Origin: Streptomyces sp. NBC_00536
GTDB taxonomy: Bacteria; Actinomycetota; Actinomycetes; Streptomycetales; Streptomycetaceae
Length of the DNA stretch: 64,000 nucleotides
Assembly: GCF_036346295.1 (NCBI RefSeq)
Contig: NZ_CP107819.1
Location: forward strand, 1,178,001 to 1,242,000
Direction: 5' to 3'
Numbering within the stretch: position 1 is the stretch's first letter; each line of letters starts with the position of its first letter. This document shows positions 1 to 64,000 of the stretch, piece by piece. The translations under genes were made by a program, and so were the position numbers. Under the pieces are notes generated by a model that searched no databases, had not been told where the DNA came from, and was given only the letters and a program-made list of their open reading frames with translations.

Positions 1-83
1 ACTCGCGCGTCACCGAGCCGCGTGACCGTACCGACGAAGCTCAGCGGCGTCTTCCGGATGAGTTCCCTCACGTCCTCAGGCAT
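1..83 (-). CDS. Hypothetical protein, N-terminal fragment (cut by window edge)
   Basis: Leftward gene whose start lies at 83 and whose body runs off the left edge. The visible 27 codons begin MPEDVRELIRKTPLSFVG and show no signal peptide or membrane segment. A strong ribosome site (GAGAGGAGG) sits 7 nt before the ATG, which supports this start. It lies 32 nt downstream of the small membrane-protein gene on the same strand, so the two probably form an operon. Too little is visible to assign a family. Confidence 0.6.
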   Translation of the reverse strand, partial: MPEDVRELIRKTPLSFVGTVTRLGDAR

Positions 84-115
84 GGCGATCCTCCTCTCGC
101 CTCAGCCCGGCTCCG

Positions 116-394
116 CTACCGCGAGGCGAGCGCGCCGGCTGGGTGGGTTCTGCGCCACTCCATCCGCGCGCCGAGGGCGCACAGGACGGTGACCAGGGCC
201 GTAACGGCCACGATGAGCCACTCAAGGGCGCCGCTCCCGGAATCGGGCTCGACGCCGAAGAGGAGCTCGATCCAGTCGCGCCAGACGAGCGTGACCAGGA
301 AGAGCAGCCCGGACAGGGTTCCCAGGGCGGTCTCCGCCCAGAAGCGCGTGCGGACCGGGCCCACAGGGTGGTGCTGGAGTCTGTGGAGGGCCAT
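116..394 (-). CDS. Small two-helix membrane protein
   Basis: A 92-aa protein with two hydrophobic segments, roughly residues 20-36 (around TLSGLLFLVTLVWRDW) and 57-75 (around WLIVAVTALVTVLCAL), and a basic C-terminus. An in-frame start exists further upstream, but the ATG at 394 is preferred because GAGGGGAGG precedes it and the upstream extension is low-complexity. It has no recognisable catalytic motif and I do not assign a function. It is the first gene of a probable two-gene leftward operon and is divergent from the cyclase gene across a 287-bp spacer. Confidence 0.65.
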   Translation of the reverse strand: MALHRLQHHPVGPVRTRFWAETALGTLSGLLFLVTLVWRDWIELLFGVEPDSGSGALEWLIVAVTALVTVLCALGARMEWRRTHPAGALASR

Positions 395-681
395 CGCGCG
401 GCCTCCCCTCTGTGACTGTGCCGGTGCGTCTCCCGTGCGGGGCACCGGCTCGGGGCAAGGGTTCGGGTCGCGGAGCCGCGACCTCGCCGCCGCCGGCGCC
501 CGTCAGAGGGAGCGGAGCGGCGTATACCTACGATGCACACGTACTACGTCCAGTCTCCGCGCGCCTGCAAACCCGGTCAAGGCCCGCCGGACGGCCCCGC
601 GGGTGTCCGGCCGCTGCCGGGAGCGGGTAGGGATGCGGAAACGGCGGGTCGCCCCGCCGCCCGCCGAGACTGGAGCGCCGC

Positions 682-1623
682 ATGCCCGTGAGCACCGACC
701 CCGCCGGGGTTCCCCGGGTGTCCCGGCGGGAATTCGACGCCCTCTTCGACTCGGTCCGTACGTGGGGGCGCTGGGCCGCGGCCGACCGGGGCGCCTGGAA
801 CCGGGTCACCCCGGATCATGTGCGGCGGGCCGCCGCCCTGGTCCGGGACGGTACGGCGGTGCCCCTGGGGCTGCCCTGGAACACCCGGCCCGGCCCGGAC
901 AACGCCAAGCCCGCCCTGCACTACATGTCCGACCTCGGCGATGTGGAGCCCCCGGAACCTGCCACCCACAAGGACTTCCTCGCCGTCGACTACCACGGCA
1001 AGGCGGTCAGCCACCTCGACGCGCTGTCGCACGTCGCCTACCGGGGGCTGCTCTACGGGGGCATCCCGGCGCGCGAGGTCATCGGCTCCGGCGGTGCCCG
1101 CTTCGGCTCGGTGGCGGCGCTGGGCCCGCTCGTGACCAGGGGCGTGCTCCTCGACCTGCCGGTCGTCCTCGGGACCGACTGGCTGGAGCCCGGACACGCG
1201 GTCCACGCCCGTGACGTCATCTCCGCCGAGCGGGCGCTCGGCGTCGCGATCGACGAGGGGTGCGCGGTTCTGCTGCGCTCCGGCCGGTTCCGGCGCCGCC
1301 GCGAGCTGGGTCCCTGGGACGTCGACGCGGCGAGCGCGGGTTTCCACGTGGACGCGATGCCCCTGCTGGCCGAGCGGGCGATCAGCCTGCTCGGCGCGGA
1401 CGGGGACAGCGACGTCCGGCCCTCCCCGGTCGAGGGCGTCCACTCCCCCGTGCACGCCCTCGCCGTCGCGGCCATGGGGGTGCCCCTGCTGGACAACCTG
1501 GACCTGGAGGCGCTGTCCGCCGCGTGCGCGGAGGCGGGGCGCTACGAGTTCATGATCGTCGTGACGCCCCTCGACGTCCCCGGCGGGACGGGATCACCGG
1601 TCAATCCGGTCGCTCTCCTGTGA
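682..1623 (+). CDS. Cyclase-family protein (putative metal-dependent hydrolase)
   Basis: A 313-aa protein of the cyclase / kynurenine formamidase-like fold. The key sign is the metal-binding HxDxxxH pattern at about residues 111-117 (in SHLDALSHV), preceded by a family-like region with HYMSDLGD and followed by glycine-rich loops. Family members hydrolyse amides or cyclise polyketide-like substrates using a divalent metal; the substrate here cannot be read. There is no signal peptide, so it is cytoplasmic. It stands alone, divergent from the small membrane-protein gene. A weak GGAG lies 7-10 nt before the ATG. A short tandem heptamer repeat starts at its stop codon. Confidence 0.8.
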   Translation: MPVSTDPAGVPRVSRREFDALFDSVRTWGRWAAADRGAWNRVTPDHVRRAAALVRDGTAVPLGLPWNTRPGPDNAKPALHYMSDLGDVEPPEPATHKDFLAVDYHGKAVSHLDALSHVAYRGLLYGGIPAREVIGSGGARFGSVAALGPLVTRGVLLDLPVVLGTDWLEPGHAVHARDVISAERALGVAIDEGCAVLLRSGRFRRRRELGPWDVDAASAGFHVDAMPLLAERAISLLGADGDSDVRPSPVEGVHSPVHALAVAAMGVPLLDNLDLEALSAACAEAGRYEFMIVVTPLDVPGGTGSPVNPVALL

Positions 1624-1642
1624 AGCGTGAAGCGTGAAGCGT
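1619..1642. repeat. Heptamer tandem repeat at the cyclase stop codon
   Basis: The heptamer GTGAAGC occurs three times head to tail from 1620, and the cyclase TGA stop falls inside the first copy. It is followed by an AT-richer stretch leading to the promoter region of the next gene. Similar short repeats follow the stop codons near 16296 and 26051. Confidence 0.75.
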
Positions 1643-1697
1643 CAAATAGCCGGGAGGCAAGTAGTCAGGAATATACTCAAACCTGACTGATTCGACT

Positions 1698-1742
1698 CAT
1701 CGCACGGAGCGACCGCGGATCATCGCTCGGAGCGACCGCGGA
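1698..1742. promoter_or_regulatory. 22-bp direct repeat upstream of the SpoIIE-type phosphatase
   Basis: Two 22-bp copies (1698-1719 and 1721-1742) differ at one base and are separated by one nucleotide. Each contains CGGAGCGACCGCGGA. The pair ends about 20 bp before the start codon at 1763. A tandem site at that distance could bind a regulator or lie in the 5' leader. No matching regulator is recognised, so function is inferred from position only. Confidence 0.5.
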
Positions 1743-1762
1743 CGCGCCGGGCGGTTAGGGAA

Positions 1763-4651
1763 GTGATGCAGATGGGGGTCACGGGAGAGCAGATAGGCCC
1801 CGCACGCTCCCGTGAGCGGTTCCTGGTGGGCGAGTCGGTCGAGACCGGCGTACGGAGCCCGATCCTGAATTCGTGGCTGCGCTGCCGGATGCTGGGGCTG
1901 TCACCGGACCAGACCGAGCTGCCGTACCGGGACGACTTCGATCCGGACAGCCGGCTCGTACGGGCGGCCCGTCCGGTCCTCGACCAGTTGCAGTCCCGGT
2001 TCTCCGGGAGCCGGATGAACGTCTCGGTCGCCGACGCGGACGGCACGGTGCTGCAACGCCGCTTCGGCGATCCCTCCCTGGCCCGGAGCCTGCCCCCCAT
2101 CCAGCGCGTGCCCGGCTTCGTCTTCGCCGAGCGGTTCGGCGGGACCAACGGCATCGGCCTCGCCCTGGCCGAGCGGGGCCCCATCCAGGTCTACGGCGCG
2201 GAGCACTTCGCCGAGCGCGCCCAGTCCAACGCCTGCTGCGCCATACCCATCCGTGACCAGCTCAGCGGGCGCATCGCGGGCGTGCTCTGCTTCGGGTACC
2301 CGCACGCCTACGAGCATCCGGCCCTCCCCGTCCTGCTCCGACGGGCGGCCGAGACGATCGAGCGGCGGCTGACCGAGCAGAGTTCGGCGCGCGAGCGCGG
2401 GCTGCTGCGGGCGTACCTCGATGCCGAACGGCGCGGCCTGTCGGGCGGGGGCGCCCAGGACGGGCACCACACCGGGCCGACCGCCCCGGCCCTGCGGTCC
2501 GGGTCCGGGTCCGGGTCCGGGTCCGGGTCCGGGTCCGGTGGGCTGAACGGGCTGGACGGCCTGGACGAACTGGTCGATCTCGAACTCGACCCGCACGATC
2601 AGGCGATCCTCAAGGAGAGGGCGACCGAGCTGATCTCCTCGTCCCGGCGGGCGGCCGTCGACGTGGTGCTCCCCCACGGCCGGGAGGCCACCTTGCTGAG
2701 CCGCCCCGTCACGAGCCGTTCCGGGGTGGGGGGAATGGTCGTCGAGGCCGTGCTCAGCAGCGACACCGCTCCGGTCCATCACCTCTCCGTCGCGCCCCGC
2801 CCCGTACCCTCCCGCGCCGGACCACCGGCCACCGGACCGTCGCCTGCCGGACCGCCGGCCACCGGATCACCGTCCGCCGGATCGCCGCCCCCCGGATCGG
2901 CACCCGCCGTCGGGCCCCGCCCCCGCATGGTCCGCGGCCTGGTGCTCGTGGGCGAGCCGGAGGTCGGCAAGTACGCCGTCGCGGCGCGGCGCCGCCTGGA
3001 GCTGCTGGCCGAGGCCAGCACGCGCATCGGCACCACCCTGGACGTGAACCGCACCGCCCTGGAACTCGCCGAGACGGCAGTCCCGGCCCTGGCCGACTAC
3101 GTCACCGTGGACCTGCCCGAGGCGGTGCTGCGCGGCGACGAACCCGCCGGTCCCGGGACCGACCTGTACCGGACGGTGGTCCACGGCATCCGCGACGACT
3201 GCCCCTTCCACCCGGCCGGACAGCACGTGGAGCTCGGCTCCGCGAACCCCGTCCTGCGCTGCCTGACCGAAAGCCGCACGTTCCTGGAACCCGAGCTGAA
3301 GTCCGCGGCCGGCTGGATCGCACAGGACCCCGATCGCGCCCGGCGGATCATGGCGCGCGGCGTGCACTCCCTGATCGCCGTCCCGCTGCTGGCCCGCGGC
3401 GTCCTCCTCGGCATCGCGAGCTTCTACCGCGCGCAGGACCCCGCCCCCTACGGGGACGACGACGCCCGGCTGGCCCAGGAGCTGGCGTCCCGCGCCGCCC
3501 TGTGCATCGACAACGCCCGCCGGTACACCCGGGAGCACGCCCTCGCCCTGGCGCTCCAGCGCAGCCTGCTCCCGCGCGGTCTGCCCGAGCAGGGCGCCGT
3601 CGAGGTCGCCCACCGCTATCTGCCCGCCGAGTCGGGAGTGGGGGGCGACTGGTTCGACGTCATCCCCCTGTCGGGGGCCCGGGTCGCCCTCCTCGTGGGC
3701 GACGTCGTCGGCCACGGGCTGCACGCGGCCGCCACGATGGGGCGGCTGCGGACCGCCGCGCGCACCTTCGCCGAACTCGAACTCGCGCCCGACGAGCTCC
3801 TCACCCACCTGGACAACCTCCTGGTGCGGCTGGACCGGGAGGAGGGCGACGACCACACCACGGGCAGCAGCACCGGCATCGTCGGCGCCACCTGCCTGTA
3901 CGCCATCTACGACCCCACCTCGCGGCAGTGCACCATGGCCCGGGCCGGCCACCTTCCGCCGGCCCTGGTCCGTCCCGACGGCACCGTGACCTTCCCCGAC
4001 CTGCCCGCCGGTCCCCCGCTGGGTCTGGGCGGCCTGCCCTTCGAGACGGCCGAGATGGAGCTGCCCCCGGACAGCACGCTCGTCCTCTACACCGACGGGC
4101 TCGTCGAGGACCGCCACCGCGACATCGACGTCGCCCTCGACGCGCTGCGGCAGGCGCTGGCCCATGCGGGCCGGAGCCCCGAGGAAACGTGCCGGGCGGT
4201 CATGGCCGCCATGGCGCCCGAGCATCCTCGCGACGACATCGCCCTGCTCGTCGCCCGTACCCACACCGTGCCCGCCGACCGGATCGCGACGTGGGACCTG
4301 CCGACCGATCCGGCGCGGGTGTCCGGCATCCGCGCCGCCGCCACCCGGAAGCTGTCCCAATGGGGCCTGGACGAACTCTCGTTCACCGCCGAGCTGCTGC
4401 TGAGCGAGCTGGTCACCAACGCGCTGCGCTACGGCACCGAGCCGATCCAGGTGCGCCTGATCCACGACCGCGCGCTGATCTGCGAGGTCTCCGACGGCAG
4501 CAGCACCGCCCCGCACCTGCGGCGGGCGGCCACCACGGACGAAGGCGGGCGCGGCCTGTTCCTCGTGGCGCACCTGGCCCAGTCCTGGGGCACCCGCTAC
4601 ACACCCCGCGGCAAGGTCATCTGGGCCGAATGCGCCCTTGATGCGACGTAA
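1763..4651 (+). CDS. GAF-GAF-SpoIIE/PP2C phosphatase with C-terminal anti-sigma-type ATPase domain
   Basis: A 962-aa multidomain cytoplasmic signalling protein. Residues about 15-220 resemble the N-terminal sensor of AcoR-type activators (RFGGTNGIGLALAERGP), but no sigma-54 AAA or Fis domain follows. A Gly-Ser tract (about 246-260) and a Pro-Ala-rich linker (about 350-390) separate this from a second GAF domain (about 415-595). A PP2C/SpoIIE phosphatase follows (about 610-830), with metal-binding acidic residues in GGDWFDV and VGDVVGHG. The last about 120 residues are an HATPase_c fold like RsbW/SpoIIAB (ELLLSELVTNALRYG and GGRGLFLV). Such proteins regulate sigma factors by phosphorylating or dephosphorylating anti-anti-sigma factors. 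GTG 1763, ATG 1766 and ATG 1772 are all possible starts. A sugar ABC transporter follows 96 bp downstream. Confidence 0.85.
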   Translation: MMQMGVTGEQIGPARSRERFLVGESVETGVRSPILNSWLRCRMLGLSPDQTELPYRDDFDPDSRLVRAARPVLDQLQSRFSGSRMNVSVADADGTVLQRRFGDPSLARSLPPIQRVPGFVFAERFGGTNGIGLALAERGPIQVYGAEHFAERAQSNACCAIPIRDQLSGRIAGVLCFGYPHAYEHPALPVLLRRAAETIERRLTEQSSARERGLLRAYLDAERRGLSGGGAQDGHHTGPTAPALRSGSGSGSGSGSGSGGLNGLDGLDELVDLELDPHDQAILKERATELISSSRRAAVDVVLPHGREATLLSRPVTSRSGVGGMVVEAVLSSDTAPVHHLSVAPRPVPSRAGPPATGPSPAGPPATGSPSAGSPPPGSAPAVGPRPRMVRGLVLVGEPEVGKYAVAARRRLELLAEASTRIGTTLDVNRTALELAETAVPALADYVTVDLPEAVLRGDEPAGPGTDLYRTVVHGIRDDCPFHPAGQHVELGSANPVLRCLTESRTFLEPELKSAAGWIAQDPDRARRIMARGVHSLIAVPLLARGVLLGIASFYRAQDPAPYGDDDARLAQELASRAALCIDNARRYTREHALALALQRSLLPRGLPEQGAVEVAHRYLPAESGVGGDWFDVIPLSGARVALLVGDVVGHGLHAAATMGRLRTAARTFAELELAPDELLTHLDNLLVRLDREEGDDHTTGSSTGIVGATCLYAIYDPTSRQCTMARAGHLPPALVRPDGTVTFPDLPAGPPLGLGGLPFETAEMELPPDSTLVLYTDGLVEDRHRDIDVALDALRQALAHAGRSPEETCRAVMAAMAPEHPRDDIALLVARTHTVPADRIATWDLPTDPARVSGIRAAATRKLSQWGLDELSFTAELLLSELVTNALRYGTEPIQVRLIHDRALICEVSDGSSTAPHLRRAATTDEGGRGLFLVAHLAQSWGTRYTPRGKVIWAECALDAT
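2496..2537 (+). repeat. Seven-copy GGTCCG microsatellite inside the phosphatase gene
   Basis: Seven perfect tandem copies of the hexamer GGTCCG encode alternating Gly-Ser in the linker between the first GAF-like domain and the rest of the protein. Because the unit is a multiple of three, copy-number change would alter linker length without breaking the frame. Confidence 0.9.
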
Positions 4652-4747
4652 CAGCCGTTGTACGGGCAATTGCTGCTTTCCTGCCAGTAGCATCCTGCCT
4701 GTCCCACCCTCCGAGAGGGGGATCCGAGGTCGGCCCCGGAGACATCC

Positions 4748-6331
4748 GTGCATGACGCTCACGACGCTTCCGACATGTCCGGTACTTCCGGCACCTCGCC
4801 GAACCGCCCGCCCGGGGACTCCGGCGGGGAACCGCTCGTGCGGATACGCGGTCTCGGCAAGCGGTTCGGCGGCACCGTCGCGCTGGAGGGGGTCAGCCTC
4901 GACCTCCGCGGCGGCAGCGTGCTCGCCCTCCTCGGCCCCAATGGCGCCGGGAAATCCACGCTGATCAAGGTGCTCGCCGGGGTCCACCGGGCCGACGCGG
5001 GCGAGGTGACGGTGGCCGGGCACCCGCTCGGGTCCGAAGCAGCGTCCGGAAGGATGTCCTTCATCCATCAGGACCTCGGCCTGGTCGAGTGGATGACGGT
5101 CGCCGAGAACATCGCCCTGGGGACGGGCTACCCGCTCCGCCACGGCCTGATCTCCTGGCGGCGGACCCGGGAGCGGTGCGCCGAGGCCCTGCGGACCGTC
5201 GCCGGACACCTGGACGCCGACGCCCGCATCGCGGACCTCGCGCCCGCCGAGCGGTCCCTGGTGGCCATCGCCCGGGCCCTCGCGCGGCGGGCGGAACTCT
5301 TCGTCCTCGACGAGCCGACCGCCACGCTCCCCGCCGCGGACTGCGCCCGGCTCTTCGACGTGCTGCACACACTGCGCGACCGGGGGCACGCCGTCCTGTA
5401 CGTCAGCCACCGGCTCGACGAGGTGTACCGGGTCGCCGACGCGTTCGCCGTCCTGCGCGACGGCCGCCTCGTCAGCGGCGGACCGCTCGCCGGGTACGGT
5501 CCCGCGCGCCTGGTCCATGACATCGCGGGCGGCGTACCGGCCCGGCGCGGGCCCGCCGCCGTCCTGCCCGCCGGCCGTCCTCCCCTCCTGAGCCTCGACG
5601 CCGTGACGACGCGGCGGACCCGGCCCGTCAGCCTGGATCTGGCGCCGGGGGAGATCGTCGGCATGGTCGGGCTGACCGGCGCCGGCCATATGCACCTGGG
5701 CCGCGCCCTCGCCGGCGCGCTGCCGCTGCTCGGCGGGCGGGCGCTGCTCGACGGCCGGCCGTACCACCCGCGCACCGTGGCCGCCGCCCTCGGCCGGGGC
5801 GTCGGCATCGTGGCCGCCAACCGCCAGGAGGAGGGCTGCGCCCCCGATCTGACGGTCCGGGAGAACTTCCTGGCCAACCCCCGGGCGGCCGGTGTGCCCG
5901 CGTGGCGCTGGCTCGGTCCCCGGCGCGAGCGGCGCGAGGCCGCCGCCCTGATCGAGCGCTACTCGGTGCGCCCCCGCGACAGCGAGGTGCCCCTCGCCAC
6001 CCTGTCCGGCGGCCATCAGCAGAAGGTCGTCCTCGGCCGGGCGCTGCGCGGCCGGCTGCGGCTGCTGATCCTCGAAGAGCCGACCGCGAGCGTGGACGTG
6101 GGCGCCAAGGCGGCGATCCACCGGTTGCTCGACGACGCGGCCGCCGAGGGCCTGGCGGTCCTGCTGGTGTCCACCGACTTCGAGGAGGTCGCGGACCTCT
6201 GCCACCGCGCTCTGGTCTTCGTCCGCGGATCGGTGGTGGCCGAGCCGGCGGGCGCCGCCCTGACGCCCGCCGAACTCACCCGTGCCGCCTCGGCCATGCC
6301 CGCGATCACCGGAAGCACGACGGCCCCGTGA
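4748..6331 (+). CDS. Sugar ABC transporter ATP-binding protein (RbsA/XylG type)
   Basis: A 527-aa protein with two fused ABC ATPase domains, the layout of the CUT2 family that energises uptake of ribose, xylose or similar monosaccharides. Domain 1 has Walker A GPNGAGKST (about residue 64), Walker B LFVLDEPTA (about 184) and a degenerate signature (LAPAERS). Domain 2 has the usual degenerate Walker A (GLTGAGHMHL), an intact signature LSGGHQQK (about 420) and Walker B LLILEEPTASVD. One intact and one degraded site per protein is typical of RbsA. The GTG at 4748 is chosen; its Shine-Dalgarno is weak. The stop overlaps the permease start (GTGA), so translation is probably coupled. Confidence 0.92.
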   Translation: MHDAHDASDMSGTSGTSPNRPPGDSGGEPLVRIRGLGKRFGGTVALEGVSLDLRGGSVLALLGPNGAGKSTLIKVLAGVHRADAGEVTVAGHPLGSEAASGRMSFIHQDLGLVEWMTVAENIALGTGYPLRHGLISWRRTRERCAEALRTVAGHLDADARIADLAPAERSLVAIARALARRAELFVLDEPTATLPAADCARLFDVLHTLRDRGHAVLYVSHRLDEVYRVADAFAVLRDGRLVSGGPLAGYGPARLVHDIAGGVPARRGPAAVLPAGRPPLLSLDAVTTRRTRPVSLDLAPGEIVGMVGLTGAGHMHLGRALAGALPLLGGRALLDGRPYHPRTVAAALGRGVGIVAANRQEEGCAPDLTVRENFLANPRAAGVPAWRWLGPRRERREAAALIERYSVRPRDSEVPLATLSGGHQQKVVLGRALRGRLRLLILEEPTASVDVGAKAAIHRLLDDAAAEGLAVLLVSTDFEEVADLCHRALVFVRGSVVAEPAGAALTPAELTRAASAMPAITGSTTAP

Positions 6332-7371
6332 CCCCCCGGTCCCCGCGCGGGCACGTCATCGGAACCCACGGTCTGCCGGTCCTGGCCGCCCTGCTCTTCC
6401 TGGTCTTCTCCGTCGTCCTGCCGGACACCTTCCCCACCCGGGACAACGTGTCCTCGATCCTCTCCAACCAGGCGGTCCCCGCCCTTCTCGCACTCGGGGC
6501 GACGATCCCCATCGCCACCGGCAAGTTCGACCTGTCCATCGGCTATGGGCTGGGCCTGGCCCACGTACTGGTGATGCACCTCATCGTCGAGGAGGGGACG
6601 CCCTGGCCGCTCGCCGCTCTCGCCGTCGTCCTCGGCGGGGCGCTGGTCGGCGCCGTGAACGGCGCCGTCGTCGAATTCGCCCGGATCGACTCCTTCATCG
6701 CCACGCTCGGCACCGGCAGCATCATGTACGCCCTCACCGGATGGCTCACCGACGGCAGCAGGATCGTGCCCGGCCCGGAAGGCCTGCCCGCCGCCTTCAC
6801 CAGCCTGTACGACGCCCGGTTCCTCGGTCTGCCGGTGCCCGCCTTCTACGTCCTCGCCACCGTCGTCGTCCTCTGGGTGGTGCTGGAACGGCTGCCGTTC
6901 GGCCGGTACCTGTACGTCGTCGGCTCCAACCCCCGCGCCGCCGACATCATCGGCATCCCCACCCACAGGTACTCCGTCTACGCCTTCGCCGGATCGGGCC
7001 TGGTCGTGGGCATCGCGGGGGTCCTCCTCGCCGCGCAGCAGCAGATCGGCAACCCGAGCGTCGGCCTGGACTACCTGCTGCCCGCCTTCGTCGGCGCGCT
7101 GCTCGGCTCCACCACGATCAAGCCCGGCCGCGCCAACGCGCTCGGAACCCTCGTGGCCGTCAGCGTGCTCGCCATCGGGCTCGCCGGGATCGGCCAGCTC
7201 GGCGCCCAGTTCTGGGCCACGCCGCTGTTCAACGGGGGCACCCTGCTGCTGGCGGTCGGCCTGGCCGGCTACGCGGCCAGGCGACGGCTGCGCACCCGGG
7301 CCGCGACGGACCCCCACCCGCCCGACGAACCTCCCGGGCCCTCGGCGGCGCGGACGGACGAAGCCCGATAG
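6328..7371 (+). CDS. Sugar ABC transporter permease (RbsC type)
   Basis: A 347-aa polytopic membrane protein with about eight to ten hydrophobic segments, the permease of the CUT2-type transporter. The family-typical stretch TIPIATGKFDLSIGYGLGL matches the conserved loop of RbsC/XylH-like permeases. It starts at GTG 6328, overlapping the ATPase stop by 4 bp. The hydrophilic C-terminal tail is Pro-rich. The solute-binding lipoprotein gene follows 26 bp downstream, completing the transporter. Confidence 0.9.
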   Translation: MTPRSPRGHVIGTHGLPVLAALLFLVFSVVLPDTFPTRDNVSSILSNQAVPALLALGATIPIATGKFDLSIGYGLGLAHVLVMHLIVEEGTPWPLAALAVVLGGALVGAVNGAVVEFARIDSFIATLGTGSIMYALTGWLTDGSRIVPGPEGLPAAFTSLYDARFLGLPVPAFYVLATVVVLWVVLERLPFGRYLYVVGSNPRAADIIGIPTHRYSVYAFAGSGLVVGIAGVLLAAQQQIGNPSVGLDYLLPAFVGALLGSTTIKPGRANALGTLVAVSVLAIGLAGIGQLGAQFWATPLFNGGTLLLAVGLAGYAARRRLRTRAATDPHPPDEPPGPSAARTDEAR

Positions 7372-7397
7372 AACCACTTACGCCGGTCAGGAGCACC

Positions 7398-8552
7398 GTG
7401 TACCCGAATCGCACCAGTGTCCTCGCGGCCGCGGCCCTGTGGGCGGCCGCCACCACCCTCGTCGCGGGCTGCGGAGGCGACTCGTCGCGGGCCTCTGACG
7501 CGGCCTCGGCCTCACCCCCGGCCGCCGGCTGCCCGGCCGCTCTCGTGCGTGCCAAGGAGGCCGTCGGGCGGGCCGAGCGCACCGGCGTCTCCTGGAACGG
7601 CCCCACGACCGGCCCCGAGGCGGTTCCCGACAAGGTCATCGTCTATGTCGCCCAGACCATGACCAACCCCGGTGTCGCCGGAGTCGCCAAGGGCGTCAGG
7701 GAAGCCGCTGCGGCCATCGGCTGGCAGGTCCGGGTGATCGACGGGGACGGCACCCCCGCGGGCATCCAGGCCGCGCTCAGCCAGGCGGTCACCCTCAAGC
7801 CCTCGGGCATCGTCATCGGCGGCTTCGATCCCCTGCTCACCGCGCAGCAGACCGCGCTGGCAGCGGCCGCGGGCATTGCGCTGATCGGCTGGCACGCGGT
7901 CGGCTCCCCCGGGCCGAGCACGAGTCCCCGGCTGTTCACCAACATCACCACGAAGGTGGAGGAGGTCGCGCGGGTCAGCGCGGACTGGGTCATCGCCCGG
8001 TCCGCGGGCGACGCCGGGGTCGTCCTCTTCACCGACGACTCCATCCCGTTCGCCCGCGACAAGTCCGAGCTGATCAAACGGCAGCTCGCGACCTGCCCCG
8101 GGGTGACACTGCTGGCGACCGAGAACATCCCCATCCCGGACGCGAGTCAGCGCACCCCGCGGGAGGTCTCCTCCCTGGTGTCCCGCTTCCGGGGCCGGTG
8201 GACCCACTCCGTCGCGATCAACGACCTCTACTTCGCCGACGCCGCCCCGGCGTTGCGCGGCGCCGGGCGCCCCGGCGAGGGGCCGCCCTTCAACATCGGT
8301 GCGGGCGACGGCGATCCTTCCGCCTTCCAGCGCATCAACAGCCGGGGTTTCCAGGCCGCCACCGTCCCGGAACCGCTGGCCCAGCAGGGGTGGCAGATCG
8401 TCGACGAGTTCAACCGCGCCTTCGCCGGCCGGCCCGCCAGCGGCTACGTCGCACCCGCTCATGTGGTGACGGCCGAGAACAGCGGCGGGGCCACGTCCTG
8501 GGACCCGCGGGGCTACCAAGAGGCGTACCGGAGCATCTGGCGGGTGAAGTGA
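7398..8552 (+). CDS. Sugar-binding lipoprotein of the ABC transporter (RbsB-like)
   Basis: A 384-aa secreted substrate-binding protein. It has a signal peptide with lipobox LVAGC, so Cys at about residue 25 would be lipid-anchored outside the membrane. The periplasmic-binding-protein type I fold is suggested by KVIVYVAQTMTNPGVAGV and the repeating alpha/beta pattern (IVIGGFDPLL, GIALIGWHA). Start GTG 7398 is supported by AGGAG 6 nt upstream. It is the third gene of the ATPase-permease-binding protein operon. The sugar cannot be read from sequence. Confidence 0.9.
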   Translation: MYPNRTSVLAAAALWAAATTLVAGCGGDSSRASDAASASPPAAGCPAALVRAKEAVGRAERTGVSWNGPTTGPEAVPDKVIVYVAQTMTNPGVAGVAKGVREAAAAIGWQVRVIDGDGTPAGIQAALSQAVTLKPSGIVIGGFDPLLTAQQTALAAAAGIALIGWHAVGSPGPSTSPRLFTNITTKVEEVARVSADWVIARSAGDAGVVLFTDDSIPFARDKSELIKRQLATCPGVTLLATENIPIPDASQRTPREVSSLVSRFRGRWTHSVAINDLYFADAAPALRGAGRPGEGPPFNIGAGDGDPSAFQRINSRGFQAATVPEPLAQQGWQIVDEFNRAFAGRPASGYVAPAHVVTAENSGGATSWDPRGYQEAYRSIWRVK

Positions 8553-8623
8553 CCCGGGGCCCGGCAGCCCGCCCGGTCCCGTGGACCGTGGACCGGAGCC
8601 GTGGGCCGTGCGAGGCTGGGGGC

Positions 8624-9160
8624 ATGAGCACGGGAGCCACCGCCCGCCTGGTGCTGCTGCGCCACGCCAAATCCGCCTGGCCCGACGTCGCGGACCACGA
8701 GCGGCCACTGGGCCCGCGCGGCCTGCGGGACGCGCCCGCGGCGGGCCGCTGGCTGCGCGATGCCGACTGCCTGCCCGCACTGGTCATCTGTTCCACCGCC
8801 CGGCGGGCCCGCGAGACCTGGGCACTGGCAGCCGGACAGCTCGGCGTCGAGGTCCCGGTGCGGTTCGACGAGCGGGTGTACGCGGCCGAGCCGGAGGACC
8901 TGCTGGAGGTGGTGTCCGAGGTACCGGAGGAGGTACGGACGCTGCTGCTCGTCGGCCACAACCCGGGCCTGGCGGACCTTGCCGTCAGCCTCGCCCAGGA
9001 GGCCGTGGACCCCACGGAGGCCGCGGAGATCGACCGCCTGTCCCAGAAGTTCCCGACCTCCGCGATCGCGGTGCTCGCCTGCCCCGGCCCCTGGCAGGAA
9101 CTCGCGCCGGGCTCGGCCCGCCTGACCCGCTTCGCCGTCCCCCGGGGCGCCGCCCGCTGA
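8624..9160 (+). CDS. SixA-type histidine phosphatase family protein
   Basis: A 178-aa member of the histidine phosphatase (phosphoglycerate mutase-like) superfamily. The catalytic RH motif is LLRHAKSAW (about residues 11-19) and the second catalytic His lies in VGHNPG (about 111). Small members resemble SixA, which dephosphorylates phosphohistidine, though many actinobacterial members have unknown substrates. It is cytoplasmic with no signal. It lies 71 bp after the ABC operon on the same strand and may be transcribed separately. Confidence 0.85.
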   Translation: MSTGATARLVLLRHAKSAWPDVADHERPLGPRGLRDAPAAGRWLRDADCLPALVICSTARRARETWALAAGQLGVEVPVRFDERVYAAEPEDLLEVVSEVPEEVRTLLLVGHNPGLADLAVSLAQEAVDPTEAAEIDRLSQKFPTSAIAVLACPGPWQELAPGSARLTRFAVPRGAAR

Positions 9161-9230
9161 CGTACGGGCCTGCGTCCGAATGGCCGCCCAGGGATGCCGC
9201 CCGAGCGGGCCCGGGGTCCGGCGGCGGGCA

Positions 9231-9840
9231 GGTCAGCGTCACCCCTGCGGCGCTGAAGGAGACCGAGGTCGTCAAGGAGACCGCCCGGGACGGATGCCTG
9301 GACGCTGAAGCTGGTGGCGGGAGGGCACTGACTCAAGGTCCACAACCACGACGACGCGGCGGGTGCGCGGGTCGAGGTGTGGGACGACCCCACTGATACC
9401 CACCCGTACCGGCAGTGGGTGCTGGAGCGCGTGCCCGCGGCGGGGGCCGGGGTCGACCTGCCGCTGACGTTCTCCGTTCCCGAGGAGTTCTCCGCCCTCG
9501 ACCTGGCCGCCTCCGCGGAGGAGAACACCGACCTGCTGCTCGGTGATCCTCACGGTCGTCGCCCTGCCCAGCGAGCTGGCGGGCGAGCACACCGTCGAGC
9601 GCCTGGCGCGCACGCTGGGCGCGATCCATCCCGACGCCGAGGTCGGGGTGGGCCTCGGCCCGCACGAACAAGGCCGCCGGCGTGATCGTCCGGCAGAGCG
9701 GGCGGGCGTTCGTCGGGGCCATCGCGGGCAAGGGCGCGTCCCGAATGGGACGTCGTCGGCGCCTTCGCGACGAAGGCCGGCACGGTCGGCATCGAACGCT
9801 TCAGCCGCTTCTTCAGCAAGGTGGCACAGCCGAGGTGACC
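9231..9840 (+). pseudogene. Decayed gene with several frameshifts and an in-frame stop
   Basis: Coding-like protein pieces appear in successive frames of one strand. One reads DAWTLKLVAGGH, then a TGA near 9328, then LKVHNHDDAAGARVEVW and YRQWVLERV. Near 9543 the frame shifts to VILTVVALPSELAGEHTVER and GAIHPDAEVGVGLG. It shifts again near 9670 to GVIVRQSGRAFVGAIAGKG and once more near 9740 to FATKAGTVGIERFSRFFSKV. At least four lesions break what was probably one gene of about 200 codons. The first part has the look of a beta-trefoil repeat, but I cannot name the family. It lies directly before the repeat-NTPase unit, consistent with a remodelled region. Confidence 0.55.
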
Positions 9841-9980
9841 GCCTCAAGAAGACCTCCCCGAGCACTTCGGCTCGACTGGGTTGAGGCAGGGGTGGGCCAC
9901 GGAGGGGTAGCAGACCTCGGTGGCAAGCCGGACACTCATCTGTGTGATCTGACGGCGCCGTAAGGGAGAGGTGACGGGCA

Positions 9981-10400
9981 ATGGCCGGTTTCGGGGGCGG
10001 ACGGTGGGTCTGGTGGGCGGTCTGCGTCGTGTCAGCGGCGGTGGCCGTCGCCCTGGTGCTCGTTTCCCTCGTGGTGGATCTGGACACCGGGGACCGAGTT
10101 GCCAGTGTCGTGGGTGCGGTGGCGGGTGTCGCTGGTTTGGCTCTGTCCCTGCACGGTCTGAACCGACAGGCACAAGCCGGTGTGCCGGCTTCCGGGAGTC
10201 GCTCGGTGCAGTCCGGGCAGGGCATCGGGCGCGCCGTCACCGGTGACAACAACCGGTTCTCCGGGCCGGCGCCCCGGGTGCCCGCCGTCGGCACGCCTTC
10301 GGCCCCGGTCGCCGGCACGCCCGTTCCCGGTGAGCGCGGCGTCGCCGCGGCCGGCGGTATCGGTGAGGCAGTCACCGGCGATGGGAACGAGCAGCGGTGA
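9981..10400 (+). CDS. Small two-helix membrane protein paired with the repeat NTPase
   Basis: A 139-aa protein with two transmembrane segments (about residues 10-32 and 40-60). Its hydrophilic tail contains two copies of a glycine-rich motif, GIGRAVTGDNN and GIGEAVTGDGN. The same motif type (GSIGLGVSGDGN) occurs in the N-terminal part of the next protein. Its stop overlaps the GTG start of that protein by 4 bp (GTGA), so the two are co-translated and probably work together at the membrane. No enzymatic motif is visible and I do not assign a function. Confidence 0.7.
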   Translation: MAGFGGGRWVWWAVCVVSAAVAVALVLVSLVVDLDTGDRVASVVGAVAGVAGLALSLHGLNRQAQAGVPASGSRSVQSGQGIGRAVTGDNNRFSGPAPRVPAVGTPSAPVAGTPVPGERGVAAAGGIGEAVTGDGNEQR

Positions 10401-13400
10401 GGTGGCGGTTATCCCGCCGGTGGCGACCCCGTGGTGCGGTCCTGGACGCGCCGCGGCCGGCCCCTCCCGCCCGCACGGTCGAATCGCCGGCTCCAACGCC
10501 CGAGCCGGCCGGCTCGTTCGACCCGGCTGGTCAGGCCGGCCCGCCCCACCCAGGCGGAAAGGCGCGGCCGCCCAGCCCCGCCGAGGCACGCCCACCGGCC
10601 CCACCCCCGGGCGCGGTCCTCGACTCGGGGCCCGTGGAGCGGGCGTCCGTGGTGGGTGTCGAGCATTCAGTCGCCGCTGGTGGTTCGATCGGGCTCGGGG
10701 TCAGTGGTGACGGCAATAGGATTCGGATCGAGGGTGATGTCGTCCTCGGTCACATGGCGCCGCAGTCCCGGTCGGCGTACTGGCGTGAGGTACGGCACCT
10801 CGCGGCCACCACCCGGTTCGAGGGCCGCGACGAGGAGCTCGCCGCCATGGCCGCCTTCGCGTCGGCCGCCGAAGACGACGAACGCGGTGGACGGCACGGT
10901 GGGTACTGGCGGTGGCTGGGGCCCGCTTGGGCCGGGAAGACGGCGCTGATGGCCCAGTTCGTGCTCAACCCGCCTGCCGGTGTCGACGTCCTCGCCTTCT
11001 TCGTCACCGCGCGGATGGCCGGCCGCGCGGACCGTACAGCTTTCCTGAGCACGCTCGAAGGGCAACTCCGCGCCTACCTCCAGGACGGCGGCATCGACTG
11101 CACCGACCTCGGCGGATTCCTCGACGGGCTGGAACGGGCCGCCTCCCGGGCCATGGCCGCCGGGCGTCGCGTAGTACTCGTGATAGACGGCATGGACGAG
11201 GACACCGGGGTCCCCAGTGCGGTGGGCGGCAACAGCATCGCCGCCTGTCTGCCGCACACTCCACCCGCCGGGATGAGGGTCATCGTCGCCGGTCGTCGCC
11301 ATCCGCCAGTCCCCGCCGATGTCTTGACCGGCCCCCTGCTCGGCACCGCCATCGACCACGAGCTGGCCGCTTCGCCCGCGGCTCAGGCGGTGCGCGCCGA
11401 CGCCGAACGCAACCTCGAAGCCCTCATCGCCTCTGGCGGTCTGAGCATGGAACTCGTCGGCCTGACCGCGGCCGCCGGGGGCGGGCTCAGTCCTGCCGAC
11501 TTCGCCGAGCTCGGTGGAGTGGCACAGCGGCGCATCGAACTCGTCCTCGGAGGCAGCACAGGAAGGGCGTTCGAGCACCGGCCTGCCCAGTGGGTGACCG
11601 ACGCCGAGGGCCGGGCGCAGGCCCTGTACTCGTTCGCCCACCAGGATCTCCTCCACGGTGCCCGCAGCCTCCTCGATCCTGCCGACCTGGGCGCCTACCG
11701 GTCCCGTATCCACACGTTGGCCGACCACGCGCGGCGCGGCGGGTGGCCGGCATCCACATCCGAGTACCTGCTGTACGGCTACCCCCGGCTGCTCCACGAA
11801 CTCGGGGACACCGCGCGGCTCACCGCGCTGGCCACCGACCGCGCCCGGCACGAATGCCTGTGGCAGACGACCGGCACCGACAGCCAGGCCTTCACGGAGA
11901 TCGCCGACGCCTTCCGCCTCCACCTCGCCAGCACGGCCCCATGCGACCTCGGCGCTTGCGCCCGGCTCGCCCATCACCGGGAAGGCCTTCAGCACACCGC
12001 GGACGCACTGCCAACGACCGTCATCACCACCTGGGCCCGACTGGGCCTACTGCGCCGGGCCATCACAGCCGCCATGCAACGGAGCCAACTGGCTGCCACC
12101 CCGGGGCAGACACTGCTGGGCAGCATCCTGACAGCGGCCGGCACCACCGCGGAGGCGAGCGAGCACGTCATGGAGGCGGCCCAGGCGTTCACCACTCCCG
12201 AGACCCGGTCCAGGGCCTTGGCGGAGATCGCCCAGGCCCTGGCCGCCGATTCCCAGTGGAAGCGCGCGATCCGGCTGGCCTCCTCCCTGGCCGATCCCGA
12301 CCAGCAGGCGCAGGCCATGACGAGCGTCACCGTCGCGATGGGGGCGGCCGGCGAGTTCGGTGCCGCGGTGCGGACCGCGCGGAGCATCGCCGTCCCTGAG
12401 CTGCGGGCCCAGGCCGTCGCCAGCGTGGCCAGGGCGATGGTGGAGGCCGGTGAGCACAAGAATGCGGTCGGGCTGGCTCGTACCATCACCGACCCCGAGC
12501 AGCGGGCTCTGGCACTCACCGGCATCGCGTGGGTCATGGCGGAGGCGGGCGATCACACCGGGGCGGTCGCACTCGCCCGTACCATCGCCGACCCGGAGCA
12601 ACAGGGCTGGGCGTTCGCGGGCATCGCGGTGGCCATGGCGGAGGGAGGACAGTACGGCCGGGCGATCGGGCTCGTTGGCGACCTCGGCCATCCCGGGCAG
12701 CGGGCCCAGGCGCTCACGGGCATCGCGGTGGCCATGGCGGAAGCATGTGACCACGAGGGCGACGCGATCGGACTGGCCCGTACGATCACCGACCCCGAGC
12801 AACAGGCGCGGGCGTTCACTGAGATCGCCCGGGTGATAGCCGAGGACGGGGACCACGGACCGGCGGTCACCCTCGCTCGTACCATCGCCGACCCCGAACA
12901 GCAGGCGCGCGCGGTCATGGGGATCACGCGGGCGATGGCGGCAGCTCGGGATCCCGACGGTGCGATCGGGCTCGCCCGTACCATCACCGACCCCGAGACA
13001 CAGGCCTGGGCGTTCACAGGAATATCCCGGGCGATGGCCGAGGACGGGGACCACGGATCGGCGGTCGCCCTGGCCCGTACCATCACCGATGCCGACGCCC
13101 GGGCCAGCGCGTTCGAGGGCATCGCCCTGGCCGCCGCGCGTCTCGGTAACCACCAGGCGGCCGTCGAACTGGCCTGTGACGCCGCGGATCTCGTCACGGA
13201 CCTCGGCCTGCTCGGGATCACGGCCGCGTCGATGGCCGAGGCGGGAAACGCGGCAGCCGGCAAGGAACTGGCCGAGCGGGCGGCCCGCCTCGCCCACGAC
13301 AGTGCCACGGCCCACCGGATGCGACTGCTGGCTGCCGCCATCGAGGCGTCAGTGGTGGCGGGAGCCGGGTCCGCGTCCAGTTTCGGACCGGATGCCGCCG

Positions 13401-14494
13401 CGTTGGCCCGCTCGATTCCCGGGCTGGCCCGGGCCGTATCGCACCATGAGGAGCGAGCTTGGGCGCTGGCCGACGTGGCCCGGGCGCTGGCCGGAGCCGG
13501 CGACTACGACGCGGCGGTCGAACTCGCCGAGTCCATCACCTACGGCGATCCCCGGGCTTGGGCGTGCGCGGACATCGCCACGGCCCTGGCGGCGGCGGGG
13601 CGACACGAGGCCGCGATCGGGATCGCCCGCACGATCGACGTCCCTTCATGGCAGGGGCGGACCATCGCGTCCATCGTCGCGGCGATGGCCAGGGGCGGGG
13701 AACACGACGCGGCGGTCGAGCTCATACGCACTCTCCCCCACCCGGCCCAGCGCCAGGAAGCGCGGGCGGGCATCGCCGTGGCCCTGGCGGAGGTCGGGGA
13801 CTTCCAGGCCGCCGTCGATTCCGCCCGTGCGCTCACCCTTCCGGTTCTTCAGGCTCGGACCCTGGCGGGCATCACCAGGTTCGCGGCGGCCTTCGGTGAA
13901 CGCGACGCGGCGCTCGACCTCGCCCGTACCATCCCGCACGCCGAACTGCGGGCCGAGGCCTTCGCAGGCATCGCCGTCGCCGTGGCGGAAGCCGGGGACC
14001 ACCAGGACGCGGTGGAGCTCGCCCGTACCATCACGGACGAGGACGACAGGACAGACGCTCTGGCAGGCATCGCGGTGGCCGCGGCCAGGGCCGGACACGG
14101 CGAAGGCGCGTCCGGCCCTGTTCTCGCCCTCGCCCTCGCCCCGAGGCTGGGAGAGGCGGCACGAGCCGAGATCTCGGTGGCCCTCGCCGAAGGAGGTCTT
14201 CCGAGTCAGGGCCTCGACCTCGCCCGTGCACTCCCCCACCCCGGCCACCGGGCCCGCGCCCTCGCCGGAATCGCCCGCGCGACGGACTCCCCCCGGCTCC
14301 TCGCGGAGGCCGTGTCCCTTTCGTTCGGCCCGAAGGTCATCAGAGAACTCGCGATCCTGGACGGCGAGGCGGTGCGGACCTTGGTGCGGGATGTTCTGGA
14401 GGTGTTGAACGGGCACCAGGCTGTCGGGCCGAACCCGCCCCCATCGCCCCCGCGGAGGGTGACTCGCGGTATGCGGCGGTCGCGAGCCGGATGA
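10397..14494 (+). CDS. Large P-loop NTPase with about 18 C-terminal helical (TPR-like) repeats, STAND-like
   Basis: A 1365-aa protein. Residues 1-80 are Pro-Ala-rich and disordered. A glycine-rich motif (SIGLGVSGDGN, about 95-106) is shared with the upstream membrane protein. The NTPase has Walker A GPAWAGKTAL (about 175-184) and Walker B VVLVIDGMDED (about 258-268), followed by a helical region. From about residue 585 to 1300 there are about 31-residue repeats of the form LARTITDPEQQARAFxGIA..AMAEAGDH..AV, most regular between 12400 and 13150. NTPase plus superstructure repeats is the STAND architecture used by sensors and immune effectors. No N-terminal nuclease, protease or TIR domain is recognised. 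The GTG start is fixed by the 4-bp overlap. The last 155 bp overlap the convergent LysR gene. Confidence 0.8.
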   Translation: MRWRLSRRWRPRGAVLDAPRPAPPARTVESPAPTPEPAGSFDPAGQAGPPHPGGKARPPSPAEARPPAPPPGAVLDSGPVERASVVGVEHSVAAGGSIGLGVSGDGNRIRIEGDVVLGHMAPQSRSAYWREVRHLAATTRFEGRDEELAAMAAFASAAEDDERGGRHGGYWRWLGPAWAGKTALMAQFVLNPPAGVDVLAFFVTARMAGRADRTAFLSTLEGQLRAYLQDGGIDCTDLGGFLDGLERAASRAMAAGRRVVLVIDGMDEDTGVPSAVGGNSIAACLPHTPPAGMRVIVAGRRHPPVPADVLTGPLLGTAIDHELAASPAAQAVRADAERNLEALIASGGLSMELVGLTAAAGGGLSPADFAELGGVAQRRIELVLGGSTGRAFEHRPAQWVTDAEGRAQALYSFAHQDLLHGARSLLDPADLGAYRSRIHTLADHARRGGWPASTSEYLLYGYPRLLHELGDTARLTALATDRARHECLWQTTGTDSQAFTEIADAFRLHLASTAPCDLGACARLAHHREGLQHTADALPTTVITTWARLGLLRRAITAAMQRSQLAATPGQTLLGSILTAAGTTAEASEHVMEAAQAFTTPETRSRALAEIAQALAADSQWKRAIRLASSLADPDQQAQAMTSVTVAMGAAGEFGAAVRTARSIAVPELRAQAVASVARAMVEAGEHKNAVGLARTITDPEQRALALTGIAWVMAEAGDHTGAVALARTIADPEQQGWAFAGIAVAMAEGGQYGRAIGLVGDLGHPGQRAQALTGIAVAMAEACDHEGDAIGLARTITDPEQQARAFTEIARVIAEDGDHGPAVTLARTIADPEQQARAVMGITRAMAAARDPDGAIGLARTITDPETQAWAFTGISRAMAEDGDHGSAVALARTITDADARASAFEGIALAAARLGNHQAAVELACDAADLVTDLGLLGITAASMAEAGNAAAGKELAERAARLAHDSATAHRMRLLAAAIEASVVAGAGSASSFGPDAAALARSIPGLARAVSHHEERAWALADVARALAGAGDYDAAVELAESITYGDPRAWACADIATALAAAGRHEAAIGIARTIDVPSWQGRTIASIVAAMARGGEHDAAVELIRTLPHPAQRQEARAGIAVALAEVGDFQAAVDSARALTLPVLQARTLAGITRFAAAFGERDAALDLARTIPHAELRAEAFAGIAVAVAEAGDHQDAVELARTITDEDDRTDALAGIAVAAARAGHGEGASGPVLALALAPRLGEAARAEISVALAEGGLPSQGLDLARALPHPGHRARALAGIARATDSPRLLAEAVSLSFGPKVIRELAILDGEAVRTLVRDVLEVLNGHQAVGPNPPPSPPRRVTRGMRRSRAG
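12150..14290 (+). repeat. Array of about 93-bp coding repeats in the NTPase gene
   Basis: The C-terminal half of the NTPase is an in-frame array of units near 93 bp. Blocks near 12472, 12571, 12774, 12874, 12970 and 13072 share nearly identical DNA (for example CGTACCATCACCGACCC), suggesting recent internal duplication or gene conversion. Units outside 12400-13150 are more divergent. Confidence 0.8.
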
Positions 14495-15311
14495 ACGAGC
14501 GGAGAAGCGGATCGGTGGCGGTCGCGTTCCATGCCACCACCGCACGGCTCGGTTCCATGTCGCTCAGTGGCACCACGGTGAGGCCCTCCCCCGGCTCGTG
14601 GTCCAGGAGGGTGATGCCGACCGTGCCGTTCCACAGGACGGCTTGCCGGCATTCCTGTACGGCGCGCACCACCGGGCCCTCCCGGGGCTCGCCGCCGTTC
14701 CAGTACGACTGCCAGAGCGGATCGGTGCCCTCCGGGAAGCGGAACCACCGGCGGTCGGCCAGGTCGGCGAGTTCCAGGGCCGCGCGACGGGCCAGTGGGT
14801 CGTCGGCGCGCAGCAGCGCGCCCACCGGGTCGGCCCGCAGCGCCCGCACGGTGAGGCCGGTCCCGTCGAACGGCGCCCGGGTCAGGGCGACGTCGACCAG
14901 TCCCGCGCGCAGCCCGCAGGTGGGGTCGGCCAGATCGGCCTCCCGGACGCGGACCTCGACGCGCGGGTGCCGGAGGCGGTAGGCGTCGGCCAGCCGGGTC
15001 GCCGCCGGGTCGGTGCTGTCGCCGAGGATGCCGATGGTGACGGTCGCGGCGCCCGCCGCCGCGGCGACCCGTACGCGTACCCGTTCGGCCCGGGCCAGCA
15101 GGGACCGGGCCTCCTCCAGCAGGACCGCGCCCACCTCGGTGAGCGCGACCCCGGCGGAAGACCGGTCGAAGAGCGCGGCACCGATCTCGGTCTCCAGGCC
15201 CTTGATCGCCCGGCTCAGCGGCGGCTGGCTCATGTGCAGCCGGGAAGCGGCCCGGCCGAAGTGGAGTTCCTCGGCGACCGCCACGAAATAGCGCAGCGTA
15301 CGTAGCTCCAT
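14340..15311 (-). CDS. LysR-family transcriptional regulator
   Basis: A 323-aa regulator with an N-terminal winged helix-turn-helix (about 1-60; FGRAASRLHMSQPPLSRAIK is typical LysR) and a substrate-binding domain (about 90-290). ATG 15311 is chosen because the protein there begins MELRTLRYFVAVAEELHFG, the canonical LysR start; an upstream in-frame ATG would add 11 residues. It is divergent from the cupin gene, with an 80-bp spacer carrying a LysR box, so it probably controls the cupin-DoxX pair and itself. The last about 35 residues are Pro-Arg-rich, unlike the family, and overlap the 3' end of the convergent NTPase gene. Confidence 0.88.
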   Translation of the reverse strand: MELRTLRYFVAVAEELHFGRAASRLHMSQPPLSRAIKGLETEIGAALFDRSSAGVALTEVGAVLLEEARSLLARAERVRVRVAAAAGAATVTIGILGDSTDPAATRLADAYRLRHPRVEVRVREADLADPTCGLRAGLVDVALTRAPFDGTGLTVRALRADPVGALLRADDPLARRAALELADLADRRWFRFPEGTDPLWQSYWNGGEPREGPVVRAVQECRQAVLWNGTVGITLLDHEPGEGLTVVPLSDMEPSRAVVAWNATATDPLLRSFIRLATAAYRESPSAGAMGAGSARQPGARSTPPEHPAPRSAPPRRPGSRVL

Positions 15312-15318
15312 GCCGCGA

Positions 15319-15337
15319 CGATACCCGTACGGTATCG
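15319..15337. promoter_or_regulatory. LysR-type operator (T-N11-A box)
   Basis: A perfect inverted repeat CGATACC-CGTAC-GGTATCG lies between the divergent LysR and cupin genes, 8 bp upstream of the LysR start. It contains ATAC-N7-GTAT, the classical T-N11-A LysR recognition pattern (T 15322, A 15334). Confidence 0.75.
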
Positions 15338-15391
15338 GCGCCACAGAATGGGTCTTGGACAGCCCGCACGCCCCGGCGGTGGAATCGAGGC

Positions 15392-15931
15392 ATGACTGAC
15401 GAACCGAAAACCAGTGAACCCGAAGCCGGTGAGCCGAGTGCCGGACCCGCCGTATCGGTGGTCGGTCCGGGGGACGGCGAGACGATCGTCCTGGGCACCA
15501 CGCGACTGCGCGTCCTGGAGGACGGCAGCAACACCGGTCACCGCCTCGGGCTCGCCGAGTGCGTCCTCGCGCCGCACACGCCCGGACCGCCGCAGCACCG
15601 CCACGCCCAGCACGACGAGGGCTTCTACGTCATCTCCGGCACGGTGCGGTTCACGGTCGGGGAGGAGGACCACGAGGCGACCGCGGGCACGTTCGTGATG
15701 GTCCCGACGGGAGCCCCGCACACCTTCGCCAACACGACCGGCGAACCGGCCGTCATGCTCAGCACGTTCACACCGGACCTGTACGTGCAGTACTTCCGGG
15801 ACCTCCAGGACATGATCGCCGCCGGTGAGGCCCTGACCCCGCGGGCGACCGTCCGGACGATGAGCCGCTACGCCACCGAGCCCGCCACCGACTTCGCTCC
15901 CGCGACCGGTGTCCTTGGCCGGGAATCATGA
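15392..15931 (+). CDS. Cupin-domain protein
   Basis: A 179-aa single-domain cupin. The first cupin motif with metal-ligand histidines and glutamate is HRHAQHDEGFYVISG (about residues 69-83), and the second region is PTGAPHTFAN (about 108-117). The N-terminal about 30 residues are acidic and Pro-rich. Small cupins of this type include dioxygenases, isomerases and sensors; the substrate is not readable. It overlaps the next gene by 4 bp (ATGA) and is divergent from the LysR gene, which probably regulates it. Confidence 0.82.
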   Translation: MTDEPKTSEPEAGEPSAGPAVSVVGPGDGETIVLGTTRLRVLEDGSNTGHRLGLAECVLAPHTPGPPQHRHAQHDEGFYVISGTVRFTVGEEDHEATAGTFVMVPTGAPHTFANTTGEPAVMLSTFTPDLYVQYFRDLQDMIAAGEALTPRATVRTMSRYATEPATDFAPATGVLGRES

Positions 15932-16296
15932 ACATCGCCTATTGGACCGTCGCGGTCCCGCTCGCCCTCTTCTACCTCTACAGCGGCGCGGTGAAGGCGG
16001 TCCGGAGCCGTGAGCGGCTCCGTCCGATGATGGCCTGGGTGGACACCACGCCGATGCCGGCGATCAGGACGATCGGGGTGATCGAAGTGCTCGGCGCGAC
16101 CGGGCTGGTCCTCCCGCCGCTGACCGGCATCGCACCCTGGCCGGCCCTGGCCGCGGCCATCGGGTTCGTGCTCCTGCAGATCGGCGCGACCAGGGTTCAC
16201 CTGAGCCGGGGCGACCGTCGGATCGCCCTCAACGTCACGCTCATGGCCGCCGCGGCCGTGACCGCCGCGCTCGCCGGGTTCGCCGGACTCGCGTAA
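15928..16296 (+). CDS. DoxX-like membrane protein
   Basis: A 122-aa protein with four hydrophobic segments and the DoxX-type N-terminus (ALFYLYSGAVKAVRSRER). The fold is shared by DoxX/DoxD-like and related small integral membrane proteins, whose roles vary and are often unknown. It is translationally coupled to the upstream cupin gene (ATGA overlap) and belongs to the LysR-controlled unit. A short tandem repeat begins at its stop codon. Confidence 0.8.
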   Translation: MNIAYWTVAVPLALFYLYSGAVKAVRSRERLRPMMAWVDTTPMPAIRTIGVIEVLGATGLVLPPLTGIAPWPALAAAIGFVLLQIGATRVHLSRGDRRIALNVTLMAAAAVTAALAGFAGLA

Positions 16297-17003
16297 CGAA
16301 CGTAACGAACGTAAAGCTTCCACCCCACTGGAGGGTCAACACGTGGCCACATTCCGGTCCGCCGCCCGGGGCGGCCCGGGTGGCTCCGCTACGTGCGCCG
16401 GGGCGGCCCGGCCGGGAGGTCCGGGGCGCTTCCTTCCCGCCGGTGCGGTGGCCCCGTAGGACTGCCGTCATCACAGGTCACACGGCACTTCACGGCTTCA
16501 CGGAAAGCAGGTGCAGACACCACGCGGCGCACCAACCTTCAAAGCCTGAGCACAAGTTGCATACATTCCCCTCTCAAGACCCGTACCCATGCTCTAGATT
16601 GACCCTGCTTCGCATGCTTGGACACGAGGCGACAAATCATGATCTACAGGTCCGTCTTTTCGGACAGTCAGTAGTCGCCCCTGCGCCCAACGTGGGGGTG
16701 ACCGGTTCTTGGAGCCCGGGAAGGGGCCCCTGGACGTGGGGAGCAACCGTCAGGTTCCCTCGTTCCTCGGGACTCGGGCAGGACGTACGAATCCGCGGTC
16801 GGCCGGTGGGGTGTTCACGTAGCGCCGCCACGGGCAGGCATGCCGTTCGCGGGGGGACAGGGGTGCCCCCGGAGTGAGGAACAGCGCGGCGCGGGAGGCG
16901 GAGCCTCCCGAGGGGAGCAACAGGGCGGGGGGCTCGGGTCCCCCGGGGGGAGTGACCGTGTGGAACGAACACGTCGAGTCCACTGGCGACCTGGGGGGGA
17001 ATT
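16297..17003 (+). promoter_or_regulatory. Long leader/promoter region of the exopolysaccharide locus
   Basis: This 707-bp stretch has no convincing gene. It starts with a small tandem repeat (TAACGAACG units at 16294-16316). The middle (about 16540-16640) is AT-richer than its surroundings and is the best place for a promoter. From about 16700 it is G-rich and full of inverted repeats: GGGGG/CCCCC pairs at 16851-16870 and 16928-16944, and an 8-bp perfect stem with a GGA loop at 16892-16910. The last two hairpins sit within 115 nt of the first gene, suggesting attenuation or a structured leader. No known riboswitch was recognised. Confidence 0.45.
16892..16910 (+). terminator. Stable hairpin in the exopolysaccharide leader (attenuator-like)
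   Basis: CGGGAGGC-GGA-GCCTCCCG forms a perfect 8-bp stem with a three-base loop, followed 17 nt later by a second G5/C5 hairpin. No U-tract follows, so termination is uncertain. Position in the leader suggests a role in read-through control of the 27-kb locus. Confidence 0.4.
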
Positions 17004-18488
17004 GTGAAGCAGAGGGAAGGGGAATTGGCCGACCCGCTCTTAGCGGTGCGCGGGCTTCCGGTGGACGGGGCGATCAGCCGTCCCGCCACCGACTGGGAGC
17101 AGCGCTACCGCCGTGCGGTGATCACCAGCGACACCGTGGCCACCGCCTTCGTGGTGACGGCCATAGGCGGCTTCTTCGGGGTCCGGGACGCGGCCAACTG
17201 GCATGAGAAGTGGAACATCCTGGCCTTCGGCACCGAGCTGCTGGTGCTCGGAGCGCTGGCGGTGAGCCGGGCGTGGGCTCCGGCCGTGCTCGGCCAGGGC
17301 GCCGAGGAGTTCCGCCGGCTCGGACGTTCGCTGTTCACGGCGGCCGTCGTGCTGGCGCTCGGCGGGGTGGCCCTCGCCTCGCACAACATCAAACTCTGGA
17401 TCTTCGTCGCGATCCCGGCGATCGCGCTCGTCACCATGACCGAGCGGTATCTGCTGCGGGTCTGGCTGCACAGACAGCGCCAGGAAGGGCGCTGCCTGCG
17501 CCCGGTGCTCGCCGCCGGGAGCCTGGCCACCGTGCGCGACCTGATCGCCCGTACCCGCAAGTTCCCGCACCTCGGGTGGCGGGTGGAGGCGGTGTGCACG
17601 CCGGACGGTTTCTGGCTCGACGGTGACCGGCTGGACGGAGTCCCGGTCGTCGGCCGACTGGCCGACGTCGCGCTGCACGTGCGCCGCGACGGCTACCGTG
17701 TCGTCGCGCTCACTCCGGACCCGCACTGGTCACCGGACCGGCTGCAGCGGCTGGCCTGGAACCTCGAAGGCTGCGACGCCGAGATGGTCGTGGCCCCCGT
17801 GCTGATGGAGGTGGCCGGGCCGCGGCTGCACGTGGACGCGGTGCTCGGGATCCCGCTGCTGCGGGTGAGCATGCCGATCTTCACCGGGGGGCGCCGGGCG
17901 GTCAAAGAGGTGGTCGACCGGCTGGGCGCGGCGGCCCTGCTGATGGTGTTCGCGCCGCTGATGGTGCTCGTCGGGCTGCTCGTGCTCGTCGACAGCCGTG
18001 GCGGGGTGTTCTACCGCCAGCGCAGGGTGGGCAAGGACGGGCGCGAGTTCACCATCGTCAAGTTCCGGACCATGGTCGCCGGGGCGGACCGGGCACGTGC
18101 CGGGCTGGCCGACCGCAACGAGGGCGCCGGCCTGTTGTTCAAACTCCGCCGGGATCCGCGGGTGACGCGGGTCGGAACGGTGCTGCGCCGGTATTCGCTC
18201 GACGAACTCCCGCAGCTCTTCAACGTGCTCACCGGATCGATGTCACTCGTCGGTCCACGGCCTCCGCTGCCGGAGGAGTCCGCCGCCTACGGTCCGGACA
18301 TCCGGCGGCGGCTGCTGGTCAAGCCCGGGCTCACCGGCCTGTGGCAGATCAGCGGGCGCAGCGACCTGCCGTGGGACGAGGCGGTCCGCCTCGACCTGCG
18401 GTACGTGGAGGACTGGTCGCTCGCCCTCGACACGGTGATCTTGTGGAAGACGCTGCGTGCGGTGCTGCAGGGACAAGGGGCCTACTGA
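17004..18488 (+). CDS. Polyprenyl glycosylphosphotransferase (exopolysaccharide initiating sugar transferase)
   Basis: A 494-aa WbaP/WcaJ-type enzyme that transfers a sugar-1-phosphate to undecaprenyl phosphate to start repeat-unit synthesis at the membrane. Several N-terminal membrane segments (about 30-155) and a CoA-binding-like domain (about 160-270) precede the catalytic bacterial sugar transferase domain (about 300-494). That domain shows YRQRRVGKDGREFTIVKFRT, SLDELPQLFNVLTGSMSLVG and KPGLTGLWQISGRS. The GTG start at 17004 follows a GGGGGGGA tract. It is the first gene of the rightward polysaccharide locus. Confidence 0.93.
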   Translation: MKQREGELADPLLAVRGLPVDGAISRPATDWEQRYRRAVITSDTVATAFVVTAIGGFFGVRDAANWHEKWNILAFGTELLVLGALAVSRAWAPAVLGQGAEEFRRLGRSLFTAAVVLALGGVALASHNIKLWIFVAIPAIALVTMTERYLLRVWLHRQRQEGRCLRPVLAAGSLATVRDLIARTRKFPHLGWRVEAVCTPDGFWLDGDRLDGVPVVGRLADVALHVRRDGYRVVALTPDPHWSPDRLQRLAWNLEGCDAEMVVAPVLMEVAGPRLHVDAVLGIPLLRVSMPIFTGGRRAVKEVVDRLGAAALLMVFAPLMVLVGLLVLVDSRGGVFYRQRRVGKDGREFTIVKFRTMVAGADRARAGLADRNEGAGLLFKLRRDPRVTRVGTVLRRYSLDELPQLFNVLTGSMSLVGPRPPLPEESAAYGPDIRRRLLVKPGLTGLWQISGRSDLPWDEAVRLDLRYVEDWSLALDTVILWKTLRAVLQGQGAY

Positions 18489-18561
18489 TGCGCGGGGGGC
18501 ATCACGCGGTCGGCTCGCGGACAGCAGGCCACAAGGGCCTGCCTGGGGGGAGGAACGGGTT

Positions 18562-19878
18562 ATGAGGGTCAGCGTCTTGGGGCTCGGTTACGTGGGCTGT
18601 GTGTCGGCCGCGTGCCTGGCCAGCCTGGGCCACGAGGTCATCGGTGTGGACGTGAACCAGGTGAAGGTCGACCTGGTCAACGACGGCAAGGCCCCGGTGG
18701 TCGAGGAGCGGATCGGCGAGCTCATAGCCGAGGTCGTGCGGACCGGAGCGTTACGGGCCACCACGGACGTCCGCGAGGCGATCATGGGCAGCGATGTGTC
18801 GCTGGTCTGCGTGGGCACGCCGTCGGAGCCCAACGGCAGCCTGTGCACGACGTACTTGGAGCGGGTCACCGAGGAGATCGGGGCCGCGGTGGCCGAGCGG
18901 GGCGGTCGGCAGACCGTCGTGTTCCGCAGCACCATGCTCCCCGGCACCTGCCTGAACCTGCTGGTGCCGATCCTGGAGAAGCACGTCGGCGGCACGGCCG
19001 GGGTGGACATCGGCGTCGCGGTCAACCCGGAGTTCCTCCGCGAGGGCACGAGCGTGCGGGACTTCTTCGATCCGCCCAAGACCGTCATCGGCGAGCTGGA
19101 CCCGGCGAGCGGCGACGTGGTGGCGGCGCTGTACGACGGACTGCCCGGCGAGGTGTTCCGGGTGCCGATCCCGACGGCCGAGGCGATCAAATACGCGGAC
19201 AACGCGTTCCACGGCCTCAAGATCGGCTTCGCGAACGAACTGGGCGCGGTGTGCCAGGCGCTCGGGGTGGACTCGCACCAGGTGGTGGACGTGTTCCTGG
19301 CCGACCGCAAGCTGAACATCAGCTCCGCCTACCTGCGGCCCGGCTTCGCCTTCGGCGGCTCCTGCCTCCCCAAGGACCTGCGCAGCCTGCTCCACGCGGC
19401 GCAGCGGGCCGATGTCTCGGTGCCCATCCTCGCCCACGTACTGCCCTCCAACTCCGACCACTTGCAGCGCGCGGTGGAGCTGGTCGCGCGCACCGGCAAG
19501 CGCCGGGTGGGCCTGTTCGGTCTGTCCTTCAAACCGGGCACCGACGACCTCCGCGAGAGCCCGCTCGTCGAGCTGGCGGAGCGGCTCTTCGGCAAGGGGT
19601 ACGACCTGCGGATCTACGACCCCAACGTGAACCTCTCCCGGCTTCTGGGCGCGAACCGCGAGTACATCGAGACCCGGCTGCCGCACCTCGCGCAGCTGCT
19701 CGCGGAGTCCGTCGAGGAGGTGCTCGACCATGCCGAGGTGTGCCTGGTCGGGACCAGGGACCCGGCGGTGCTGGCGGCCCTGCCGCACGGCGCCACCCCG
19801 GTGATCGTCGACCTCGTCCACCTTCCCGACGCCGACGCGCGCCGGGCCGAACCGGGGTACGTGGGCCTTGCCTGGTGA
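18562..19878 (+). CDS. Nucleotide-sugar 6-dehydrogenase, GDP-mannose dehydrogenase (AlgD)-like
   Basis: A 438-aa NAD-dependent dehydrogenase that oxidises a nucleotide sugar to its uronate. It has the Rossmann motif GLGYVG (about 7-12), the catalytic cysteine in FGGSCLPKDLR (about 265-275) and KTVIGE. The helix YADNAFHGLKIGFANE resembles AlgD (GDP-mannose to GDP-mannuronate) more than UDP-glucose dehydrogenase, so a mannuronate-type precursor is inferred. ATG 18562 is preceded by GGGGGGAGG with good spacing. The next gene starts within its last codons. Confidence 0.88.
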   Translation: MRVSVLGLGYVGCVSAACLASLGHEVIGVDVNQVKVDLVNDGKAPVVEERIGELIAEVVRTGALRATTDVREAIMGSDVSLVCVGTPSEPNGSLCTTYLERVTEEIGAAVAERGGRQTVVFRSTMLPGTCLNLLVPILEKHVGGTAGVDIGVAVNPEFLREGTSVRDFFDPPKTVIGELDPASGDVVAALYDGLPGEVFRVPIPTAEAIKYADNAFHGLKIGFANELGAVCQALGVDSHQVVDVFLADRKLNISSAYLRPGFAFGGSCLPKDLRSLLHAAQRADVSVPILAHVLPSNSDHLQRAVELVARTGKRRVGLFGLSFKPGTDDLRESPLVELAERLFGKGYDLRIYDPNVNLSRLLGANREYIETRLPHLAQLLAESVEEVLDHAEVCLVGTRDPAVLAALPHGATPVIVDLVHLPDADARRAEPGYVGLAW

Positions 19879-21178
19879 CGCGGCGTTCGACGACAAGGCG
19901 TCGGGCGCCACGGCGTCCGGCAGCACGGCCGGGCGCGGCGGGCGGGGCCGTCGCGCGCTGATCCTGGTGGAGAACCTGTCGGTGCCCTTCGACCGGCGGG
20001 TGTGGCAGGAGTGCACGACGCTGCGCGACGCGGGTTGGACGGTGCACGTCATCTGTCCCCGGGGGACGAAGCGGGACACGGAACTGGAGACGGAGATCGA
20101 CGGGGTGCGGATCCACCGCTACCCGCTGCGCGCGGCCACCGGAGGACCGGCCGGCTACCTGCAGGAGTACGGGGCGGCGCTGTGGCACACCGTCCGCCTC
20201 GCCCGCAGGATCGGCCCCGTCGACGTGGTCCACGCGTGCAATCCGCCGGACCTGCTGTTCCTGCCGGCGCTGTGGCTCAAGCGGCGCGGGGCGCGGTTCG
20301 TCTTCGACCAGCACGACCTGGTACCCGAGCTGTACCTCTCCCGGTTCAACCGCGGCGAGGACCTGCTGTACCGCGGCGTGCGCGCGCTGGAACGGCGGAC
20401 CTACCGGGCCGCGGACATCGTGCTCGCCACGAACGAGAGCTACCGGGACGTCGCGCTGCGCCGCGGCGGCCGGCGGCCCGAGGACGTCTTCGTGGTGCGC
20501 AGCGCGCCCGACACCGACCGGTTCCGGCCGGTGCCGCCCGAGCCGGAGCTGAAGCGCGGCAAGCCCCATCTGCTGTGCTACCTCGGCGTCATGGGGCCGC
20601 AGGACGGCGTCGACTACGCCCTGCGGGCCCTCGCGAAGCTGCGCGACGAGCTGGGGCGGAGCGACTGGCACGCGGTGTTCATCGGCTCCGGCGACAGCTT
20701 CAACGCGATGGTGCAACTGTCCCGGCGGCTCGGGCTCTCGGAGCAGGTGCAGTTCACCGGGCGGATCCCGGACGCCGACCTGGCGCGCTACCTGTCCACC
20801 GCGGACGTGTGCCTGTCCCCCGACCCGCACAATCCGCTCAACGACGTGTCGACCATGAACAAGGTCCTGGAATACATGGTGATGGGGCGGCCGATCGTCT
20901 CGTTCGACCTCCGGGAGGCGCGCGTCTCGGCCGCAGACGCCGCCGTCTACGCGCCCGCCAACGACGAGGCCGCATTCGCCCGGCTCGTCGCGGGGTTGCT
21001 GGACGATCCGGAGCAGCGGGCCCGGATGGGCAAGATCGGCCAGGAGCGGATCAGCGGGCCGCTCTCCTGGCGGAACTCGCAGGCGTCGCTGCTCGCCGCC
21101 TACGCCGCGGCCTGCGGTGACGGCGCTCCGCTGGCGGCGGGCGACACCGACAGGGCGGGGAAGAGGCCGCACCGTTGA
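19868..21178 (+). CDS. GT4-family glycosyltransferase
   Basis: A GT-B glycosyltransferase of about 436 aa, probably adding a sugar to the lipid-linked repeat unit on the cytoplasmic face. The N-terminal domain starts at RRALILVENLSVPFDRRVW after a low-complexity leader. The C-terminal donor-binding region has NKVLEYMVMGRPIV (about 333-346) near the usual position. The TTG at 19868 overlaps the dehydrogenase by 11 bp and is the only start found before the conserved domain, but the exact start is uncertain. It overlaps the following TTG start by 4 bp. Confidence 0.85.
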   Translation: MPGDAAFDDKASGATASGSTAGRGGRGRRALILVENLSVPFDRRVWQECTTLRDAGWTVHVICPRGTKRDTELETEIDGVRIHRYPLRAATGGPAGYLQEYGAALWHTVRLARRIGPVDVVHACNPPDLLFLPALWLKRRGARFVFDQHDLVPELYLSRFNRGEDLLYRGVRALERRTYRAADIVLATNESYRDVALRRGGRRPEDVFVVRSAPDTDRFRPVPPEPELKRGKPHLLCYLGVMGPQDGVDYALRALAKLRDELGRSDWHAVFIGSGDSFNAMVQLSRRLGLSEQVQFTGRIPDADLARYLSTADVCLSPDPHNPLNDVSTMNKVLEYMVMGRPIVSFDLREARVSAADAAVYAPANDEAAFARLVAGLLDDPEQRARMGKIGQERISGPLSWRNSQASLLAAYAAACGDGAPLAAGDTDRAGKRPHR

Positions 21179-22602
21179 GCGATGACACGATACGCCTGGT
21201 CACGATGGGCCGGATCATCCGTCGGCGCTGGCGTCTGCTCACCCTCCTCGCCCTGGTGGGTGCCCTCGTCGGCTACGGCGCTTCTCTGCTGTTCCCGCCG
21301 AGTTACACGACGTCGGCATCGGTGCTGCTGCCGGGGGCGTGGCAGGAGCGCGAGCTGCTGACCCAGGCTCAGGTCGCGACCAGTTCTGTGGTGCTCGACC
21401 GCGCGGCCGCCACGCTCGGCTGGCGCGGGGTCGGCGGCGGCGAGCTGCGGGACCGGGTGACCGCCACGGCCTCCGACGGGAACATCATCAAGATCTCGGG
21501 TACGGCGGACACTCCGGGGCGCGCACAGCAGCTCTCCGACCAGGTGGCCCAGCAGTTCGTCACCTTCGCCGCGCGGATCGCGGGCGCCAATACCGATCCC
21601 GCGGCGGCGGCGCAGCCCGAGGCACTGCGGCAGATGGTGACGCAGACCAGCCGCCGCATCACCGAGCTGGCCGATGCCACCGATCCGGGGAAGACAGTGG
21701 AGAGCGTGCAGACCCGTACCGAGCTGGCGAAGCTGCGTACCGCGCTGCAGGAGGCCATCAAGAAGCTGGACCAGGTCGACCCTGCCGCCAGCAAGGCCAA
21801 CATGGTCGTGATGGGGCCGGCCCCCCGGCCGCCCGGCGAGGCACCGCCGACGAGGACGCAGCTCATCGGCGGCGGGGCGCTGCTGTTCTTCCTGGCCGCG
21901 GTCATCGGCCATCTCACCGCCGCGCGGATGAGCCGTCGGCTGCGCACCGAAACGGAGATCGCGGCGGCGCTGGGCTCGGCCCTGCTGGGCACCGTCGACG
22001 TACCCGGTGAGCGGCGCGCGCACCGGCCGGAGGGCCGTGGCCCGCGGGCCCGGATCCGGCGGCTGCTCGGGGTCGACGTCCGGTGGGACACGCCGGCCCC
22101 GCAGGCCTCCGGCGACGAGGCCGACCGGCGGATCCGCTACCGGCGGGTGTGCGCCCATCTACGGGACCGGCTGCCGGCCACCCGGCAGGTGCTGGTGGTC
22201 GTCCCGGACGGGGACGAGACCGCCCTGCGGGCCGCGGGGCAGCTCGTCGCCGAGTCCGGAGCCGGGAACGAGTCCGCTAACGGGTCCGGAGCCGATCCCT
22301 CCGCAAGCTCTCCGGGCAGCGGGTACCCCGTGCTGCGGGTGGTGGAGGTGTCGGTGTCCCGGCCCCTGGTGCCGGACCGCGACGGCGAGTCCGGTGTCGT
22401 GGTCGTGCTCAGCGCGGGCAGCTGGACCGCGGGGGAACTCGCGGGCATCGCCGAGGCGTGCGCGGACGCCCGGCAGGAGGTCGTCGGGATCGTCCTCGCC
22501 GGCCTGGTCCGGGCCCGTCCGGCGCGGTCCGCCGGTCCTCCCCCGGAAGCCGTCGTACCGGCGGTCTCGGTGGGCCACGACGCGGCGGGAGGTGCGGCGT
22601 GA
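21175..22602 (+). CDS. Wzz-like chain-length protein with degenerate BY-kinase domain (first of pair)
   Basis: A 475-aa membrane protein with a Wzz-type layout: a membrane helix at about 20-42 (LLTLLALVGALVGYGASLLF), an extracytoplasmic region with predicted helices, and a second helix at about 222-246 (LIGGGALLFFLAAVIGHL). A cytoplasmic domain of about 220 residues follows. It aligns by pattern with the bacterial tyrosine kinase fold (RQVLVVVPDGDETALRAAGQ), but the Walker A lysine is missing. Such proteins set polymer length and assist export. Start TTG 21175 overlaps the previous stop (TTGA). Confidence 0.78.
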   Translation: MSDDTIRLVTMGRIIRRRWRLLTLLALVGALVGYGASLLFPPSYTTSASVLLPGAWQERELLTQAQVATSSVVLDRAAATLGWRGVGGGELRDRVTATASDGNIIKISGTADTPGRAQQLSDQVAQQFVTFAARIAGANTDPAAAAQPEALRQMVTQTSRRITELADATDPGKTVESVQTRTELAKLRTALQEAIKKLDQVDPAASKANMVVMGPAPRPPGEAPPTRTQLIGGGALLFFLAAVIGHLTAARMSRRLRTETEIAAALGSALLGTVDVPGERRAHRPEGRGPRARIRRLLGVDVRWDTPAPQASGDEADRRIRYRRVCAHLRDRLPATRQVLVVVPDGDETALRAAGQLVAESGAGNESANGSGADPSASSPGSGYPVLRVVEVSVSRPLVPDRDGESGVVVVLSAGSWTAGELAGIAEACADARQEVVGIVLAGLVRARPARSAGPPPEAVVPAVSVGHDAAGGAA

Positions 22603-24119
22603 CGACGAGCACGGCTTCGGATCCGTCGGCCGCCGCTCCGCTGCTGGACCTCCAGTCGCTGGTGGTCGCGGTGCGCAGGCGCCGCCGTCTCTGGTGCACC
22701 ATGGCGCTGCTGGGGCTGCTCCTCGGCGCCGCGGTGGCGGTGCTCATGCCGCCCCCGCCGACGGCGGTGACCAAGGTGCTGGTCGCGCATCAGGCGGACC
22801 AGCCGAACGACCCCGGGACGCTGATGCGCACCGACGTCGGGCTGCTGCAGACCACCCGGATCGCGGGCAAGGCGCTCCAGACCCTCAAGTCCCCGCAGAA
22901 GCCGGAGGACTTCATGCTGGAGTACTCGGGACTCGGCCTGTCCAACAACCTGTTGCAGATCACCGTGACGGGCGGCAGCGACGCGGAAGCGGTGGCCCGG
23001 GCCAAGGCGCTGGCCGACGCGTTCGTCGCGGACCACGTGCGGCGCATCCAGGAAGCGGCGGACGCGGAGGCCAAGACCCTGCTCGAACAGCGTGACCGCA
23101 TGCAGGAGGAACTCACCCAGGTCAACAAGTCGATCGGGGACGCGTCCCCGCAGAGCGGGCCGAAGACCTCGGCGAACCTGGAGACGCTGTTCGCCCGCCG
23201 GGCCGAACTCACCTCCCGGATCACCGACTTCGGCCAGCGCGCCGCGGAGGCCCGGATCGGTACGCCCCAGCTCATCGCCGGGACGCAGATCGTGGACGCG
23301 CCGCGCGCGGAGCGGCACTCGCTGCCCAAGACCGCTGCCACCAATGCCGCGATCGGACTCGTCCTCGGGCTCGTCCTCGGACTCGCGGTGGCCGCGGTCG
23401 GTGCGGTGGTCGCGGACCGCCCCGTACTGCGCCGGGAGATCGCGGCGAACCTCGGCGCCTCGGTCCTCGCGGAACTCCCGCGCACGCCCCGTCGGCCGGC
23501 CAGGCCGTGGCAGCGCCGGCGGACCCGGGCGGCACGGACCCGGCTCACCGCGACCCTGGCCCGCACGGTACGCGGCTCCGCGGAGCCGGTGTCGCTGCTG
23601 GAGCTGGGCAGTGCGCACAGCACGGGTGCGATCACCCTGGACCTCGCCGGTGCGCTGGGACAGGACGGTCCGGTGGTGGTCATCGACGGCCTGCCCGGCC
23701 TGCCGCTCGCCAACCGCCGCCCGAAGCCGGGCGACCCGGCGGTGGTCAGCGGCGAGGGCGCCGCGGCCGCGGCGCCGGAGGACCGCAGGATCGGGGTCGG
23801 CTCGGTGGCGCCGGGCACGGCGTGGACCGACCTCCAGTACCTCGGCACACGGACCGTGCTCGTCGTGCGCGCCGGGCACGGCAGCGCCGCGTGGCTGCAC
23901 ACCGTGGCGCGGCAGCTCGCGGACCTGGGCATCGTGGTGATCGGCGTGGTGCTGATCGACCCCGATCCGCGGGACCGGACCGACGGCACGCTGTGGGACG
24001 GGCCGCAGGGCGCGCCGCACGGCCAGAACGAGCGGACGGCCCGGCAGCACGGGATACGGCCGCGGCCGGAGCGGCCGTCATGGGCACGGGTCCCGGACAT
24101 CGACCAGGAAGCGCGGTAG
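22599..24119 (+). CDS. Wzz-like chain-length protein with degenerate BY-kinase domain (second of pair)
   Basis: A 506-aa relative of the preceding protein. It has membrane helices at about 29-50 and 248-270, with a coiled-coil-like periplasmic segment between them (LLEQRDRMQEELTQVNKS). The C-terminal domain reads VSLLELGSAHSTGAITLDLA, where an active BY-kinase would have a P-loop with GK(S/T); here the lysine is absent. It begins at GTG 22599, overlapping the previous stop by 4 bp. The pair probably forms a heteromeric length-control and export complex with the polymerase. Confidence 0.78.
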   Translation: MTTSTASDPSAAAPLLDLQSLVVAVRRRRRLWCTMALLGLLLGAAVAVLMPPPPTAVTKVLVAHQADQPNDPGTLMRTDVGLLQTTRIAGKALQTLKSPQKPEDFMLEYSGLGLSNNLLQITVTGGSDAEAVARAKALADAFVADHVRRIQEAADAEAKTLLEQRDRMQEELTQVNKSIGDASPQSGPKTSANLETLFARRAELTSRITDFGQRAAEARIGTPQLIAGTQIVDAPRAERHSLPKTAATNAAIGLVLGLVLGLAVAAVGAVVADRPVLRREIAANLGASVLAELPRTPRRPARPWQRRRTRAARTRLTATLARTVRGSAEPVSLLELGSAHSTGAITLDLAGALGQDGPVVVIDGLPGLPLANRRPKPGDPAVVSGEGAAAAAPEDRRIGVGSVAPGTAWTDLQYLGTRTVLVVRAGHGSAAWLHTVARQLADLGIVVIGVVLIDPDPRDRTDGTLWDGPQGAPHGQNERTARQHGIRPRPERPSWARVPDIDQEAR

Positions 24120-24122
24120 GAC

Positions 24123-26051
24123 ATGTGTGGCATCGCAGGCACGTACCGATGGCCGGACGGGAAGGCCGTGACCGACCGGCTCACCGATACCCTCGCCCAC
24201 CGCGGTCCGGACGGGGCGGGGCGCTACGGTCACCCGGCCGGTGACGGCGAGGTGCACCTCGGGCACCGCCGGCTGGCCATCATCGACTTGTCGGAGACCG
24301 GCGCCCAGCCGATGGTCAGGGACGGACTCGTCCTCACCTACAACGGCGAGCTGTACAACGCGCCCGCACTGCGCGCCGAACTGGAGTCCGCCGGGGTGCG
24401 CTTCCGCGGTACCTCCGACAGCGAGGTGCTGCTGGAGGCCTGGCGGCGCTGGGGCACGGACTGCCTGCCCAGGCTGCGCGGGATGTTCGCCTTCGGGATC
24501 TTCGACGAGCGGACCGGTGAGCTGGTGCTCGCCCGCGACCAGCTCGGCATCAAGCCGCTGTTCCTGCTCCGGCGCGGCGGGGGCCTGGTGTTCGCCTCCG
24601 AGCTGAAGGCGCTCGCCGCCGCCACCGGCGGGTCACTGGAGGTGGACCACGCGGCGCTGGTGGCTTCCCTGCTGTACTACTGGGTGCCGGATTCGCGCTG
24701 CGCGCTGCGCGAGGCGGAGAAGCTGCCGCCCGGGAGCTGGCTGCGGTGCCGGCCCGACGGCCGAGTGGACCGCGGCCGGTTCTGGAACCTGCGGGACGTC
24801 GCCGCCGAGGGCCAGGAGCGGGCCCGCTCCGGCGAGCTGCCGGACATCGCCGCCGTCATCGAGGAGTCGACCCGGCACCACCTGCTCTCCGACGTGCCGG
24901 TGGCGACCTTCCTCTCCGGCGGTCTCGACTCCAGCTATCTGACCGCGCTGGCGGCCCGCGACCACCCGGGGATCTCGGCCTACACGATCGGGTTCCGCGC
25001 CGAGGACGCCAAGTTCGAGGCGATGCCGGACGACCTGCGCTACGCCCGGCAGGTGGCCGAGCGGTTCGGGGTCGACCTGCACGAGATCGAGATCGCTCCG
25101 AACGTCCTCGACCTGCTGCCGCAGATGACCTACCACCTGGACGAGCCGATCGGCGATCCCGCCGCGATCAACACCTTCCTGATCTGCTCGGCCGCCCGGG
25201 AGGCCGGGGTCAAGGTGATGCTCTCGGGGATGGGCGCCGACGAGCTGTTCGCCGGGTACCGCAAGCACCTGGCCAACCTGCTCGCGCTGCGCTACCAGCG
25301 CGTGCCGCGGCCCCTGCGGCGCGGTGTGTCGGCGGCCGTGGACCGGCTGCCGGTCGCCACGGCCCGCCGGGGGTACCGGTCCGTGCGGTTCGCGAAGCGC
25401 TTCCTCTCTTTCGCGGATCTGCCGGAGGAGACGGCGTTCCGGCGCAGCTACACCATGTACGACCAGGACGAACTGCTCGCCCTGATCGATCCGGACCTGG
25501 CCGGGACGGTGGACGACGTACTGACCGAGCACGCGGACGTCTACCAGGACAACGACCTCGACGACTTCGTCAACCGCATGTGCCTGGGCGACGCCCGGAT
25601 GTTCCTGCCGGGCCTGAACCTCGCCTACACGGACCGCTCCAGCATGGCCGCGTCGACCGAGGTGCGGGTGCCGTACGTGGACGTCGAGGTGGTCAAGGCG
25701 GCGTTCGCGGTACCCGGCAACCGCAAGATCGTCGGACGGCAGGGCAAGGCCGTCCTGAAGGAGGCGGCCACCTCGATCCTGCCCAAGGAGATCGTCTACC
25801 GGCCCAAGGGCCTGTTCAGCGCCCCGCTGCGGGCCTGGATGAGCCGGGATCTGGCGCCGCTGGTGCGCGAGGTGGTGAACGACGGGGTGCTCGTCAACTC
25901 CGGGTTCCTGCGCCGCGACGCGCTGGCGCGCATGGTCGCGGAGGACGCCGCCGGGCAGCGGGACTTCTCGAAGCACCTGTGGCACGTGCTGACCCTTGAG
26001 TACTGGTACCGCGGCGCGACCTCCGGCTCCGGCCGGAGCACCGACCACTGA
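24123..26051 (+). CDS. asnB: Asparagine synthase (glutamine-hydrolysing), class B
   Basis: A 642-aa two-domain amidotransferase. The glutaminase domain starts with the catalytic Cys2 (MCGIAGTYRWPDG). The synthetase domain has the PPi-binding loop FLSGGLDSSYL (about residue 263). AsnB-like enzymes inside polysaccharide loci are often thought to amidate a carboxylated sugar rather than supply asparagine. With an AlgD-like dehydrogenase nearby, uronate amidation is a reasonable inference. The gene lies 3 bp after the second Wzz-like gene, so it belongs to the operon. Confidence 0.9.
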   Translation: MCGIAGTYRWPDGKAVTDRLTDTLAHRGPDGAGRYGHPAGDGEVHLGHRRLAIIDLSETGAQPMVRDGLVLTYNGELYNAPALRAELESAGVRFRGTSDSEVLLEAWRRWGTDCLPRLRGMFAFGIFDERTGELVLARDQLGIKPLFLLRRGGGLVFASELKALAAATGGSLEVDHAALVASLLYYWVPDSRCALREAEKLPPGSWLRCRPDGRVDRGRFWNLRDVAAEGQERARSGELPDIAAVIEESTRHHLLSDVPVATFLSGGLDSSYLTALAARDHPGISAYTIGFRAEDAKFEAMPDDLRYARQVAERFGVDLHEIEIAPNVLDLLPQMTYHLDEPIGDPAAINTFLICSAAREAGVKVMLSGMGADELFAGYRKHLANLLALRYQRVPRPLRRGVSAAVDRLPVATARRGYRSVRFAKRFLSFADLPEETAFRRSYTMYDQDELLALIDPDLAGTVDDVLTEHADVYQDNDLDDFVNRMCLGDARMFLPGLNLAYTDRSSMAASTEVRVPYVDVEVVKAAFAVPGNRKIVGRQGKAVLKEAATSILPKEIVYRPKGLFSAPLRAWMSRDLAPLVREVVNDGVLVNSGFLRRDALARMVAEDAAGQRDFSKHLWHVLTLEYWYRGATSGSGRSTDH

Positions 26052-26073
26052 AGCACTGAGCACTGAGCACTGA
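26050..26073. repeat. Heptamer tandem repeat at the asnB stop codon
   Basis: Three near-perfect copies of AGCACTG follow directly on the TGA stop of asnB. The 51-bp spacer containing them separates asnB from the next gene. Confidence 0.7.
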
Positions 26074-26102
26074 CGTGACGGCGTAGAACAACAGGAGTTC
26101 TG

Positions 26103-28304
26103 GTGAAACAGGTTGTGCAGAACTACAAGAGCGGCGAGCTGGCACTGCTCGACGTGCCGGTGCCAGGGTGCAAGCCGGCCGGTGTGCTGGTCAGGACCGC
26201 CTACTCGCTGATCTCCACCGGGACCGAACTCATGAAGGTGTCCGAGGCCGGGATGTCGATGGTGGGCAAGGCCCGCTCCCGTCCGGACCAGGTGGCCAAG
26301 GTCATGCAGAGCGTGGCCACCAACGGGGTGCCCGCCACCTACCGCAAGGTGATGGGCAAGCTGGACTCGTACACGCCGCTCGGCTATTCGCTGTGCGGGG
26401 TGGTCGAGCAGGTCGGCGCCGGGATCGACGACGTGGCGGTCGGTGACCTCGTGGCCTGTGCGGGCAATGAGCACGCGTTGCACGCCGAGCTGAACTGGGT
26501 CCCGAAGAACCTCTACACGCCGGTGCCGGACGGTCTCGCGCCGCGGCACGCGGCCTTCGGCACCGTCGGGTCGATCGCGATGCAGGGCGTCCGCCAGGGC
26601 GAGCCGCAGCTCGGCGAGGTGGCGCTGGTCATCGGCCTGGGGCTGATCGGGCAGTTGGTGGCGCAGCTGCTGACCGCCGCGGGAGTCCGGGTCATCGGGG
26701 CGGATCCGGACCCGGCGCGCTGCGAGCTGGCCGCGCGGCTGGGCGCCGCGGCCTGCGGCGATCCCGCGTCCACGACCGTGGCGGGCGCCGTCGCCGAACT
26801 CACCGGCGGTCACGGCGTGGACCAGGTGTACCTGGCCGCCGGGGGCGGCAGCAACCAGCCCGTCGAGCTGGCCGCGCAGCTCTGCCGGGACCGCGGCCGG
26901 GTCGTCGACATCGGCAAGTGCCGTCTGGACCTGCCGTGGAACGCGTACTACGAGAAGGAGCTGGACGTCCGCTTCTCGCGCTCGTACGGGCCCGGGCGCT
27001 ACGACCCGGCGTACGAGCTGGAGGGGCGGGACTACCCGATCGGCTACGTGCGCTGGACCGAGCGCCGCAATCTGGCGTGCTTCCTCGATCTCCTCGCCCG
27101 CGGCCGTGTCGACGTGGAGCCCTTGATCTCCCACATCGCCGCGTTCGACGACGCCGTCGAGACGTACCGGAGCCTGAAGGACGGCGAACTGAAGGCCGTG
27201 GCCGTGCTGTTCCGCTATCCCGGCCCCGCCGAGGACACCGCGGAGGCGCAGGCCCCCGCCCCCGCGGTGGCCGTGCCCGCGGTGCGCCGCGGCGGCGCGG
27301 ACTCCTTCCCCGCCCGGTCCGCCGGGGCGCCGGTGCGGCTGGCCTTCATCGGCGCGGGGAACTACGCGACGTCGATGCTGCTGCCGCACCTGGCCCAGCG
27401 CGAAGGCGTCGAGCTGGCCACGGTCGTCACCACGACGGCGCTGTCCGCGGCCAACGCGCAGCGGAAGTTCGGCTTCGCCGAGGCGACCACCGATCTCGAC
27501 GCCGTGCTCGGCGACAAGTCCGTGGACGCGGTGTTCGTCACCACCCGGCACAGCTCGCACGCGGACCTGACCCGCAAGGTGCTGCTGGCGGGCAAGGCGG
27601 TGTTCGTGGAGAAGCCGCTGGCCCTCACCGGGGACGAGCTGGCGGGTGTGCTCGCGGCGGTGGAGGAGTCCGGCAACGACCGGCTGCAGGTGGGCTTCAA
27701 CCGCCGGTTCGCACCGCTGCTCCAGGACGCGAAGAAGCGCTTCGGTGCCCGGACCGGTCCGGCGAGCCTGCGCTACCTGGTCAACGCGGGGCGGTTGCAG
27801 CACGGCAGCTGGTACCTCCAACAGGGCACCGAGGGCTCGCGGTTCGTCGGCGAGGGCGGGCACTTCATCGACACGGCGAGCTGGCTGCTGGACGCCGATC
27901 CGGTCTCGGTGTACGCGCTCGCCTCACCCGGCAACGAGGACCTGCAGGTCGTGCTGCGCTATCCGGACGGGTCCACGGCCACCATCAGCTACGTCACCAC
28001 CGGCGCGTCCGGCTTCCCCAAGGAGACGCTGGACCTCATCGCGGACGGCAAGGTGCTGAAGCTCGACGACTTCGTCCGGGCCTCCGTGCACGACAACAGC
28101 GCCAAGCGGTGGGTCAGTTCGCGGCTGCCGCAGGCGCGCGACAAGGGCCAGAACGCCGAACTGGCCGCGTTCATCCGGGCCGTGCGGACCGGTGGCCCGA
28201 TGCCGGTGCCGCTGGAGTCGCTGGTCGCCACCACGGCGGCCACCCTCGCCGTGCAGGCCGGCCTGGCGAGCGGCGCGCCGGTCACGCTGGAGCGGACCCG
28301 ATGA
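26103..28304 (+). CDS. Bi-domain oxidoreductase (zinc alcohol dehydrogenase-like + Gfo/Idh/MocA)
   Basis: A 733-aa fusion. Residues 1-370 are a medium-chain alcohol dehydrogenase-like half with Rossmann motif VIGLGLIGQLVAQLL (about 177-191). Residues about 410-733 are a Gfo/Idh/MocA half with FIGAGNYATSMLLPHL (about 415-430) and EKPLALTGDEL. Such fusions recur in polysaccharide loci next to heparinase-like proteins, as here; the substrate is unknown. The start is GTG 26103, with ACAGGAG about 6 nt upstream. It overlaps the following gene by 4 bp (ATGA). Confidence 0.85.
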   Translation: MKQVVQNYKSGELALLDVPVPGCKPAGVLVRTAYSLISTGTELMKVSEAGMSMVGKARSRPDQVAKVMQSVATNGVPATYRKVMGKLDSYTPLGYSLCGVVEQVGAGIDDVAVGDLVACAGNEHALHAELNWVPKNLYTPVPDGLAPRHAAFGTVGSIAMQGVRQGEPQLGEVALVIGLGLIGQLVAQLLTAAGVRVIGADPDPARCELAARLGAAACGDPASTTVAGAVAELTGGHGVDQVYLAAGGGSNQPVELAAQLCRDRGRVVDIGKCRLDLPWNAYYEKELDVRFSRSYGPGRYDPAYELEGRDYPIGYVRWTERRNLACFLDLLARGRVDVEPLISHIAAFDDAVETYRSLKDGELKAVAVLFRYPGPAEDTAEAQAPAPAVAVPAVRRGGADSFPARSAGAPVRLAFIGAGNYATSMLLPHLAQREGVELATVVTTTALSAANAQRKFGFAEATTDLDAVLGDKSVDAVFVTTRHSSHADLTRKVLLAGKAVFVEKPLALTGDELAGVLAAVEESGNDRLQVGFNRRFAPLLQDAKKRFGARTGPASLRYLVNAGRLQHGSWYLQQGTEGSRFVGEGGHFIDTASWLLDADPVSVYALASPGNEDLQVVLRYPDGSTATISYVTTGASGFPKETLDLIADGKVLKLDDFVRASVHDNSAKRWVSSRLPQARDKGQNAELAAFIRAVRTGGPMPVPLESLVATTAATLAVQAGLASGAPVTLERTR

Positions 28305-30253
28305 CCACGAGCGCGGGCTGGTACCTGCGGCGGCTGTCCGCGATGGGGCCGCGGGAGGTCGGCGGCCGGGTGGGCGACGCGGTGCGCAGGCGGCGGTGGC
28401 GCTCCGGGCTGCCCGGGCGCCCGGCCGTGACCGGCGCCCGGTTCACCGCGGTCCTGCCCGCCGGGGCGCTCGACGCGGTGGCGCCGGACGCCGCGAAGCG
28501 GCTCGTCGCCGAGGCGGACCGGCTGATGGCCGGGCACGCCGAGTACTTCGGGGTGGAGCGCGACGACCTGGCCGACCCGGACTGGTGCCACGACCCGAAG
28601 ACCGGGCGCCGGGCACCGTGGGGCTACGCCTTCGACGTGCCGTACCGCAGCGAGGACGCGGTCGGGGACATCAAGCAGATCTGGGAGCTGTCCCGGCACC
28701 AGTACCTCACCGTGCTCGCCGCCGCCTACGCGCTCACCGGGGACGAGCGGTACGCCGAGCGCGTGGCCGCGCACCTGCGGAGCTGGTGGGCGGCCAACGC
28801 GCCGCTGCGCGGGGTGCACTGGATCAGCGGCATCGAGCTGGGGATCCGGCTGCTGTCGTGGGTGTGGGTCCGCCGCCTGCTGGAGGGCTGGCCGGGCGCG
28901 GCCGGGCTGTTCGAGGACAACCCGGTGGCGCTGGACCAGATCTGGCACCACCAGCGCTGGCTGGCCGCCTTCCCCAGCCGGGGCTCCTCGGCGAACAACC
29001 ACATCATCGCCGAGGCCGCCGGGCAGTTCGCCGCGGCCTGCGCCTTCGGGTGGTTCCCCGGCTCGGCTCGCTGGCGGGACGACGCGCTGCGGTCGCTGGA
29101 GCGGCACCTGCGGAGCAACACCTTCGGCTCCGGCCTCAACCGCGAGCTGGCCACCGAGTACCACGGACTCGTGCTGGAGCTGGGCCTGGCCGCGGTGGCC
29201 GAGGCGGATGCCGCCGCCGTGCCGGTCCCGGCGACGGTCCGGCTGGTGCTGCTGCGGATGACCGACGCGCTCGCGGCCATCGTGGACGGGCGGCTGCGGC
29301 CGCCGCGCCAGGGAGACGCGGACGACGGGCACGGTCTCGTCGTGGACGGCGCGGGCACCGACCGCTGGGGCTCGCTGCTGGCCACCGGGGACGCCGTGTT
29401 CGGCCGACTCGACTGGTGGCCGTCGGTGACCGGCACCGATGTGCGCACCCCACTGCTGGCCGCGCTGATCCGGCCCGGCGCACCGGCCGTGACCCGCCCA
29501 GCACACCGGCCGGCCCATTTCGCCGACGCGGGGATGACGATCCTGCGCGGCCCGGCGGAGATCTGGTGCCGCTGCGACGGTGGTCCCCACGGGTTCCTGT
29601 CCATCGCCGCGCACGCCCACGCGGACGCGCTGTCCGTGGAGGTCCGGCACGACGGGGTCGACGTGCTCGCCGACCCGGGGACGTTCTGTTACCACGGGCA
29701 GCCCGAGTGGCGGCGGTACTTCCGCTCCACGCTGGGCCACAACACCCTGGAGCTGGACGGCGGTGACCAGTCCGGCTCCGGCGGCCCGTTCCTGTGGACG
29801 CGGCACGCCCGCAGCCGGGTCCTGGTCGCGGACACCTCGGGTGAGGGCGTGGCCCGCTGGTGCGCCGAACACGACGGCTACCAGGGGTCCGTGCACCGCC
29901 GCCGGGTGGAACTCTCCGCCGAGACCCGTGAGTTGCGGGTGGTGGACGAGGTGCGCGGTCCGCGCCGGTCCGCGCGCCTCGCGTTCCACCTCGGTCCGGC
30001 GATCGCCGCGGAGCTGGTGGACCACCGGGCGGTGCTCACCTGGACCCGGGACGGCGAGGACCGCTCCGCCGTGCTCGACCTGCCCGGGCAGCTGTCCTGG
30101 CGGGCCCACCGCGGCGAGAGCGACCCTCCGCTCGGCTGGTACTCCCCCGGCTTCGGGCGGAAGGTGCCCGCCACCACGCTGGTCGGCACCGGCTTCGCCG
30201 ACGGGGCTGTCCCGCCGGGCGAGTTCATCACCGTACTCAGGTTCCAGGGCTAG
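28301..30253 (+). CDS. Heparinase II/III-family protein (polysaccharide lyase-like)
   Basis: A 650-aa protein with an alpha/alpha-toroid N-terminal half and a beta-sandwich heparinase II/III C-terminal half. The latter carries the conserved AHAHADALSVEV and DPGTFCYHGQPEWRRYF (about 433-475). The family includes heparin and alginate lyases that cleave uronate-containing chains by beta-elimination. No signal peptide is visible, so it may act in the cytoplasm or leave by another route. Start ATG 28301 overlaps the oxidoreductase stop. Its presence beside an AlgD-like enzyme suggests the polymer contains uronates and is trimmed or edited. Confidence 0.86.
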   Translation: MTTSAGWYLRRLSAMGPREVGGRVGDAVRRRRWRSGLPGRPAVTGARFTAVLPAGALDAVAPDAAKRLVAEADRLMAGHAEYFGVERDDLADPDWCHDPKTGRRAPWGYAFDVPYRSEDAVGDIKQIWELSRHQYLTVLAAAYALTGDERYAERVAAHLRSWWAANAPLRGVHWISGIELGIRLLSWVWVRRLLEGWPGAAGLFEDNPVALDQIWHHQRWLAAFPSRGSSANNHIIAEAAGQFAAACAFGWFPGSARWRDDALRSLERHLRSNTFGSGLNRELATEYHGLVLELGLAAVAEADAAAVPVPATVRLVLLRMTDALAAIVDGRLRPPRQGDADDGHGLVVDGAGTDRWGSLLATGDAVFGRLDWWPSVTGTDVRTPLLAALIRPGAPAVTRPAHRPAHFADAGMTILRGPAEIWCRCDGGPHGFLSIAAHAHADALSVEVRHDGVDVLADPGTFCYHGQPEWRRYFRSTLGHNTLELDGGDQSGSGGPFLWTRHARSRVLVADTSGEGVARWCAEHDGYQGSVHRRRVELSAETRELRVVDEVRGPRRSARLAFHLGPAIAAELVDHRAVLTWTRDGEDRSAVLDLPGQLSWRAHRGESDPPLGWYSPGFGRKVPATTLVGTGFADGAVPPGEFITVLRFQG

Positions 30254-30265
30254 GAAGGAGGCTTG

Positions 30266-31783
30266 GTGATCAAGAGGCGGCACTGGGCGTTGCCGATGGC
30301 ACCGCTGGGGCTGGTCCTGCTGGTGGCGACCGGGTGCACGAGCGCTCCGGACGCCCCGGCGAAGCCGACCGCTCCGCCCTCCACGTCCGTGGCCCACGTG
30401 TGCGCCAAGCCCGCGGCCGGGCCGGCGAAGGCACCGGCGGGCGCGGTGGCGGTGGACCCCGCGGTGGTCGGCGATCTGGCCGCGAAGACCAAGAACAGCC
30501 CGCCGAGCACCACGTTCTGGCTTCAACCGGGGACGCACAAGCTCGAATCGGACCGTTTCGCCCAGGTCATCCCCAAGGAGGGGGACAGCTACGTCGGCGC
30601 GCCGGGCGCGGTGCTCGACGGCGTGAAGACCAACCAGTACGCCTTCGGCGGCAACGCCCGCAACGTCAGCGTCCGTTATCTGACGGTGCAGGGTTTCGTC
30701 GCGCCGCAGAACGAGGGCGTGGTCAACCACGATTCGGCCGACGGGTGGGTGATCGAGCACACGACGATCCAGAACAACTCCGGCGCCGGGCTGATGGCCG
30801 GTGCCCGTCAGCGGGTCAGTTCCAGCTGCCTGCGCGGCAACGGACAGTACGGAGTGAACGCCTACAAGGCCGGCGACCCGATCAGCGGCCTGGTGATCGA
30901 GGGCAGCGAGATCGCGGGCAACAACACGGACGACTGGGAGCAGAAGCAGCCGGGCTGCGGCTGTACCGGAGGCGTCAAGTTCTGGGCCGTCAACGGAGCC
31001 GACATCCGCGGCAACTGGGTGCACGAGAACCACGGGCCCGGGTTGTGGGCGGACACCAACAACAACGACTTCCTCATCGAGGACAACGTGCTGGAGGCCA
31101 ACGACGGCGCCGCGCTGATCTATGAGACCAGCTACAACGCGGTCATCCGGAAGAACACGATCCGGCGGAACAACTGGGTCGAGGGGCGCAAGAAGGCCGA
31201 CAGCGGCGACAACTTCCCCTTCGCGACCCTCTATCTGTCCGAGTCCGGCGGCGAACCACGGATCAAGGCCCGCACGGACAAGATCGAGATCGACCGGAAC
31301 GTGCTGGAGAACAACTGGTCCGGGATCACCCTGTGGGAGAACGCCGACCGGTTCTGCAACAGCCCGGCCAACACCTCCTCCGGTGACTGCACGCTGCTGG
31401 TGAAGGACCACGGCAGCTGCGCGCAGCCGGCCATCGCCGCCGCACCGCTCTACGCGGACTGCCGGTGGAAGACCCAGCGGGTGGACATCCACGGCAACCG
31501 CTTCGTGCTGGACACCTCCGTCGTCGGGTGCACGGTGAAGTGCGGCCGCATGGGGGTGCTGGCCAACTACGGCACCTATCCGGACTGGTCGCCGTACAAG
31601 GGCGAACCGGTGGCCGAGGCGATCACCCAGAAGCAGGAGAACCGCTGGCACGACAACGTCTACCTCGGGCCGTGGAGCTTCGTCGCCCACGACCCGAGCC
31701 GGGAGCTGGACTTCGGGCAGTGGCAGGCCGCGCCGTACCAGCAGGACGCGGGCAGCACCTTCCAGCCGCAGTGGGGTGGTTGA
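30266..31783 (+). CDS. Right-handed beta-helix lipoprotein (NosD/epimerase-like)
   Basis: A 505-aa exported lipoprotein with a lipobox ending in ATGC at about residue 24 followed by a Pro-Ala-rich linker. The rest is a right-handed parallel beta-helix: repeated short strands with Asn/Gly ladders such as VIEHTTIQNNSGAGL and NDFLIEDNVLEANDG. Beta-helix proteins in uronate polysaccharide loci can be C5-epimerases or lyases (AlgG is one), but no catalytic set can be proved here. GTG 30266 follows the strong AGGAAGGAGG. The next gene's GTG overlaps its stop. Confidence 0.82.
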   Translation: MIKRRHWALPMAPLGLVLLVATGCTSAPDAPAKPTAPPSTSVAHVCAKPAAGPAKAPAGAVAVDPAVVGDLAAKTKNSPPSTTFWLQPGTHKLESDRFAQVIPKEGDSYVGAPGAVLDGVKTNQYAFGGNARNVSVRYLTVQGFVAPQNEGVVNHDSADGWVIEHTTIQNNSGAGLMAGARQRVSSSCLRGNGQYGVNAYKAGDPISGLVIEGSEIAGNNTDDWEQKQPGCGCTGGVKFWAVNGADIRGNWVHENHGPGLWADTNNNDFLIEDNVLEANDGAALIYETSYNAVIRKNTIRRNNWVEGRKKADSGDNFPFATLYLSESGGEPRIKARTDKIEIDRNVLENNWSGITLWENADRFCNSPANTSSGDCTLLVKDHGSCAQPAIAAAPLYADCRWKTQRVDIHGNRFVLDTSVVGCTVKCGRMGVLANYGTYPDWSPYKGEPVAEAITQKQENRWHDNVYLGPWSFVAHDPSRELDFGQWQAAPYQQDAGSTFQPQWGG

Positions 31784-33023
31784 GGTGCCCGGCGACACCA
31801 CCGGCACACCGAAGACCGTGGGGATCGTCTGGGGGCTGCTGATCCTCAACACGCTCGGCTCCGCCGGGGCGAAGACCATCGTCCCGCTGCCCCGCTCCCT
31901 CATCCAGATGGCCACCATGGGCTCGCTGGTCGCGGCCTTCGTCCTGGCGCTCGCGCTCAATCTCCGGCTGCGCGTGCGGGCCAGCGCCTTCCTGTTCCTG
32001 CTGACCCTGCTGCTGGTGCTGAGCGTGATCTCCAGCGCACACCTGGAGTCGGGGTTCGGCGCCCTGTTCCGCTGCTTCCGGCTGACCCTCTTCGTCGCCT
32101 CCCTGTGGCTGCTCAGCCGCTGGTGGGACGGCGAGGTGACCTTCGTACGGCACCACATCCGGATCTACTTCGCGGTGCTCGCCTCGGTGGCCGCGGGCCT
32201 GGTCATCTCGCCGGGCGCGGCCATGCCCGATCTGTACGGCGGGCGGCTCGTCGGCGCGCTGTGGCCGCTCACCCCGCCGCAGATCGGGCAGTACGCCGCG
32301 GTGATCATCGGGCTCGCCGTGCTGCTCGTACTGGGCCGCCGCACCGACGGGCGCAGCGCGGCGATGGTGATCGTGCCCTCGCTCGTCCTGCTCGCGCTGA
32401 CCCATACCCGGACGGCCACGCTCGGCCTGCTCATCGGGCTGGTGCTGGCGATCGGCTCGCTGGTCCTGACCAGCGCGGCCGCCCGCCGGTTCTTCGCCTG
32501 GGCGGTGCTGTTGTCGGTGGTGGCCGCGGTGGGCTTCAACTCCGCGCTCCAGGCGTGGTTCCTGCGCGGGCAGAGCCAGGAGAACTTCTCCAACCTCACC
32601 GGCCGTGCCAAGGTCTGGGACGCCCTGCTGGCGGCCCCCCGGACGGCCACGGAGCAGTTGTTCGGCGCGGGTCTGGGCGACAAGTCGTTCGGCGGGCTGC
32701 CGATCGACAACAGCTGGCTGGCCGTCTACAACGAGCAGGGCGTGACCGGCGTCGTCCTCGTGGCGGCGGTCATCATCGTGCTGGGCGGTGTCGCGCTGCT
32801 GCGCCCGCCGTCGCTCCAGCGGGCCTGCGCGATCTTCCTGATCAGCTACTGCGCGATCGCGTCGTACACCGAGGCCGGGCTGGGCGACGCCTCTCCGTAT
32901 CTGCTGCACCTGACCGTGGCCGCCTCGCTGCTGGCGGTTCCCGCCGCGGCCGCTCCCCCGGCTCCGCCCGGAGCGCCCCGGCGCCGCCTGCCCGCATGGG
33001 CCCGGACATCGGAGGTGACCTGA
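31776..33023 (+). CDS. Wzy-like polysaccharide polymerase (O-antigen ligase/polymerase family)
   Basis: A 415-aa polytopic membrane protein with about ten hydrophobic segments and the large extracytoplasmic loop containing NLTGRAKVWDALL, which resembles the Wzy_C signature (RxxxW). In Wzy-dependent assembly this enzyme joins lipid-linked repeat units on the outer face. GTG 31776 overlaps the preceding stop by 8 bp; GTG 31785 is an alternative. It sits with initiating transferase, Wzx and Wzz-like genes, giving a complete Wzx/Wzy set. Confidence 0.82.
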   Translation: MVEVPGDTTGTPKTVGIVWGLLILNTLGSAGAKTIVPLPRSLIQMATMGSLVAAFVLALALNLRLRVRASAFLFLLTLLLVLSVISSAHLESGFGALFRCFRLTLFVASLWLLSRWWDGEVTFVRHHIRIYFAVLASVAAGLVISPGAAMPDLYGGRLVGALWPLTPPQIGQYAAVIIGLAVLLVLGRRTDGRSAAMVIVPSLVLLALTHTRTATLGLLIGLVLAIGSLVLTSAAARRFFAWAVLLSVVAAVGFNSALQAWFLRGQSQENFSNLTGRAKVWDALLAAPRTATEQLFGAGLGDKSFGGLPIDNSWLAVYNEQGVTGVVLVAAVIIVLGGVALLRPPSLQRACAIFLISYCAIASYTEAGLGDASPYLLHLTVAASLLAVPAAAAPPAPPGAPRRRLPAWARTSEVT

Positions 33024-33025
33024 GC

Positions 33026-34297
33026 ATGCGCGTACTCGTGGTGCACAACCGCTACGCCTCGGCGCAGCCGAGCGGGGAGAACAACGTCGTCGACCAGGAG
33101 GTGGCGCTGCTGCGCGGGGCCGGACACCGGGTCGAGGTGTTCGAGCGGCGCAGCGACGACATCGGCTCCATGTCCCTGCTCGCCAAGGCGGCGCTGCCGC
33201 TCCTGGTGCCGTGGAACCCGGCGGTCCGCACGGAACTCGCGAGCCGGCTCCGCGCGGAGCGGCCGGACGTGGTGCACGTCCACAACGTCTTCCCGCTCCT
33301 GTCGCCCGCGGTGCTGGCCGCCTGCGCCGACGCCGGTGTGCCCGTCGTCGCCACGCTGCACAACTACACCCAGGTCTGCCCGCCGGGCACGCTCCAGCGG
33401 GACGGCCGGCCGTGCACCGAGTGCGTCGGGTCGGCGCCGCTGCCCGCCGTCCGGCACGGCTGCTACCGCGACTCCCGGCTGGCGACGGTACCGCTCGCGG
33501 TCAGCCTGTCCGTCAACCGGCGGCGGTGGTGGTCCGGCGTGGACCGGTTCTTCTGCATCTCCGCGGCGCAGCGCGAGGTCCTGGTGCGCTCCGGCATGCC
33601 GGCGGAGCGGCTCGCGGTGAAGCACAACTTCGTGCCCGATCCCGGCACGACCCGCACGGGCGACGGCGAGCACCTGCTGTATCTCGGCCGGCTCGCCGAG
33701 GCCAAGGGCGTGCGGCTGCTGATGGCAGCGTGGGACGAGCTGGCCGCCGGTGGCGGTGTGGGCGTACCGCTGGTGATCGCGGGGACGGGGCCGCTGGAGC
33801 GGGAGGTGACCGCCTGGGCGGCGGGCCGGGACGACGTGCGCTACGTCGGCCTCTACGACCCGGCGCAGTGCCGGGAGGCCGTCGCGCGCTCGGTCGCCGT
33901 GGTGGCTCCCTCGACCTGGCTGGAGGCGTTCGGCCTGGTGGTGGTAGAGGCGATGGCGGCGGGGGTCCCGGCGGTCGCCGCCGGTCACGGCGCCTTCGTC
34001 GAACTCGTCGAGGACGGGGTGACCGGCCTGCTGCACCGGCCGGGTGAACCGGCCTCGCTCGCGGACTGCCTGCGCCGGATCACGGCCGGGCCGGTCCGGG
34101 GCCGGGAGATGGGCCAGGCGGCCCGGCGCCGTTACGAGCAGGGGTTCAGCCCGTCCGTCGGGCTGGAGCGCCTGGTGGAGGGGTACCGCACCGCGATCGC
34201 GGTGCGGTCGGGCGGCGGGGACGGTATACCGCCGGCCGGAAAAGCAAACGCTGGCTCGCGGCGGGGTTCCCGCGCGGGCAGGGATGGGGGCCATTGA
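33026..34297 (+). CDS. GT4-family glycosyltransferase
   Basis: A 423-aa GT-B glycosyltransferase. The N-terminus MRVLVVHNRYASAQPSGENN is typical of GT4 enzymes with an acceptor-binding glycine loop. The C-terminal nucleotide-sugar site has the E-x7-E motif in EAFGLVVVEAMAAGVP (about 300-315). It probably extends the repeat unit in the cytoplasm. The last about 30 residues are low-complexity and basic. Its TGA overlaps the next ATG (TGATG), so the genes are translationally coupled. Confidence 0.86.
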   Translation: MRVLVVHNRYASAQPSGENNVVDQEVALLRGAGHRVEVFERRSDDIGSMSLLAKAALPLLVPWNPAVRTELASRLRAERPDVVHVHNVFPLLSPAVLAACADAGVPVVATLHNYTQVCPPGTLQRDGRPCTECVGSAPLPAVRHGCYRDSRLATVPLAVSLSVNRRRWWSGVDRFFCISAAQREVLVRSGMPAERLAVKHNFVPDPGTTRTGDGEHLLYLGRLAEAKGVRLLMAAWDELAAGGGVGVPLVIAGTGPLEREVTAWAAGRDDVRYVGLYDPAQCREAVARSVAVVAPSTWLEAFGLVVVEAMAAGVPAVAAGHGAFVELVEDGVTGLLHRPGEPASLADCLRRITAGPVRGREMGQAARRRYEQGFSPSVGLERLVEGYRTAIAVRSGGGDGIPPAGKANAGSRRGSRAGRDGGH

Positions 34298-35541
34298 TGA
34301 CACTATGCCGACTCTGCGGCTCGGCGGCGCTGGGGAGCGTCGTCGATCTGGGGGCGACACCGCCGTGCGAGAGCTTTCTCTCCGCGGACCAACTGGACCG
34401 GCCGGAGCAGACGTATCCGCTGCACCTGCGGGTCTGCACCGAGTGCTGGCTGGCGCAGATCCCGCCGCTGATCACGCCGGAGGAGACGTTCACGCAGTAC
34501 GCGTACTTCTCCTCCTACTCGACGTCCTGGGTGGAGCACGCCCGCACCTTCGTCGCCGACTCCGTGGAGCGCCTCGCGCTCGGCCCCGACGCCTTCGTGG
34601 TCGAGGTCGCGAGCAACGACGGTTATCTGCTGCGGCACATGGTGGACCGGGGGATCCGCTGCCTCGGCATCGAGCCGTCGGTGAACGTCGGCGCCGCGGC
34701 GCGGGACAAGGGCGTGCCCACGCTCACGGCGTTCCTGGACCCGGCGACGGGCTCGGACGTGCGCGCCGAGCACGGCCCGGCGGACCTGGTCGTGGCGAAC
34801 AACGTGTACGCGCACATCCCCGACGTGGTCGGGTTCACCCGGGGGCTGCGCGCCCTGGTCGCCGACGACGGCTGGGTCTCCATCGAGGTGCAGCACCTGC
34901 TGACCCTGATCGAGGAGAACCAGTACGACACGATCTACCACGAGCACTTCCAGTACTACACGGTGGCGTCCGCGGCCCGGGCGCTCGCCAGCGGCGGACT
35001 CGCCCTCGTGGACGTCGAGTTGCTGCCCACGCACGGCGGATCCATCCGGCTGTGGGCCAGGCCCGCCGACGCGGCGGGCGAGCCGAGCCAGCGGGTGGCC
35101 GACGTACTGGACCGGGAGAAGGCCGCCGGACTCCAGGAGCTGTCCGGGTACACCGAGTTCTCCGCCCGGGTCGCCAAGGTGCGCCGGGACCTGCTGCGGT
35201 TCCTCATCGAGGCGGCCGAGCGCGGCGAGACGGTCGTCGGCTACGGCGCCCCGGGCAAGGGCAACACCCTGCTCAACCACTGCGGCATCCGGCCCGACCT
35301 GCTCCCTTACACGGTCGACCGCAACCCCTACAAGCATGGCATGTTCACCCCGGGCACCCGCATCCCGATCCTGGCGCCCGAGCAGATCGCCGCCGACCGG
35401 CCCGACTACGTCCTCGTCCTGCCGTGGAACCTGCGGGACGAGCTGGTCGAGCAGCTGTCCTTCGTGCACGCCTGGGGCGGCCGCCTGGTCTTTCCCATAC
35501 CGGAACTGAGCATCGTCGAGCCCACGTCGGGAAAGAGGTAG
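34297..35541 (+). CDS. Sugar C-methyltransferase (TylCIII/CloU-type, SAM-dependent)
   Basis: A 414-aa protein with the three-part layout of sugar C-methyltransferases. An N-terminal zinc-finger-like domain has CRLCGS and CTECW cysteines. A SAM-binding Rossmann domain carries VVEVASNDGYLL (about 101-112) and the family HEHFQYYT stretch (about 215). A C-terminal domain shows VGYGAPGKGNTLLNHCGI. These enzymes methylate carbon 3 of 4-keto NDP-sugars in branched-sugar pathways. ATG 34297 is preferred over TTG 34294. It is followed after 4 bp by a cytidylyltransferase-like gene, suggesting the substrate is a CDP- or dTDP-keto sugar. Confidence 0.85.
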   Translation: MTLCRLCGSAALGSVVDLGATPPCESFLSADQLDRPEQTYPLHLRVCTECWLAQIPPLITPEETFTQYAYFSSYSTSWVEHARTFVADSVERLALGPDAFVVEVASNDGYLLRHMVDRGIRCLGIEPSVNVGAAARDKGVPTLTAFLDPATGSDVRAEHGPADLVVANNVYAHIPDVVGFTRGLRALVADDGWVSIEVQHLLTLIEENQYDTIYHEHFQYYTVASAARALASGGLALVDVELLPTHGGSIRLWARPADAAGEPSQRVADVLDREKAAGLQELSGYTEFSARVAKVRRDLLRFLIEAAERGETVVGYGAPGKGNTLLNHCGIRPDLLPYTVDRNPYKHGMFTPGTRIPILAPEQIAADRPDYVLVLPWNLRDELVEQLSFVHAWGGRLVFPIPELSIVEPTSGKR

Positions 35542-35545
35542 GAGC

Positions 35546-36343
35546 ATGAAGGTCGTACTGTTCTGCGGCGGTTACGGACTGCGGATGCGCAGCGGAGCCT
35601 CCGACGACGTGCCCAAGCCCATGGCGATGGTCGGCCCGCGGCCGCTGATCTGGCACGTCATGCGCTACTACGCGTCCTTCGGGCACACGGAGTTCATCCT
35701 GTGTCTCGGGTACGGGGCCGAGCACATCAAGAACTTCTTCCTCAACTACGAGGAGACCACGTCCAACGACTTCGTACTGCGGGGCGGGCGCACCGAGCTG
35801 CTCTCCACCGACATCGCCTCCTGGACGATCACCTTCGTGCAGACCGGCATCGAGTCGCCCATCGGGGAGCGGCTGCGCCGGGTGCGGCCCCACCTGGAGG
35901 GCGACGAGATGTTCCTCGCCAACTACGCGGACGTGCTGACCGACGCCCCGCTGCCGGAGATGATCGACCGGTTCTCCCGGCGCGACGCCGGAGCCTCGAT
36001 GATGGTGGTCCCGCCGCAGTCCTCGTTCCACTGCGTGGACCTGGGCGACGACGGCCTGGTCGGGGGCATCACGGCGGTGAGCGACATGCCGCTGTGGGAG
36101 AACGGCGGCTACTTCGTGCTCCGCCAGGAGGTCTTCGACCACATACCGGAGAACGGGGACCTGGTCGCGGACGGATGTGCCCAACTGGCCAAAGAAGGAC
36201 GGCTGCTGGCGTACCAGCACCGCGGGTTCTGGAAGCCGACCGACACCGTGAAGGAGCGTGCCGCGCTCGACGCCGCCTACGCCGTGGGCGACCGCCCGTG
36301 GGCCGTGTGGGAGCGGGACGGCTCGGGGGTGGGGACCTCGTGA
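35546..36343 (+). CDS. Nucleotidyltransferase, glucose-1-phosphate cytidylyltransferase (RfbF)-like
   Basis: A 265-aa nucleotidyltransferase. It has the modified phosphate loop LFCGGYGLRMR at the N-terminus and the conserved lysine in DVPKPMAMVG, followed by LIWHVMRYYASFGH. This resembles RfbF, which makes CDP-glucose for 3,6-dideoxy and branched sugars. Nucleotide specificity is not proven. It lies within the C-methyltransferase/PIG-L/epimerase module, and its stop overlaps the next GTG by 4 bp. Confidence 0.85.
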   Translation: MKVVLFCGGYGLRMRSGASDDVPKPMAMVGPRPLIWHVMRYYASFGHTEFILCLGYGAEHIKNFFLNYEETTSNDFVLRGGRTELLSTDIASWTITFVQTGIESPIGERLRRVRPHLEGDEMFLANYADVLTDAPLPEMIDRFSRRDAGASMMVVPPQSSFHCVDLGDDGLVGGITAVSDMPLWENGGYFVLRQEVFDHIPENGDLVADGCAQLAKEGRLLAYQHRGFWKPTDTVKERAALDAAYAVGDRPWAVWERDGSGVGTS

Positions 36344-36993
36344 TACGGCTCGGGGCCGGGCCCCTGGACCGGCTCGTCGCGGTGGGGGCGCACTGCGACG
36401 ACATCGCCATCGGCGCCGGTGGCACGCTGCTGGCGCTGTGCCGTGCGCGGCCGGGCATCCGTGTCGACGTACTGGTGCTCTCCGGTGGTGGCGGCGAGCG
36501 GGAGGACGAGGAGCGGGCCGCGCTCGCCGCCTTCTGCCCGGGCGCCGAACTACACCTGACCGTCCTGAAGTTGCCGGACGGCCGGATGCCGACGCACTGG
36601 GACGAGGCCAAGGCCGCGGTCGAGGAGCTGCGCGCGCGGACCGAGCCGGACCTGGTGCTCGCGCCGCGCACCGAGGACGCGCACCAGGACCACCGCGGCC
36701 TGGCGAAGCTGGTCACCACCGCGTTCCGCGACCACCTCGTGCTCGGCTACGAGATCGTCAAATGGGACGGCGACCTCGGCCGCCCGGTGGCGTACCAGCC
36801 GCTGGCGCCGGAGACCGCCGAGGAGAAGGTGCGGCTGTTGCAGGAGCACTATCCCTCGCAGCGGCACCGGCCCTGGTACGACCGCGAGGCCTTCCTCGGT
36901 CTCGCGCGCATCCGCGGCATCGAATGCCACGCCCGCTACGCCGAGGCGTTCGCCGTCACCAAACTCACTCTGAATCTGAATCTGGGGGAATGA
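36340..36993 (+). CDS. PIG-L/LmbE-family deacetylase
   Basis: A 217-aa zinc-dependent deacetylase of the PIG-L (LmbE) family. The metal site is AHCDDIAIGAGG (about 16-27; a Cys replaces the usual Pro of HPDD), with a distal His in HQDHRG (about 114). Relatives remove acetyl groups from N-acetyl amino sugars. Start GTG 36340 overlaps the upstream stop. The C-terminus ends in a short Leu-Asn repeat encoded by three CTGAAT units. It is probably a step in preparing the unusual sugar of this module. Confidence 0.84.
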   Translation: MIRLGAGPLDRLVAVGAHCDDIAIGAGGTLLALCRARPGIRVDVLVLSGGGGEREDEERAALAAFCPGAELHLTVLKLPDGRMPTHWDEAKAAVEELRARTEPDLVLAPRTEDAHQDHRGLAKLVTTAFRDHLVLGYEIVKWDGDLGRPVAYQPLAPETAEEKVRLLQEHYPSQRHRPWYDREAFLGLARIRGIECHARYAEAFAVTKLTLNLNLGE

Positions 36994-36996
36994 ACC

Positions 36997-38022
36997 GTGC
37001 GCGTACTGCTGACCGGACACCAGGGCTATCTGGGCACCGTGATGGCCCCGGTGCTCGCGGCCGCGGGGCACGAGGTCGTCGGTCTTGACGCGGGCCTGTT
37101 CGCGGACTGCGTCCTCGGCCCGCCGCCCGCGGACCCGCGGGGACACCGGGTGGACCTGCGCGACATCACGGCCGAGCACGTGGCCGGGGTGGACGCCGTG
37201 ATCCACCTGGCCGCGCTGTCCAACGACCCGCTGGGATCGCTGGCGCCGGACCTCACCTATGACATCAACCACCACGCCTCCGTACGGCTGGCCGAGCTGG
37301 CCCGCGACGCCGGAGTGCGGCGCTTCCTGTACGCCTCGACGTGCTCGGTGTACGGCGCCGCGGGCGGGGACGACCTGGTCGCCGAGGACGCCCCGCTGCG
37401 CCCGGTGACGCCGTACGCCGAGTCCAAGGTGCGGGTCGAGGACGACCTGCACGCACTGGCCGACGGCGACTTCACCCCGGTGTACATGCGCAACGCCACC
37501 GCCTTCGGCTATTCGCCGCGGCTGCGCGCCGACATCGTGCTGAACAACCTGGTGGGCCACGCCCTGCTGTCCGGCGAGGTGCTGGTGCTCTCCGACGGCA
37601 CCCCCTGGCGCCCGCTGGTGCACGCCGCGGACATCGCGCGGGCCTTCACGGCCGCGCTGACCGCGCCGCGGGAAGCGGTGCACGACCGGGCGTTCAACAT
37701 CGGCAGCGAGACCAACAACGTCACCGTCGCCGAGATCGCCGAGCAGGTCGCCGAGGCGGTGGACGGCTCGAAGGTGCGGATCACCGGGGAGAACGGCGCC
37801 GATCCGCGGTCGTACCGGGTGGACTTCTCCCGGTTCCGCGCCGCGCTGCCCGGCTTCGACTGCGAGTGGACGGTGCGGCGGGGAGCGCTCGAACTCGCCG
37901 AGGCCTACCGGAAGTTCGGGCTGACCCGGGAGGACTTCGAGCGGCGCTTCACCCGGCTGGCCGTGCTGCGCGCGGCGTCCGAGGCCGGCACGGTCGACGA
38001 CACCCTGCGGTGGCGCCGATGA
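36997..38022 (+). CDS. NAD-dependent epimerase/dehydratase (SDR family)
   Basis: A 341-aa extended short-chain dehydrogenase. It has the cofactor loop TGHQGYLG (about 6-13) and the catalytic YxxxK in PYAESK (about 138-143), preceded by STCSVYG. Such enzymes epimerise, dehydrate or reduce nucleotide sugars; the exact step is unknown. GTG 36997 lies 3 bp after the deacetylase stop. It overlaps the DUF4910 gene by 4 bp (ATGA), keeping it inside the same polycistron. Confidence 0.87.
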   Translation: MRVLLTGHQGYLGTVMAPVLAAAGHEVVGLDAGLFADCVLGPPPADPRGHRVDLRDITAEHVAGVDAVIHLAALSNDPLGSLAPDLTYDINHHASVRLAELARDAGVRRFLYASTCSVYGAAGGDDLVAEDAPLRPVTPYAESKVRVEDDLHALADGDFTPVYMRNATAFGYSPRLRADIVLNNLVGHALLSGEVLVLSDGTPWRPLVHAADIARAFTAALTAPREAVHDRAFNIGSETNNVTVAEIAEQVAEAVDGSKVRITGENGADPRSYRVDFSRFRAALPGFDCEWTVRRGALELAEAYRKFGLTREDFERRFTRLAVLRAASEAGTVDDTLRWRR

Positions 38023-39293
38023 CCTCGGTCGGCGCGCGGATGCACGCGCTGGTGGAACGGCTGTACCCGCTGTGCCGGAGCATCACCGGCGACGGGGTGC
38101 GCGCCACCCTGGACATCGTCGGCGAGTACCTTCCGCTCCAGGTGCACGAGGTGCCGACCGGGACGCAGGTGCTCGACTGGACGGTGCCGCAGGAGTGGAA
38201 CATCCGGGACGCGTACATCGCCGACGCCACCGGCAAGCGGGTCGTCGACTTCGCCGCGTCCAGCCTGCACGTGCTCGGCTACAGCGTGCCCGTGTCGGCG
38301 ACCATGCCCCTGGCCGAGCTGCGCGCACACCTGCACACCCTGCCGGAGCAGCCGACCTGGGTGCCGTACCGCACCAGCTACTACACGCCGGAGTGGGGGT
38401 TCTGTCTGGCCCAGGAGACCCTGGACGCGCTGCCGGACGGCGAGTACGAGGTGCGCGTCGACTCCACCCTCTCCGACGGTCACCTCACCTACGCCGAGCA
38501 CGTGGTGCCCGGTCAGGTCGCCGAGGAGGTGATCGTCTCCTGCCACGTCTGCCACCCGTCGCTGGCCAACGACAACCTGGCGGGCATCGCGGTGGCGACC
38601 TTCCTGGCGCTGGCGCTGGCCGAGCGAACCCCGTACTACACCTACCGGTTCATCTACGCGCCCGGCACCATCGGGGCGATCACCTGGCTGGCCCGCAACA
38701 AGGAGCGGATCGGCCAGGTCAAGCACGGTCTGGTGCTGGCCTGCGCGGGCGACTCGGGGCAGTTGACGTACAAACAGAGCAGGCGCGGCGACGCGGAGAT
38801 CGACCGGGTGCTGCGGCACGTGCTCTCCGCCTCCGAACGCCCGCACCGGGTCACGGAGTTCACTCCGTACGGCTACGACGAGCGGCAGTTCTGCTCGCCC
38901 GGCTTCGATCTCGGCGTGGGCTCGCTCAGCCGGACCCCGTACGCGGGCTACCCCGAATACCACACCTCGGCGGACAACCCGGACTTCGTCTTCCCCGAGG
39001 CGATGGAGGACACCCTCGCCGTCTGCCGCGAGGCGTTCGGCGTGCTCGACCGCAACCGGCGCTACATCAACCTCAGCCCCTACGGGGAACCGCAGTTGGG
39101 GCGGCGCGGGCTGTACGACTCGCTCGGCGGCCGCAGCGACGCGAAGCAGGCCCAGATGGCCATGCTCTGGGTGCTCAGCCTCTCCGACGGCGAGCACGGT
39201 CTGCTGGACGTCGCCGAGCGGTCCGGGCTGCCGTTCGAGACCGTCGCCGCCGCGGCCGACGCCCTGTGCGGCGCCGGGCTGATCAAGGCATGA
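38019..39293 (+). CDS. DUF4910 / aminopeptidase-domain protein
   Basis: A 424-aa protein with an M28-like aminopeptidase fold. It contains metal-binding motif CHVCHPSLANDN (about 175-186) and DERQFCSPGFDLGVGSLSRT (about 285-305), as in the DUF4910 family. A winged-helix-like tail is at about 375-424. The recurrent co-occurrence of DUF4910 with cytidylyltransferase, C-methyltransferase, PIG-L and epimerase genes in polysaccharide loci argues for a role in an unusual sugar or amide decoration rather than protein turnover. It overlaps both neighbours by 4 bp. Confidence 0.82.
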   Translation: MTSVGARMHALVERLYPLCRSITGDGVRATLDIVGEYLPLQVHEVPTGTQVLDWTVPQEWNIRDAYIADATGKRVVDFAASSLHVLGYSVPVSATMPLAELRAHLHTLPEQPTWVPYRTSYYTPEWGFCLAQETLDALPDGEYEVRVDSTLSDGHLTYAEHVVPGQVAEEVIVSCHVCHPSLANDNLAGIAVATFLALALAERTPYYTYRFIYAPGTIGAITWLARNKERIGQVKHGLVLACAGDSGQLTYKQSRRGDAEIDRVLRHVLSASERPHRVTEFTPYGYDERQFCSPGFDLGVGSLSRTPYAGYPEYHTSADNPDFVFPEAMEDTLAVCREAFGVLDRNRRYINLSPYGEPQLGRRGLYDSLGGRSDAKQAQMAMLWVLSLSDGEHGLLDVAERSGLPFETVAAAADALCGAGLIKA

Positions 39294-40606
39294 CGCCGAT
39301 GACCACAGAGGGGGACGAAGCGACGGTTCCGGAGGCTCCGCCCGGCCCCGCCCGGCGGACGGCCAAGCGGGCCATGGTCGGCCGGCTGTCGTGGGGGCTG
39401 GCCGACCAGGCGGCCTCCAGCATCAGCAACTTCGCGGTGGGGATCTACGTCGCACGCTCGCTGGGGGCGACCGCCTTCGGCGTGTTCAGCCTGGCCTGGG
39501 TGACCTACGGCGTGGTCCTCAACGTCTCCCGCGGGCTCGCCACCGACCCGCTCGTGGTCCGCTTCAGCGCCGTGCCGGAGGCCTCCTGGCGCGGGGCGGT
39601 GGCCCGCTCGTCGGGTACCGCGCTCGGCGTCGGCGGGGCCCTGGGCGCCGTGTGTCTGGCGGTCGGGCTGGGCCTCGGCGGCGGCGTGGGCTCCGCGTTG
39701 GCCTGTCTCGGCGTCGTGATGCCGGGGCTGCTGCTGCAGGACGCGTGGCGGTACTCGTTCTTCGCCGCCGGCAGCGGGCAGAAGGCGTTCGCCAACGACC
39801 TGGTGTGGGGCGTCGCGCTCGTCCCGGCCATGGTGGTGGCGGCCCGCGTGGGCAGCGTGGCCGCCTTCGTGCTCGCCTGGGGCGGGTCGGCCGCGGTGGC
39901 CGCGCTGTACGGCTGCCTGCAGTCCGGCATCCGGCCCCGGATGACCGGAGCCCGCGGGTGGCTGCGCGAGCAGCGCGACCTCGGCTACCGGTACCTGGCC
40001 GAGAACGTCGGCCTGAGCGGTGCCTACCAGATCCGGGCGTACGGGCTCGGCGCGCTCGTCGGGGTCACTTCGGTGGGCGCCGTCCGGGGCGCCGAGCTGC
40101 TGCTCGGCCCGTTCCTCGCGGTGCTGATGGGGCTGTCGCTGGTCACCGTCGCGGAGGCGGCCCGGGTGCTGCGGCAGGCCTCGCACCGGCTGGGCGGGTT
40201 CTGCCTCCTGCTCGGCGGCGGGCAGGCCGGCGCCGCCCTGCTGTGGGGCGCCGCCCTGCTGCTGGTGCCGGACCGGCTCGGCGAGCTGGTGCTCGGCGGT
40301 GTCTGGCCCGCCGCCGCGCAGCTCATCGTCCCGGCCACGCTCGGCGTCGCGGGCGCCAGCCTCGGCACCGGCGCGGCGGCCGGGCTGCGCGCGCTCGGCG
40401 CGGCCCGGCGCAGCCTGCGCTGCCAGATGTTCGCCTCCGCCTGTTACGCGGGCGGCGGTGTCGGCGGGGCGGTCATCGCGGGCACGGTCGGCTCCTCCTG
40501 GGGCGTCGCCGCCGCCACCTTGAGCAGCTCGGCCGTGTGGTGGCAGCAGCTGCGCTCCGCCCTGCGCGAGCACCACGGCACCACGACGACCCGATCCATG
40601 AAGTGA
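39290..40606 (+). CDS. Wzx-like polysaccharide flippase
   Basis: A 438-aa membrane protein with about twelve hydrophobic segments and a basic N-terminus (KRAMVGRLSWGLADQAASS), the MATE/PST exporter layout of Wzx. It would flip the lipid-linked repeat unit across the membrane for polymerisation by Wzy. It starts at ATG 39290, overlapping the previous stop. A GT2 gene follows 7 bp downstream. Confidence 0.82.
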   Translation: MTPMTTEGDEATVPEAPPGPARRTAKRAMVGRLSWGLADQAASSISNFAVGIYVARSLGATAFGVFSLAWVTYGVVLNVSRGLATDPLVVRFSAVPEASWRGAVARSSGTALGVGGALGAVCLAVGLGLGGGVGSALACLGVVMPGLLLQDAWRYSFFAAGSGQKAFANDLVWGVALVPAMVVAARVGSVAAFVLAWGGSAAVAALYGCLQSGIRPRMTGARGWLREQRDLGYRYLAENVGLSGAYQIRAYGLGALVGVTSVGAVRGAELLLGPFLAVLMGLSLVTVAEAARVLRQASHRLGGFCLLLGGGQAGAALLWGAALLLVPDRLGELVLGGVWPAAAQLIVPATLGVAGASLGTGAAAGLRALGAARRSLRCQMFASACYAGGGVGGAVIAGTVGSSWGVAAATLSSSAVWWQQLRSALREHHGTTTTRSMK

Positions 40607-40613
40607 GGACGAC

Positions 40614-41561
40614 ATGAGCGCCCAACCCAGGCTGAGCATCGGCCTGCCCGTGTACAACGGCGAGGAATATCTGGCCGAGTCGCTCGACGCCCTCCTCGGC
40701 CAGACCTACGAGGACTTCGAGCTGGTCATCTCCGACAACGCCTCGGCCGACGGCACCGCGGACATCTGCCGCCGGTACGCCGAGAAGGACTCGCGCATCC
40801 GGTACCTCCGTCTGCCCAGGAACATCGGCGCCACGCCGAACCACAACCGCGTGTTCACCGAGTCCCGCGGCGAGCTGTTCAAGTGGGCCTCGCACGACGA
40901 CCTGTACGGACGGGACCTGCTGCGGCGCTGCGTGGAAGCGCTGGACGAGCGGCCGGAGGTGATCCTCGCCCACACCGACCAGGCGGTCATCGACGGCGAC
41001 GGCCAGGTGAAGGTCCCGTACGAGTACACGCTCGCCACCGGCTCCCCGCACCCGCCGGAGCGCTTCCGCAGTCTGCTGTTCGAGCCGGGTGGCGACGACT
41101 TCTACGGGGTGATGCGCGCCGACGTGCTGCGCCGGGTGAAGCCGCTCGACAGCTACCACCACGCGGACCGCACGTTCGTCGCCGAGATCACCCTGCACGG
41201 GGCCTTCCACCAGGTGCCGGAGCTGCTGTACTTCCGCCGCGACCACCCGGGCCGCGCCGAGCGGGCGAATCCGAGCCTGCGGTCGCGGTGCGTCAACCTG
41301 GACCCGCGCCGGGCCGGTCCGCTGCACCCGGCGCCCCGGCTGCTCGCCGAGTACGTGGGGGGCTTCGTCTCGGCGGTCCGCCGGGCGCCGCTGTCCTCGG
41401 CCGACCGGCGCGCGTGCTACCGCCACCTCGCCGCGTGGATGGCCAGCCGGGTCCGGCCGGGCGCCGGAGAGCGGGTCGAGGACCGCGCCCCGGTCGACCC
41501 GGCCCTGCTCACCGTCTCCGTCGACGCCCTCGTGGCCGGCCGTGAGGGGAGGCAGGGATGA
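40614..41561 (+). CDS. GT2-family glycosyltransferase
   Basis: A 315-aa GT-A glycosyltransferase. The N-terminal nucleotide-sugar site shows LSIGLPVYNGEEYLAESLD and ISDNASADGT, and the metal-binding acidic pair lies near FKWASHDDLYGRDLL. It transfers one sugar of the repeat unit in the cytoplasm. Its stop overlaps the ATG of the pyruvyltransferase gene by 4 bp. Confidence 0.88.
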   Translation: MSAQPRLSIGLPVYNGEEYLAESLDALLGQTYEDFELVISDNASADGTADICRRYAEKDSRIRYLRLPRNIGATPNHNRVFTESRGELFKWASHDDLYGRDLLRRCVEALDERPEVILAHTDQAVIDGDGQVKVPYEYTLATGSPHPPERFRSLLFEPGGDDFYGVMRADVLRRVKPLDSYHHADRTFVAEITLHGAFHQVPELLYFRRDHPGRAERANPSLRSRCVNLDPRRAGPLHPAPRLLAEYVGGFVSAVRRAPLSSADRRACYRHLAAWMASRVRPGAGERVEDRAPVDPALLTVSVDALVAGREGRQG

Positions 41562-42799
41562 CGCCCGGGAAGGGAACTCCGGTGCGCGTCGGGGTGTTCG
41601 GCCTGCTCGGCTCCGGGAACCTCGGCAACGACGGGTCGCTCGAAGCCGTGCTCGGCTACCTCCGCGCCGCGCACCCGGACGCGGCCGTGGACGCGCTGTG
41701 CGGCGGGCCCGAGGCCGTCACCGCCCGGTTCGGGATCCCGGCGACGCGGCTGCACTGGTACCGCGGGGAGTACCGGACCGCCTCGCGGGCCGGCTCGGTC
41801 GTGGCGAAGGGGCTGGGCAAGGCCATCGACGCCGTCCGCACCGCTTCCTGGGTGCGCCGGCACGACGTGGTGATCGTGCCGGGCATGGGCGTGCTGGAGG
41901 CCACGCTGCCGCTGCGGCCGTGGGGCTTCCCGTACGCGCTGTTCCTGCTCTGCGCGTCCGGCCGGCTGTTCGGCACCCGGGTCGCGCTGGTGAGCGTCGG
42001 CGCCGCCGCGATCGGCAACCGGCCGACCCGGGCCCTGGTGCGCTGGTCGGCGCGACTGGCCCACTACCGGTCGTACCGGGACGCCCCGTCCCGCGACGCG
42101 ATGCGGGCGATGGGCGTGGACACCGCGCGCGACGAGGTCTACCCGGACCTCGCCTTCTCCCTGCCGGCGCTGCCGGGGCGGGGACCCGACGAGGTCCCGG
42201 TCCCGCCGGGCCCGGTCTGCGTCGGCGTCATGGCCTTCCACGGCGGCAACGACGACCGCGCCCGGGCCGAGGAGATCCACCGGCGCTACCTCGACGGGAC
42301 GATCAGGTTCGTCCGTACCCTGGCCGGGGACGGCAGGCCGGTCCGGCTGCTCACCGGTGACGGGGTCGACGTACCGGTGGTCGCCGCGATCCTCGACGCG
42401 GTGGACTCGCCGCTGGTCACCGCCGCCGAGACGGCCTCACTGGCCGACCTGATGAAGGAGATGGCGGCGGCCGACACGGTGGTGGCCGTCCGCTACCACA
42501 ATCTGATCTGCGCGCTGAAGACCGGTACGCCCACGCTCGCGCTCAGCTATGCGGCGAAGAGCGACGCGCTCATGGAGTCGATGGGGCTCGGCGCCTACAC
42601 CCACCCGGCGCGCGAGGTCGACGCCGACCGGCTGCTCGAACAGTTCAGGTCGCTGGAGCTGCGGTCGGCGGAAGTGCGGCGGACCCTCGCCGAGCGCAAC
42701 CTCACCGCCGCCCGGCTCGTCGAGCGCCAGTTCACCGCCCTGACCGCGGCCCTCTTCCCGGCGGCCGACCCCACCCACGCCCTGCGGGAGACCCCATGA
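41558..42799 (+). CDS. Polysaccharide pyruvyl transferase-family protein
   Basis: A 413-aa member of the pyruvyltransferase (CsaB/WcaK-like) fold. It has FGLLGSGNLGNDGSLEAVLG at the N-terminus and the C-terminal MAAADTVVAVRYHNLICALK. These enzymes add ketal-linked pyruvate to sugars, giving the polymer negative charge. It overlaps both neighbours by 4 bp and sits next to the RmlC-like gene. Confidence 0.87.
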   Translation: MTPGKGTPVRVGVFGLLGSGNLGNDGSLEAVLGYLRAAHPDAAVDALCGGPEAVTARFGIPATRLHWYRGEYRTASRAGSVVAKGLGKAIDAVRTASWVRRHDVVIVPGMGVLEATLPLRPWGFPYALFLLCASGRLFGTRVALVSVGAAAIGNRPTRALVRWSARLAHYRSYRDAPSRDAMRAMGVDTARDEVYPDLAFSLPALPGRGPDEVPVPPGPVCVGVMAFHGGNDDRARAEEIHRRYLDGTIRFVRTLAGDGRPVRLLTGDGVDVPVVAAILDAVDSPLVTAAETASLADLMKEMAAADTVVAVRYHNLICALKTGTPTLALSYAAKSDALMESMGLGAYTHPAREVDADRLLEQFRSLELRSAEVRRTLAERNLTAARLVERQFTALTAALFPAADPTHALRETP

Positions 42800-43347
42800 A
42801 GACGACCGAAGTCCCGGCGATCGCGGGCGCGTTCCTGTTCGAGCCGACGCCGTACGCCGACGAACGCGGCTTCTTCTGCCGCACCTTCGACGCCGAGGTG
42901 GTCCGCTCGGTGGGCCTCGACCCGGACGCCTTCGTCCAGGACAGCCTGTCCCGTTCGGTCCGGGGGGTGCTGCGCGGCCTGCACCTGCGCTCGGGTGCGG
43001 GCGAGGCGAAGCTGGTGCGATGCTCGTACGGGAGGGTCTTCGACGTGGTCGTGGACCTGCGGCCCGATTCGCCGACCTACCTCGGCCGGGCCTTCTTCGA
43101 CCTGTCCGGCGAGACGCAGGCGACCGTGTACGTCCCGGCGGGGTGCGCGCACGGCTTCCAGACTCTGACCGAGACCGCCGATGTCTCATACCGCATCGAC
43201 CGCCCGCACGATCCGGCCGAGGACGTGACGATCGCCTTCGATGATCCGGAACTCTCCATACCCTGGCCGCTGCCTGTGGTATCGATGTCGGAGCGGGACC
43301 GCAAGGCACCGAGCCTCGCCGAGGTCCTGCGGCAGAAGGAGGGGTGA
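42796..43347 (+). CDS. rfbC: dTDP-4-dehydrorhamnose 3,5-epimerase-like (RmlC)
   Basis: A 183-aa cupin-type sugar epimerase. The family signature is present: DERGFFCRTFD, SRSVRGVLRGLHLRSG with the catalytic His, and FGAxAGCAHGFQTL-like AGCAHGFQTLTE. It epimerises carbon 3 and/or 5 of a 4-keto NDP-sugar. RmlA, RmlB and RmlD are absent from this window, so it probably acts on the module's own keto sugar. It starts at ATG 42796 inside the pyruvyltransferase stop. Confidence 0.88.
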   Translation: MKTTEVPAIAGAFLFEPTPYADERGFFCRTFDAEVVRSVGLDPDAFVQDSLSRSVRGVLRGLHLRSGAGEAKLVRCSYGRVFDVVVDLRPDSPTYLGRAFFDLSGETQATVYVPAGCAHGFQTLTETADVSYRIDRPHDPAEDVTIAFDDPELSIPWPLPVVSMSERDRKAPSLAEVLRQKEG

Positions 43348-43354
43348 AGTCAGC

Positions 43355-44680
43355 TTGACCACCGAAGAGTTCTCCCTGCCCCGGTCGCTGATGGCGAACG
43401 AGCGGCTGCACGCCATGGTCCCCGGGGGTGCGCACACCTACGCCAAGGGCGACGACCAGTACCCGGAACACCTGGCCCCGGTCATCAGCCACGGCAGCGG
43501 CGCCCACGTGTGGGACGTCGACGGCAACCGCTACGTCGAGTACGGCTCCGGCCTGCGGTCGGTCAGCCTCGGGCACGCCCATCCGCGCGTGCTCGAAGCG
43601 GTGCGGGGGGAACTCGGCCGCGGCGGCAACTTCGTCCGGCCGTCCATCCTGGAGGTCGAGGCCGCGGAGTGCTTCCTGGCCACGGTGCCGACCGCCGACA
43701 TGGTCAAGTTCGCGAAGAACGGCTCCGACGTCACCACCGCCGCGGTGCGCCTCGCCCGCGCCGTCACCGGGCGCGCGCGGGTGGCCATCTGCGGTGACCA
43801 GCCGTTCCTCTCCGTCGACGACTGGTTCATCGGCACCACGCCGATGTCCGCCGGGATACCGGCGGCGATCACCGACCTCACCGTGACGTTCCCGTACGGG
43901 GACCTGGCGGCCACCGAGGAACTGCTCACCCGGTACGAGGGCGAGGTCGCCTGCCTGATCCTCGAACCCGCCGGCCACGCCGAACCGCCGCCCGGATACC
44001 TCGCCGGGCTGCGCGAACTGGCCGACCGGCACGGCTGCGTACTGGTCTTCGATGAGATGATCACCGGTTTCCGCTGGTCCGAGGCGGGGGCCCAGGGCCT
44101 GTACGGCGTGGTCCCCGACCTCTCCACCTTCGGCAAGGCGCTGGGCAACGGGTTCGCCGTCTCGGCGCTGGCCGGGCGCCGCGAGCTGATGGAGCGGGGC
44201 GGGCTGCGGCACTCCGGCGACCGGGTGTTCCTGCTGTCCACCACGCACGGTGCGGAGACGCACTCGCTGGCCGCCGCCATGGCCGTGCAGCGCACCTATG
44301 CCGAGGAGGGCATCACCGCCCGGCTGCACGCGCTCGGCGAGCGGCTGGCCGCCGGTGTCCGCGAGGCCGCGGCCGCCATGGGCGTCGGCGACCACGTCGT
44401 CGTCGCGGGCAGGGCCAGCAACCTGGTCTTCGCCACCCTCGACGAGGAGCGGCGGCCGTCGCAGCAGTACCGCACCCTGTTCCTGCGGCGGCTCCTCGCG
44501 GGCGGGGTGCTGGCCCCGTCGTTCGTGGTGAGCAGTGCGCTCGACGACGCCGACATCGACCACACCGTCGACGTGGTGGCCCAGGCGTGCGCGGTGTACC
44601 GCAAGGCGCTGGACGCCGGTGATCCCGCGCCCTGGCTGGGCGGGCGGCCGGTGAAACCCGTGTTCCGCCGCCGGGTGTGA
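43355..44680 (+). CDS. Glutamate-1-semialdehyde aminomutase-like class III aminotransferase
   Basis: A 441-aa PLP enzyme resembling HemL. It has MVPGGAHTYAKGDDQYP near the start, VFDEMITGFRW (about 228-238) and the PLP lysine in STFGKALGNGFAVSAL (about 255). In polysaccharide loci such enzymes aminate a keto sugar or a related carbonyl. TTG 43355 is chosen: AAGGAGG lies 12 nt before it, and the next in-frame ATG (43391) would remove conserved residues. It is the last gene of the 27.7-kb locus; its TGA faces the PAP2 stop across a short palindrome. Confidence 0.86.
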   Translation: MTTEEFSLPRSLMANERLHAMVPGGAHTYAKGDDQYPEHLAPVISHGSGAHVWDVDGNRYVEYGSGLRSVSLGHAHPRVLEAVRGELGRGGNFVRPSILEVEAAECFLATVPTADMVKFAKNGSDVTTAAVRLARAVTGRARVAICGDQPFLSVDDWFIGTTPMSAGIPAAITDLTVTFPYGDLAATEELLTRYEGEVACLILEPAGHAEPPPGYLAGLRELADRHGCVLVFDEMITGFRWSEAGAQGLYGVVPDLSTFGKALGNGFAVSALAGRRELMERGGLRHSGDRVFLLSTTHGAETHSLAAAMAVQRTYAEEGITARLHALGERLAAGVREAAAAMGVGDHVVVAGRASNLVFATLDEERRPSQQYRTLFLRRLLAGGVLAPSFVVSSALDDADIDHTVDVVAQACAVYRKALDAGDPAPWLGGRPVKPVFRRRV

Positions 44681-44690
44681 CGGAGCGTCA
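44678..44690. other. Palindrome joining two convergent stop codons
   Basis: TGACG-GAG-CGTCA: the TGA of the aminotransferase gene and the complementary TCA of the PAP2 gene are the two ends of one inverted repeat. It separates the rightward polysaccharide locus from leftward genes but is too short to be a convincing terminator. Confidence 0.6.
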
Positions 44691-45431
44691 ACTCCGGGCG
44701 AGGCGCGTGGAGTCGGCCGTCCGGTCGACCGCCCATCCGGTCGCCGGCACCACCGCCAGCGCGGTGCACCAGCCACCGAGGACATCGGTCGGGTAGTGCG
44801 CTCCCAGGGCCACCTGCGCCCAGCCCATGGTGGCCCCGGCGACCAGCCCCGCGAGGAGCACGAGGAGCGTGCCGGCCGTCCGGCCGAGGCCGAACCGGCC
44901 GCTCGCGAACAGCGCCAGGGCGAGGGCGAGCGCGGTGAGGAAGGCGGTGTGCCCGCTCGGGTAGGACAGGTAGCCGCCGTGGATGGTGCGTCCCACGACG
45001 TGCTTGAGCAGCGTCGTCGTGCCGACGGCCACGGCGACTCCGGCGACGGCGAGCACGGCCGCACGGGGGCGCCGTAGCAGGAGCAGGCCCGTCACCACGG
45101 CCCCGACCAGCAGCACCGATCCGGTGGGCTCCCCCAGGAAGTCCATGACCTGGGCGACCTGCCACCAGGGCGGCCGCACACCGTCCACCACCGACTGGAT
45201 CCGCGCGTCCACCTCGGTGGGGCGGCCGCGGCCCGCGTACGCGAACCCGAGCCCGGTGACCAGCAGCGCGGCGAGGGCCGCGACCAGCCCGAGCCACCCG
45301 CGCAGCGGCGGGGGCAGCACCGCGGGCTCCGCCCGGCCGGTCACCGGCCCGCGCCGTCCGGTCGGGCCCTGGCCGGTTGAGTCCTGGCCGGACGGGCCCT
45401 GGCCGGACGGGCCCCGCACGAGCGATCCCAC
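44688..45431 (-). CDS. PAP2-family phosphatase (membrane)
   Basis: A 247-aa membrane protein with about six helices and the full PAP2 signature: KHVVGR (about 146), SYPSGHTAF (about 161) and GAHYPTDVLGG (about 214). Members dephosphorylate lipids such as undecaprenyl pyrophosphate, which would recycle the carrier used by the polysaccharide locus next door, though the gene faces the other way. The GTG at 45431 is used. The first about 35 residues are Gly-Pro-Ser-rich with near repeats (GPSGQGPSGQD). Confidence 0.86.
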   Translation of the reverse strand: MGSLVRGPSGQGPSGQDSTGQGPTGRRGPVTGRAEPAVLPPPLRGWLGLVAALAALLVTGLGFAYAGRGRPTEVDARIQSVVDGVRPPWWQVAQVMDFLGEPTGSVLLVGAVVTGLLLLRRPRAAVLAVAGVAVAVGTTTLLKHVVGRTIHGGYLSYPSGHTAFLTALALALALFASGRFGLGRTAGTLLVLLAGLVAGATMGWAQVALGAHYPTDVLGGWCTALAVVPATGWAVDRTADSTRLARS

Positions 45432-45572
45432 AGGCGCCCCCCGCTGTGTCCGGCCGACCCTCCGATGACCACAACTGCCCGGCGGACAACCGCTCTTCCA
45501 CGGGCATCGGGATCAGCCTCCGCTCGTCACCCTAACCAACAACCGGCCCCGGTCGCTGGATCCCGGGGAAAG

Positions 45573-47318
45573 CTACGGCGTCATCTCGTACGTCCCGGAC
45601 AGGGCCTCGACACGGGCCCAGACCCGCGCCGCGCGGTCCTCGTCGACGACCGGGCGGCGTACGGCGCCCAGCGCCCAGGCCTGCTGCGCTTCGGTGGCGG
45701 AGTCCTTGCCGTGGAGTTCGACGGCGTGTCCGGAGAAGTCGCGCACGAGGACGGAGAACAGCTCGTCGAGCACGGATGCGTCCAGGTCCGTCAGGCGGGC
45801 CTGCTCCAGGATCAGCTGGCCGTAGACCACCAGCGCGAACAGCTGGCCGACGGAGAGCAGGAAGTCCAGGTCGCGGCTCTGCTCCTCGTCGGGGGCGACG
45901 GTGGCGACGAACGCGCAGAGGGCGTCGGCCTGTTCGCGGAAGCGGGCGACGTTCGGGGTGTCCGCGTAGGCGTCGTAGGCGGTGCGCCAGTCGTGGAAGC
46001 GGACGGAGCCGAGGCCCCGGGCCGGTCCCTGCCGGAAGAGGAAGGCGTCGTCGGCCGCGTCGAGGCGGGTCGGCACGGCGGGGTAGTCGACCGGTTCCAG
46101 CAGGTGGTTGCGCATGAACTTGAGGATCAGCGCGAGGTTGACGTGGACGGTGCCTTCGAGCTTGGGCAGGCTCCGGATCTCGACGGCCGCCTCGGCGAAG
46201 TAGGTGTCCTTCTCGAAGCCCTTGGCCGCGATGACGTCCCACATCAGGTCGATGACCTTCTCGCCCTCCGTGGTCACCTTCATCTTCGTCATCGGGTTGA
46301 AGAGCAGGTACCGGCGGTCGTCGGGGCCGGCCGAGCGGAAGTAGTCGACGGCGCGGTCGCTGAACAGCTTCATGCCGACGAGGCGGACGTAGGCGTCGGC
46401 CAGTTCACGGCGCACGTGCGGGAAGGCGGTGACGGGGCGGCCGTAGAGGATGCGGTTCTGGGCGTGGGTGACGGCCTCGTACATCGCGTGTTCGCAGATG
46501 CCGATCGAGGCGGTGCAGAGGTTGAACTTGCCGACGTTGACGGTGTTGAGGGCGGCGTCGAAGGCGGCGCGGCCGGTGTGCAGGACGTCGTCCGGGGACA
46601 CCGGGTAGTCGACGAGGCGGAACTCGCTGACGTACTTGGAGGAGTCGACGACGTTCTGCACCAGCTGGTACGCCGGGTGGCGGCTGTCCGCGGCGAAGAA
46701 CACGTACCCGTCCGGGCCCTCGACGTCGGCGCGCCGGCCGAAGACGGAGACGAGTCCGGCGGCGTTGCCGTTGCCGATGTAGTACTTGGACCCGCCGGCC
46801 AGGAACCCGCCGTTGCCGTCGGGCTCCAGCAGCATGTCGGTGGAGTAGATGTCGGCGCCGTGGGTCCGCTCGGACAGGCCGAAGGCGAACACCTCGCCCT
46901 GCGCGAGGAGTTCGGCCGCGCGGTCGCGGGCGGCGGCGTTGTCGCTCTGCCAGACCGGGCCGAGGCCGAGGATGGTGACCTGCCACGCGTACCAGTAGTC
47001 GAGGCCGTAGAACCCGAGGATCTCGTTCAGGGCGGCGATCCGCGCGGTGTCCCACCGCCGGTCCTGCTCCCCCGGTTCTCCCTGGCCCTGCGGCCCGGCG
47101 GAGGCGGCGGCCGGGGTGAGGAAGGTGGCGAAGAGCCCTTCCTTGGCCGAGAAGGCGAGGAACTCCCCCAGCCAGGCCCGCGACCGGTAGTCCTCGATCA
47201 GCTTGCGCTTGCCGCGCGCCTCGAACCAGTCGACGGTGGCGCGCAGCAGCCTGCGGGTCTCGGGGTCGAAGTGCGCGGGATCGTAGGTGCGCGGGTTGAA
47301 CAGCAGTGAGTCGGCCAT
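45573..47318 (-). CDS. Acyl-CoA dehydrogenase
   Basis: A 581-aa flavoprotein of the acyl-CoA dehydrogenase/oxidase family. FAD-binding regions are seen around FGLSERTHGADIYSTD (about 143-158), with a helical C-terminal half. Its length is closer to acyl-CoA oxidase-type members than to the usual about 380-aa dehydrogenases. ATG 47318 is chosen because MADSLLFNPRTYDP is the natural N-terminus and GAAGG precedes it; the open frame upstream is noise. It lies 50 bp after the PadR gene on the same strand, so both are probably one PadR-controlled operon. Confidence 0.87.
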   Translation of the reverse strand: MADSLLFNPRTYDPAHFDPETRRLLRATVDWFEARGKRKLIEDYRSRAWLGEFLAFSAKEGLFATFLTPAAASAGPQGQGEPGEQDRRWDTARIAALNEILGFYGLDYWYAWQVTILGLGPVWQSDNAAARDRAAELLAQGEVFAFGLSERTHGADIYSTDMLLEPDGNGGFLAGGSKYYIGNGNAAGLVSVFGRRADVEGPDGYVFFAADSRHPAYQLVQNVVDSSKYVSEFRLVDYPVSPDDVLHTGRAAFDAALNTVNVGKFNLCTASIGICEHAMYEAVTHAQNRILYGRPVTAFPHVRRELADAYVRLVGMKLFSDRAVDYFRSAGPDDRRYLLFNPMTKMKVTTEGEKVIDLMWDVIAAKGFEKDTYFAEAAVEIRSLPKLEGTVHVNLALILKFMRNHLLEPVDYPAVPTRLDAADDAFLFRQGPARGLGSVRFHDWRTAYDAYADTPNVARFREQADALCAFVATVAPDEEQSRDLDFLLSVGQLFALVVYGQLILEQARLTDLDASVLDELFSVLVRDFSGHAVELHGKDSATEAQQAWALGAVRRPVVDEDRAARVWARVEALSGTYEMTP

Positions 47319-47368
47319 GAGTTCACCTTCGGAGGAGGGTTCGGGAGGGCGGGAGGGCGGGCAGGGGT

Positions 47369-47935
47369 TCAGGCTGAGGGGGGTGTCGTGGAGAGGCGGT
47401 GGAGCGTGGCGAGGACGTCGTCCAGCCAGGCGAGCGTCATCCGCTCGTAGGCGATGCCGCCGCGCAGCACGACGTGCTGGAGCTCCTGCCCGGTGTCGAG
47501 CGGGGCGGGGGCCTCGGGTCCGGTGAAGTCGCGCAGCTCCCCGGCGAGGTAGTGCGCGAGCCGCTCGCCGTGCACCTGGTGGTGCCGTTCGACCTCGCGG
47601 ATCAGCGCGGCCGGGTCGTCGAAGGCCGCGCCCCGGATCTTCACGGCGAGGTCGTGGCGCAGGCTCTCGGGTTCGATCGGCTGGTGCAGCCACTGGGAGA
47701 GGAGCGCGCGGCCGGGGGCGGCGACGGAGTACTCCTTCTTGTCCGGCCGGGCCTGCTGCGGCACCTCGCGGACGGTGAGCAGTCCGGCCTGCTCCATGCG
47801 CCCCACGACCCGGTAGATCTGCTGGTGGGTGGCGGTCCAGAAGTAGCCGATGGACCGGTCGAAGCGCCGGGCGAGGTCGTAGCCGGAGCCCGGCATCTCC
47901 AGCAGGGAGACGAGGATCGCGTGATCGAGAGCCAT
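47369..47935 (-). CDS. PadR-family transcriptional regulator
   Basis: A 188-aa regulator with the PadR winged helix (MALDHAILVSLLEMPGSGYD and THQQIYRVVGRMEQAGLL) and a helical C-terminal dimerisation domain. PadR proteins repress their targets until a small ligand binds. A perfect inverted repeat lies 12 bp upstream of its start, consistent with autoregulation. The acyl-CoA dehydrogenase gene follows downstream and is the likely co-regulated target. Confidence 0.9.
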   Translation of the reverse strand: MALDHAILVSLLEMPGSGYDLARRFDRSIGYFWTATHQQIYRVVGRMEQAGLLTVREVPQQARPDKKEYSVAAPGRALLSQWLHQPIEPESLRHDLAVKIRGAAFDDPAALIREVERHHQVHGERLAHYLAGELRDFTGPEAPAPLDTGQELQHVVLRGGIAYERMTLAWLDDVLATLHRLSTTPPSA

Positions 47936-47947
47936 ACCCCGATCCTT

Positions 47948-47967
47948 CTATGCACCTCGTTGCATAG
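47948..47967. promoter_or_regulatory. Putative PadR operator
   Basis: CTATGCA-CCTCGT-TGCATAG is a perfect inverted repeat with 7-bp arms, similar to PadR boxes with ATGCA/TGCAT half-sites. It lies 12 bp upstream of the padR start codon, where a bound repressor would block its own operon. Confidence 0.7.
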
Positions 47968-48030
47968 ACAAGGGCCGACGCCCCGGTGAGACACGGCTCA
48001 CCCGGGGCGTCGGCCCGGTTCCCGTTGGTC

Positions 48031-48420
48031 TCACACCGCCGCGGCGGCCGGGCCGTCGGCGGGCGCGCGGCGGGTGACGGCGCTCAGCCGGGCCATCAGT
48101 TCGTCCATGCTGAAGGGCTTGGTGACGTAGTCGTCGGCGCCCGCGTCGAGCGCCTGGATCTTCTCGTGCGAACCGTGGCGGGCGGAGACCACCAGGATCG
48201 GCACCTTCGACCACAGGCGCAGCCGCTTGATCACCTCGACCCCGTCCATGTCGGGCAGCCCGAGGTCGAGCACGACCGCGTCCGGGCGGCGGGCCGCCAC
48301 GGAGTCCAGGGCGGTGGTCCCGTCCCCCGCGCAGTCGACGTCGTAGTTCCGCGCCTTCAGATTGATGACCATCAGCCGCACGAGCCGCGGTTCGTCATCC
48401 ACCACCAGCACCCGGGGCAT
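48031..48420 (-). CDS. Stand-alone response-regulator receiver domain protein
   Basis: A 129-aa CheY-like receiver with all hallmarks: acidic pair DDE (about 8-10), phospho-acceptor Asp in VVLDLGLPDMDG (about 52), the conserved Ser in VVSARHG and the lysine in YVTKPFSMDEL. It resembles the N-terminal half of KdpE/OmpR-type regulators but ends after an Ala-Pro tail with no DNA-binding domain. No histidine kinase is adjacent. ATG 48420 has AGGAAGG upstream. It may act by protein-protein contact. Confidence 0.85.
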   Translation of the reverse strand: MPRVLVVDDEPRLVRLMVINLKARNYDVDCAGDGTTALDSVAARRPDAVVLDLGLPDMDGVEVIKRLRLWSKVPILVVSARHGSHEKIQALDAGADDYVTKPFSMDELMARLSAVTRRAPADGPAAAAV

Positions 48421-48573
48421 CGGCGTGCCGCCTTCCTGTCGTCATGGCCGGGAGCCCTGATGGGGTCCCCGCCTACGACGGTGCCCCGCGGAAGGAGCCG
48501 GTAGCGGCAGGCGCGGCAGGCCTTGACGACGTCCTTACGGCGGCGCGCCCGGCCTTGACGCGCTCGCTACGGC

Positions 48574-50625
48574 CTACTCCCAGTCGTCCCACGGCGGGTC
48601 CATCTCGTCCAGGTCGAAGGGCGGTTCGTCGGCGTCGGACGCCATGGGCCGCGCTTCGGCCGCCGCGCGCCCGGGCCGGGACGGTGCGGCGGAGGGCGGT
48701 GCGGCAGGGGCCGGGACGGCGGGAGCGGCAGGAGCAGCGGGGGCGATGGAGCCCGCCCCGGCCGTCCCCGGCGCGGCGCACTCCGCCAGGGTGGCGAGGA
48801 CGCCCTCGGCGTACTTGGTCAGCTTGGCCTCACCGATGCCGCCGATGGTGCCCAGCTCCTCCGCCGAGGCCGGCAGCCGGGTCGCGATCTCGCGCAGCGT
48901 GGCGTCGTGGAAGACGACGTACGCCGGTACGCCCTGCTCCTTGGCCGTCGCGGCCCGCCAGGTGCGCAGGGCCAGGAAGACCGGTTCGGCCGCGGCGGGC
49001 AGGTCGACCGGGACGCGCGCGCCCTTCCCGGAGCGCGATCCGGACTCCTTGCGGGCCGCCGCGGCGACCGCCTTCTCCTTCCGCATCAGGACGCTGCGGC
49101 GCCCTCCCAGCACCTCACCGCTGCCTTCCGAGAGCACGAGCGTGCCGTACTCGCCCTCCACCGACAGCAGCCGCAGCGCCAGCAGCTGGCGCACGACCCC
49201 GCGCCACTCGGCGGTGCTCAGGTCCACCCCGATGCCGAACACCGAGAGCGCGTCGTGGTCGAACTGGATGACCTTGGCCGTCTTCTTGCCCTGCAGGATG
49301 TCGATGATCTGACCGGCGCCGAACTTCTGCCGCCGTTCGTTCGCCAGCCGCCACACGGTGGACAGCAGCTTCTGCGCCGCGACCGTGCCGTCCCAGGACT
49401 CGGCGGGCGTCAGGCACGTATCGCAGTTGCCGCAGGGCTCGCCCGACTGCCCGAAGTACTCCAGCAGCCGGGTCCGGCGGCAGTCGACCGTCTCGCACAG
49501 CGCCAGCATGGCGTCCAGGTGCATGCCCAGGGAGCGGCGGCGCGCCTCGTCGCCCTCGGAGCCTTCGATGAGCTTGCGCTGCTGCACCACGTCCTGCAGG
49601 CCGTACGCCAGCCAGGCCGTGGCGGGCTCGCCGTCGCGGCCGGCGCGGCCGGTCTCCTGGTAGTAGCCCTCGACGGACTTCGGCAGGTCGAGGTGGGCCA
49701 CGAACCGTACGTCCGGCTTGTCGATGCCCATGCCGAAGGCGATCGTGGCCACCACCACGATCCCGTCCTCCCGCAGGAAGCGCGACTGGTTCGCCGCCCG
49801 CGCCCGGGCGTCCATGCCCGCGTGGTAGGCCACGGCGTCGATGCCCTGCTCCACGAGGAACGCGGCGGTCTTCTCCACCGAGGACCGCGAGAGGCAGTAG
49901 ACGACTCCGGCGTCCCCGTCGTGCTCGGTGCGGATCAGCTCCAGCAGCTGCTTGAGCGGGTTGTTCTTCGGGGCGATGCGGTACTGGATGTTCGGCCGGT
50001 CGAAGCTGGCGACGAAGTGCCGGGCGTCTTCCAGACCGAGCCGGGTCACGATCTCGGCGTGCGTGGCCGCGGTGGCCGTCGCGGTCAGGGCGATCCGCGG
50101 GACCTTCGGCCAGCGCTCGTGCAGCATCGACAGGGCGAGGTAGTCGGGCCGGAAGTCGTGACCCCACTGGGCGACGCAGTGTGCCTCGTCGATCGCGAAG
50201 AGCGAGACCTTGCCGCGGTCGAGCAGCCGCTGCGCGCTCTCGGTGCGCAGCCGCTCGGGGGCCAGGTAGAGCAGGTCCAGCTCGTCGGCGAGGAAGGCCC
50301 GCTCGACGGCCAGCCGCTCCTCGAAGTCCTGTGTGGAATTGAGGAATCCGGCCCGCACCCCGAGCGCGGTGAGCGCGTTCACCTGGTCCTGCATCAGCGC
50401 GATGAGCGGCGAGATCACGACGCCCGTGCCTTCTCTGACGAGCGCCGGGATCTGGTAGCAGAGCGACTTGCCGCCGCCGGTCGGCATCAGGACGAGGGCG
50501 TCACCGCCGCCGACGACCTGCTCGATGATCTCCTGCTGCTCACCGCGGAAGGAGCTGTATCCGAAGACGCGGTGCAGTACCTGCAGGGCATCGGAGAGGT
50601 CGGGGGAAGCGTCCGGAAGGGCCAT
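48574..50625 (-). CDS. recQ: ATP-dependent DNA helicase RecQ
   Basis: A 683-aa superfamily 2 helicase that unwinds DNA 3'-5' in recombination and repair. It has motif [13 protein letters not shown] (about 47-58), motif [17 protein letters not shown], motif [11 protein letters not shown], a zinc-binding RQC cysteine set ([16 protein letters not shown] and CGNCDTC), the winged helix, and an HRDC domain (about 530-610). The C-terminal about 70 residues are Ala-Pro-rich and acidic. All helicase motifs are intact, so it should be active. Confidence 0.95.
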
Positions 50626-50768
50626 CCGTGAAGCCTAGCCGCACCTGCCGACACCCGGCTCCGCCCGCCGGAACCTGTGGACAACTCCGGGCGCGCGGAC
50701 GATCCCGCTTCTTTTTGACGCGGACACGGCGACACTGGGGTGAGAGCGAGGAACCGAGGGGGGATCAC

Positions 50769-51827
50769 ATGGAAACGGGTGACCTGGCGGCACTGGCGGC
50801 CCGGATCGTCGCGGGCATGGCGACCGGCGTGGGGCAGGCCGTCACCGAGGCGGTGTCCGCTCTCGTACGGGCCCGGCTCGGCGGGTCGGAGCACGGCGCG
50901 CGGGCGCTGGCCGACAACGACGTCGCCGCGCTGAGTTCGGCCATCGAAACGGAGCTGGCCGCGGATCCGGCCTTCGAGGGGCGCCTGAACACCGCGCTGA
51001 CGGTGACGCACACACAGAACACCGGTGGAGTGAACGTCACGGGGAGCACGCTCAAGCGCAGCCAGATCGCGCTCGGCCCGCTGAGCATCACGACGAACAA
51101 CAACAACCGCACGTCGTTGGCCGGTCTGGCGGTGGTCCTCTTGGCACTGATCGCGTTCGCGGTCTTCGGAGCCGTGCACCTGTTCGCCGGGGACGACCCG
51201 CCCGCGGACGCGCCGGGCCCGGGCGGTGTGGCCGGGGCCCGCCCGGGGGGCGGGAGCGGCGGCCCGGGCGCCGACGCGGGGAAGGAGACGGCCGGGGACC
51301 GGAAGAAGGCCGTGGCGTTCGTTCCCGAGGCGCTCGGCACCCTGATCGTCCCGGACATCGGCGCCATGCCCGCCGGATGGTCCCTCGTCTCCCCCGCCAA
51401 GGTCGACCGCCTTGACGGGTCTTGCGATCCCAGCCCGGCGTGCGAGCGGGCTCCCTACCGGGTGGAAGCCGATTTCGGAGCGCCGACCGGAACGGGCGGA
51501 ACGGGCGGCGCCGCCGGCACCCGTGGAATCGGGATCGAAGTGTTTCCCACGCAGGACGCCGAGGCCGCCACGACGATCACCACGTGGGAAACGGGTCCGG
51601 GTCACGGCTGGACGACCACGTCCTTCCCTCCCGTGGGCGACAACACCAGTGCGCTGGCCCAAGGCACGGCCCTCGCCCTGAAGTTCCGCGTCGGCGCCGT
51701 CTGCGTCCGCGTGACGGGCCACGGGGTGGACACCACCATGCTGGAGACGGTCGCGAGGACCGTCGCCGAGCGGGCCCAGCAGGCCCAGAACGGCGAGCGC
51801 CCCACCGCCACCGTCCACTCCGGCTGA
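50769..51827 (+). CDS. Membrane-anchored hypothetical protein with extracytoplasmic domain
   Basis: A 352-aa protein with an N-terminal helical cytoplasmic part, a short beta-type stretch (NTGGVNVTGSTLKRSQIALG, about 78-97), one transmembrane helix (about 116-140) and a C-terminal extracytoplasmic domain of about 200 residues after a Gly-Pro linker. The outer domain contains a possible disulfide pair (CDPSPAC). ATG 50769 is preceded by GAGGGGGG. I do not recognise a family. The gene is divergent from recQ and convergent with the universal stress protein gene. Confidence 0.7.
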   Translation: METGDLAALAARIVAGMATGVGQAVTEAVSALVRARLGGSEHGARALADNDVAALSSAIETELAADPAFEGRLNTALTVTHTQNTGGVNVTGSTLKRSQIALGPLSITTNNNNRTSLAGLAVVLLALIAFAVFGAVHLFAGDDPPADAPGPGGVAGARPGGGSGGPGADAGKETAGDRKKAVAFVPEALGTLIVPDIGAMPAGWSLVSPAKVDRLDGSCDPSPACERAPYRVEADFGAPTGTGGTGGAAGTRGIGIEVFPTQDAEAATTITTWETGPGHGWTTTSFPPVGDNTSALAQGTALALKFRVGAVCVRVTGHGVDTTMLETVARTVAERAQQAQNGERPTATVHSG

Positions 51828-51845
51828 GACGGACCGCCCGGCCGG

Positions 51846-52373
51846 TCAGGGGGTGAGTTCGCGGGGGTCCAGGGGGAGGTGCCAGAGGTTGCGGCGGTGT
51901 ACGGAGTCCAGGGCCGCCTGGAGCGGGGACGGGGGCACGGCCAGGACGGGGCAGGTGGCGTGGGCCAGGCAGTAGCGGGCCACGGACGGGCGGACCAGGC
52001 GGCGCAGCGGGGCGCGGGATCCCGTGCCCACCACGAGCAGGTCCGCCGGGTCGCGGGCGGTGGCGTCGACGAGGGCCGCGCCCGGGGTTCCCCGGACCGC
52101 GACGCCGCCGAGCGGGACGCCCGGCGGCGCGGTGCCGAAGGCGGTGTCGAGGACCTCGCGCAGCCGGTCGACGGCCGCGGTGCGGCAGGCCGACAGGACC
52201 GTGGTTCCGGCGCCGCCCCGGCTCCCGAGGTCACCGCCCGGCGGCCGCCAGGCCAGGACGACCCACAGCTCGGCGCCGCGCACGCGGGCCTCGGCGGCGG
52301 CCCGGTGCAGGGCCGCCAGACTCCCCGGACTCCCGGTGGCCCCGACCACGACCCTCGGTGCGGCTCCTCGCAC
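51846..52373 (-). CDS. Universal stress protein (UspA family)
   Basis: A 175-aa Usp-fold protein. It starts with VVVGATGSPGSLAALHRA and ends its core with LLVVGTGSRAPLRRLVRPSV and CPVLAV. The ATP-binding Usp motif G-x2-G-x9-G(S/T) is altered (Pro where the second Gly would be), so nucleotide binding is uncertain. It is cytoplasmic. It converges with the membrane-anchored hypothetical gene across an 18-bp gap. Confidence 0.82.
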   Translation of the reverse strand: MRGAAPRVVVGATGSPGSLAALHRAAAEARVRGAELWVVLAWRPPGGDLGSRGGAGTTVLSACRTAAVDRLREVLDTAFGTAPPGVPLGGVAVRGTPGAALVDATARDPADLLVVGTGSRAPLRRLVRPSVARYCLAHATCPVLAVPPSPLQAALDSVHRRNLWHLPLDPRELTP

Positions 52374-52686
52374 GGCGTCCTCCCTCTCCCACGGCCCCGG
52401 CGCGGTCCGTCCCCCGCCTCCACCGGTCCCATGGAAGGGCCGCGGCGGCGCGGGGGCGCGGTCGCTGACGCCTTCCTGACGCGGAGATCCGTAACCCTTA
52501 CGGGTTCCTGATGCCGCCCGGCGCGCACCGTCAGTGATCCGTCAGGACACGGCCGGTCGCCGTATGGGTCGCGTTACGGGGTGGGCGCGCGGGCCCGGCC
52601 GCGGGGATAGCTTCGGAAGCCACGTCCGGGCCGCCTCCCCGCGGTCCGGGCGTCAACTGCCGTTCGTACCGCGCCGGGAGGGCCCC

Positions 52687-53055
52687 ATGTGTCTGATCCA
52701 GTACGCCGACGATCCCGAGCCCGAGGAACCGGTCCCGGCCGGGCTCCTGTACGTACCCACCCGGCCGGGAGGGGCACACCTGGTGGTGCGGCTGTTCCGC
52801 ACCCCGCTGGGAACGCGCACCGCCGTCGGCTTCACCAGCCCGGACCGGCTGGCCGCCACCCTCGGCGCCGCCCAGCCCTGGATCCGGCTCTCCGAGGCCG
52901 CGCTGCGGTCGATGGCCGCACCGCTCGGCGCGGACCTGCTGACGGTCGACCCGACGCTCACCGCTCCCCCGGTCGCGTCCGTCGCCCCCGCGGCCACCGG
53001 GCCCGCGGAGGAACCGGCTCCGCAGGCGCCCGAGACCACCGCCCGGACCGCCTGA
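52687..53055 (+). CDS. SAV_915-like small protein
   Basis: A 122-aa protein with LFRTPLGTRTAVGFTSPDRL followed by WIRLSEAALRSMAAPLG, the pattern I associate with the Streptomyces SAV_915 family of unknown function. The C-terminal about 40 residues are Ala-Pro-rich. ATG 52687 follows GGGAGG. It lies 12 bp before the decarboxylase gene, so both are probably co-transcribed. Confidence 0.75.
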   Translation: MCLIQYADDPEPEEPVPAGLLYVPTRPGGAHLVVRLFRTPLGTRTAVGFTSPDRLAATLGAAQPWIRLSEAALRSMAAPLGADLLTVDPTLTAPPVASVAPAATGPAEEPAPQAPETTARTA

Positions 53056-53067
53056 AAGGGATCGCAC

Positions 53068-54402
53068 ATGACCATCACCGCCCCGGCCGATGCTCCGGCC
53101 AATGCCGGCGAGCTGTCCATATGGCCCGCGTCCACGACCCCGCTCCCGCACGGCGGCCTGGCCGTCGGCGGGGTACCGCTCGGCGAGATCGCCGACCGCT
53201 TCGACACACCGGTGTACATCCTGGACGAGGGCGAGGTGCGCGCCCGCTGCCGCACCTACCGGGACGCGTTCCCCGACGCCGACGTGCTGTACGCCGCGAA
53301 GGCCTTCCTCTCCCGCGCCATGGTGCGCTGGGTGGACGAGGAGGGGCTCGGCCTGGACGTGTGCTCGGCCGGGGAGCTGGAACTCGCCGTCACCGCCGGT
53401 TTCCCGCCCGAGCGGATCGTGCTGCACGGCAACGCGAAGTCGCCCCGCGACCTGGAGGCGGCGCTGCGGCTCGGCGTGGGGCGGATCGTGATCGACGGTC
53501 CGTCCGAGATCGCGCGGATCGCGGCCGCCATGGGCCCCGGCGGGCACCAGAAGGTCATGGTGCGGGTGGTGCCCGGCGTTTCGGCGGGCGCCCACGACAA
53601 GATCCGTACCGGTACGGACGGCCAGAAGTTCGGCCTGTCCCTCACCGACGGGGGCGCGCAGCACGCGATCACCCGGGTCCTCGGCCAGCCCCAGCTCGAA
53701 CTCACCGGACTGCACTGCCACATCGGCTCGCAGATCTCCGACGTGAAGCCCTATCTGGTGGCGCTGCGCCGCCTGGTGGGCCTGATGGCGCGGATCCGGG
53801 ACGCGCACGGGGTGATCCTGCCCGAGCTGGACATGGGCGGCGGCCACGCCGTCGCCTACCGGCCGGGCGAGCCCGCCCTCGACCTCACCGCGCTCGCGCG
53901 CGGGCTCCGCGCGGAGCTGGCCGAGGGCTGCGCGGCCGCCGGGCTGAGCGTGCCGCGCCTCGCCGTCGAGCCGGGGCGGGCCGTCGTCGGCCCGGCCGGT
54001 GTGGCCGTCTACCGGGTGCTCGCCGTCAAGCGCACGGGAGACACGGTGTTCGTGGCGGTCGACGGGGGCATGAGTGACAACCCGCGGCCCGCCCTGTACG
54101 GGGTGCGCTACGCGCCCCGCCTGATCGGCCGCCACTCGACGGCCGGGCCGTGCACCGCGACCGTCGTCGGCCGCCACTGCGAGGCGGGCGACGTGCTGGC
54201 GACCGATGTGGAACTGCCGGGGGACGTCCATCCCGGGGACCTGCTCGCCGTACCGGTGGCGGGCGCGTACCAGCTGTCCATGGCCTCCGGCTACAACCTC
54301 GTCGGGCGCCCCGCGGTCGTCGCCGTGCACGAGGGCACGGCCCGGCTCCTGGTCCGGCGCGAGACGCTGGAGGACTTCCGCGGCCGGGACGTCGGCGCGT
54401 AG
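53068..54402 (+). CDS. lysA: Diaminopimelate decarboxylase homologue (PLP, fold type III)
   Basis: A 444-aa PLP decarboxylase of the DapDC/ornithine decarboxylase group, the last step of lysine synthesis. The PLP lysine lies in YAAKAFLSRAM (about 76-86). Other signatures are GLHCHIGSQI, DMGGGHAVAYRPG and EPGRAVVGPAG; the second-subunit catalytic Cys is in GRHCEAGDVL. A second copy of lysA would suggest supply to the adjacent pathway. It faces the PPTase gene tail to tail with an 18-bp gap. Confidence 0.85.
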   Translation: MTITAPADAPANAGELSIWPASTTPLPHGGLAVGGVPLGEIADRFDTPVYILDEGEVRARCRTYRDAFPDADVLYAAKAFLSRAMVRWVDEEGLGLDVCSAGELELAVTAGFPPERIVLHGNAKSPRDLEAALRLGVGRIVIDGPSEIARIAAAMGPGGHQKVMVRVVPGVSAGAHDKIRTGTDGQKFGLSLTDGGAQHAITRVLGQPQLELTGLHCHIGSQISDVKPYLVALRRLVGLMARIRDAHGVILPELDMGGGHAVAYRPGEPALDLTALARGLRAELAEGCAAAGLSVPRLAVEPGRAVVGPAGVAVYRVLAVKRTGDTVFVAVDGGMSDNPRPALYGVRYAPRLIGRHSTAGPCTATVVGRHCEAGDVLATDVELPGDVHPGDLLAVPVAGAYQLSMASGYNLVGRPAVVAVHEGTARLLVRRETLEDFRGRDVGA

Positions 54403-54420
54403 GCCCGCTGCGGTACGGGG

Positions 54421-55047
54421 TCACCCGTCAAGGGTGAAGGCCGTGGCCGGGGCGGCGCCGGCCACCGCGACCACGGCCGCGCGCCGCTCGTCCGTCCACT
54501 CCAGCAGCTGTACGTCGCCACCTCCCGCCTTCAGCCGGGCCTCCCGGCGGACCCACAGCCGCAGCAGCGCCGGGCCGGGGTCGGGCAGGCCGGCGGCCTC
54601 CCGCAGGTCCGCCGCGGGCAGCATCCGGCTCAGCACCGCCAGGGGGCCGGGACGGCGCGCGGCGGGCTCCACGTCGACGCCGACCGCACCGGGGCCGACG
54701 GCGGCCGCGACCAGCCCGTCGGCATGGCTCAGGCTGACGCCGACATCGGGGTGGCCGGGCAGGTACGGGCGCCCGTGCCCGGGCCGCTCGCACTCGGCGC
54801 AGTACTGCGCCGGGGACGACGCCTGCGGTGCCAGGCCGGTGAACCGGGCGGCGCAGAGCCGCACCAGCAGCCGGGCCGCCACCACGTCGTCGCGGCGGTC
54901 CGGCACCCGGATCCGGTCCAGGCGCTCGCGCTCCCACGGTGCGAGCAGGCCCTCGTGCAGCTCCGGACGGGCCAGCACCTCGCCGGTGGTGGCCACCACG
55001 GCCACCACCGTCCGGCCCGCCGGGCGCTCCTGGCCCGCCCGGCTCAC
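54421..55047 (-). CDS. 4'-phosphopantetheinyl transferase (Sfp-like superfamily)
   Basis: A 208-aa Sfp/Gsp-type transferase that installs the phosphopantetheine arm on carrier proteins. The Mg-binding acidic motif is VGVDVEP (about 115-121), and the second motif is RLWVRREARLKAGG (about 168-181), where the usual WxxKEA lysine-glutamate is conserved in spirit as REA. GTG 55047 overlaps the carrier-protein stop by 4 bp (GTGA), so both are made together. This strongly suggests it activates the adjacent carrier protein. Confidence 0.8.
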   Translation of the reverse strand: MSRAGQERPAGRTVVAVVATTGEVLARPELHEGLLAPWERERLDRIRVPDRRDDVVAARLLVRLCAARFTGLAPQASSPAQYCAECERPGHGRPYLPGHPDVGVSLSHADGLVAAAVGPGAVGVDVEPAARRPGPLAVLSRMLPAADLREAAGLPDPGPALLRLWVRREARLKAGGGDVQLLEWTDERRAAVVAVAGAAPATAFTLDG

Positions 55048-55301
55048 CCGGCCGACGACGAGGCGTCGGCCAGTGCGGCGGCGCTCAGGAAGCGCTGCTG
55101 GACGCGGGCGAGCGTGCGGAAGTCGTCGATGGTGACTTCCTGGAGGTCGATGGTGCTGCCGGAGATCTCCTCCAGGAGGTCGATGAACTCCAAGAAGTCC
55201 ATCGAGTCGATGAGACGGGCCTCGATGAGGTCCTCGTCGGCCTCGATCGCTCCTTCGAGGCCGGGGTTCTTCTCGTGGAGCCACGCGGCGATGCGTTCCA
55301 T
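55044..55301 (-). CDS. Stand-alone acyl/peptidyl carrier protein
   Basis: An 85-aa carrier protein with the phosphopantetheine attachment serine at residue 33 in LIDSMDFLEFIDLLEE. The overall length and acidic helices match free-standing carrier proteins. It is not the fatty-acid AcpP type by context: it lies between an amino acid:[carrier protein] ligase and a PPTase. The likely cargo is an amino acid loaded by that ligase. Confidence 0.88.
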   Translation of the reverse strand: MERIAAWLHEKNPGLEGAIEADEDLIEARLIDSMDFLEFIDLLEEISGSTIDLQEVTIDDFRTLARVQQRFLSAAALADASSSAG

Positions 55302-55379
55302 GGTGCGGGACTTCTCCTTGCTGGGTACGGGTTCGGTGCGGGCGCTGTACGGGCCCGGTACGGGGTGGGTGGGGGCGGC

Positions 55380-56237
55380 TCAGGCCCGGGCGTCGCTCAG
55401 TCGTTCCAGCGCCCGCTCGGGGGTGCCGTGGGTGAGGATCATGGCGTGGACCCAGCGCTCGACGCCGAAGGCGACACAGCCGCTGTACGCCGGTCCGTGC
55501 GAGCCCGCGCGGATGCCGAGCCGCTCGCCGAAGAAGTTGCGGTGGCGGTTCACGGATGCGATGGCGGTGCCGTCGGGGGCGTTGAACTCGTGCTTGACCG
55601 GGTCCAGCGCCATCAGCCGGGCCCGGGAGCCGCCCTTGTCGTAGAACGGGTCGTCGGCCACGGCGCGGGTCAGCTCCAGACCGAGGCGTCCGGCCACGTC
55701 CTGGATGAACTCGGCGCCCTGGTCCAGGTGCTCCACGGCCCCCTGCTTCGTGCCGAGGTACAGGACTTCGCGCATGTGGAAGCCCCACAGGCGGCGCAGT
55801 CCGTCGTAGTGGGTCTCATTGCGAAAGCAACGGCCGGTCGCGGAGAGCCGGAGCCCGTCCTCGCCGACGTCCCGGCCCTCCAGGGAGAGCAGCAGTCCGT
55901 AACAGGTGGCGGACGGCAGCAGGTGGCCGGTCGGCCGCAGGGAGAGTTCCCCGGGCGCCTCACCGGCCGCCAGTCCATCGAAGGCCTCCGGGGCGAAACG
56001 CCCGGCGGACACGCCGAGATGGGGGAAGTTGCGGAAGTAGTCCAGTCGCGCGAGGCCCTCGGCGGCCAGCAGCGGCGGCCCCATCACCTCGGGGGCGGCG
56101 AGCCGTGCGGCCAGTCCGGTGAGCAGGTCGTCCAGACCGCGCAGCAGGGCGGTGTGGACCGGGTCCAGGGTGATCAGGCCCGGACCGGGGTTCTTCAGAC
56201 CGCCGTCCGGCAAGGCGGTGATGCTGGGTGTGCTCAT
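55380..56237 (-). CDS. Amino acid:[carrier protein] ligase (class II aaRS-like)
   Basis: A 285-aa protein resembling the Bradyrhizobium Bll0957 type of truncated seryl-tRNA synthetase homologues. These adenylate a small amino acid and load it on a carrier protein instead of tRNA. The three putative zinc ligands Cys112, Glu157 and Cys254 (in SATCYGL, HMREVLYLG and YSGCVAFGVERW) show nearly the same spacing as the known ones. Motif 2-like CFRNETHYDGLRRLWGFHMR and motif 3-like GVERWVHAM arginines are present. No tRNA-binding N-terminal coil is present. It is divergent from the dioxygenase operon and followed by the carrier protein gene. Confidence 0.85.
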   Translation of the reverse strand: MSTPSITALPDGGLKNPGPGLITLDPVHTALLRGLDDLLTGLAARLAAPEVMGPPLLAAEGLARLDYFRNFPHLGVSAGRFAPEAFDGLAAGEAPGELSLRPTGHLLPSATCYGLLLSLEGRDVGEDGLRLSATGRCFRNETHYDGLRRLWGFHMREVLYLGTKQGAVEHLDQGAEFIQDVAGRLGLELTRAVADDPFYDKGGSRARLMALDPVKHEFNAPDGTAIASVNRHRNFFGERLGIRAGSHGPAYSGCVAFGVERWVHAMILTHGTPERALERLSDARA

Positions 56238-56420
56238 GAATCCGCTCCCTCTGGGCGTGGATGAACAGTCGTCAAGGGCGTCGGCCGGAAATGGGCGGAA
56301 GGGGCGTGTCGCGGCGTGCTCGCATCGGTGCGAACGGCCGCGGACACGGCCGCCGTTGGCCTCGGCACAGCGAGGAGGGCGGCTGACGCTCCGTCATGGA
56401 CAGGAGCTGCGTTACCAGGA

Positions 56421-56449
56421 CACTAAGCCAGCCACTCGGGCATTGTCTA
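56421..56449 (-). promoter_or_regulatory. Putative leftward promoter overlapping a DasR-like site
   Basis: On the minus strand TAGACA (-35) and TTAGTG (-10) are separated by 17 nt, at 56444-56449 and 56421-56426. The -35 element lies inside the first dre-like palindrome, so binding there would block the aa:CP ligase operon. The promoter is predicted from consensus only. Confidence 0.4.
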
Positions 56450-56454
56450 GACCA
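56443..56454. promoter_or_regulatory. DasR-like operator (dre) 1
   Basis: TTGTCTAGACCA matches the DasR core TGGTCTAGACCA at 11 of 12 positions. DasR is the GlcNAc-responsive GntR/HutC regulator of Streptomyces. The site lies in the divergent promoter between the aa:CP ligase and dioxygenase genes. Confidence 0.65.
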
Positions 56455-56533
56455 AAGTTGTCATACCGGCGATCATCGTCGACAGGGGCGTTTCGGGCCC
56501 GAAAGCAACGCAATCAGCATATTGAGACGCCAC

Positions 56534-56539
56534 TTGACA
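56534..56539 (+). promoter_or_regulatory. Putative -35 element of the dioxygenase operon
   Basis: A perfect TTGACA lies 32 bp before the dioxygenase ATG. No good -10 hexamer is seen, and there is no Shine-Dalgarno before the ATG, so the transcript may be leaderless or nearly so. Confidence 0.4.
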
Positions 56540-56546
56540 GCAGCTA

Positions 56547-56558
56547 TGGTCTAAACCA
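56547..56558. promoter_or_regulatory. DasR-like operator (dre) 2
   Basis: TGGTCTAAACCA matches the DasR core at 11 of 12 positions and lies 12 bp upstream of the dioxygenase start, downstream of TTGACA. Repression by steric block is the simplest reading. Confidence 0.65.
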
Positions 56559-56570
56559 ATCCTGCTGAAC

Positions 56571-57695
56571 ATGACGACACCTGCCCCAGACAGTCGCCCC
56601 CGCCGCCCCCGCCCCACGCTGCACAGAGCGCCGTCCGACCGCCCCTACTTCAGCGCGGACGGCGAGTCCTACCTGGCCCAGACCACCTTGCGGGAGCTGA
56701 CCAAGTCGCGGCCGCTGCGGGTGCTGTCCGAAGCGGACTTCGCCCACTGGCAGACGTACGGGTACGTCATCGTCCGGGAGGCGATACCGGCCCCGGAGGC
56801 GCGCCGTCTGCTGGACTTCACCTGGGAGTTCCAGGGGCTCGACCCGGACCGGCCGGACACCTGGCACGAGGACCGGCCGTTCCGCTCCGAGCTGGACCAG
56901 CAGCTGCACGTCTACGGCTTCGTGGAGGCGTACCACCACCAGCTGCTCTGGGACAGCCGCCAGGCCCAGCGGGTGTACGACGCCTTCGTGGACGTCTGGG
57001 ACTGCGAGGAACTCTGGGTCACCCTGGACCGGCTCAACCTCAACCCGCCCAACGTCAAGAACCGCGACCGGGCCCTGATCGACCCCACCGACCGGGGCTT
57101 CGACATCGAGCTGCACTGGGACATCGACACCACCCTCGGCGTCCCCCCGCAGCGCGTGCAGGGCATCATCGCGCTCAACGACACCAGCGCCGAGCTGGGC
57201 GGATTCCAGTGCAACCCGGAACTGTTCCGGCGGTTCGAGGAGTGGAAGACCGCCCAGCCCGCGGGCCGGGACCCGCTGCGCCCCGATGTGGACCGCACCG
57301 AATTCCCCGTCGTCCGGCCCGAACTGCACCCCGGCGACCTGCTGATCTGGAACGGCCTCCTCGCGCACGGCGTGGCCCGCAACACCTCGAAGGACGGGGC
57401 CCGGGCGGTCCAGTACCTGTCGATGATGCCCGCGCTGGAGGAGCACGAGCGGCTGCGGCGCTCCCGCGTGGAATCCTGGCGCCACCTGCGCACCCCGCGC
57501 TGGAACCGCACCCTGGTCGGCGACCCGGTGCGCCCCGAGTCCGAGCGCTACCCCACGGCCACCCTGAATCCGCTCGGCAGCCGCCTCCTCGGGCTCACCT
57601 CGTGGATGGACAGCGACTCCGACTCCGATTCCGACGCGAGCACGAGCACGCACACCGGGCAGAGCGAGGAGCCCTCGTGCGCCGTGTCTGCCTGA
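56571..57695 (+). CDS. Fe(II)/2-oxoglutarate dioxygenase (phytanoyl-CoA dioxygenase family)
   Basis: A 374-aa non-heme iron oxygenase. The iron triad is His and Asp in ELHWDIDTT (about 180-188) and the distal His in LLAHGVARN (about 264-272); Arg in GARAVQYLS would bind 2-oxoglutarate. It likely hydroxylates or otherwise oxidises the amino-acid product or the carrier-bound intermediate. The C-terminus ends in a Ser-Asp repeat (SDSDSDSD) encoded by hexamers. ATG 56571 lacks a clear ribosome site. The next gene's GTG lies inside its last codons. Confidence 0.85.
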   Translation: MTTPAPDSRPRRPRPTLHRAPSDRPYFSADGESYLAQTTLRELTKSRPLRVLSEADFAHWQTYGYVIVREAIPAPEARRLLDFTWEFQGLDPDRPDTWHEDRPFRSELDQQLHVYGFVEAYHHQLLWDSRQAQRVYDAFVDVWDCEELWVTLDRLNLNPPNVKNRDRALIDPTDRGFDIELHWDIDTTLGVPPQRVQGIIALNDTSAELGGFQCNPELFRRFEEWKTAQPAGRDPLRPDVDRTEFPVVRPELHPGDLLIWNGLLAHGVARNTSKDGARAVQYLSMMPALEEHERLRRSRVESWRHLRTPRWNRTLVGDPVRPESERYPTATLNPLGSRLLGLTSWMDSDSDSDSDASTSTHTGQSEEPSCAVSA

Positions 57696-60600
57696 CCCTC
57701 CCCACCAACCGCGCCTGCGCCGAAACCATCGGGGCGATCGGCGCGGAAGCCGCCTACGGCGCCCGGCACTTCGGCGTCGAGGTGCACCTGCTCATCCTGG
57801 ACTCCTCCGCCCCCGCGGTGCTCGCCGAGCACCGGGCGGCGGTGCGCGCGCTGCCCGCGGCGCCCGGCGTGGTCGTCCACCACCTCGACGAGGACGAGCA
57901 GCGGAGCTTCCTGCGCCGGGTGATCGCCCGCTCCGGCGTCGCCGGGCCGGAGCGGCTGCTCGACCTGATGCTGCCGTCCCGGGTGTCCTACGGCGCCTGC
58001 ACCAACCGCGCCTTCCTGATCGCGGAGGCCCTGGGCTGCGCGTCGGTGCACCGCCGCGACTCCGACAGCCACTACCAGTCCCTGGACGGGGAACCGGTCT
58101 TCCCCCTGCACCACGAGCTGACCGCCCTGGGGCGGCCCGCCGCCGAGGTGGCGGGGCTGGTGTCCCGGAGCCGGCTGGCCCCCGCGCACGCGGACCGGCC
58201 GGTGGCCATGGTCGGCGGCTCCTTCATCGGCGAGATGTCCGTGGACGTCGAGGAGATACGACGGCTCGACCCCGCGGTCTACGAGGACGTCATCGGCCTG
58301 TCGGTGCCCGCCGGGCTCGCGGAGATCTGGCGCAGGAACCTGATCGAGCAGTCCTTCCGAGGCGCCGGAACGACCCCCTTCAGCGCCGACCACACCACGC
58401 TCACCCAGGTCAGCCCGATGCGCGTGGACATGTGCAACATCGGCTTCGACCGGGCGGTCTACGGCCGGGTGCCCCTGCCGCCCGCCACCGACACCATCGG
58501 CAGCGACTACTTCCTCATCCACCTGGTCGACGACGCACGGCTCCCCGGTGTCCTGCACAACCGGCACATCGTCAACTACCACACCAACGAACGGCGTTCG
58601 GACGAGGGATTCCTCGCCTACCAGGAGCGGTTCGCGAAGTACCTGCTCTCCACCGGGTACTTCAACGCCGTGTACGCCCGGATGGCCGCGGCCGGCGGGG
58701 AACTCCTCGACGCCGGGGGCCGGGTCCGCGCCGCCGCCGTCGCCGGGTTCGTACGGGAGAGCGCCCTGCTGGACCGGTCGGAGAGCGCCGAACGGCTCGA
58801 CGTCCTGGACCGCTCCTACCGCAAGCTCGGCGGCCGCTACGACGCCGTCGCGGACGCGCTCGCCACCCGTCGCGAACGGCTCCTGGACGAAGCGCGGCAG
58901 GACATGGACGCGTTCGCCCTGCTCATCGACGCCTGGGAACCCCTGGTCCGCGCCTGCGCGGCCGAGGGAATCAGGCCCACCGGGCCGACGGGCACCCGCA
59001 CCGTCACCGTCGCGTACGCGGGCGGCGCGGAGCGCCGGGGCCCCGTCACCATGGGGCAGGCCAACATGATCCGCTGCATCCTGCGGGACGACCCGGCGCA
59101 CATCAACATCCACGACGTGTGGCCGGTCCCCGCGGGGACCGGGCTGGATCCGGTGCTCGACGCGCTGCGCGCGCTGGTGGTGCGGCACGAGGCGCTGCGC
59201 ACCACCTTCCCGGCCGCCGCCCACGACGGCGCTCCCGGCGAACAAGTGGTCGCGGCCGACGGGGAGTTCACGGTCACCGTCCTCGACCACGAGGAACTCC
59301 CCCCGGAACCGGCACACTACGCCGAGTCCCTGGCCAAGGCGGCCCGCGCCGGACGCTACGCCCTCGACCGGGACTTCCCCCTGCGGATCTCCCTCGTCGC
59401 CGTGCACGGCACCCCGGTCTTCGTCGCCCTGGTGTCCAGCCACGCCGTGGCCGACGGCAGTGCCCTCGGCGTCCTGCGGGAGGAATGGCTCACCCTGCTG
59501 GCCGGCGGGACACTGCCGCCGCTGACGGCCTTCACCCCGCTCGACCTCGCCGCCGAGGAGGCGACCCCGGCCGGGCTGCGCAAGTCCGAAGCCTCGCTGC
59601 GGTACTGGGAGGAGATCCTGCGCACCGGCCCGCAGGCGATGTTCGCGGAACCCCGCGCCACGGGCACCGAAGCGCGGATGGCCCAGCTCACCCTGCGCTC
59701 GGCGCGGGGCGCCCGGGCCCTGGCCCGCGTGGTGGAACGTACCGGCGGCCTCCCGTCGACCGTGCTGCTGACGGCGTGGTGCGCGCTCATCGCCCACCGG
59801 GCCGGCCAGCGCACCTGTGTCGTGGCGGCGCCGACCTCCAACCGGTTCCTGCCCCGGCTGGCCCGCTCGGTGAACACCGTGTCGCAGGACGCGCTGCTCT
59901 CCCTCGACGTCGACGTGCCGTCCTTCGACGCGCTGCTGAGCAAGGCGTGGGGGGCGGCGCTCAACGCCTACCGGCACAGCCGCTTCGACTCCGTCCGGCT
60001 GTGGGACATGATCGGGCGGGTCACCTTCGAGCGCGGCAGCCACTTCGCGCGCGACGTCGTGTTCAACGACGTGAGCACGCTCCTGTCCACGCTGCCGTCC
60101 GCCGAGGACGGCGCCGGTCCGGACCAGGAGCCGGAGCTGGCCTGGGGCCCGGAGCAGGTGCTGCCGACCCGGGTGCTGGCCTTCGCCCACCAGACGGATC
60201 CCGTGCTGCGCATCGCGATGTGGGCCGACCCCACGCTGTTCGGCCGGGACGAGGCGGAGGGCTTCCTCACCGGTCTCGTCCGGCTGCTGGAGGCGGCCGG
60301 AGCCGGGGACGTACCCCTCGCCTCGCTCACCGGGGTGACGGGGGTCCGCCCGGTCGAACGCGACGCGGACTGGGTGCGGGTGGACGGCTCCTGGGTCTCG
60401 CCGCCCGTCGTGGCCGAGGCCCTCGGCGCGGCGCTGGGCGGCCTCCCCGTGCACGTCACCACGGAGGACCGGGAAGAGACGCACCTCACCGCGTACATCG
60501 CCTCCGGCGGCGCCCCGCTCACCCCGGCCGGGGCCCACGCCGCGCTGATGGACGTACTCCCGGGCCGTCCCGGTGTCCTGGCGCCGCGGCGGTACGTGAT

Positions 60601-60709
60601 CGTCCAGGACCCGCCGGCCCAGACCGGCCGGAGCAGCGCATGGCTGCGGCAGCAGATCCTCATGGAAGGGAACGGCCGGGAACGGCGGATGTCACATGAC
60701 GATGGATGA
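57677..60709 (+). CDS. Large fusion: DUF6271-like domain + NRPS condensation domain + degenerate adenylation C-lid
   Basis: A 1010-aa protein. Residues 1 to about 430 start RRVCLTLPTNRACAETIGA and contain MVGGSFIGEMSVD and DTIGSDYFLIHL; this resembles the Streptomyces DUF6271 family as I remember it, function unknown. Residues about 455-870 form a condensation domain with the catalytic motif SHAVADG (about 588; first His replaced, second His kept) and RVVNSL-like later blocks. The last about 130 residues resemble the AMP-binding C-terminal lid of adenylation domains (HLTAYIASGGAPLTPAG), but the catalytic lysine motif is replaced (PAQTGRSS). GTG 57677 is preceded by GAGGAG. It would join carrier-bound amino acids or acyl groups. 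Confidence 0.78.
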   Translation: MRRVCLTLPTNRACAETIGAIGAEAAYGARHFGVEVHLLILDSSAPAVLAEHRAAVRALPAAPGVVVHHLDEDEQRSFLRRVIARSGVAGPERLLDLMLPSRVSYGACTNRAFLIAEALGCASVHRRDSDSHYQSLDGEPVFPLHHELTALGRPAAEVAGLVSRSRLAPAHADRPVAMVGGSFIGEMSVDVEEIRRLDPAVYEDVIGLSVPAGLAEIWRRNLIEQSFRGAGTTPFSADHTTLTQVSPMRVDMCNIGFDRAVYGRVPLPPATDTIGSDYFLIHLVDDARLPGVLHNRHIVNYHTNERRSDEGFLAYQERFAKYLLSTGYFNAVYARMAAAGGELLDAGGRVRAAAVAGFVRESALLDRSESAERLDVLDRSYRKLGGRYDAVADALATRRERLLDEARQDMDAFALLIDAWEPLVRACAAEGIRPTGPTGTRTVTVAYAGGAERRGPVTMGQANMIRCILRDDPAHINIHDVWPVPAGTGLDPVLDALRALVVRHEALRTTFPAAAHDGAPGEQVVAADGEFTVTVLDHEELPPEPAHYAESLAKAARAGRYALDRDFPLRISLVAVHGTPVFVALVSSHAVADGSALGVLREEWLTLLAGGTLPPLTAFTPLDLAAEEATPAGLRKSEASLRYWEEILRTGPQAMFAEPRATGTEARMAQLTLRSARGARALARVVERTGGLPSTVLLTAWCALIAHRAGQRTCVVAAPTSNRFLPRLARSVNTVSQDALLSLDVDVPSFDALLSKAWGAALNAYRHSRFDSVRLWDMIGRVTFERGSHFARDVVFNDVSTLLSTLPSAEDGAGPDQEPELAWGPEQVLPTRVLAFAHQTDPVLRIAMWADPTLFGRDEAEGFLTGLVRLLEAAGAGDVPLASLTGVTGVRPVERDADWVRVDGSWVSPPVVAEALGAALGGLPVHVTTEDREETHLTAYIASGGAPLTPAGAHAALMDVLPGRPGVLAPRRYVIVQDPPAQTGRSSAWLRQQILMEGNGRERRMSHDDG

Positions 60710-61943
60710 GGTAACCGTCCGGCCGGAGCGGATCGCGCTCCCCAGCCCGTGGCGGTCGGGTCGCTTCCGCCTGTTCTTCACCGCCCGCAGCACCTCGCTG
60801 CTGGCCGACGGCATGCTGATGGTCTCGCTCACGACCGCCGTGCTGGGGGCCGGTTACGGGGCGGGCGGAGTGGGCTACGCGCTGGCCGCGTGGATGGCTC
60901 CGATCGTGCTGCTCGTGCTCGTCGGCGGAGTGCTGGCCGACAGGTTCACCCCGCAGGTGATGATGGTCGGCGCCGACGTGGTGCGGATGGTGGCCATGCT
61001 CGCCCTCGCGGCACTGCTGGCCACCGACCACGTACGGCTGTGGCAGATCATGGCGCTGCTCGCGCTCAGCGGCGCCGCGACCGCCATGTTCCAGCCCGGT
61101 CTGGCGAGCCTGGTCCCCCGGGTCGCCGAGGACATCCAGCGGGCCAACGCGCTGCTGCGGATCTCCGAGGCGATCTGCACCCTGCTCGGCCCCGGTGTGG
61201 CCGGTCTCCTGGTGGCCTACTGGGACGTGGCGGGATCCTTCGTGGTCATCGCGGTGTTCTACGCGCTCAGCGCCCTCGGCCTGACGCCGCTGCGAGGGCT
61301 GGGCACCGCCCGGGACGAGAGCGACGAACCCCTGTCGCGCCGGCTGGTCACGGGCTGGCACGAGTTCCGTTCCCGGTCCTGGCTCTGGGGGGTCATCGCT
61401 GTCTGGGCGGTCTACGGGCTCTTCGTCTTCGGCCCGGCGCTGCCGCTCGGCGCGGCGCTGCTCACCGAACAGCACGGGGCCGGCGGATACGGCTGGATCG
61501 CCTCCGCCGACGGCGCCGGCACGATCATCGGCGGCCTGCTCGGCATGCGGGTGCGGCCCGCCCGCCCGCTCGTGGCGGGGGCCTGCGCCATGTTCTTCTT
61601 CTCCCTCAACCCGCTGGCGCCCGCCCTCGGCTGGTCCTTCACGGCCACCGCGCTCACCGGGGTGCTGGCCGGCTGCGGATTCGCCTTCTGGGGGGTCATG
61701 TGGGCGACGAGCGTGCAGTCGCACATCCCGCTGGCGGTGCTGAGCCGCGTCTCCGCCTACGACGTGGCCGGATCCATCATGGTCATCCCGCTGGGCCGGG
61801 TGCTGGCGGGCCCGGCGGCCGAATCCTTCGGCGCCGACCGCGTGCTGCTCTTCTCCTCCGCGGTCGGCCTCGTGCTCATGGCCGTCATGCTCTGCGTCCC
61901 CGCCATCCGCGCCCTGGGCCGCGCCGCCCCGGAGGGCGCCTGA
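60696..61943 (+). CDS. MFS transporter (probable exporter of the cluster product)
   Basis: A 415-aa major facilitator superfamily protein with about ten to twelve hydrophobic segments and the MFS loop VLADRFTPQVMMVGADVVRM. The subfamily looks like the MdfA/enterobactin-exporter-type drug and siderophore exporters. It starts within the last codons of the condensation-domain gene (ATG 60696, 14-bp overlap), so export of the cluster product is the natural inference. A strong inverted repeat follows its stop. Confidence 0.85.
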   Translation: MTMDEVTVRPERIALPSPWRSGRFRLFFTARSTSLLADGMLMVSLTTAVLGAGYGAGGVGYALAAWMAPIVLLVLVGGVLADRFTPQVMMVGADVVRMVAMLALAALLATDHVRLWQIMALLALSGAATAMFQPGLASLVPRVAEDIQRANALLRISEAICTLLGPGVAGLLVAYWDVAGSFVVIAVFYALSALGLTPLRGLGTARDESDEPLSRRLVTGWHEFRSRSWLWGVIAVWAVYGLFVFGPALPLGAALLTEQHGAGGYGWIASADGAGTIIGGLLGMRVRPARPLVAGACAMFFFSLNPLAPALGWSFTATALTGVLAGCGFAFWGVMWATSVQSHIPLAVLSRVSAYDVAGSIMVIPLGRVLAGPAAESFGADRVLLFSSAVGLVLMAVMLCVPAIRALGRAAPEGA

Positions 61944-61967
61944 CAGGGTGACGTTCGCTGAGCGGTC

Positions 61968-61997
61968 CCGGCGGCTGCTGATGTCAGCAGCCGCCGG
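61968..61997. terminator. Bidirectional terminator between convergent genes
   Basis: A perfect inverted repeat with 14-bp GC-rich arms and a 2-base centre (core GCGGCTGCTGA/TCAGCAGCCGC) lies 25 bp after the MFS stop and 21 bp before the end of the leftward gene. Position and symmetry indicate termination of both transcripts. Confidence 0.75.
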
Positions 61998-62018
61998 CGG
62001 TCCTTCCACCCCCTGCGG

Positions 62019-63575
62019 TCAGGCGCCGCCGGGAGTGGGGTCACGGTCGATGACCTGCAGGAGCTTGAGCAGTTGCCTGGTTGCATCCAGTGCCGGGGCG
62101 TCCTGTTCGGGGGCGTCAACGTCCCAGTGCGCCAGGGCGTTCCTGTAAGCGCTGACCGTCTTGAGCCGGTCGACCATGTCCTCACGCTCGTACGGCCAGT
62201 CGAGCTTCGCCCAGCGGGCGTCGTCGTCGATCAGAAAGCGGTAGGCGCCGAGTGTCAGATCGGCAGCCGAGTGGATCTTCGCTGCCATATGAGGTTTGTG
62301 CGACGCGCGCAGTTCCTCAAGGGTGAAGCAGCCGACCGCACGGCGCAGTCTGCGCTCCACCTCTTCGAGGAGGGTGAAGGGTTCGACCCGCAGCTTCAAC
62401 TGGGCGGCCAGGTCGGAGGCGGTGAGAACGCCCACCACGACACCTTCGGCATCCACGATGATCAGGAAGCCGCGGTGCTGGATGTCCCCGATGCGCCCGA
62501 AGAGTTCCTCGGATTCCCGCGCGGTCCGTGGATGGCGGTGCATCGCCTCGGCGATGGTGCCCTCGCGCCGCCCGAGCTGGGCGCGCGCTATGCCCTCCCA
62601 TGTCACCGCGCCGATGAGCCGGTTGTGCGGCCCGACGACCGGCAGCTGCGAGAAGTCTCCTTGGATCATGCGAGTGACGGCCCGGCTCAAGGGCGCCTGT
62701 TCCTCGATGGTGACGACATCGCGTACGAACGGCAGACTGCCGATGCGCCAGGCGAGGTCCGCCTGGTCCGACCCGCCTGCCGTGCCCACGGCGGAGTCCT
62801 GGTAGGTGTGCCCGCCCTCCGGTGCGGCCACGTCGGCCTCTGGGTTCGCCGCGGCGACGGCGGACACGGTGACGATCCCGTCCATGCGTACGTCCGTGAA
62901 GTGCGGATCCACCCGCAACCCCCGCGTGCCCAGTTCACGGTCGACGAGGTCGATGACATCGACGGTCCGCCGGGACCAACCCCACAGCCCGATCAGGTCC
63001 CGGGCCGTCAGCTGGCGGCTCCCGGACTCCTCGACATCGCTCTCCAGCTCAACGGGCCCGGTCGGCGGCTCGATGTAGCCGTGGTAGCCGGGATCCACAC
63101 CGTCCGCGGCAAGTGCCTCCACGCGCCGGACCGCGTCGCCACGGCTCAATTCGCTGATGGTCAGCAAGGACCCCATGCTGTCCCGCAGGTCCCCCTTGAC
63201 GGCGGCCCGCTCCACGTCGCGGCGTTCCCACATGACCTCGCGGACGTGACGGAAACCGGGCGGGTTCTGGCCGCGGTACTCGTACTCACCGCTGAGCCGA
63301 CCGATCGCGATCACCGACCGGAACTTGCGCGGCATGACGACGAGGTCCCCGGTGTCCATCTTGAGGAATCGCCACAACTGGTGCGTCCAGCTCCGGACAG
63401 TTCGGGGAGCCTCGTCCGGGTAGGTGCGTTGGAGCTGCTCACCCAGTTCCTCGATCGAAGTGCAGCCCGAGAGGTCGCCCAGGCTTTCCCAGCCCGCGAG
63501 GACCAGTCCTTCGTCCAGCGCTGCCTGCTCCCGCTCGCCCTGCTTCCCGCCCCTGACCGTCCACGCCCTTGCCAC
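62019..63575 (-). CDS. Putative PUA/EVE-like reader + tandem CBS + HEPN-type protein (likely defence effector)
   Basis: A 518-aa protein (an in-frame ATG at 63695 would add 40 residues, but the conserved part starts at VARAWTVRGGKQGERE after GTG 63575). Residues 1 to about 110 resemble the reader-like domain of Mrr-type restriction proteins (GDLVVMPRKFRSVIAIGRL). A linker follows that also occurs in restriction endonucleases (LIGLWGWSRRTVDVIDLV, GLRVDPHF). Residues about 270-395 form two CBS domains (DFSQLPVVGPHNRLIGAVTW, VGVLTASDLA). The C-terminal about 120 residues are helical and contain R478-N-A-L-A-H483, the R-X4-H motif of HEPN ribonucleases (YRNALAHW). CBS domains usually bind adenine nucleotides, so nucleotide-gated RNase activity is inferred. 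Confidence 0.75.
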   Translation of the reverse strand: MARAWTVRGGKQGEREQAALDEGLVLAGWESLGDLSGCTSIEELGEQLQRTYPDEAPRTVRSWTHQLWRFLKMDTGDLVVMPRKFRSVIAIGRLSGEYEYRGQNPPGFRHVREVMWERRDVERAAVKGDLRDSMGSLLTISELSRGDAVRRVEALAADGVDPGYHGYIEPPTGPVELESDVEESGSRQLTARDLIGLWGWSRRTVDVIDLVDRELGTRGLRVDPHFTDVRMDGIVTVSAVAAANPEADVAAPEGGHTYQDSAVGTAGGSDQADLAWRIGSLPFVRDVVTIEEQAPLSRAVTRMIQGDFSQLPVVGPHNRLIGAVTWEGIARAQLGRREGTIAEAMHRHPRTARESEELFGRIGDIQHRGFLIIVDAEGVVVGVLTASDLAAQLKLRVEPFTLLEEVERRLRRAVGCFTLEELRASHKPHMAAKIHSAADLTLGAYRFLIDDDARWAKLDWPYEREDMVDRLKTVSAYRNALAHWDVDAPEQDAPALDATRQLLKLLQVIDRDPTPGGA

Positions 63576-63773
63576 GACCCCGCCCCACCCCGTGCTCGAA
63601 TCCTTCGACCGTCCGCCGCTGGCCGGAAGCGAAACAGTAGTGAGCAAGGATCTGATTCGCTCACCCGCGGCCACGAGATGGCTGGGAATCGCCATTTCCG
63701 GTACCGAACCACTCCGTTCGACACGCTTCGAACAAGCGGCGGGCGGCGTGGCCCGCGATCTACGATCGCCCTC

Positions 63774-64000
63774 ATGTCATTGCGTCGTGTACTGCACATT
63801 TTCATGATCCTCGCCGTGGCCCTCACCGGGTGGGCCGGGGGCGCCACGAGCGTCGCCTGGGCCGACGGGGACGGGCCGTCCACCGGCCGTCAGCTGCTCT
63901 TCTACAACCACGCCTACGGGGTGCTCGACCGCGAGACCGCGGACGCCATCGAACACTCCGCCTATCTGCGGGACTTCGCGAACTTCCAGGTCCGCACCAC
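63774..64000 (+). CDS. Secreted hypothetical protein, N-terminal fragment (cut by window edge)
   Basis: Rightward gene starting at ATG 63774 and running off the right edge. The first about 28 residues are a typical signal peptide (LHIFMILAVALTGWAGGATS followed by AWA), then a mature domain starts with RQLLFYNHAYGVLDRETADA. I associate this with the DUF5829 family of secreted Streptomyces proteins, with low certainty. The 198-bp spacer before it is shared with the divergent HEPN gene. Confidence 0.65.
   Translation, partial: MSLRRVLHIFMILAVALTGWAGGATSVAWADGDGPSTGRQLLFYNHAYGVLDRETADAIEHSAYLRDFANFQVRT

Follow-up and report, generated by a model that had tools for sequence, protein, structure and literature searches.

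In the available text of PMC5370406, the family of aminoacyl-tRNA synthetase (aaRS)-like ligases with solved structures loads glycine or alanine onto a carrier protein, and the carrier protein gene adjoins the gene of Bradyrhizobium ligase 1 (3mey, 4h2w). The ligase described here is encoded in a 64,000-nucleotide stretch of Streptomyces sp. NBC_00536 (NZ_CP107819.1, positions 1,178,001 to 1,242,000; this whole stretch is referred to as the window). It shares with Bradyrhizobium ligase 1 that adjacency, a class-II seryl-tRNA synthetase (SerRS)-like core and the three Zn-ligand positions, but is distant from it (phmmer E 1e-23) and sits with a PhyH-type oxygenase, a DUF6271 protein, a condensation domain and an exporter. 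VlmL/VlmA of valanimycin offers a second comparison, VlmL likewise being a SerRS paralogue that serves a Streptomyces metabolite. However, VlmL charges tRNA(Ser) and the valanimycin transfer is tRNA-dependent (PMC5370406, available text), whereas a carrier protein is the expected partner of the window ligase.

For glycine-nitronate chemistry, the proposed start is glycine on a carrier protein, and for akazaoxime an A-PCP protein was predicted by the authors instead of a ligase (both from the accessible portion of PMC9967187). Enteromycin-class pathways of this kind are resembled by the AurF-type and nitronate monooxygenase (NMO)-like genes near relatives of the window ligase and by one hybrid locus, L082, but the scanned window proteins include no AurF-type diiron oxygenase, nitronate monooxygenase or nitronate O-methyltransferase. 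At the level of regulation, the window operators match the published dre consensus of the DasR regulon, and they also match sites that this genome has at its HPr and dasR/dasA-like genes. Related in gene content are clusters of the order PhyH-DUF6271-decarboxylase-GNAT-MFS, which have the same PhyH-DUF6271 pair, a dre-like site in 13 of 20 cases and a dedicated MFS, although the latter belongs to a different family from that of the window. No description of a cluster with the make-up reported below was found in the literature searched, within the text available from those sources.

Extent and conservation of the cluster

The cluster spans 54421-61943 and consists of two divergent arms, ligase-ACP-PPTase on one side and PhyH oxygenase, DUF6271-condensation fusion and MFS exporter on the other. 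The genes are as follows.

53068-54402, plus strand: lysA-type decarboxylase, outside the cluster (TIGR01048, 415 bits, cut-off 298)
54421..55047, minus strand: 4'-phosphopantetheinyl transferase, PPTase (PF01648, 31.2 bits, cut-off 25)
55044..55301, minus strand: stand-alone carrier protein (ACP), Ser33 in DSM (PF00550, 16.8 bits, cut-off 20.8)
55380..56237, minus strand: putative amino acid:[carrier protein] ligase, class-II SerRS-like (4h2w/3mey, E 1e-23)
56571..57695, plus strand: PhyH-type Fe(II)/2-oxoglutarate oxygenase (PF05721, 35.5 bits)
57677..60709, plus strand: DUF6271-condensation fusion (PF19787, 747 bits; PF00668, 60.7 bits)
60696..61943, plus strand: MFS exporter (PF07690, 72.9 bits)

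All of the genes named in a preliminary description of this DNA are present: the ligase with the expected Zn ligands, the carrier protein and the PPTase are grouped on the minus strand (54421-56237), and the divergent Fe(II) dioxygenase, condensation-domain fusion and exporter were each confirmed by Pfam matches. Its left edge of 53068 was wrong, lysA lying outside a cluster that truly starts at 54421. It was right that no ordinary adenylation domain is present, as none of the 10 proteins encoded between 50628 and 63695 gave an AMP-binding match in a Pfam scan. The N-terminal half of the condensation fusion, left unnamed in that description, is DUF6271.

The survey for co-inheritance that it had called for was positive. 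All seven parts (ligase, ACP, PPTase, PhyH, DUF6271, condensation domain and MFS) are complete in 55 of the 63 close loci, defined as those whose ligase shares 75% identity or more with that of the window, and the next commonest neighbour family beyond the set occurs in 16 of 56 flanked loci, as counted with a simple gene caller. Of 81 confirmed stretches, the best 80 were retained for this comparison. Some genomes entered it both under a G-genome locus (L021-L040) and under a named one (e.g., L023/L048), leaving the rows partly non-independent. For every one of the seven parts dN was below dS when the window was compared with L044, L022 and L074. The ligase gave dN of 0.04-0.10 and dS of 0.29-0.49, and the weakest contrast was that of the carrier protein against L022 (dN 0.14, dS 0.23). 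These values, the open reading frames and the retained catalytic-type residues make a degenerate, non-functional remnant scarcely credible; among relatives, L102 does match in broken pieces, but none were seen in the window. From its sequence, the locus is probably a small-molecule biosynthetic cluster, intact and conserved in Streptomyces.

The preliminary description had also suggested the neighbouring lysA as source of a lysine-type precursor, and this was not supported. Within the fetched stretches, a LysA-like match accompanies only two of the 63 close loci, namely L086 (50% identical, lying some 3 kb away from the ligase, with an orientation unlike that of the window) and L082 (28% identical, a decarboxylase-type enzyme adjoining DUF6271). 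In seven of the 11 other cluster-bearing genomes of a 121-genome sample, a lysA 74-85% identical lies on another contig or megabases away, and in the window genome itself a lysA at another place scores higher (468 bits). On synteny, LysA was rejected as a pathway enzyme, and by this comparison lysA is a bystander. That LysA supplies a lysine-type precursor which the ligase then loads draws on the adjacency in the window genome and on a distant LysA/ODC relative in the decarboxylase-type sister clusters. It is nevertheless very improbable, as lysA is not co-inherited, its paralogue lies elsewhere in those seven genomes and known ligases of the family load Gly or Ala (PMC5370406, available text).

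Ligase, carrier protein and choice of amino acid

The best solved relative of the ligase is 4h2w/3mey, amino acid:[acyl-carrier-protein] ligase 1, over residues 31-274. Against PRK07080 it scores 108 bits, under the curated cut-off of 357; PRK07080 is an equivalog model, and the missed cut-off concerns close kinship, not the wider ligase family. C112, E141 and C254, whose positions we take to be those of the Zn ligands, are identical in all 95 aligned ligases, the Bradyrhizobium row included, as are the motif 2/3 arginines R139 and R261. For this alignment and the tree, L092, L102, L106, L113, L119 and matches of fewer than 200 residues (L039 among them) were left out. The ligase is 285 aa long and type-2 SerRS 3w3s aligns with it only from 3w3s residue 210; by length and by this match, the N-terminal tRNA-binding part of SerRS is absent.

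The carrier protein scores below the PF00550 cut-off, yet has the DSM attachment motif at Ser33. An ACP match was found in 61 of the 63 close loci, with a DSM, DSL or DSI motif in 60 of these 61. The PPTase gene starts with a GTG that overlaps the carrier protein stop codon, and a PPTase was found in 40 of the 56 flanked loci by the simple gene caller. It is probable from these features that the ligase loads a small amino acid onto the carrier protein. The earlier idea of an aaRS-like ligase instead of an adenylation domain is therefore retained in so far as the co-inherited ligase, carrier protein and PPTase occupy that place, while its link to lysine is not.

Within the genus, 40 of 121 genomes gave a ligase match at E <= 1e-10, and the relatives are mostly accompanied by AurF-type genes, so that the description of this route as little known in Streptomyces was only partly right. 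Glycine-nitronate cassettes of enteromycin-class pathways were reportedly treated by He and Ryan in 2021. Within the fetched stretches (up to 20 kb), an AurF-type gene was located near 27 of 32 compared ligases without PhyH, one of the other five (L049) being cut by a contig end, and an NMO-like gene was also near 16 of these 27. In a tree made by a quick method, the PhyH-type ligases (13 rows) nest within the AurF-associated group; the position of L016 and L018, two very long-branched rows of a far ligase group (28-35% identity), is not trusted. The nearest outgroup ligases, L095, L100, L101 and L112, adjoin AurF-type, NMO-like and condensation genes, and for L112 both AurF and NMO were confirmed by Pfam. 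Because the relatives adjoin AurF-type and often nitronate monooxygenase genes, glycine, not lysine, is the likely substrate.

The same outgroup raises the possibility that the window encodes a glycine-nitronate (enteromycin-class) pathway, as suggested for the ligase's relatives, and L082 indeed joins PhyH-DUF6271 with AurF-type, NMO-like and O-methyltransferase genes. This is improbable, however, since no such gene is among the scanned window proteins and L082 alone of the other 61 PhyH-type loci compared has AurF/NMO matches. The neighbourhood of the ligase relatives, with its AurF-type and NMO genes, resembles the glycine-nitronate chemistry published in the accessible portion of PMC9967187.

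PhyH oxygenase, DUF6271-condensation fusion and exporter

H182-x-D184, H266 and Arg278 of PhyH are invariant in 15 aligned sequences; the first three are probably catalytic-type residues and Arg278 is probably the 2-oxoglutarate Arg. A search among solved relatives gave no useful match as to its substrate. In the fusion protein, DUF6271 covers residues 2-431 and the NRPS condensation match residues 492-732, with the motif SHAVADG at 588-594 and the active-site-type His at 589. The H and D of SHxxxD are kept in all 55 aligned condensation rows (the window probably being present twice), and the final G of HxxxDG is replaced in 21 of the 55. The two domains are fused in the window and in 10 of 61 other loci. 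The MFS gene is present in 55 of the 56 flanked loci, and the NCBI models closest to its product describe efflux transporters, every score lying below cut-off.

DUF6271 was found in 39 of the 121 genomes sampled from the genus, and by gene coordinates PhyH lies beside it in 38 of these 39. It has no other convincing Pfam kin and no solved relative in the PDB, and no mention of it was found in the literature searched. A weak HEV_ORF1 match in four of 26 members (best E 0.032) is regarded as chance. By eye, the start LTLPTNR...LLILDSS and the RRDSD motif look like parts of a DxD-bearing GT-A fold, and two of 120 homologues among the matches listed bear the name 'Glycosyltransferase family 2 protein'. 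When the DUF6271 profile was compared with one GT2-like protein (named by eye), the probability was 0.2%, against 0.1% for a control protein. With the profile comparison near control level and no kin in Pfam or the PDB, a glycosyltransferase role was not adopted and remains a guess.

Divergent promoter and predicted DasR control

The effectors of DasR are amino-sugar phosphates derived from GlcNAc/chitin. The intergenic region holds the following features.

56238..56570, no strand: divergent promoter region common to both operons (two-site layout in 63/63 regions)
56443..56454, no strand: dre-like operator TTGTCTAGACCA, ligase side (same 12-mer before the HPr gene of this genome)
56534..56539, plus strand: TTGACA, possible -35 of the PhyH promoter (at least 90% conserved, 63 regions)
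56547..56558, no strand: dre-like operator TGGTCTAAACCA, PhyH side (same 12-mer between dasR-like and dasA-like genes of this genome)

Both window sites are one mismatch from the 12-base dre core, the consensus being taken from the available text of PMC4398421. Promoter regions were compared where the ligase and PhyH starts lie 50-1500 bases apart (63 regions, L067 and L082 falling outside this count). Two operators were found in 62 of them and three in one, against 0.0067 per region in mononucleotide shuffles. The final 11 letters of the ligase-side operator and the GGTCT and ACCA of the PhyH-side operator are invariant across the 63 regions, and the operator cores are near-invariant against a mean column conservation of 66%, in an alignment cut around the operator sites, which favours their aligning. 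The TTGACA ends 7 bases before the PhyH-side operator. No site at one mismatch was found at L067 and L082, where other genes intervene between PhyH, DUF6271 and a close ligase, nor in 14 other relatives.

Elsewhere in the same genome, nagB, an LPMO gene and PTS-like genes have near-matches to the operator. When one mismatch is allowed, the whole genome holds the pattern in 27 places and the reversed pattern in 20, only a mild enrichment, and of eight stretches inspected by eye, covering 11 of the 27 places, two (L153 and L157) are without an amino-sugar gene. Control of the cluster by DasR (GlcNAc/chitin) is predicted as likely, because the window 12-mers are identical to the sites at the dasR/dasA-like and HPr genes, though the operator could serve another GntR/HutC regulator. 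Such a cluster is not mentioned in the available text of the DasR literature searched.

Proposed pathway

In the pathway that we propose, the PPTase would arm the ACP at Ser33, and the ligase would turn a small amino acid, most likely glycine, into its adenylate and then load it onto the ACP. PhyH and DUF6271, working together, would make a scaffold; the condensation domain would move the aminoacyl group, or a derivative, onto an amine or hydroxyl of this scaffold, and the MFS protein would export the product. A DasR-type repressor would hold both arms until amino-sugar phosphates from GlcNAc/chitin release them. As a whole, from glycine-type loading to a DasR-controlled secreted product, this proposal is moderately probable on the genomic evidence.

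The same enzymes could conceivably ligate an amino acid to the sugar amine of a cell-surface or intracellular conjugate (mycothiol-like or an envelope decoration), with no secreted metabolite. A sugar-amine role was predicted, in the accessible part of PMC2922099, for other operons of the ligase family near glycosidase and liposaccharide genes, and the PhyH-DUF6271 family shows links with chitin/GlcNAc genes. We consider this unlikely, given the dedicated MFS at nearly all flanked loci with its efflux-type, if below cut-off, nearest models, and the patchy presence of the ligase version of the cluster (12 of 121 genomes of the genus). If the secreted-product pathway is right, a widely conserved Streptomyces cluster gains a likely inducer (GlcNAc/chitin), along with glycine as its likely first substrate and a first enzyme that can be assayed. 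It would then also offer a way into DUF6271, and aaRS-like carrier-protein ligases would become tied to nutrient-signalled metabolite production.

Decarboxylase-type sister clusters

In 20 sister clusters (L120-L139) of the order PhyH-DUF6271-decarboxylase-GNAT-MFS, a decarboxylase and a GNAT acetyltransferase replace the ligase, ACP, PPTase and condensation domain. The GNAT was found in 19 of the 20 by family clustering, with sequences inspected in four. The dre-like site noted above in 13 of these clusters lies before PhyH, and the other seven have none within 600 bases of PhyH. By the simple gene caller, a GH3 gene 52-72% identical to the GH3 beside nagB is near 14 of the 20, and a dasR-like gene is near four.

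What is new in this comparison of gene content is that PhyH and DUF6271 are a core pair joined to either a decarboxylase+GNAT or a ligase+ACP+condensation module. Because decarboxylase and GNAT replace ligase, ACP and condensation domain in the sister clusters, the modules appear to be two alternative routes by which an amine on a similar scaffold is made or acylated. More tentatively, and with some doubt on our part, PhyH and DUF6271 may define a family of actinobacterial metabolites not recognised so far, signalled by chitin/GlcNAc and made with acylation modules that can be exchanged. In such a family DUF6271 would be a new, possibly sugar-handling, enzyme type and the products would act in competition for chitin or amino sugars. 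Nagstatin and other hexosaminidase inhibitors were considered as the product, and the literature searched gave nothing useful on this point. In one sister cluster, L136, DUF6271, decarboxylase and GNAT are joined in a single fusion.

Gene content and conservation of the cluster

The cluster (window 54421-61943; the window is G000:C1:1178001-1242000 of a 9.15-Mb genome) consists of two divergent units:

54421-55047, leftward unit, PPTase, overlapping the stop of the carrier protein gene
55044-55301, leftward unit, carrier protein (ACP)
55380-56237, leftward unit, ligase
56571-57695, rightward unit, PhyH-type oxygenase
57677-60709, rightward unit, DUF6271 and condensation domain fusion, 1010 residues
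60696-61943, rightward unit, MFS exporter

Gene-by-gene checking bore out the gene list of the preliminary description, in which the DUF6271 half of the fusion had gone unnamed. Its statement that no ordinary adenylation domain is present also held, with no AMP-binding domain found in any of the 10 proteins scanned between 50628 and 63695. No description of the cluster was found in the literature searched, whose coverage leaves out most subscription journals.

When named genomes were scanned for the ligase, the best 80 of 81 stretches yielded 79 distinct loci, and at 63 of these the ligase shows an identity of 75% or more. All seven parts (ligase, ACP, PPTase, PhyH, DUF6271, condensation domain and MFS) were present at 55 of these 63, and the co-inheritance on which the idea of a single pathway had been made to hinge was thus seen. 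The other eight comprise contig ends or fragments (L049, L092, L106, L113, L119), two variants (L067, L082) and one locus with no PPTase match (L089). With a simple gene caller, each part was found in 40 to 55 of 56 flanked loci, DUF6271 being called as a separate gene in 46, and the next commonest neighbour family occurred in 16. A single gene encodes both DUF6271 and the condensation domain in the window, as it does at 10 of 61 other loci; at the remaining 51 the two are encoded separately. For each of the seven parts dN was lower than dS against three relatives.

The lysA homologue, earlier suggested as a supplier of a lysine-type precursor, is not part of the cluster. A LysA-like match occurred within the fetched stretches at only two of the 63 close loci (28% and 50% identical), and in seven of the 11 other cluster-bearing genomes of a 121-genome sample (G004, G015, G062, G083, G090, G124, G139) a lysA 74-85% identical lies on another contig or megabases off. 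The window's genome has a better lysA match at 5.58 Mb.

A CBS-domain protein adjoining the cluster (62019-63695, minus strand) is similar to anti-phage candidates, matching PADLOC PDC-S02 (E 2.5e-50) and, at 205 bits, falling below the cut-off of 260 for NF053863.

The PhyH-DUF6271 pair and its partners

DUF6271 was found in 39 of 121 Streptomyces genomes, with PhyH adjoining in 38, and in none of 14 well-known control genomes. A close ligase is present in 12 of the 38; from the 26 pairs without one, 20 sister clusters were fetched (L120-L139). All 20 carry PhyH-DUF6271, an MFS of another family and an ornithine/lysine-decarboxylase-like enzyme (only a short piece was called in L134), and 19 carry a GNAT protein. 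In L136 (7468-10542), DUF6271, decarboxylase-like and GNAT-like parts form one protein of 1025 residues. From the adjacency, the sister clusters and this fusion it would follow that PhyH and DUF6271 function as a pair, with ligase, ACP, PPTase and condensation domain, or decarboxylase and GNAT, as exchangeable partners.

An alignment of 15 sequences, the most distant 45% identical, keeps the HxD...H motif and a probable 2-oxoglutarate arginine of PhyH throughout. On this basis, and from the Asp of HxD, PhyH is expected to act as an oxygenase rather than a halogenase. The RRDSD motif of DUF6271 is invariant, even in a 26% identical relative.

A distant DUF6271 member of that identity (G061:C40:198465-199736; L140:9433-10797) occurs without PhyH and adjoins a glycine-betaine-type ABC transporter, named by eye. 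Distant PhyH relatives (43-48%) at L141, L142 and L143 belong to another recurring gene set, comprising radical SAM, carbamoyltransferase-like, PhyH, MFS, thioredoxin-reductase-like and SGNH-like genes (names by eye).

The ligase and its probable substrate

The best solved relatives of the ligase are the amino acid:[acyl-carrier-protein] ligases 4h2w and 3mey (E 1e-23); NCBI PRK07080 gave 108 bits, below its cut-off of 357. All 95 aligned sequences share residues C112, E141 and C254, which we take to be the Zn-ligand positions, and two arginines of motifs 2 and 3. According to PMC5370406, the family transfers Gly or Ala onto a carrier protein and does not charge tRNA.

Among 94 compared ligases, the window's included, 62 are accompanied by PhyH and DUF6271. 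An AurF-like gene lies near 27 of the remaining 32, joined in 16 of these by an NMO-like (nitronate monooxygenase) gene. The four nearest trusted outgroup ligases (L095, L100, L101 and L112, the last with Pfam scores of 85 bits for AurF and 93 bits for NMO) have AurF-like, NMO-like and condensation genes alongside, and in a tree of 51 rows built by a quick method the PhyH-type ligases are nested within the AurF-/NMO-associated group. He and Ryan reportedly dealt in 2021 with glycine-derived nitronates on carrier proteins in enteromycin-class pathways. Such nitronates are proposed for that class in PMC9967187. Because of these gene associations, the nesting and this proposal, glycine appears the likeliest substrate of the window ligase. 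The window cluster itself has no AurF-like or NMO-like enzyme, and for that reason it is not named a nitronate pathway.

The variant L082 unites PhyH-DUF6271, AurF-like, NMO-like, O-methyltransferase, decarboxylase and GNAT genes at one locus; this hybrid also holds an ABC pair and ligase, ACP, isochorismatase-like and PPTase genes. A further ligase match in the window's genome (L039, G000:C1:7133500-7153000) has NMO-like and AurF-like genes for neighbours; its alignment covers only query residues 79-266, so a shortened version is possible.

Regulation and proposed pathway

The divergent promoter contains two palindromes, TTGTCTAGACCA at 56443 and TGGTCTAAACCA at 56547, both kept in all 63 promoter regions of this type. 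At up to two mismatches, 62 regions have two sites and one has three, against a chance level of 0.0067 per region in mononucleotide shuffles; the spacing is 102-105 bases in 41 of the 63. The operator cores are near-invariant against a column mean of 66% conservation in the alignment cut around the sites, and the regions have a median identity of 60% to the window. The core agrees with the DasR consensus, A(G/C)TGGTCTAGACCA(G/C)T, as printed in PMC4398421.

Elsewhere in the genome the 12-mer at 56443 recurs ahead of the HPr gene, and the one at 56547 in the gap separating a dasR-like gene from one named dasA-like by eye; nagB, an LPMO gene and, judged by eye, PTS-like genes have near-matches. 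Eight stretches, holding 11 of 27 genome-wide places, were inspected, and at two (L153, L157) no amino-sugar genes were seen by eye. Since the one-mismatch pattern has 27 places and its reverse 20, single matches would carry little weight, and the case for the operators is taken from their conservation. Among the decarboxylase-type clusters, 13/20 have a TGGTCTAGTCCA site at most 600 bases before PhyH, 14/20 a GH3 gene (52-72% identity to the nagB-adjacent one) and 4/20 a dasR-like gene (62-75% identity). No site at one mismatch was found at 16 nitronate-type or variant loci, including L067 and L082. The sequence evidence is strong that a DasR-type repressor probably couples expression of the cluster to GlcNAc.

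In the pathway we propose, the PPTase would arm the ACP and the ligase would load it with glycine. Given the module swap with GNAT and the fusions, the condensation domain would acylate a scaffold formed by PhyH and DUF6271; the MFS protein would export the product, and the predicted repressor would tie expression to GlcNAc. The acceptor may be a sugar amine, which would agree with both the DasR link and what a note in proof (PMC2922099) had earlier predicted for other operons of the ligase family.
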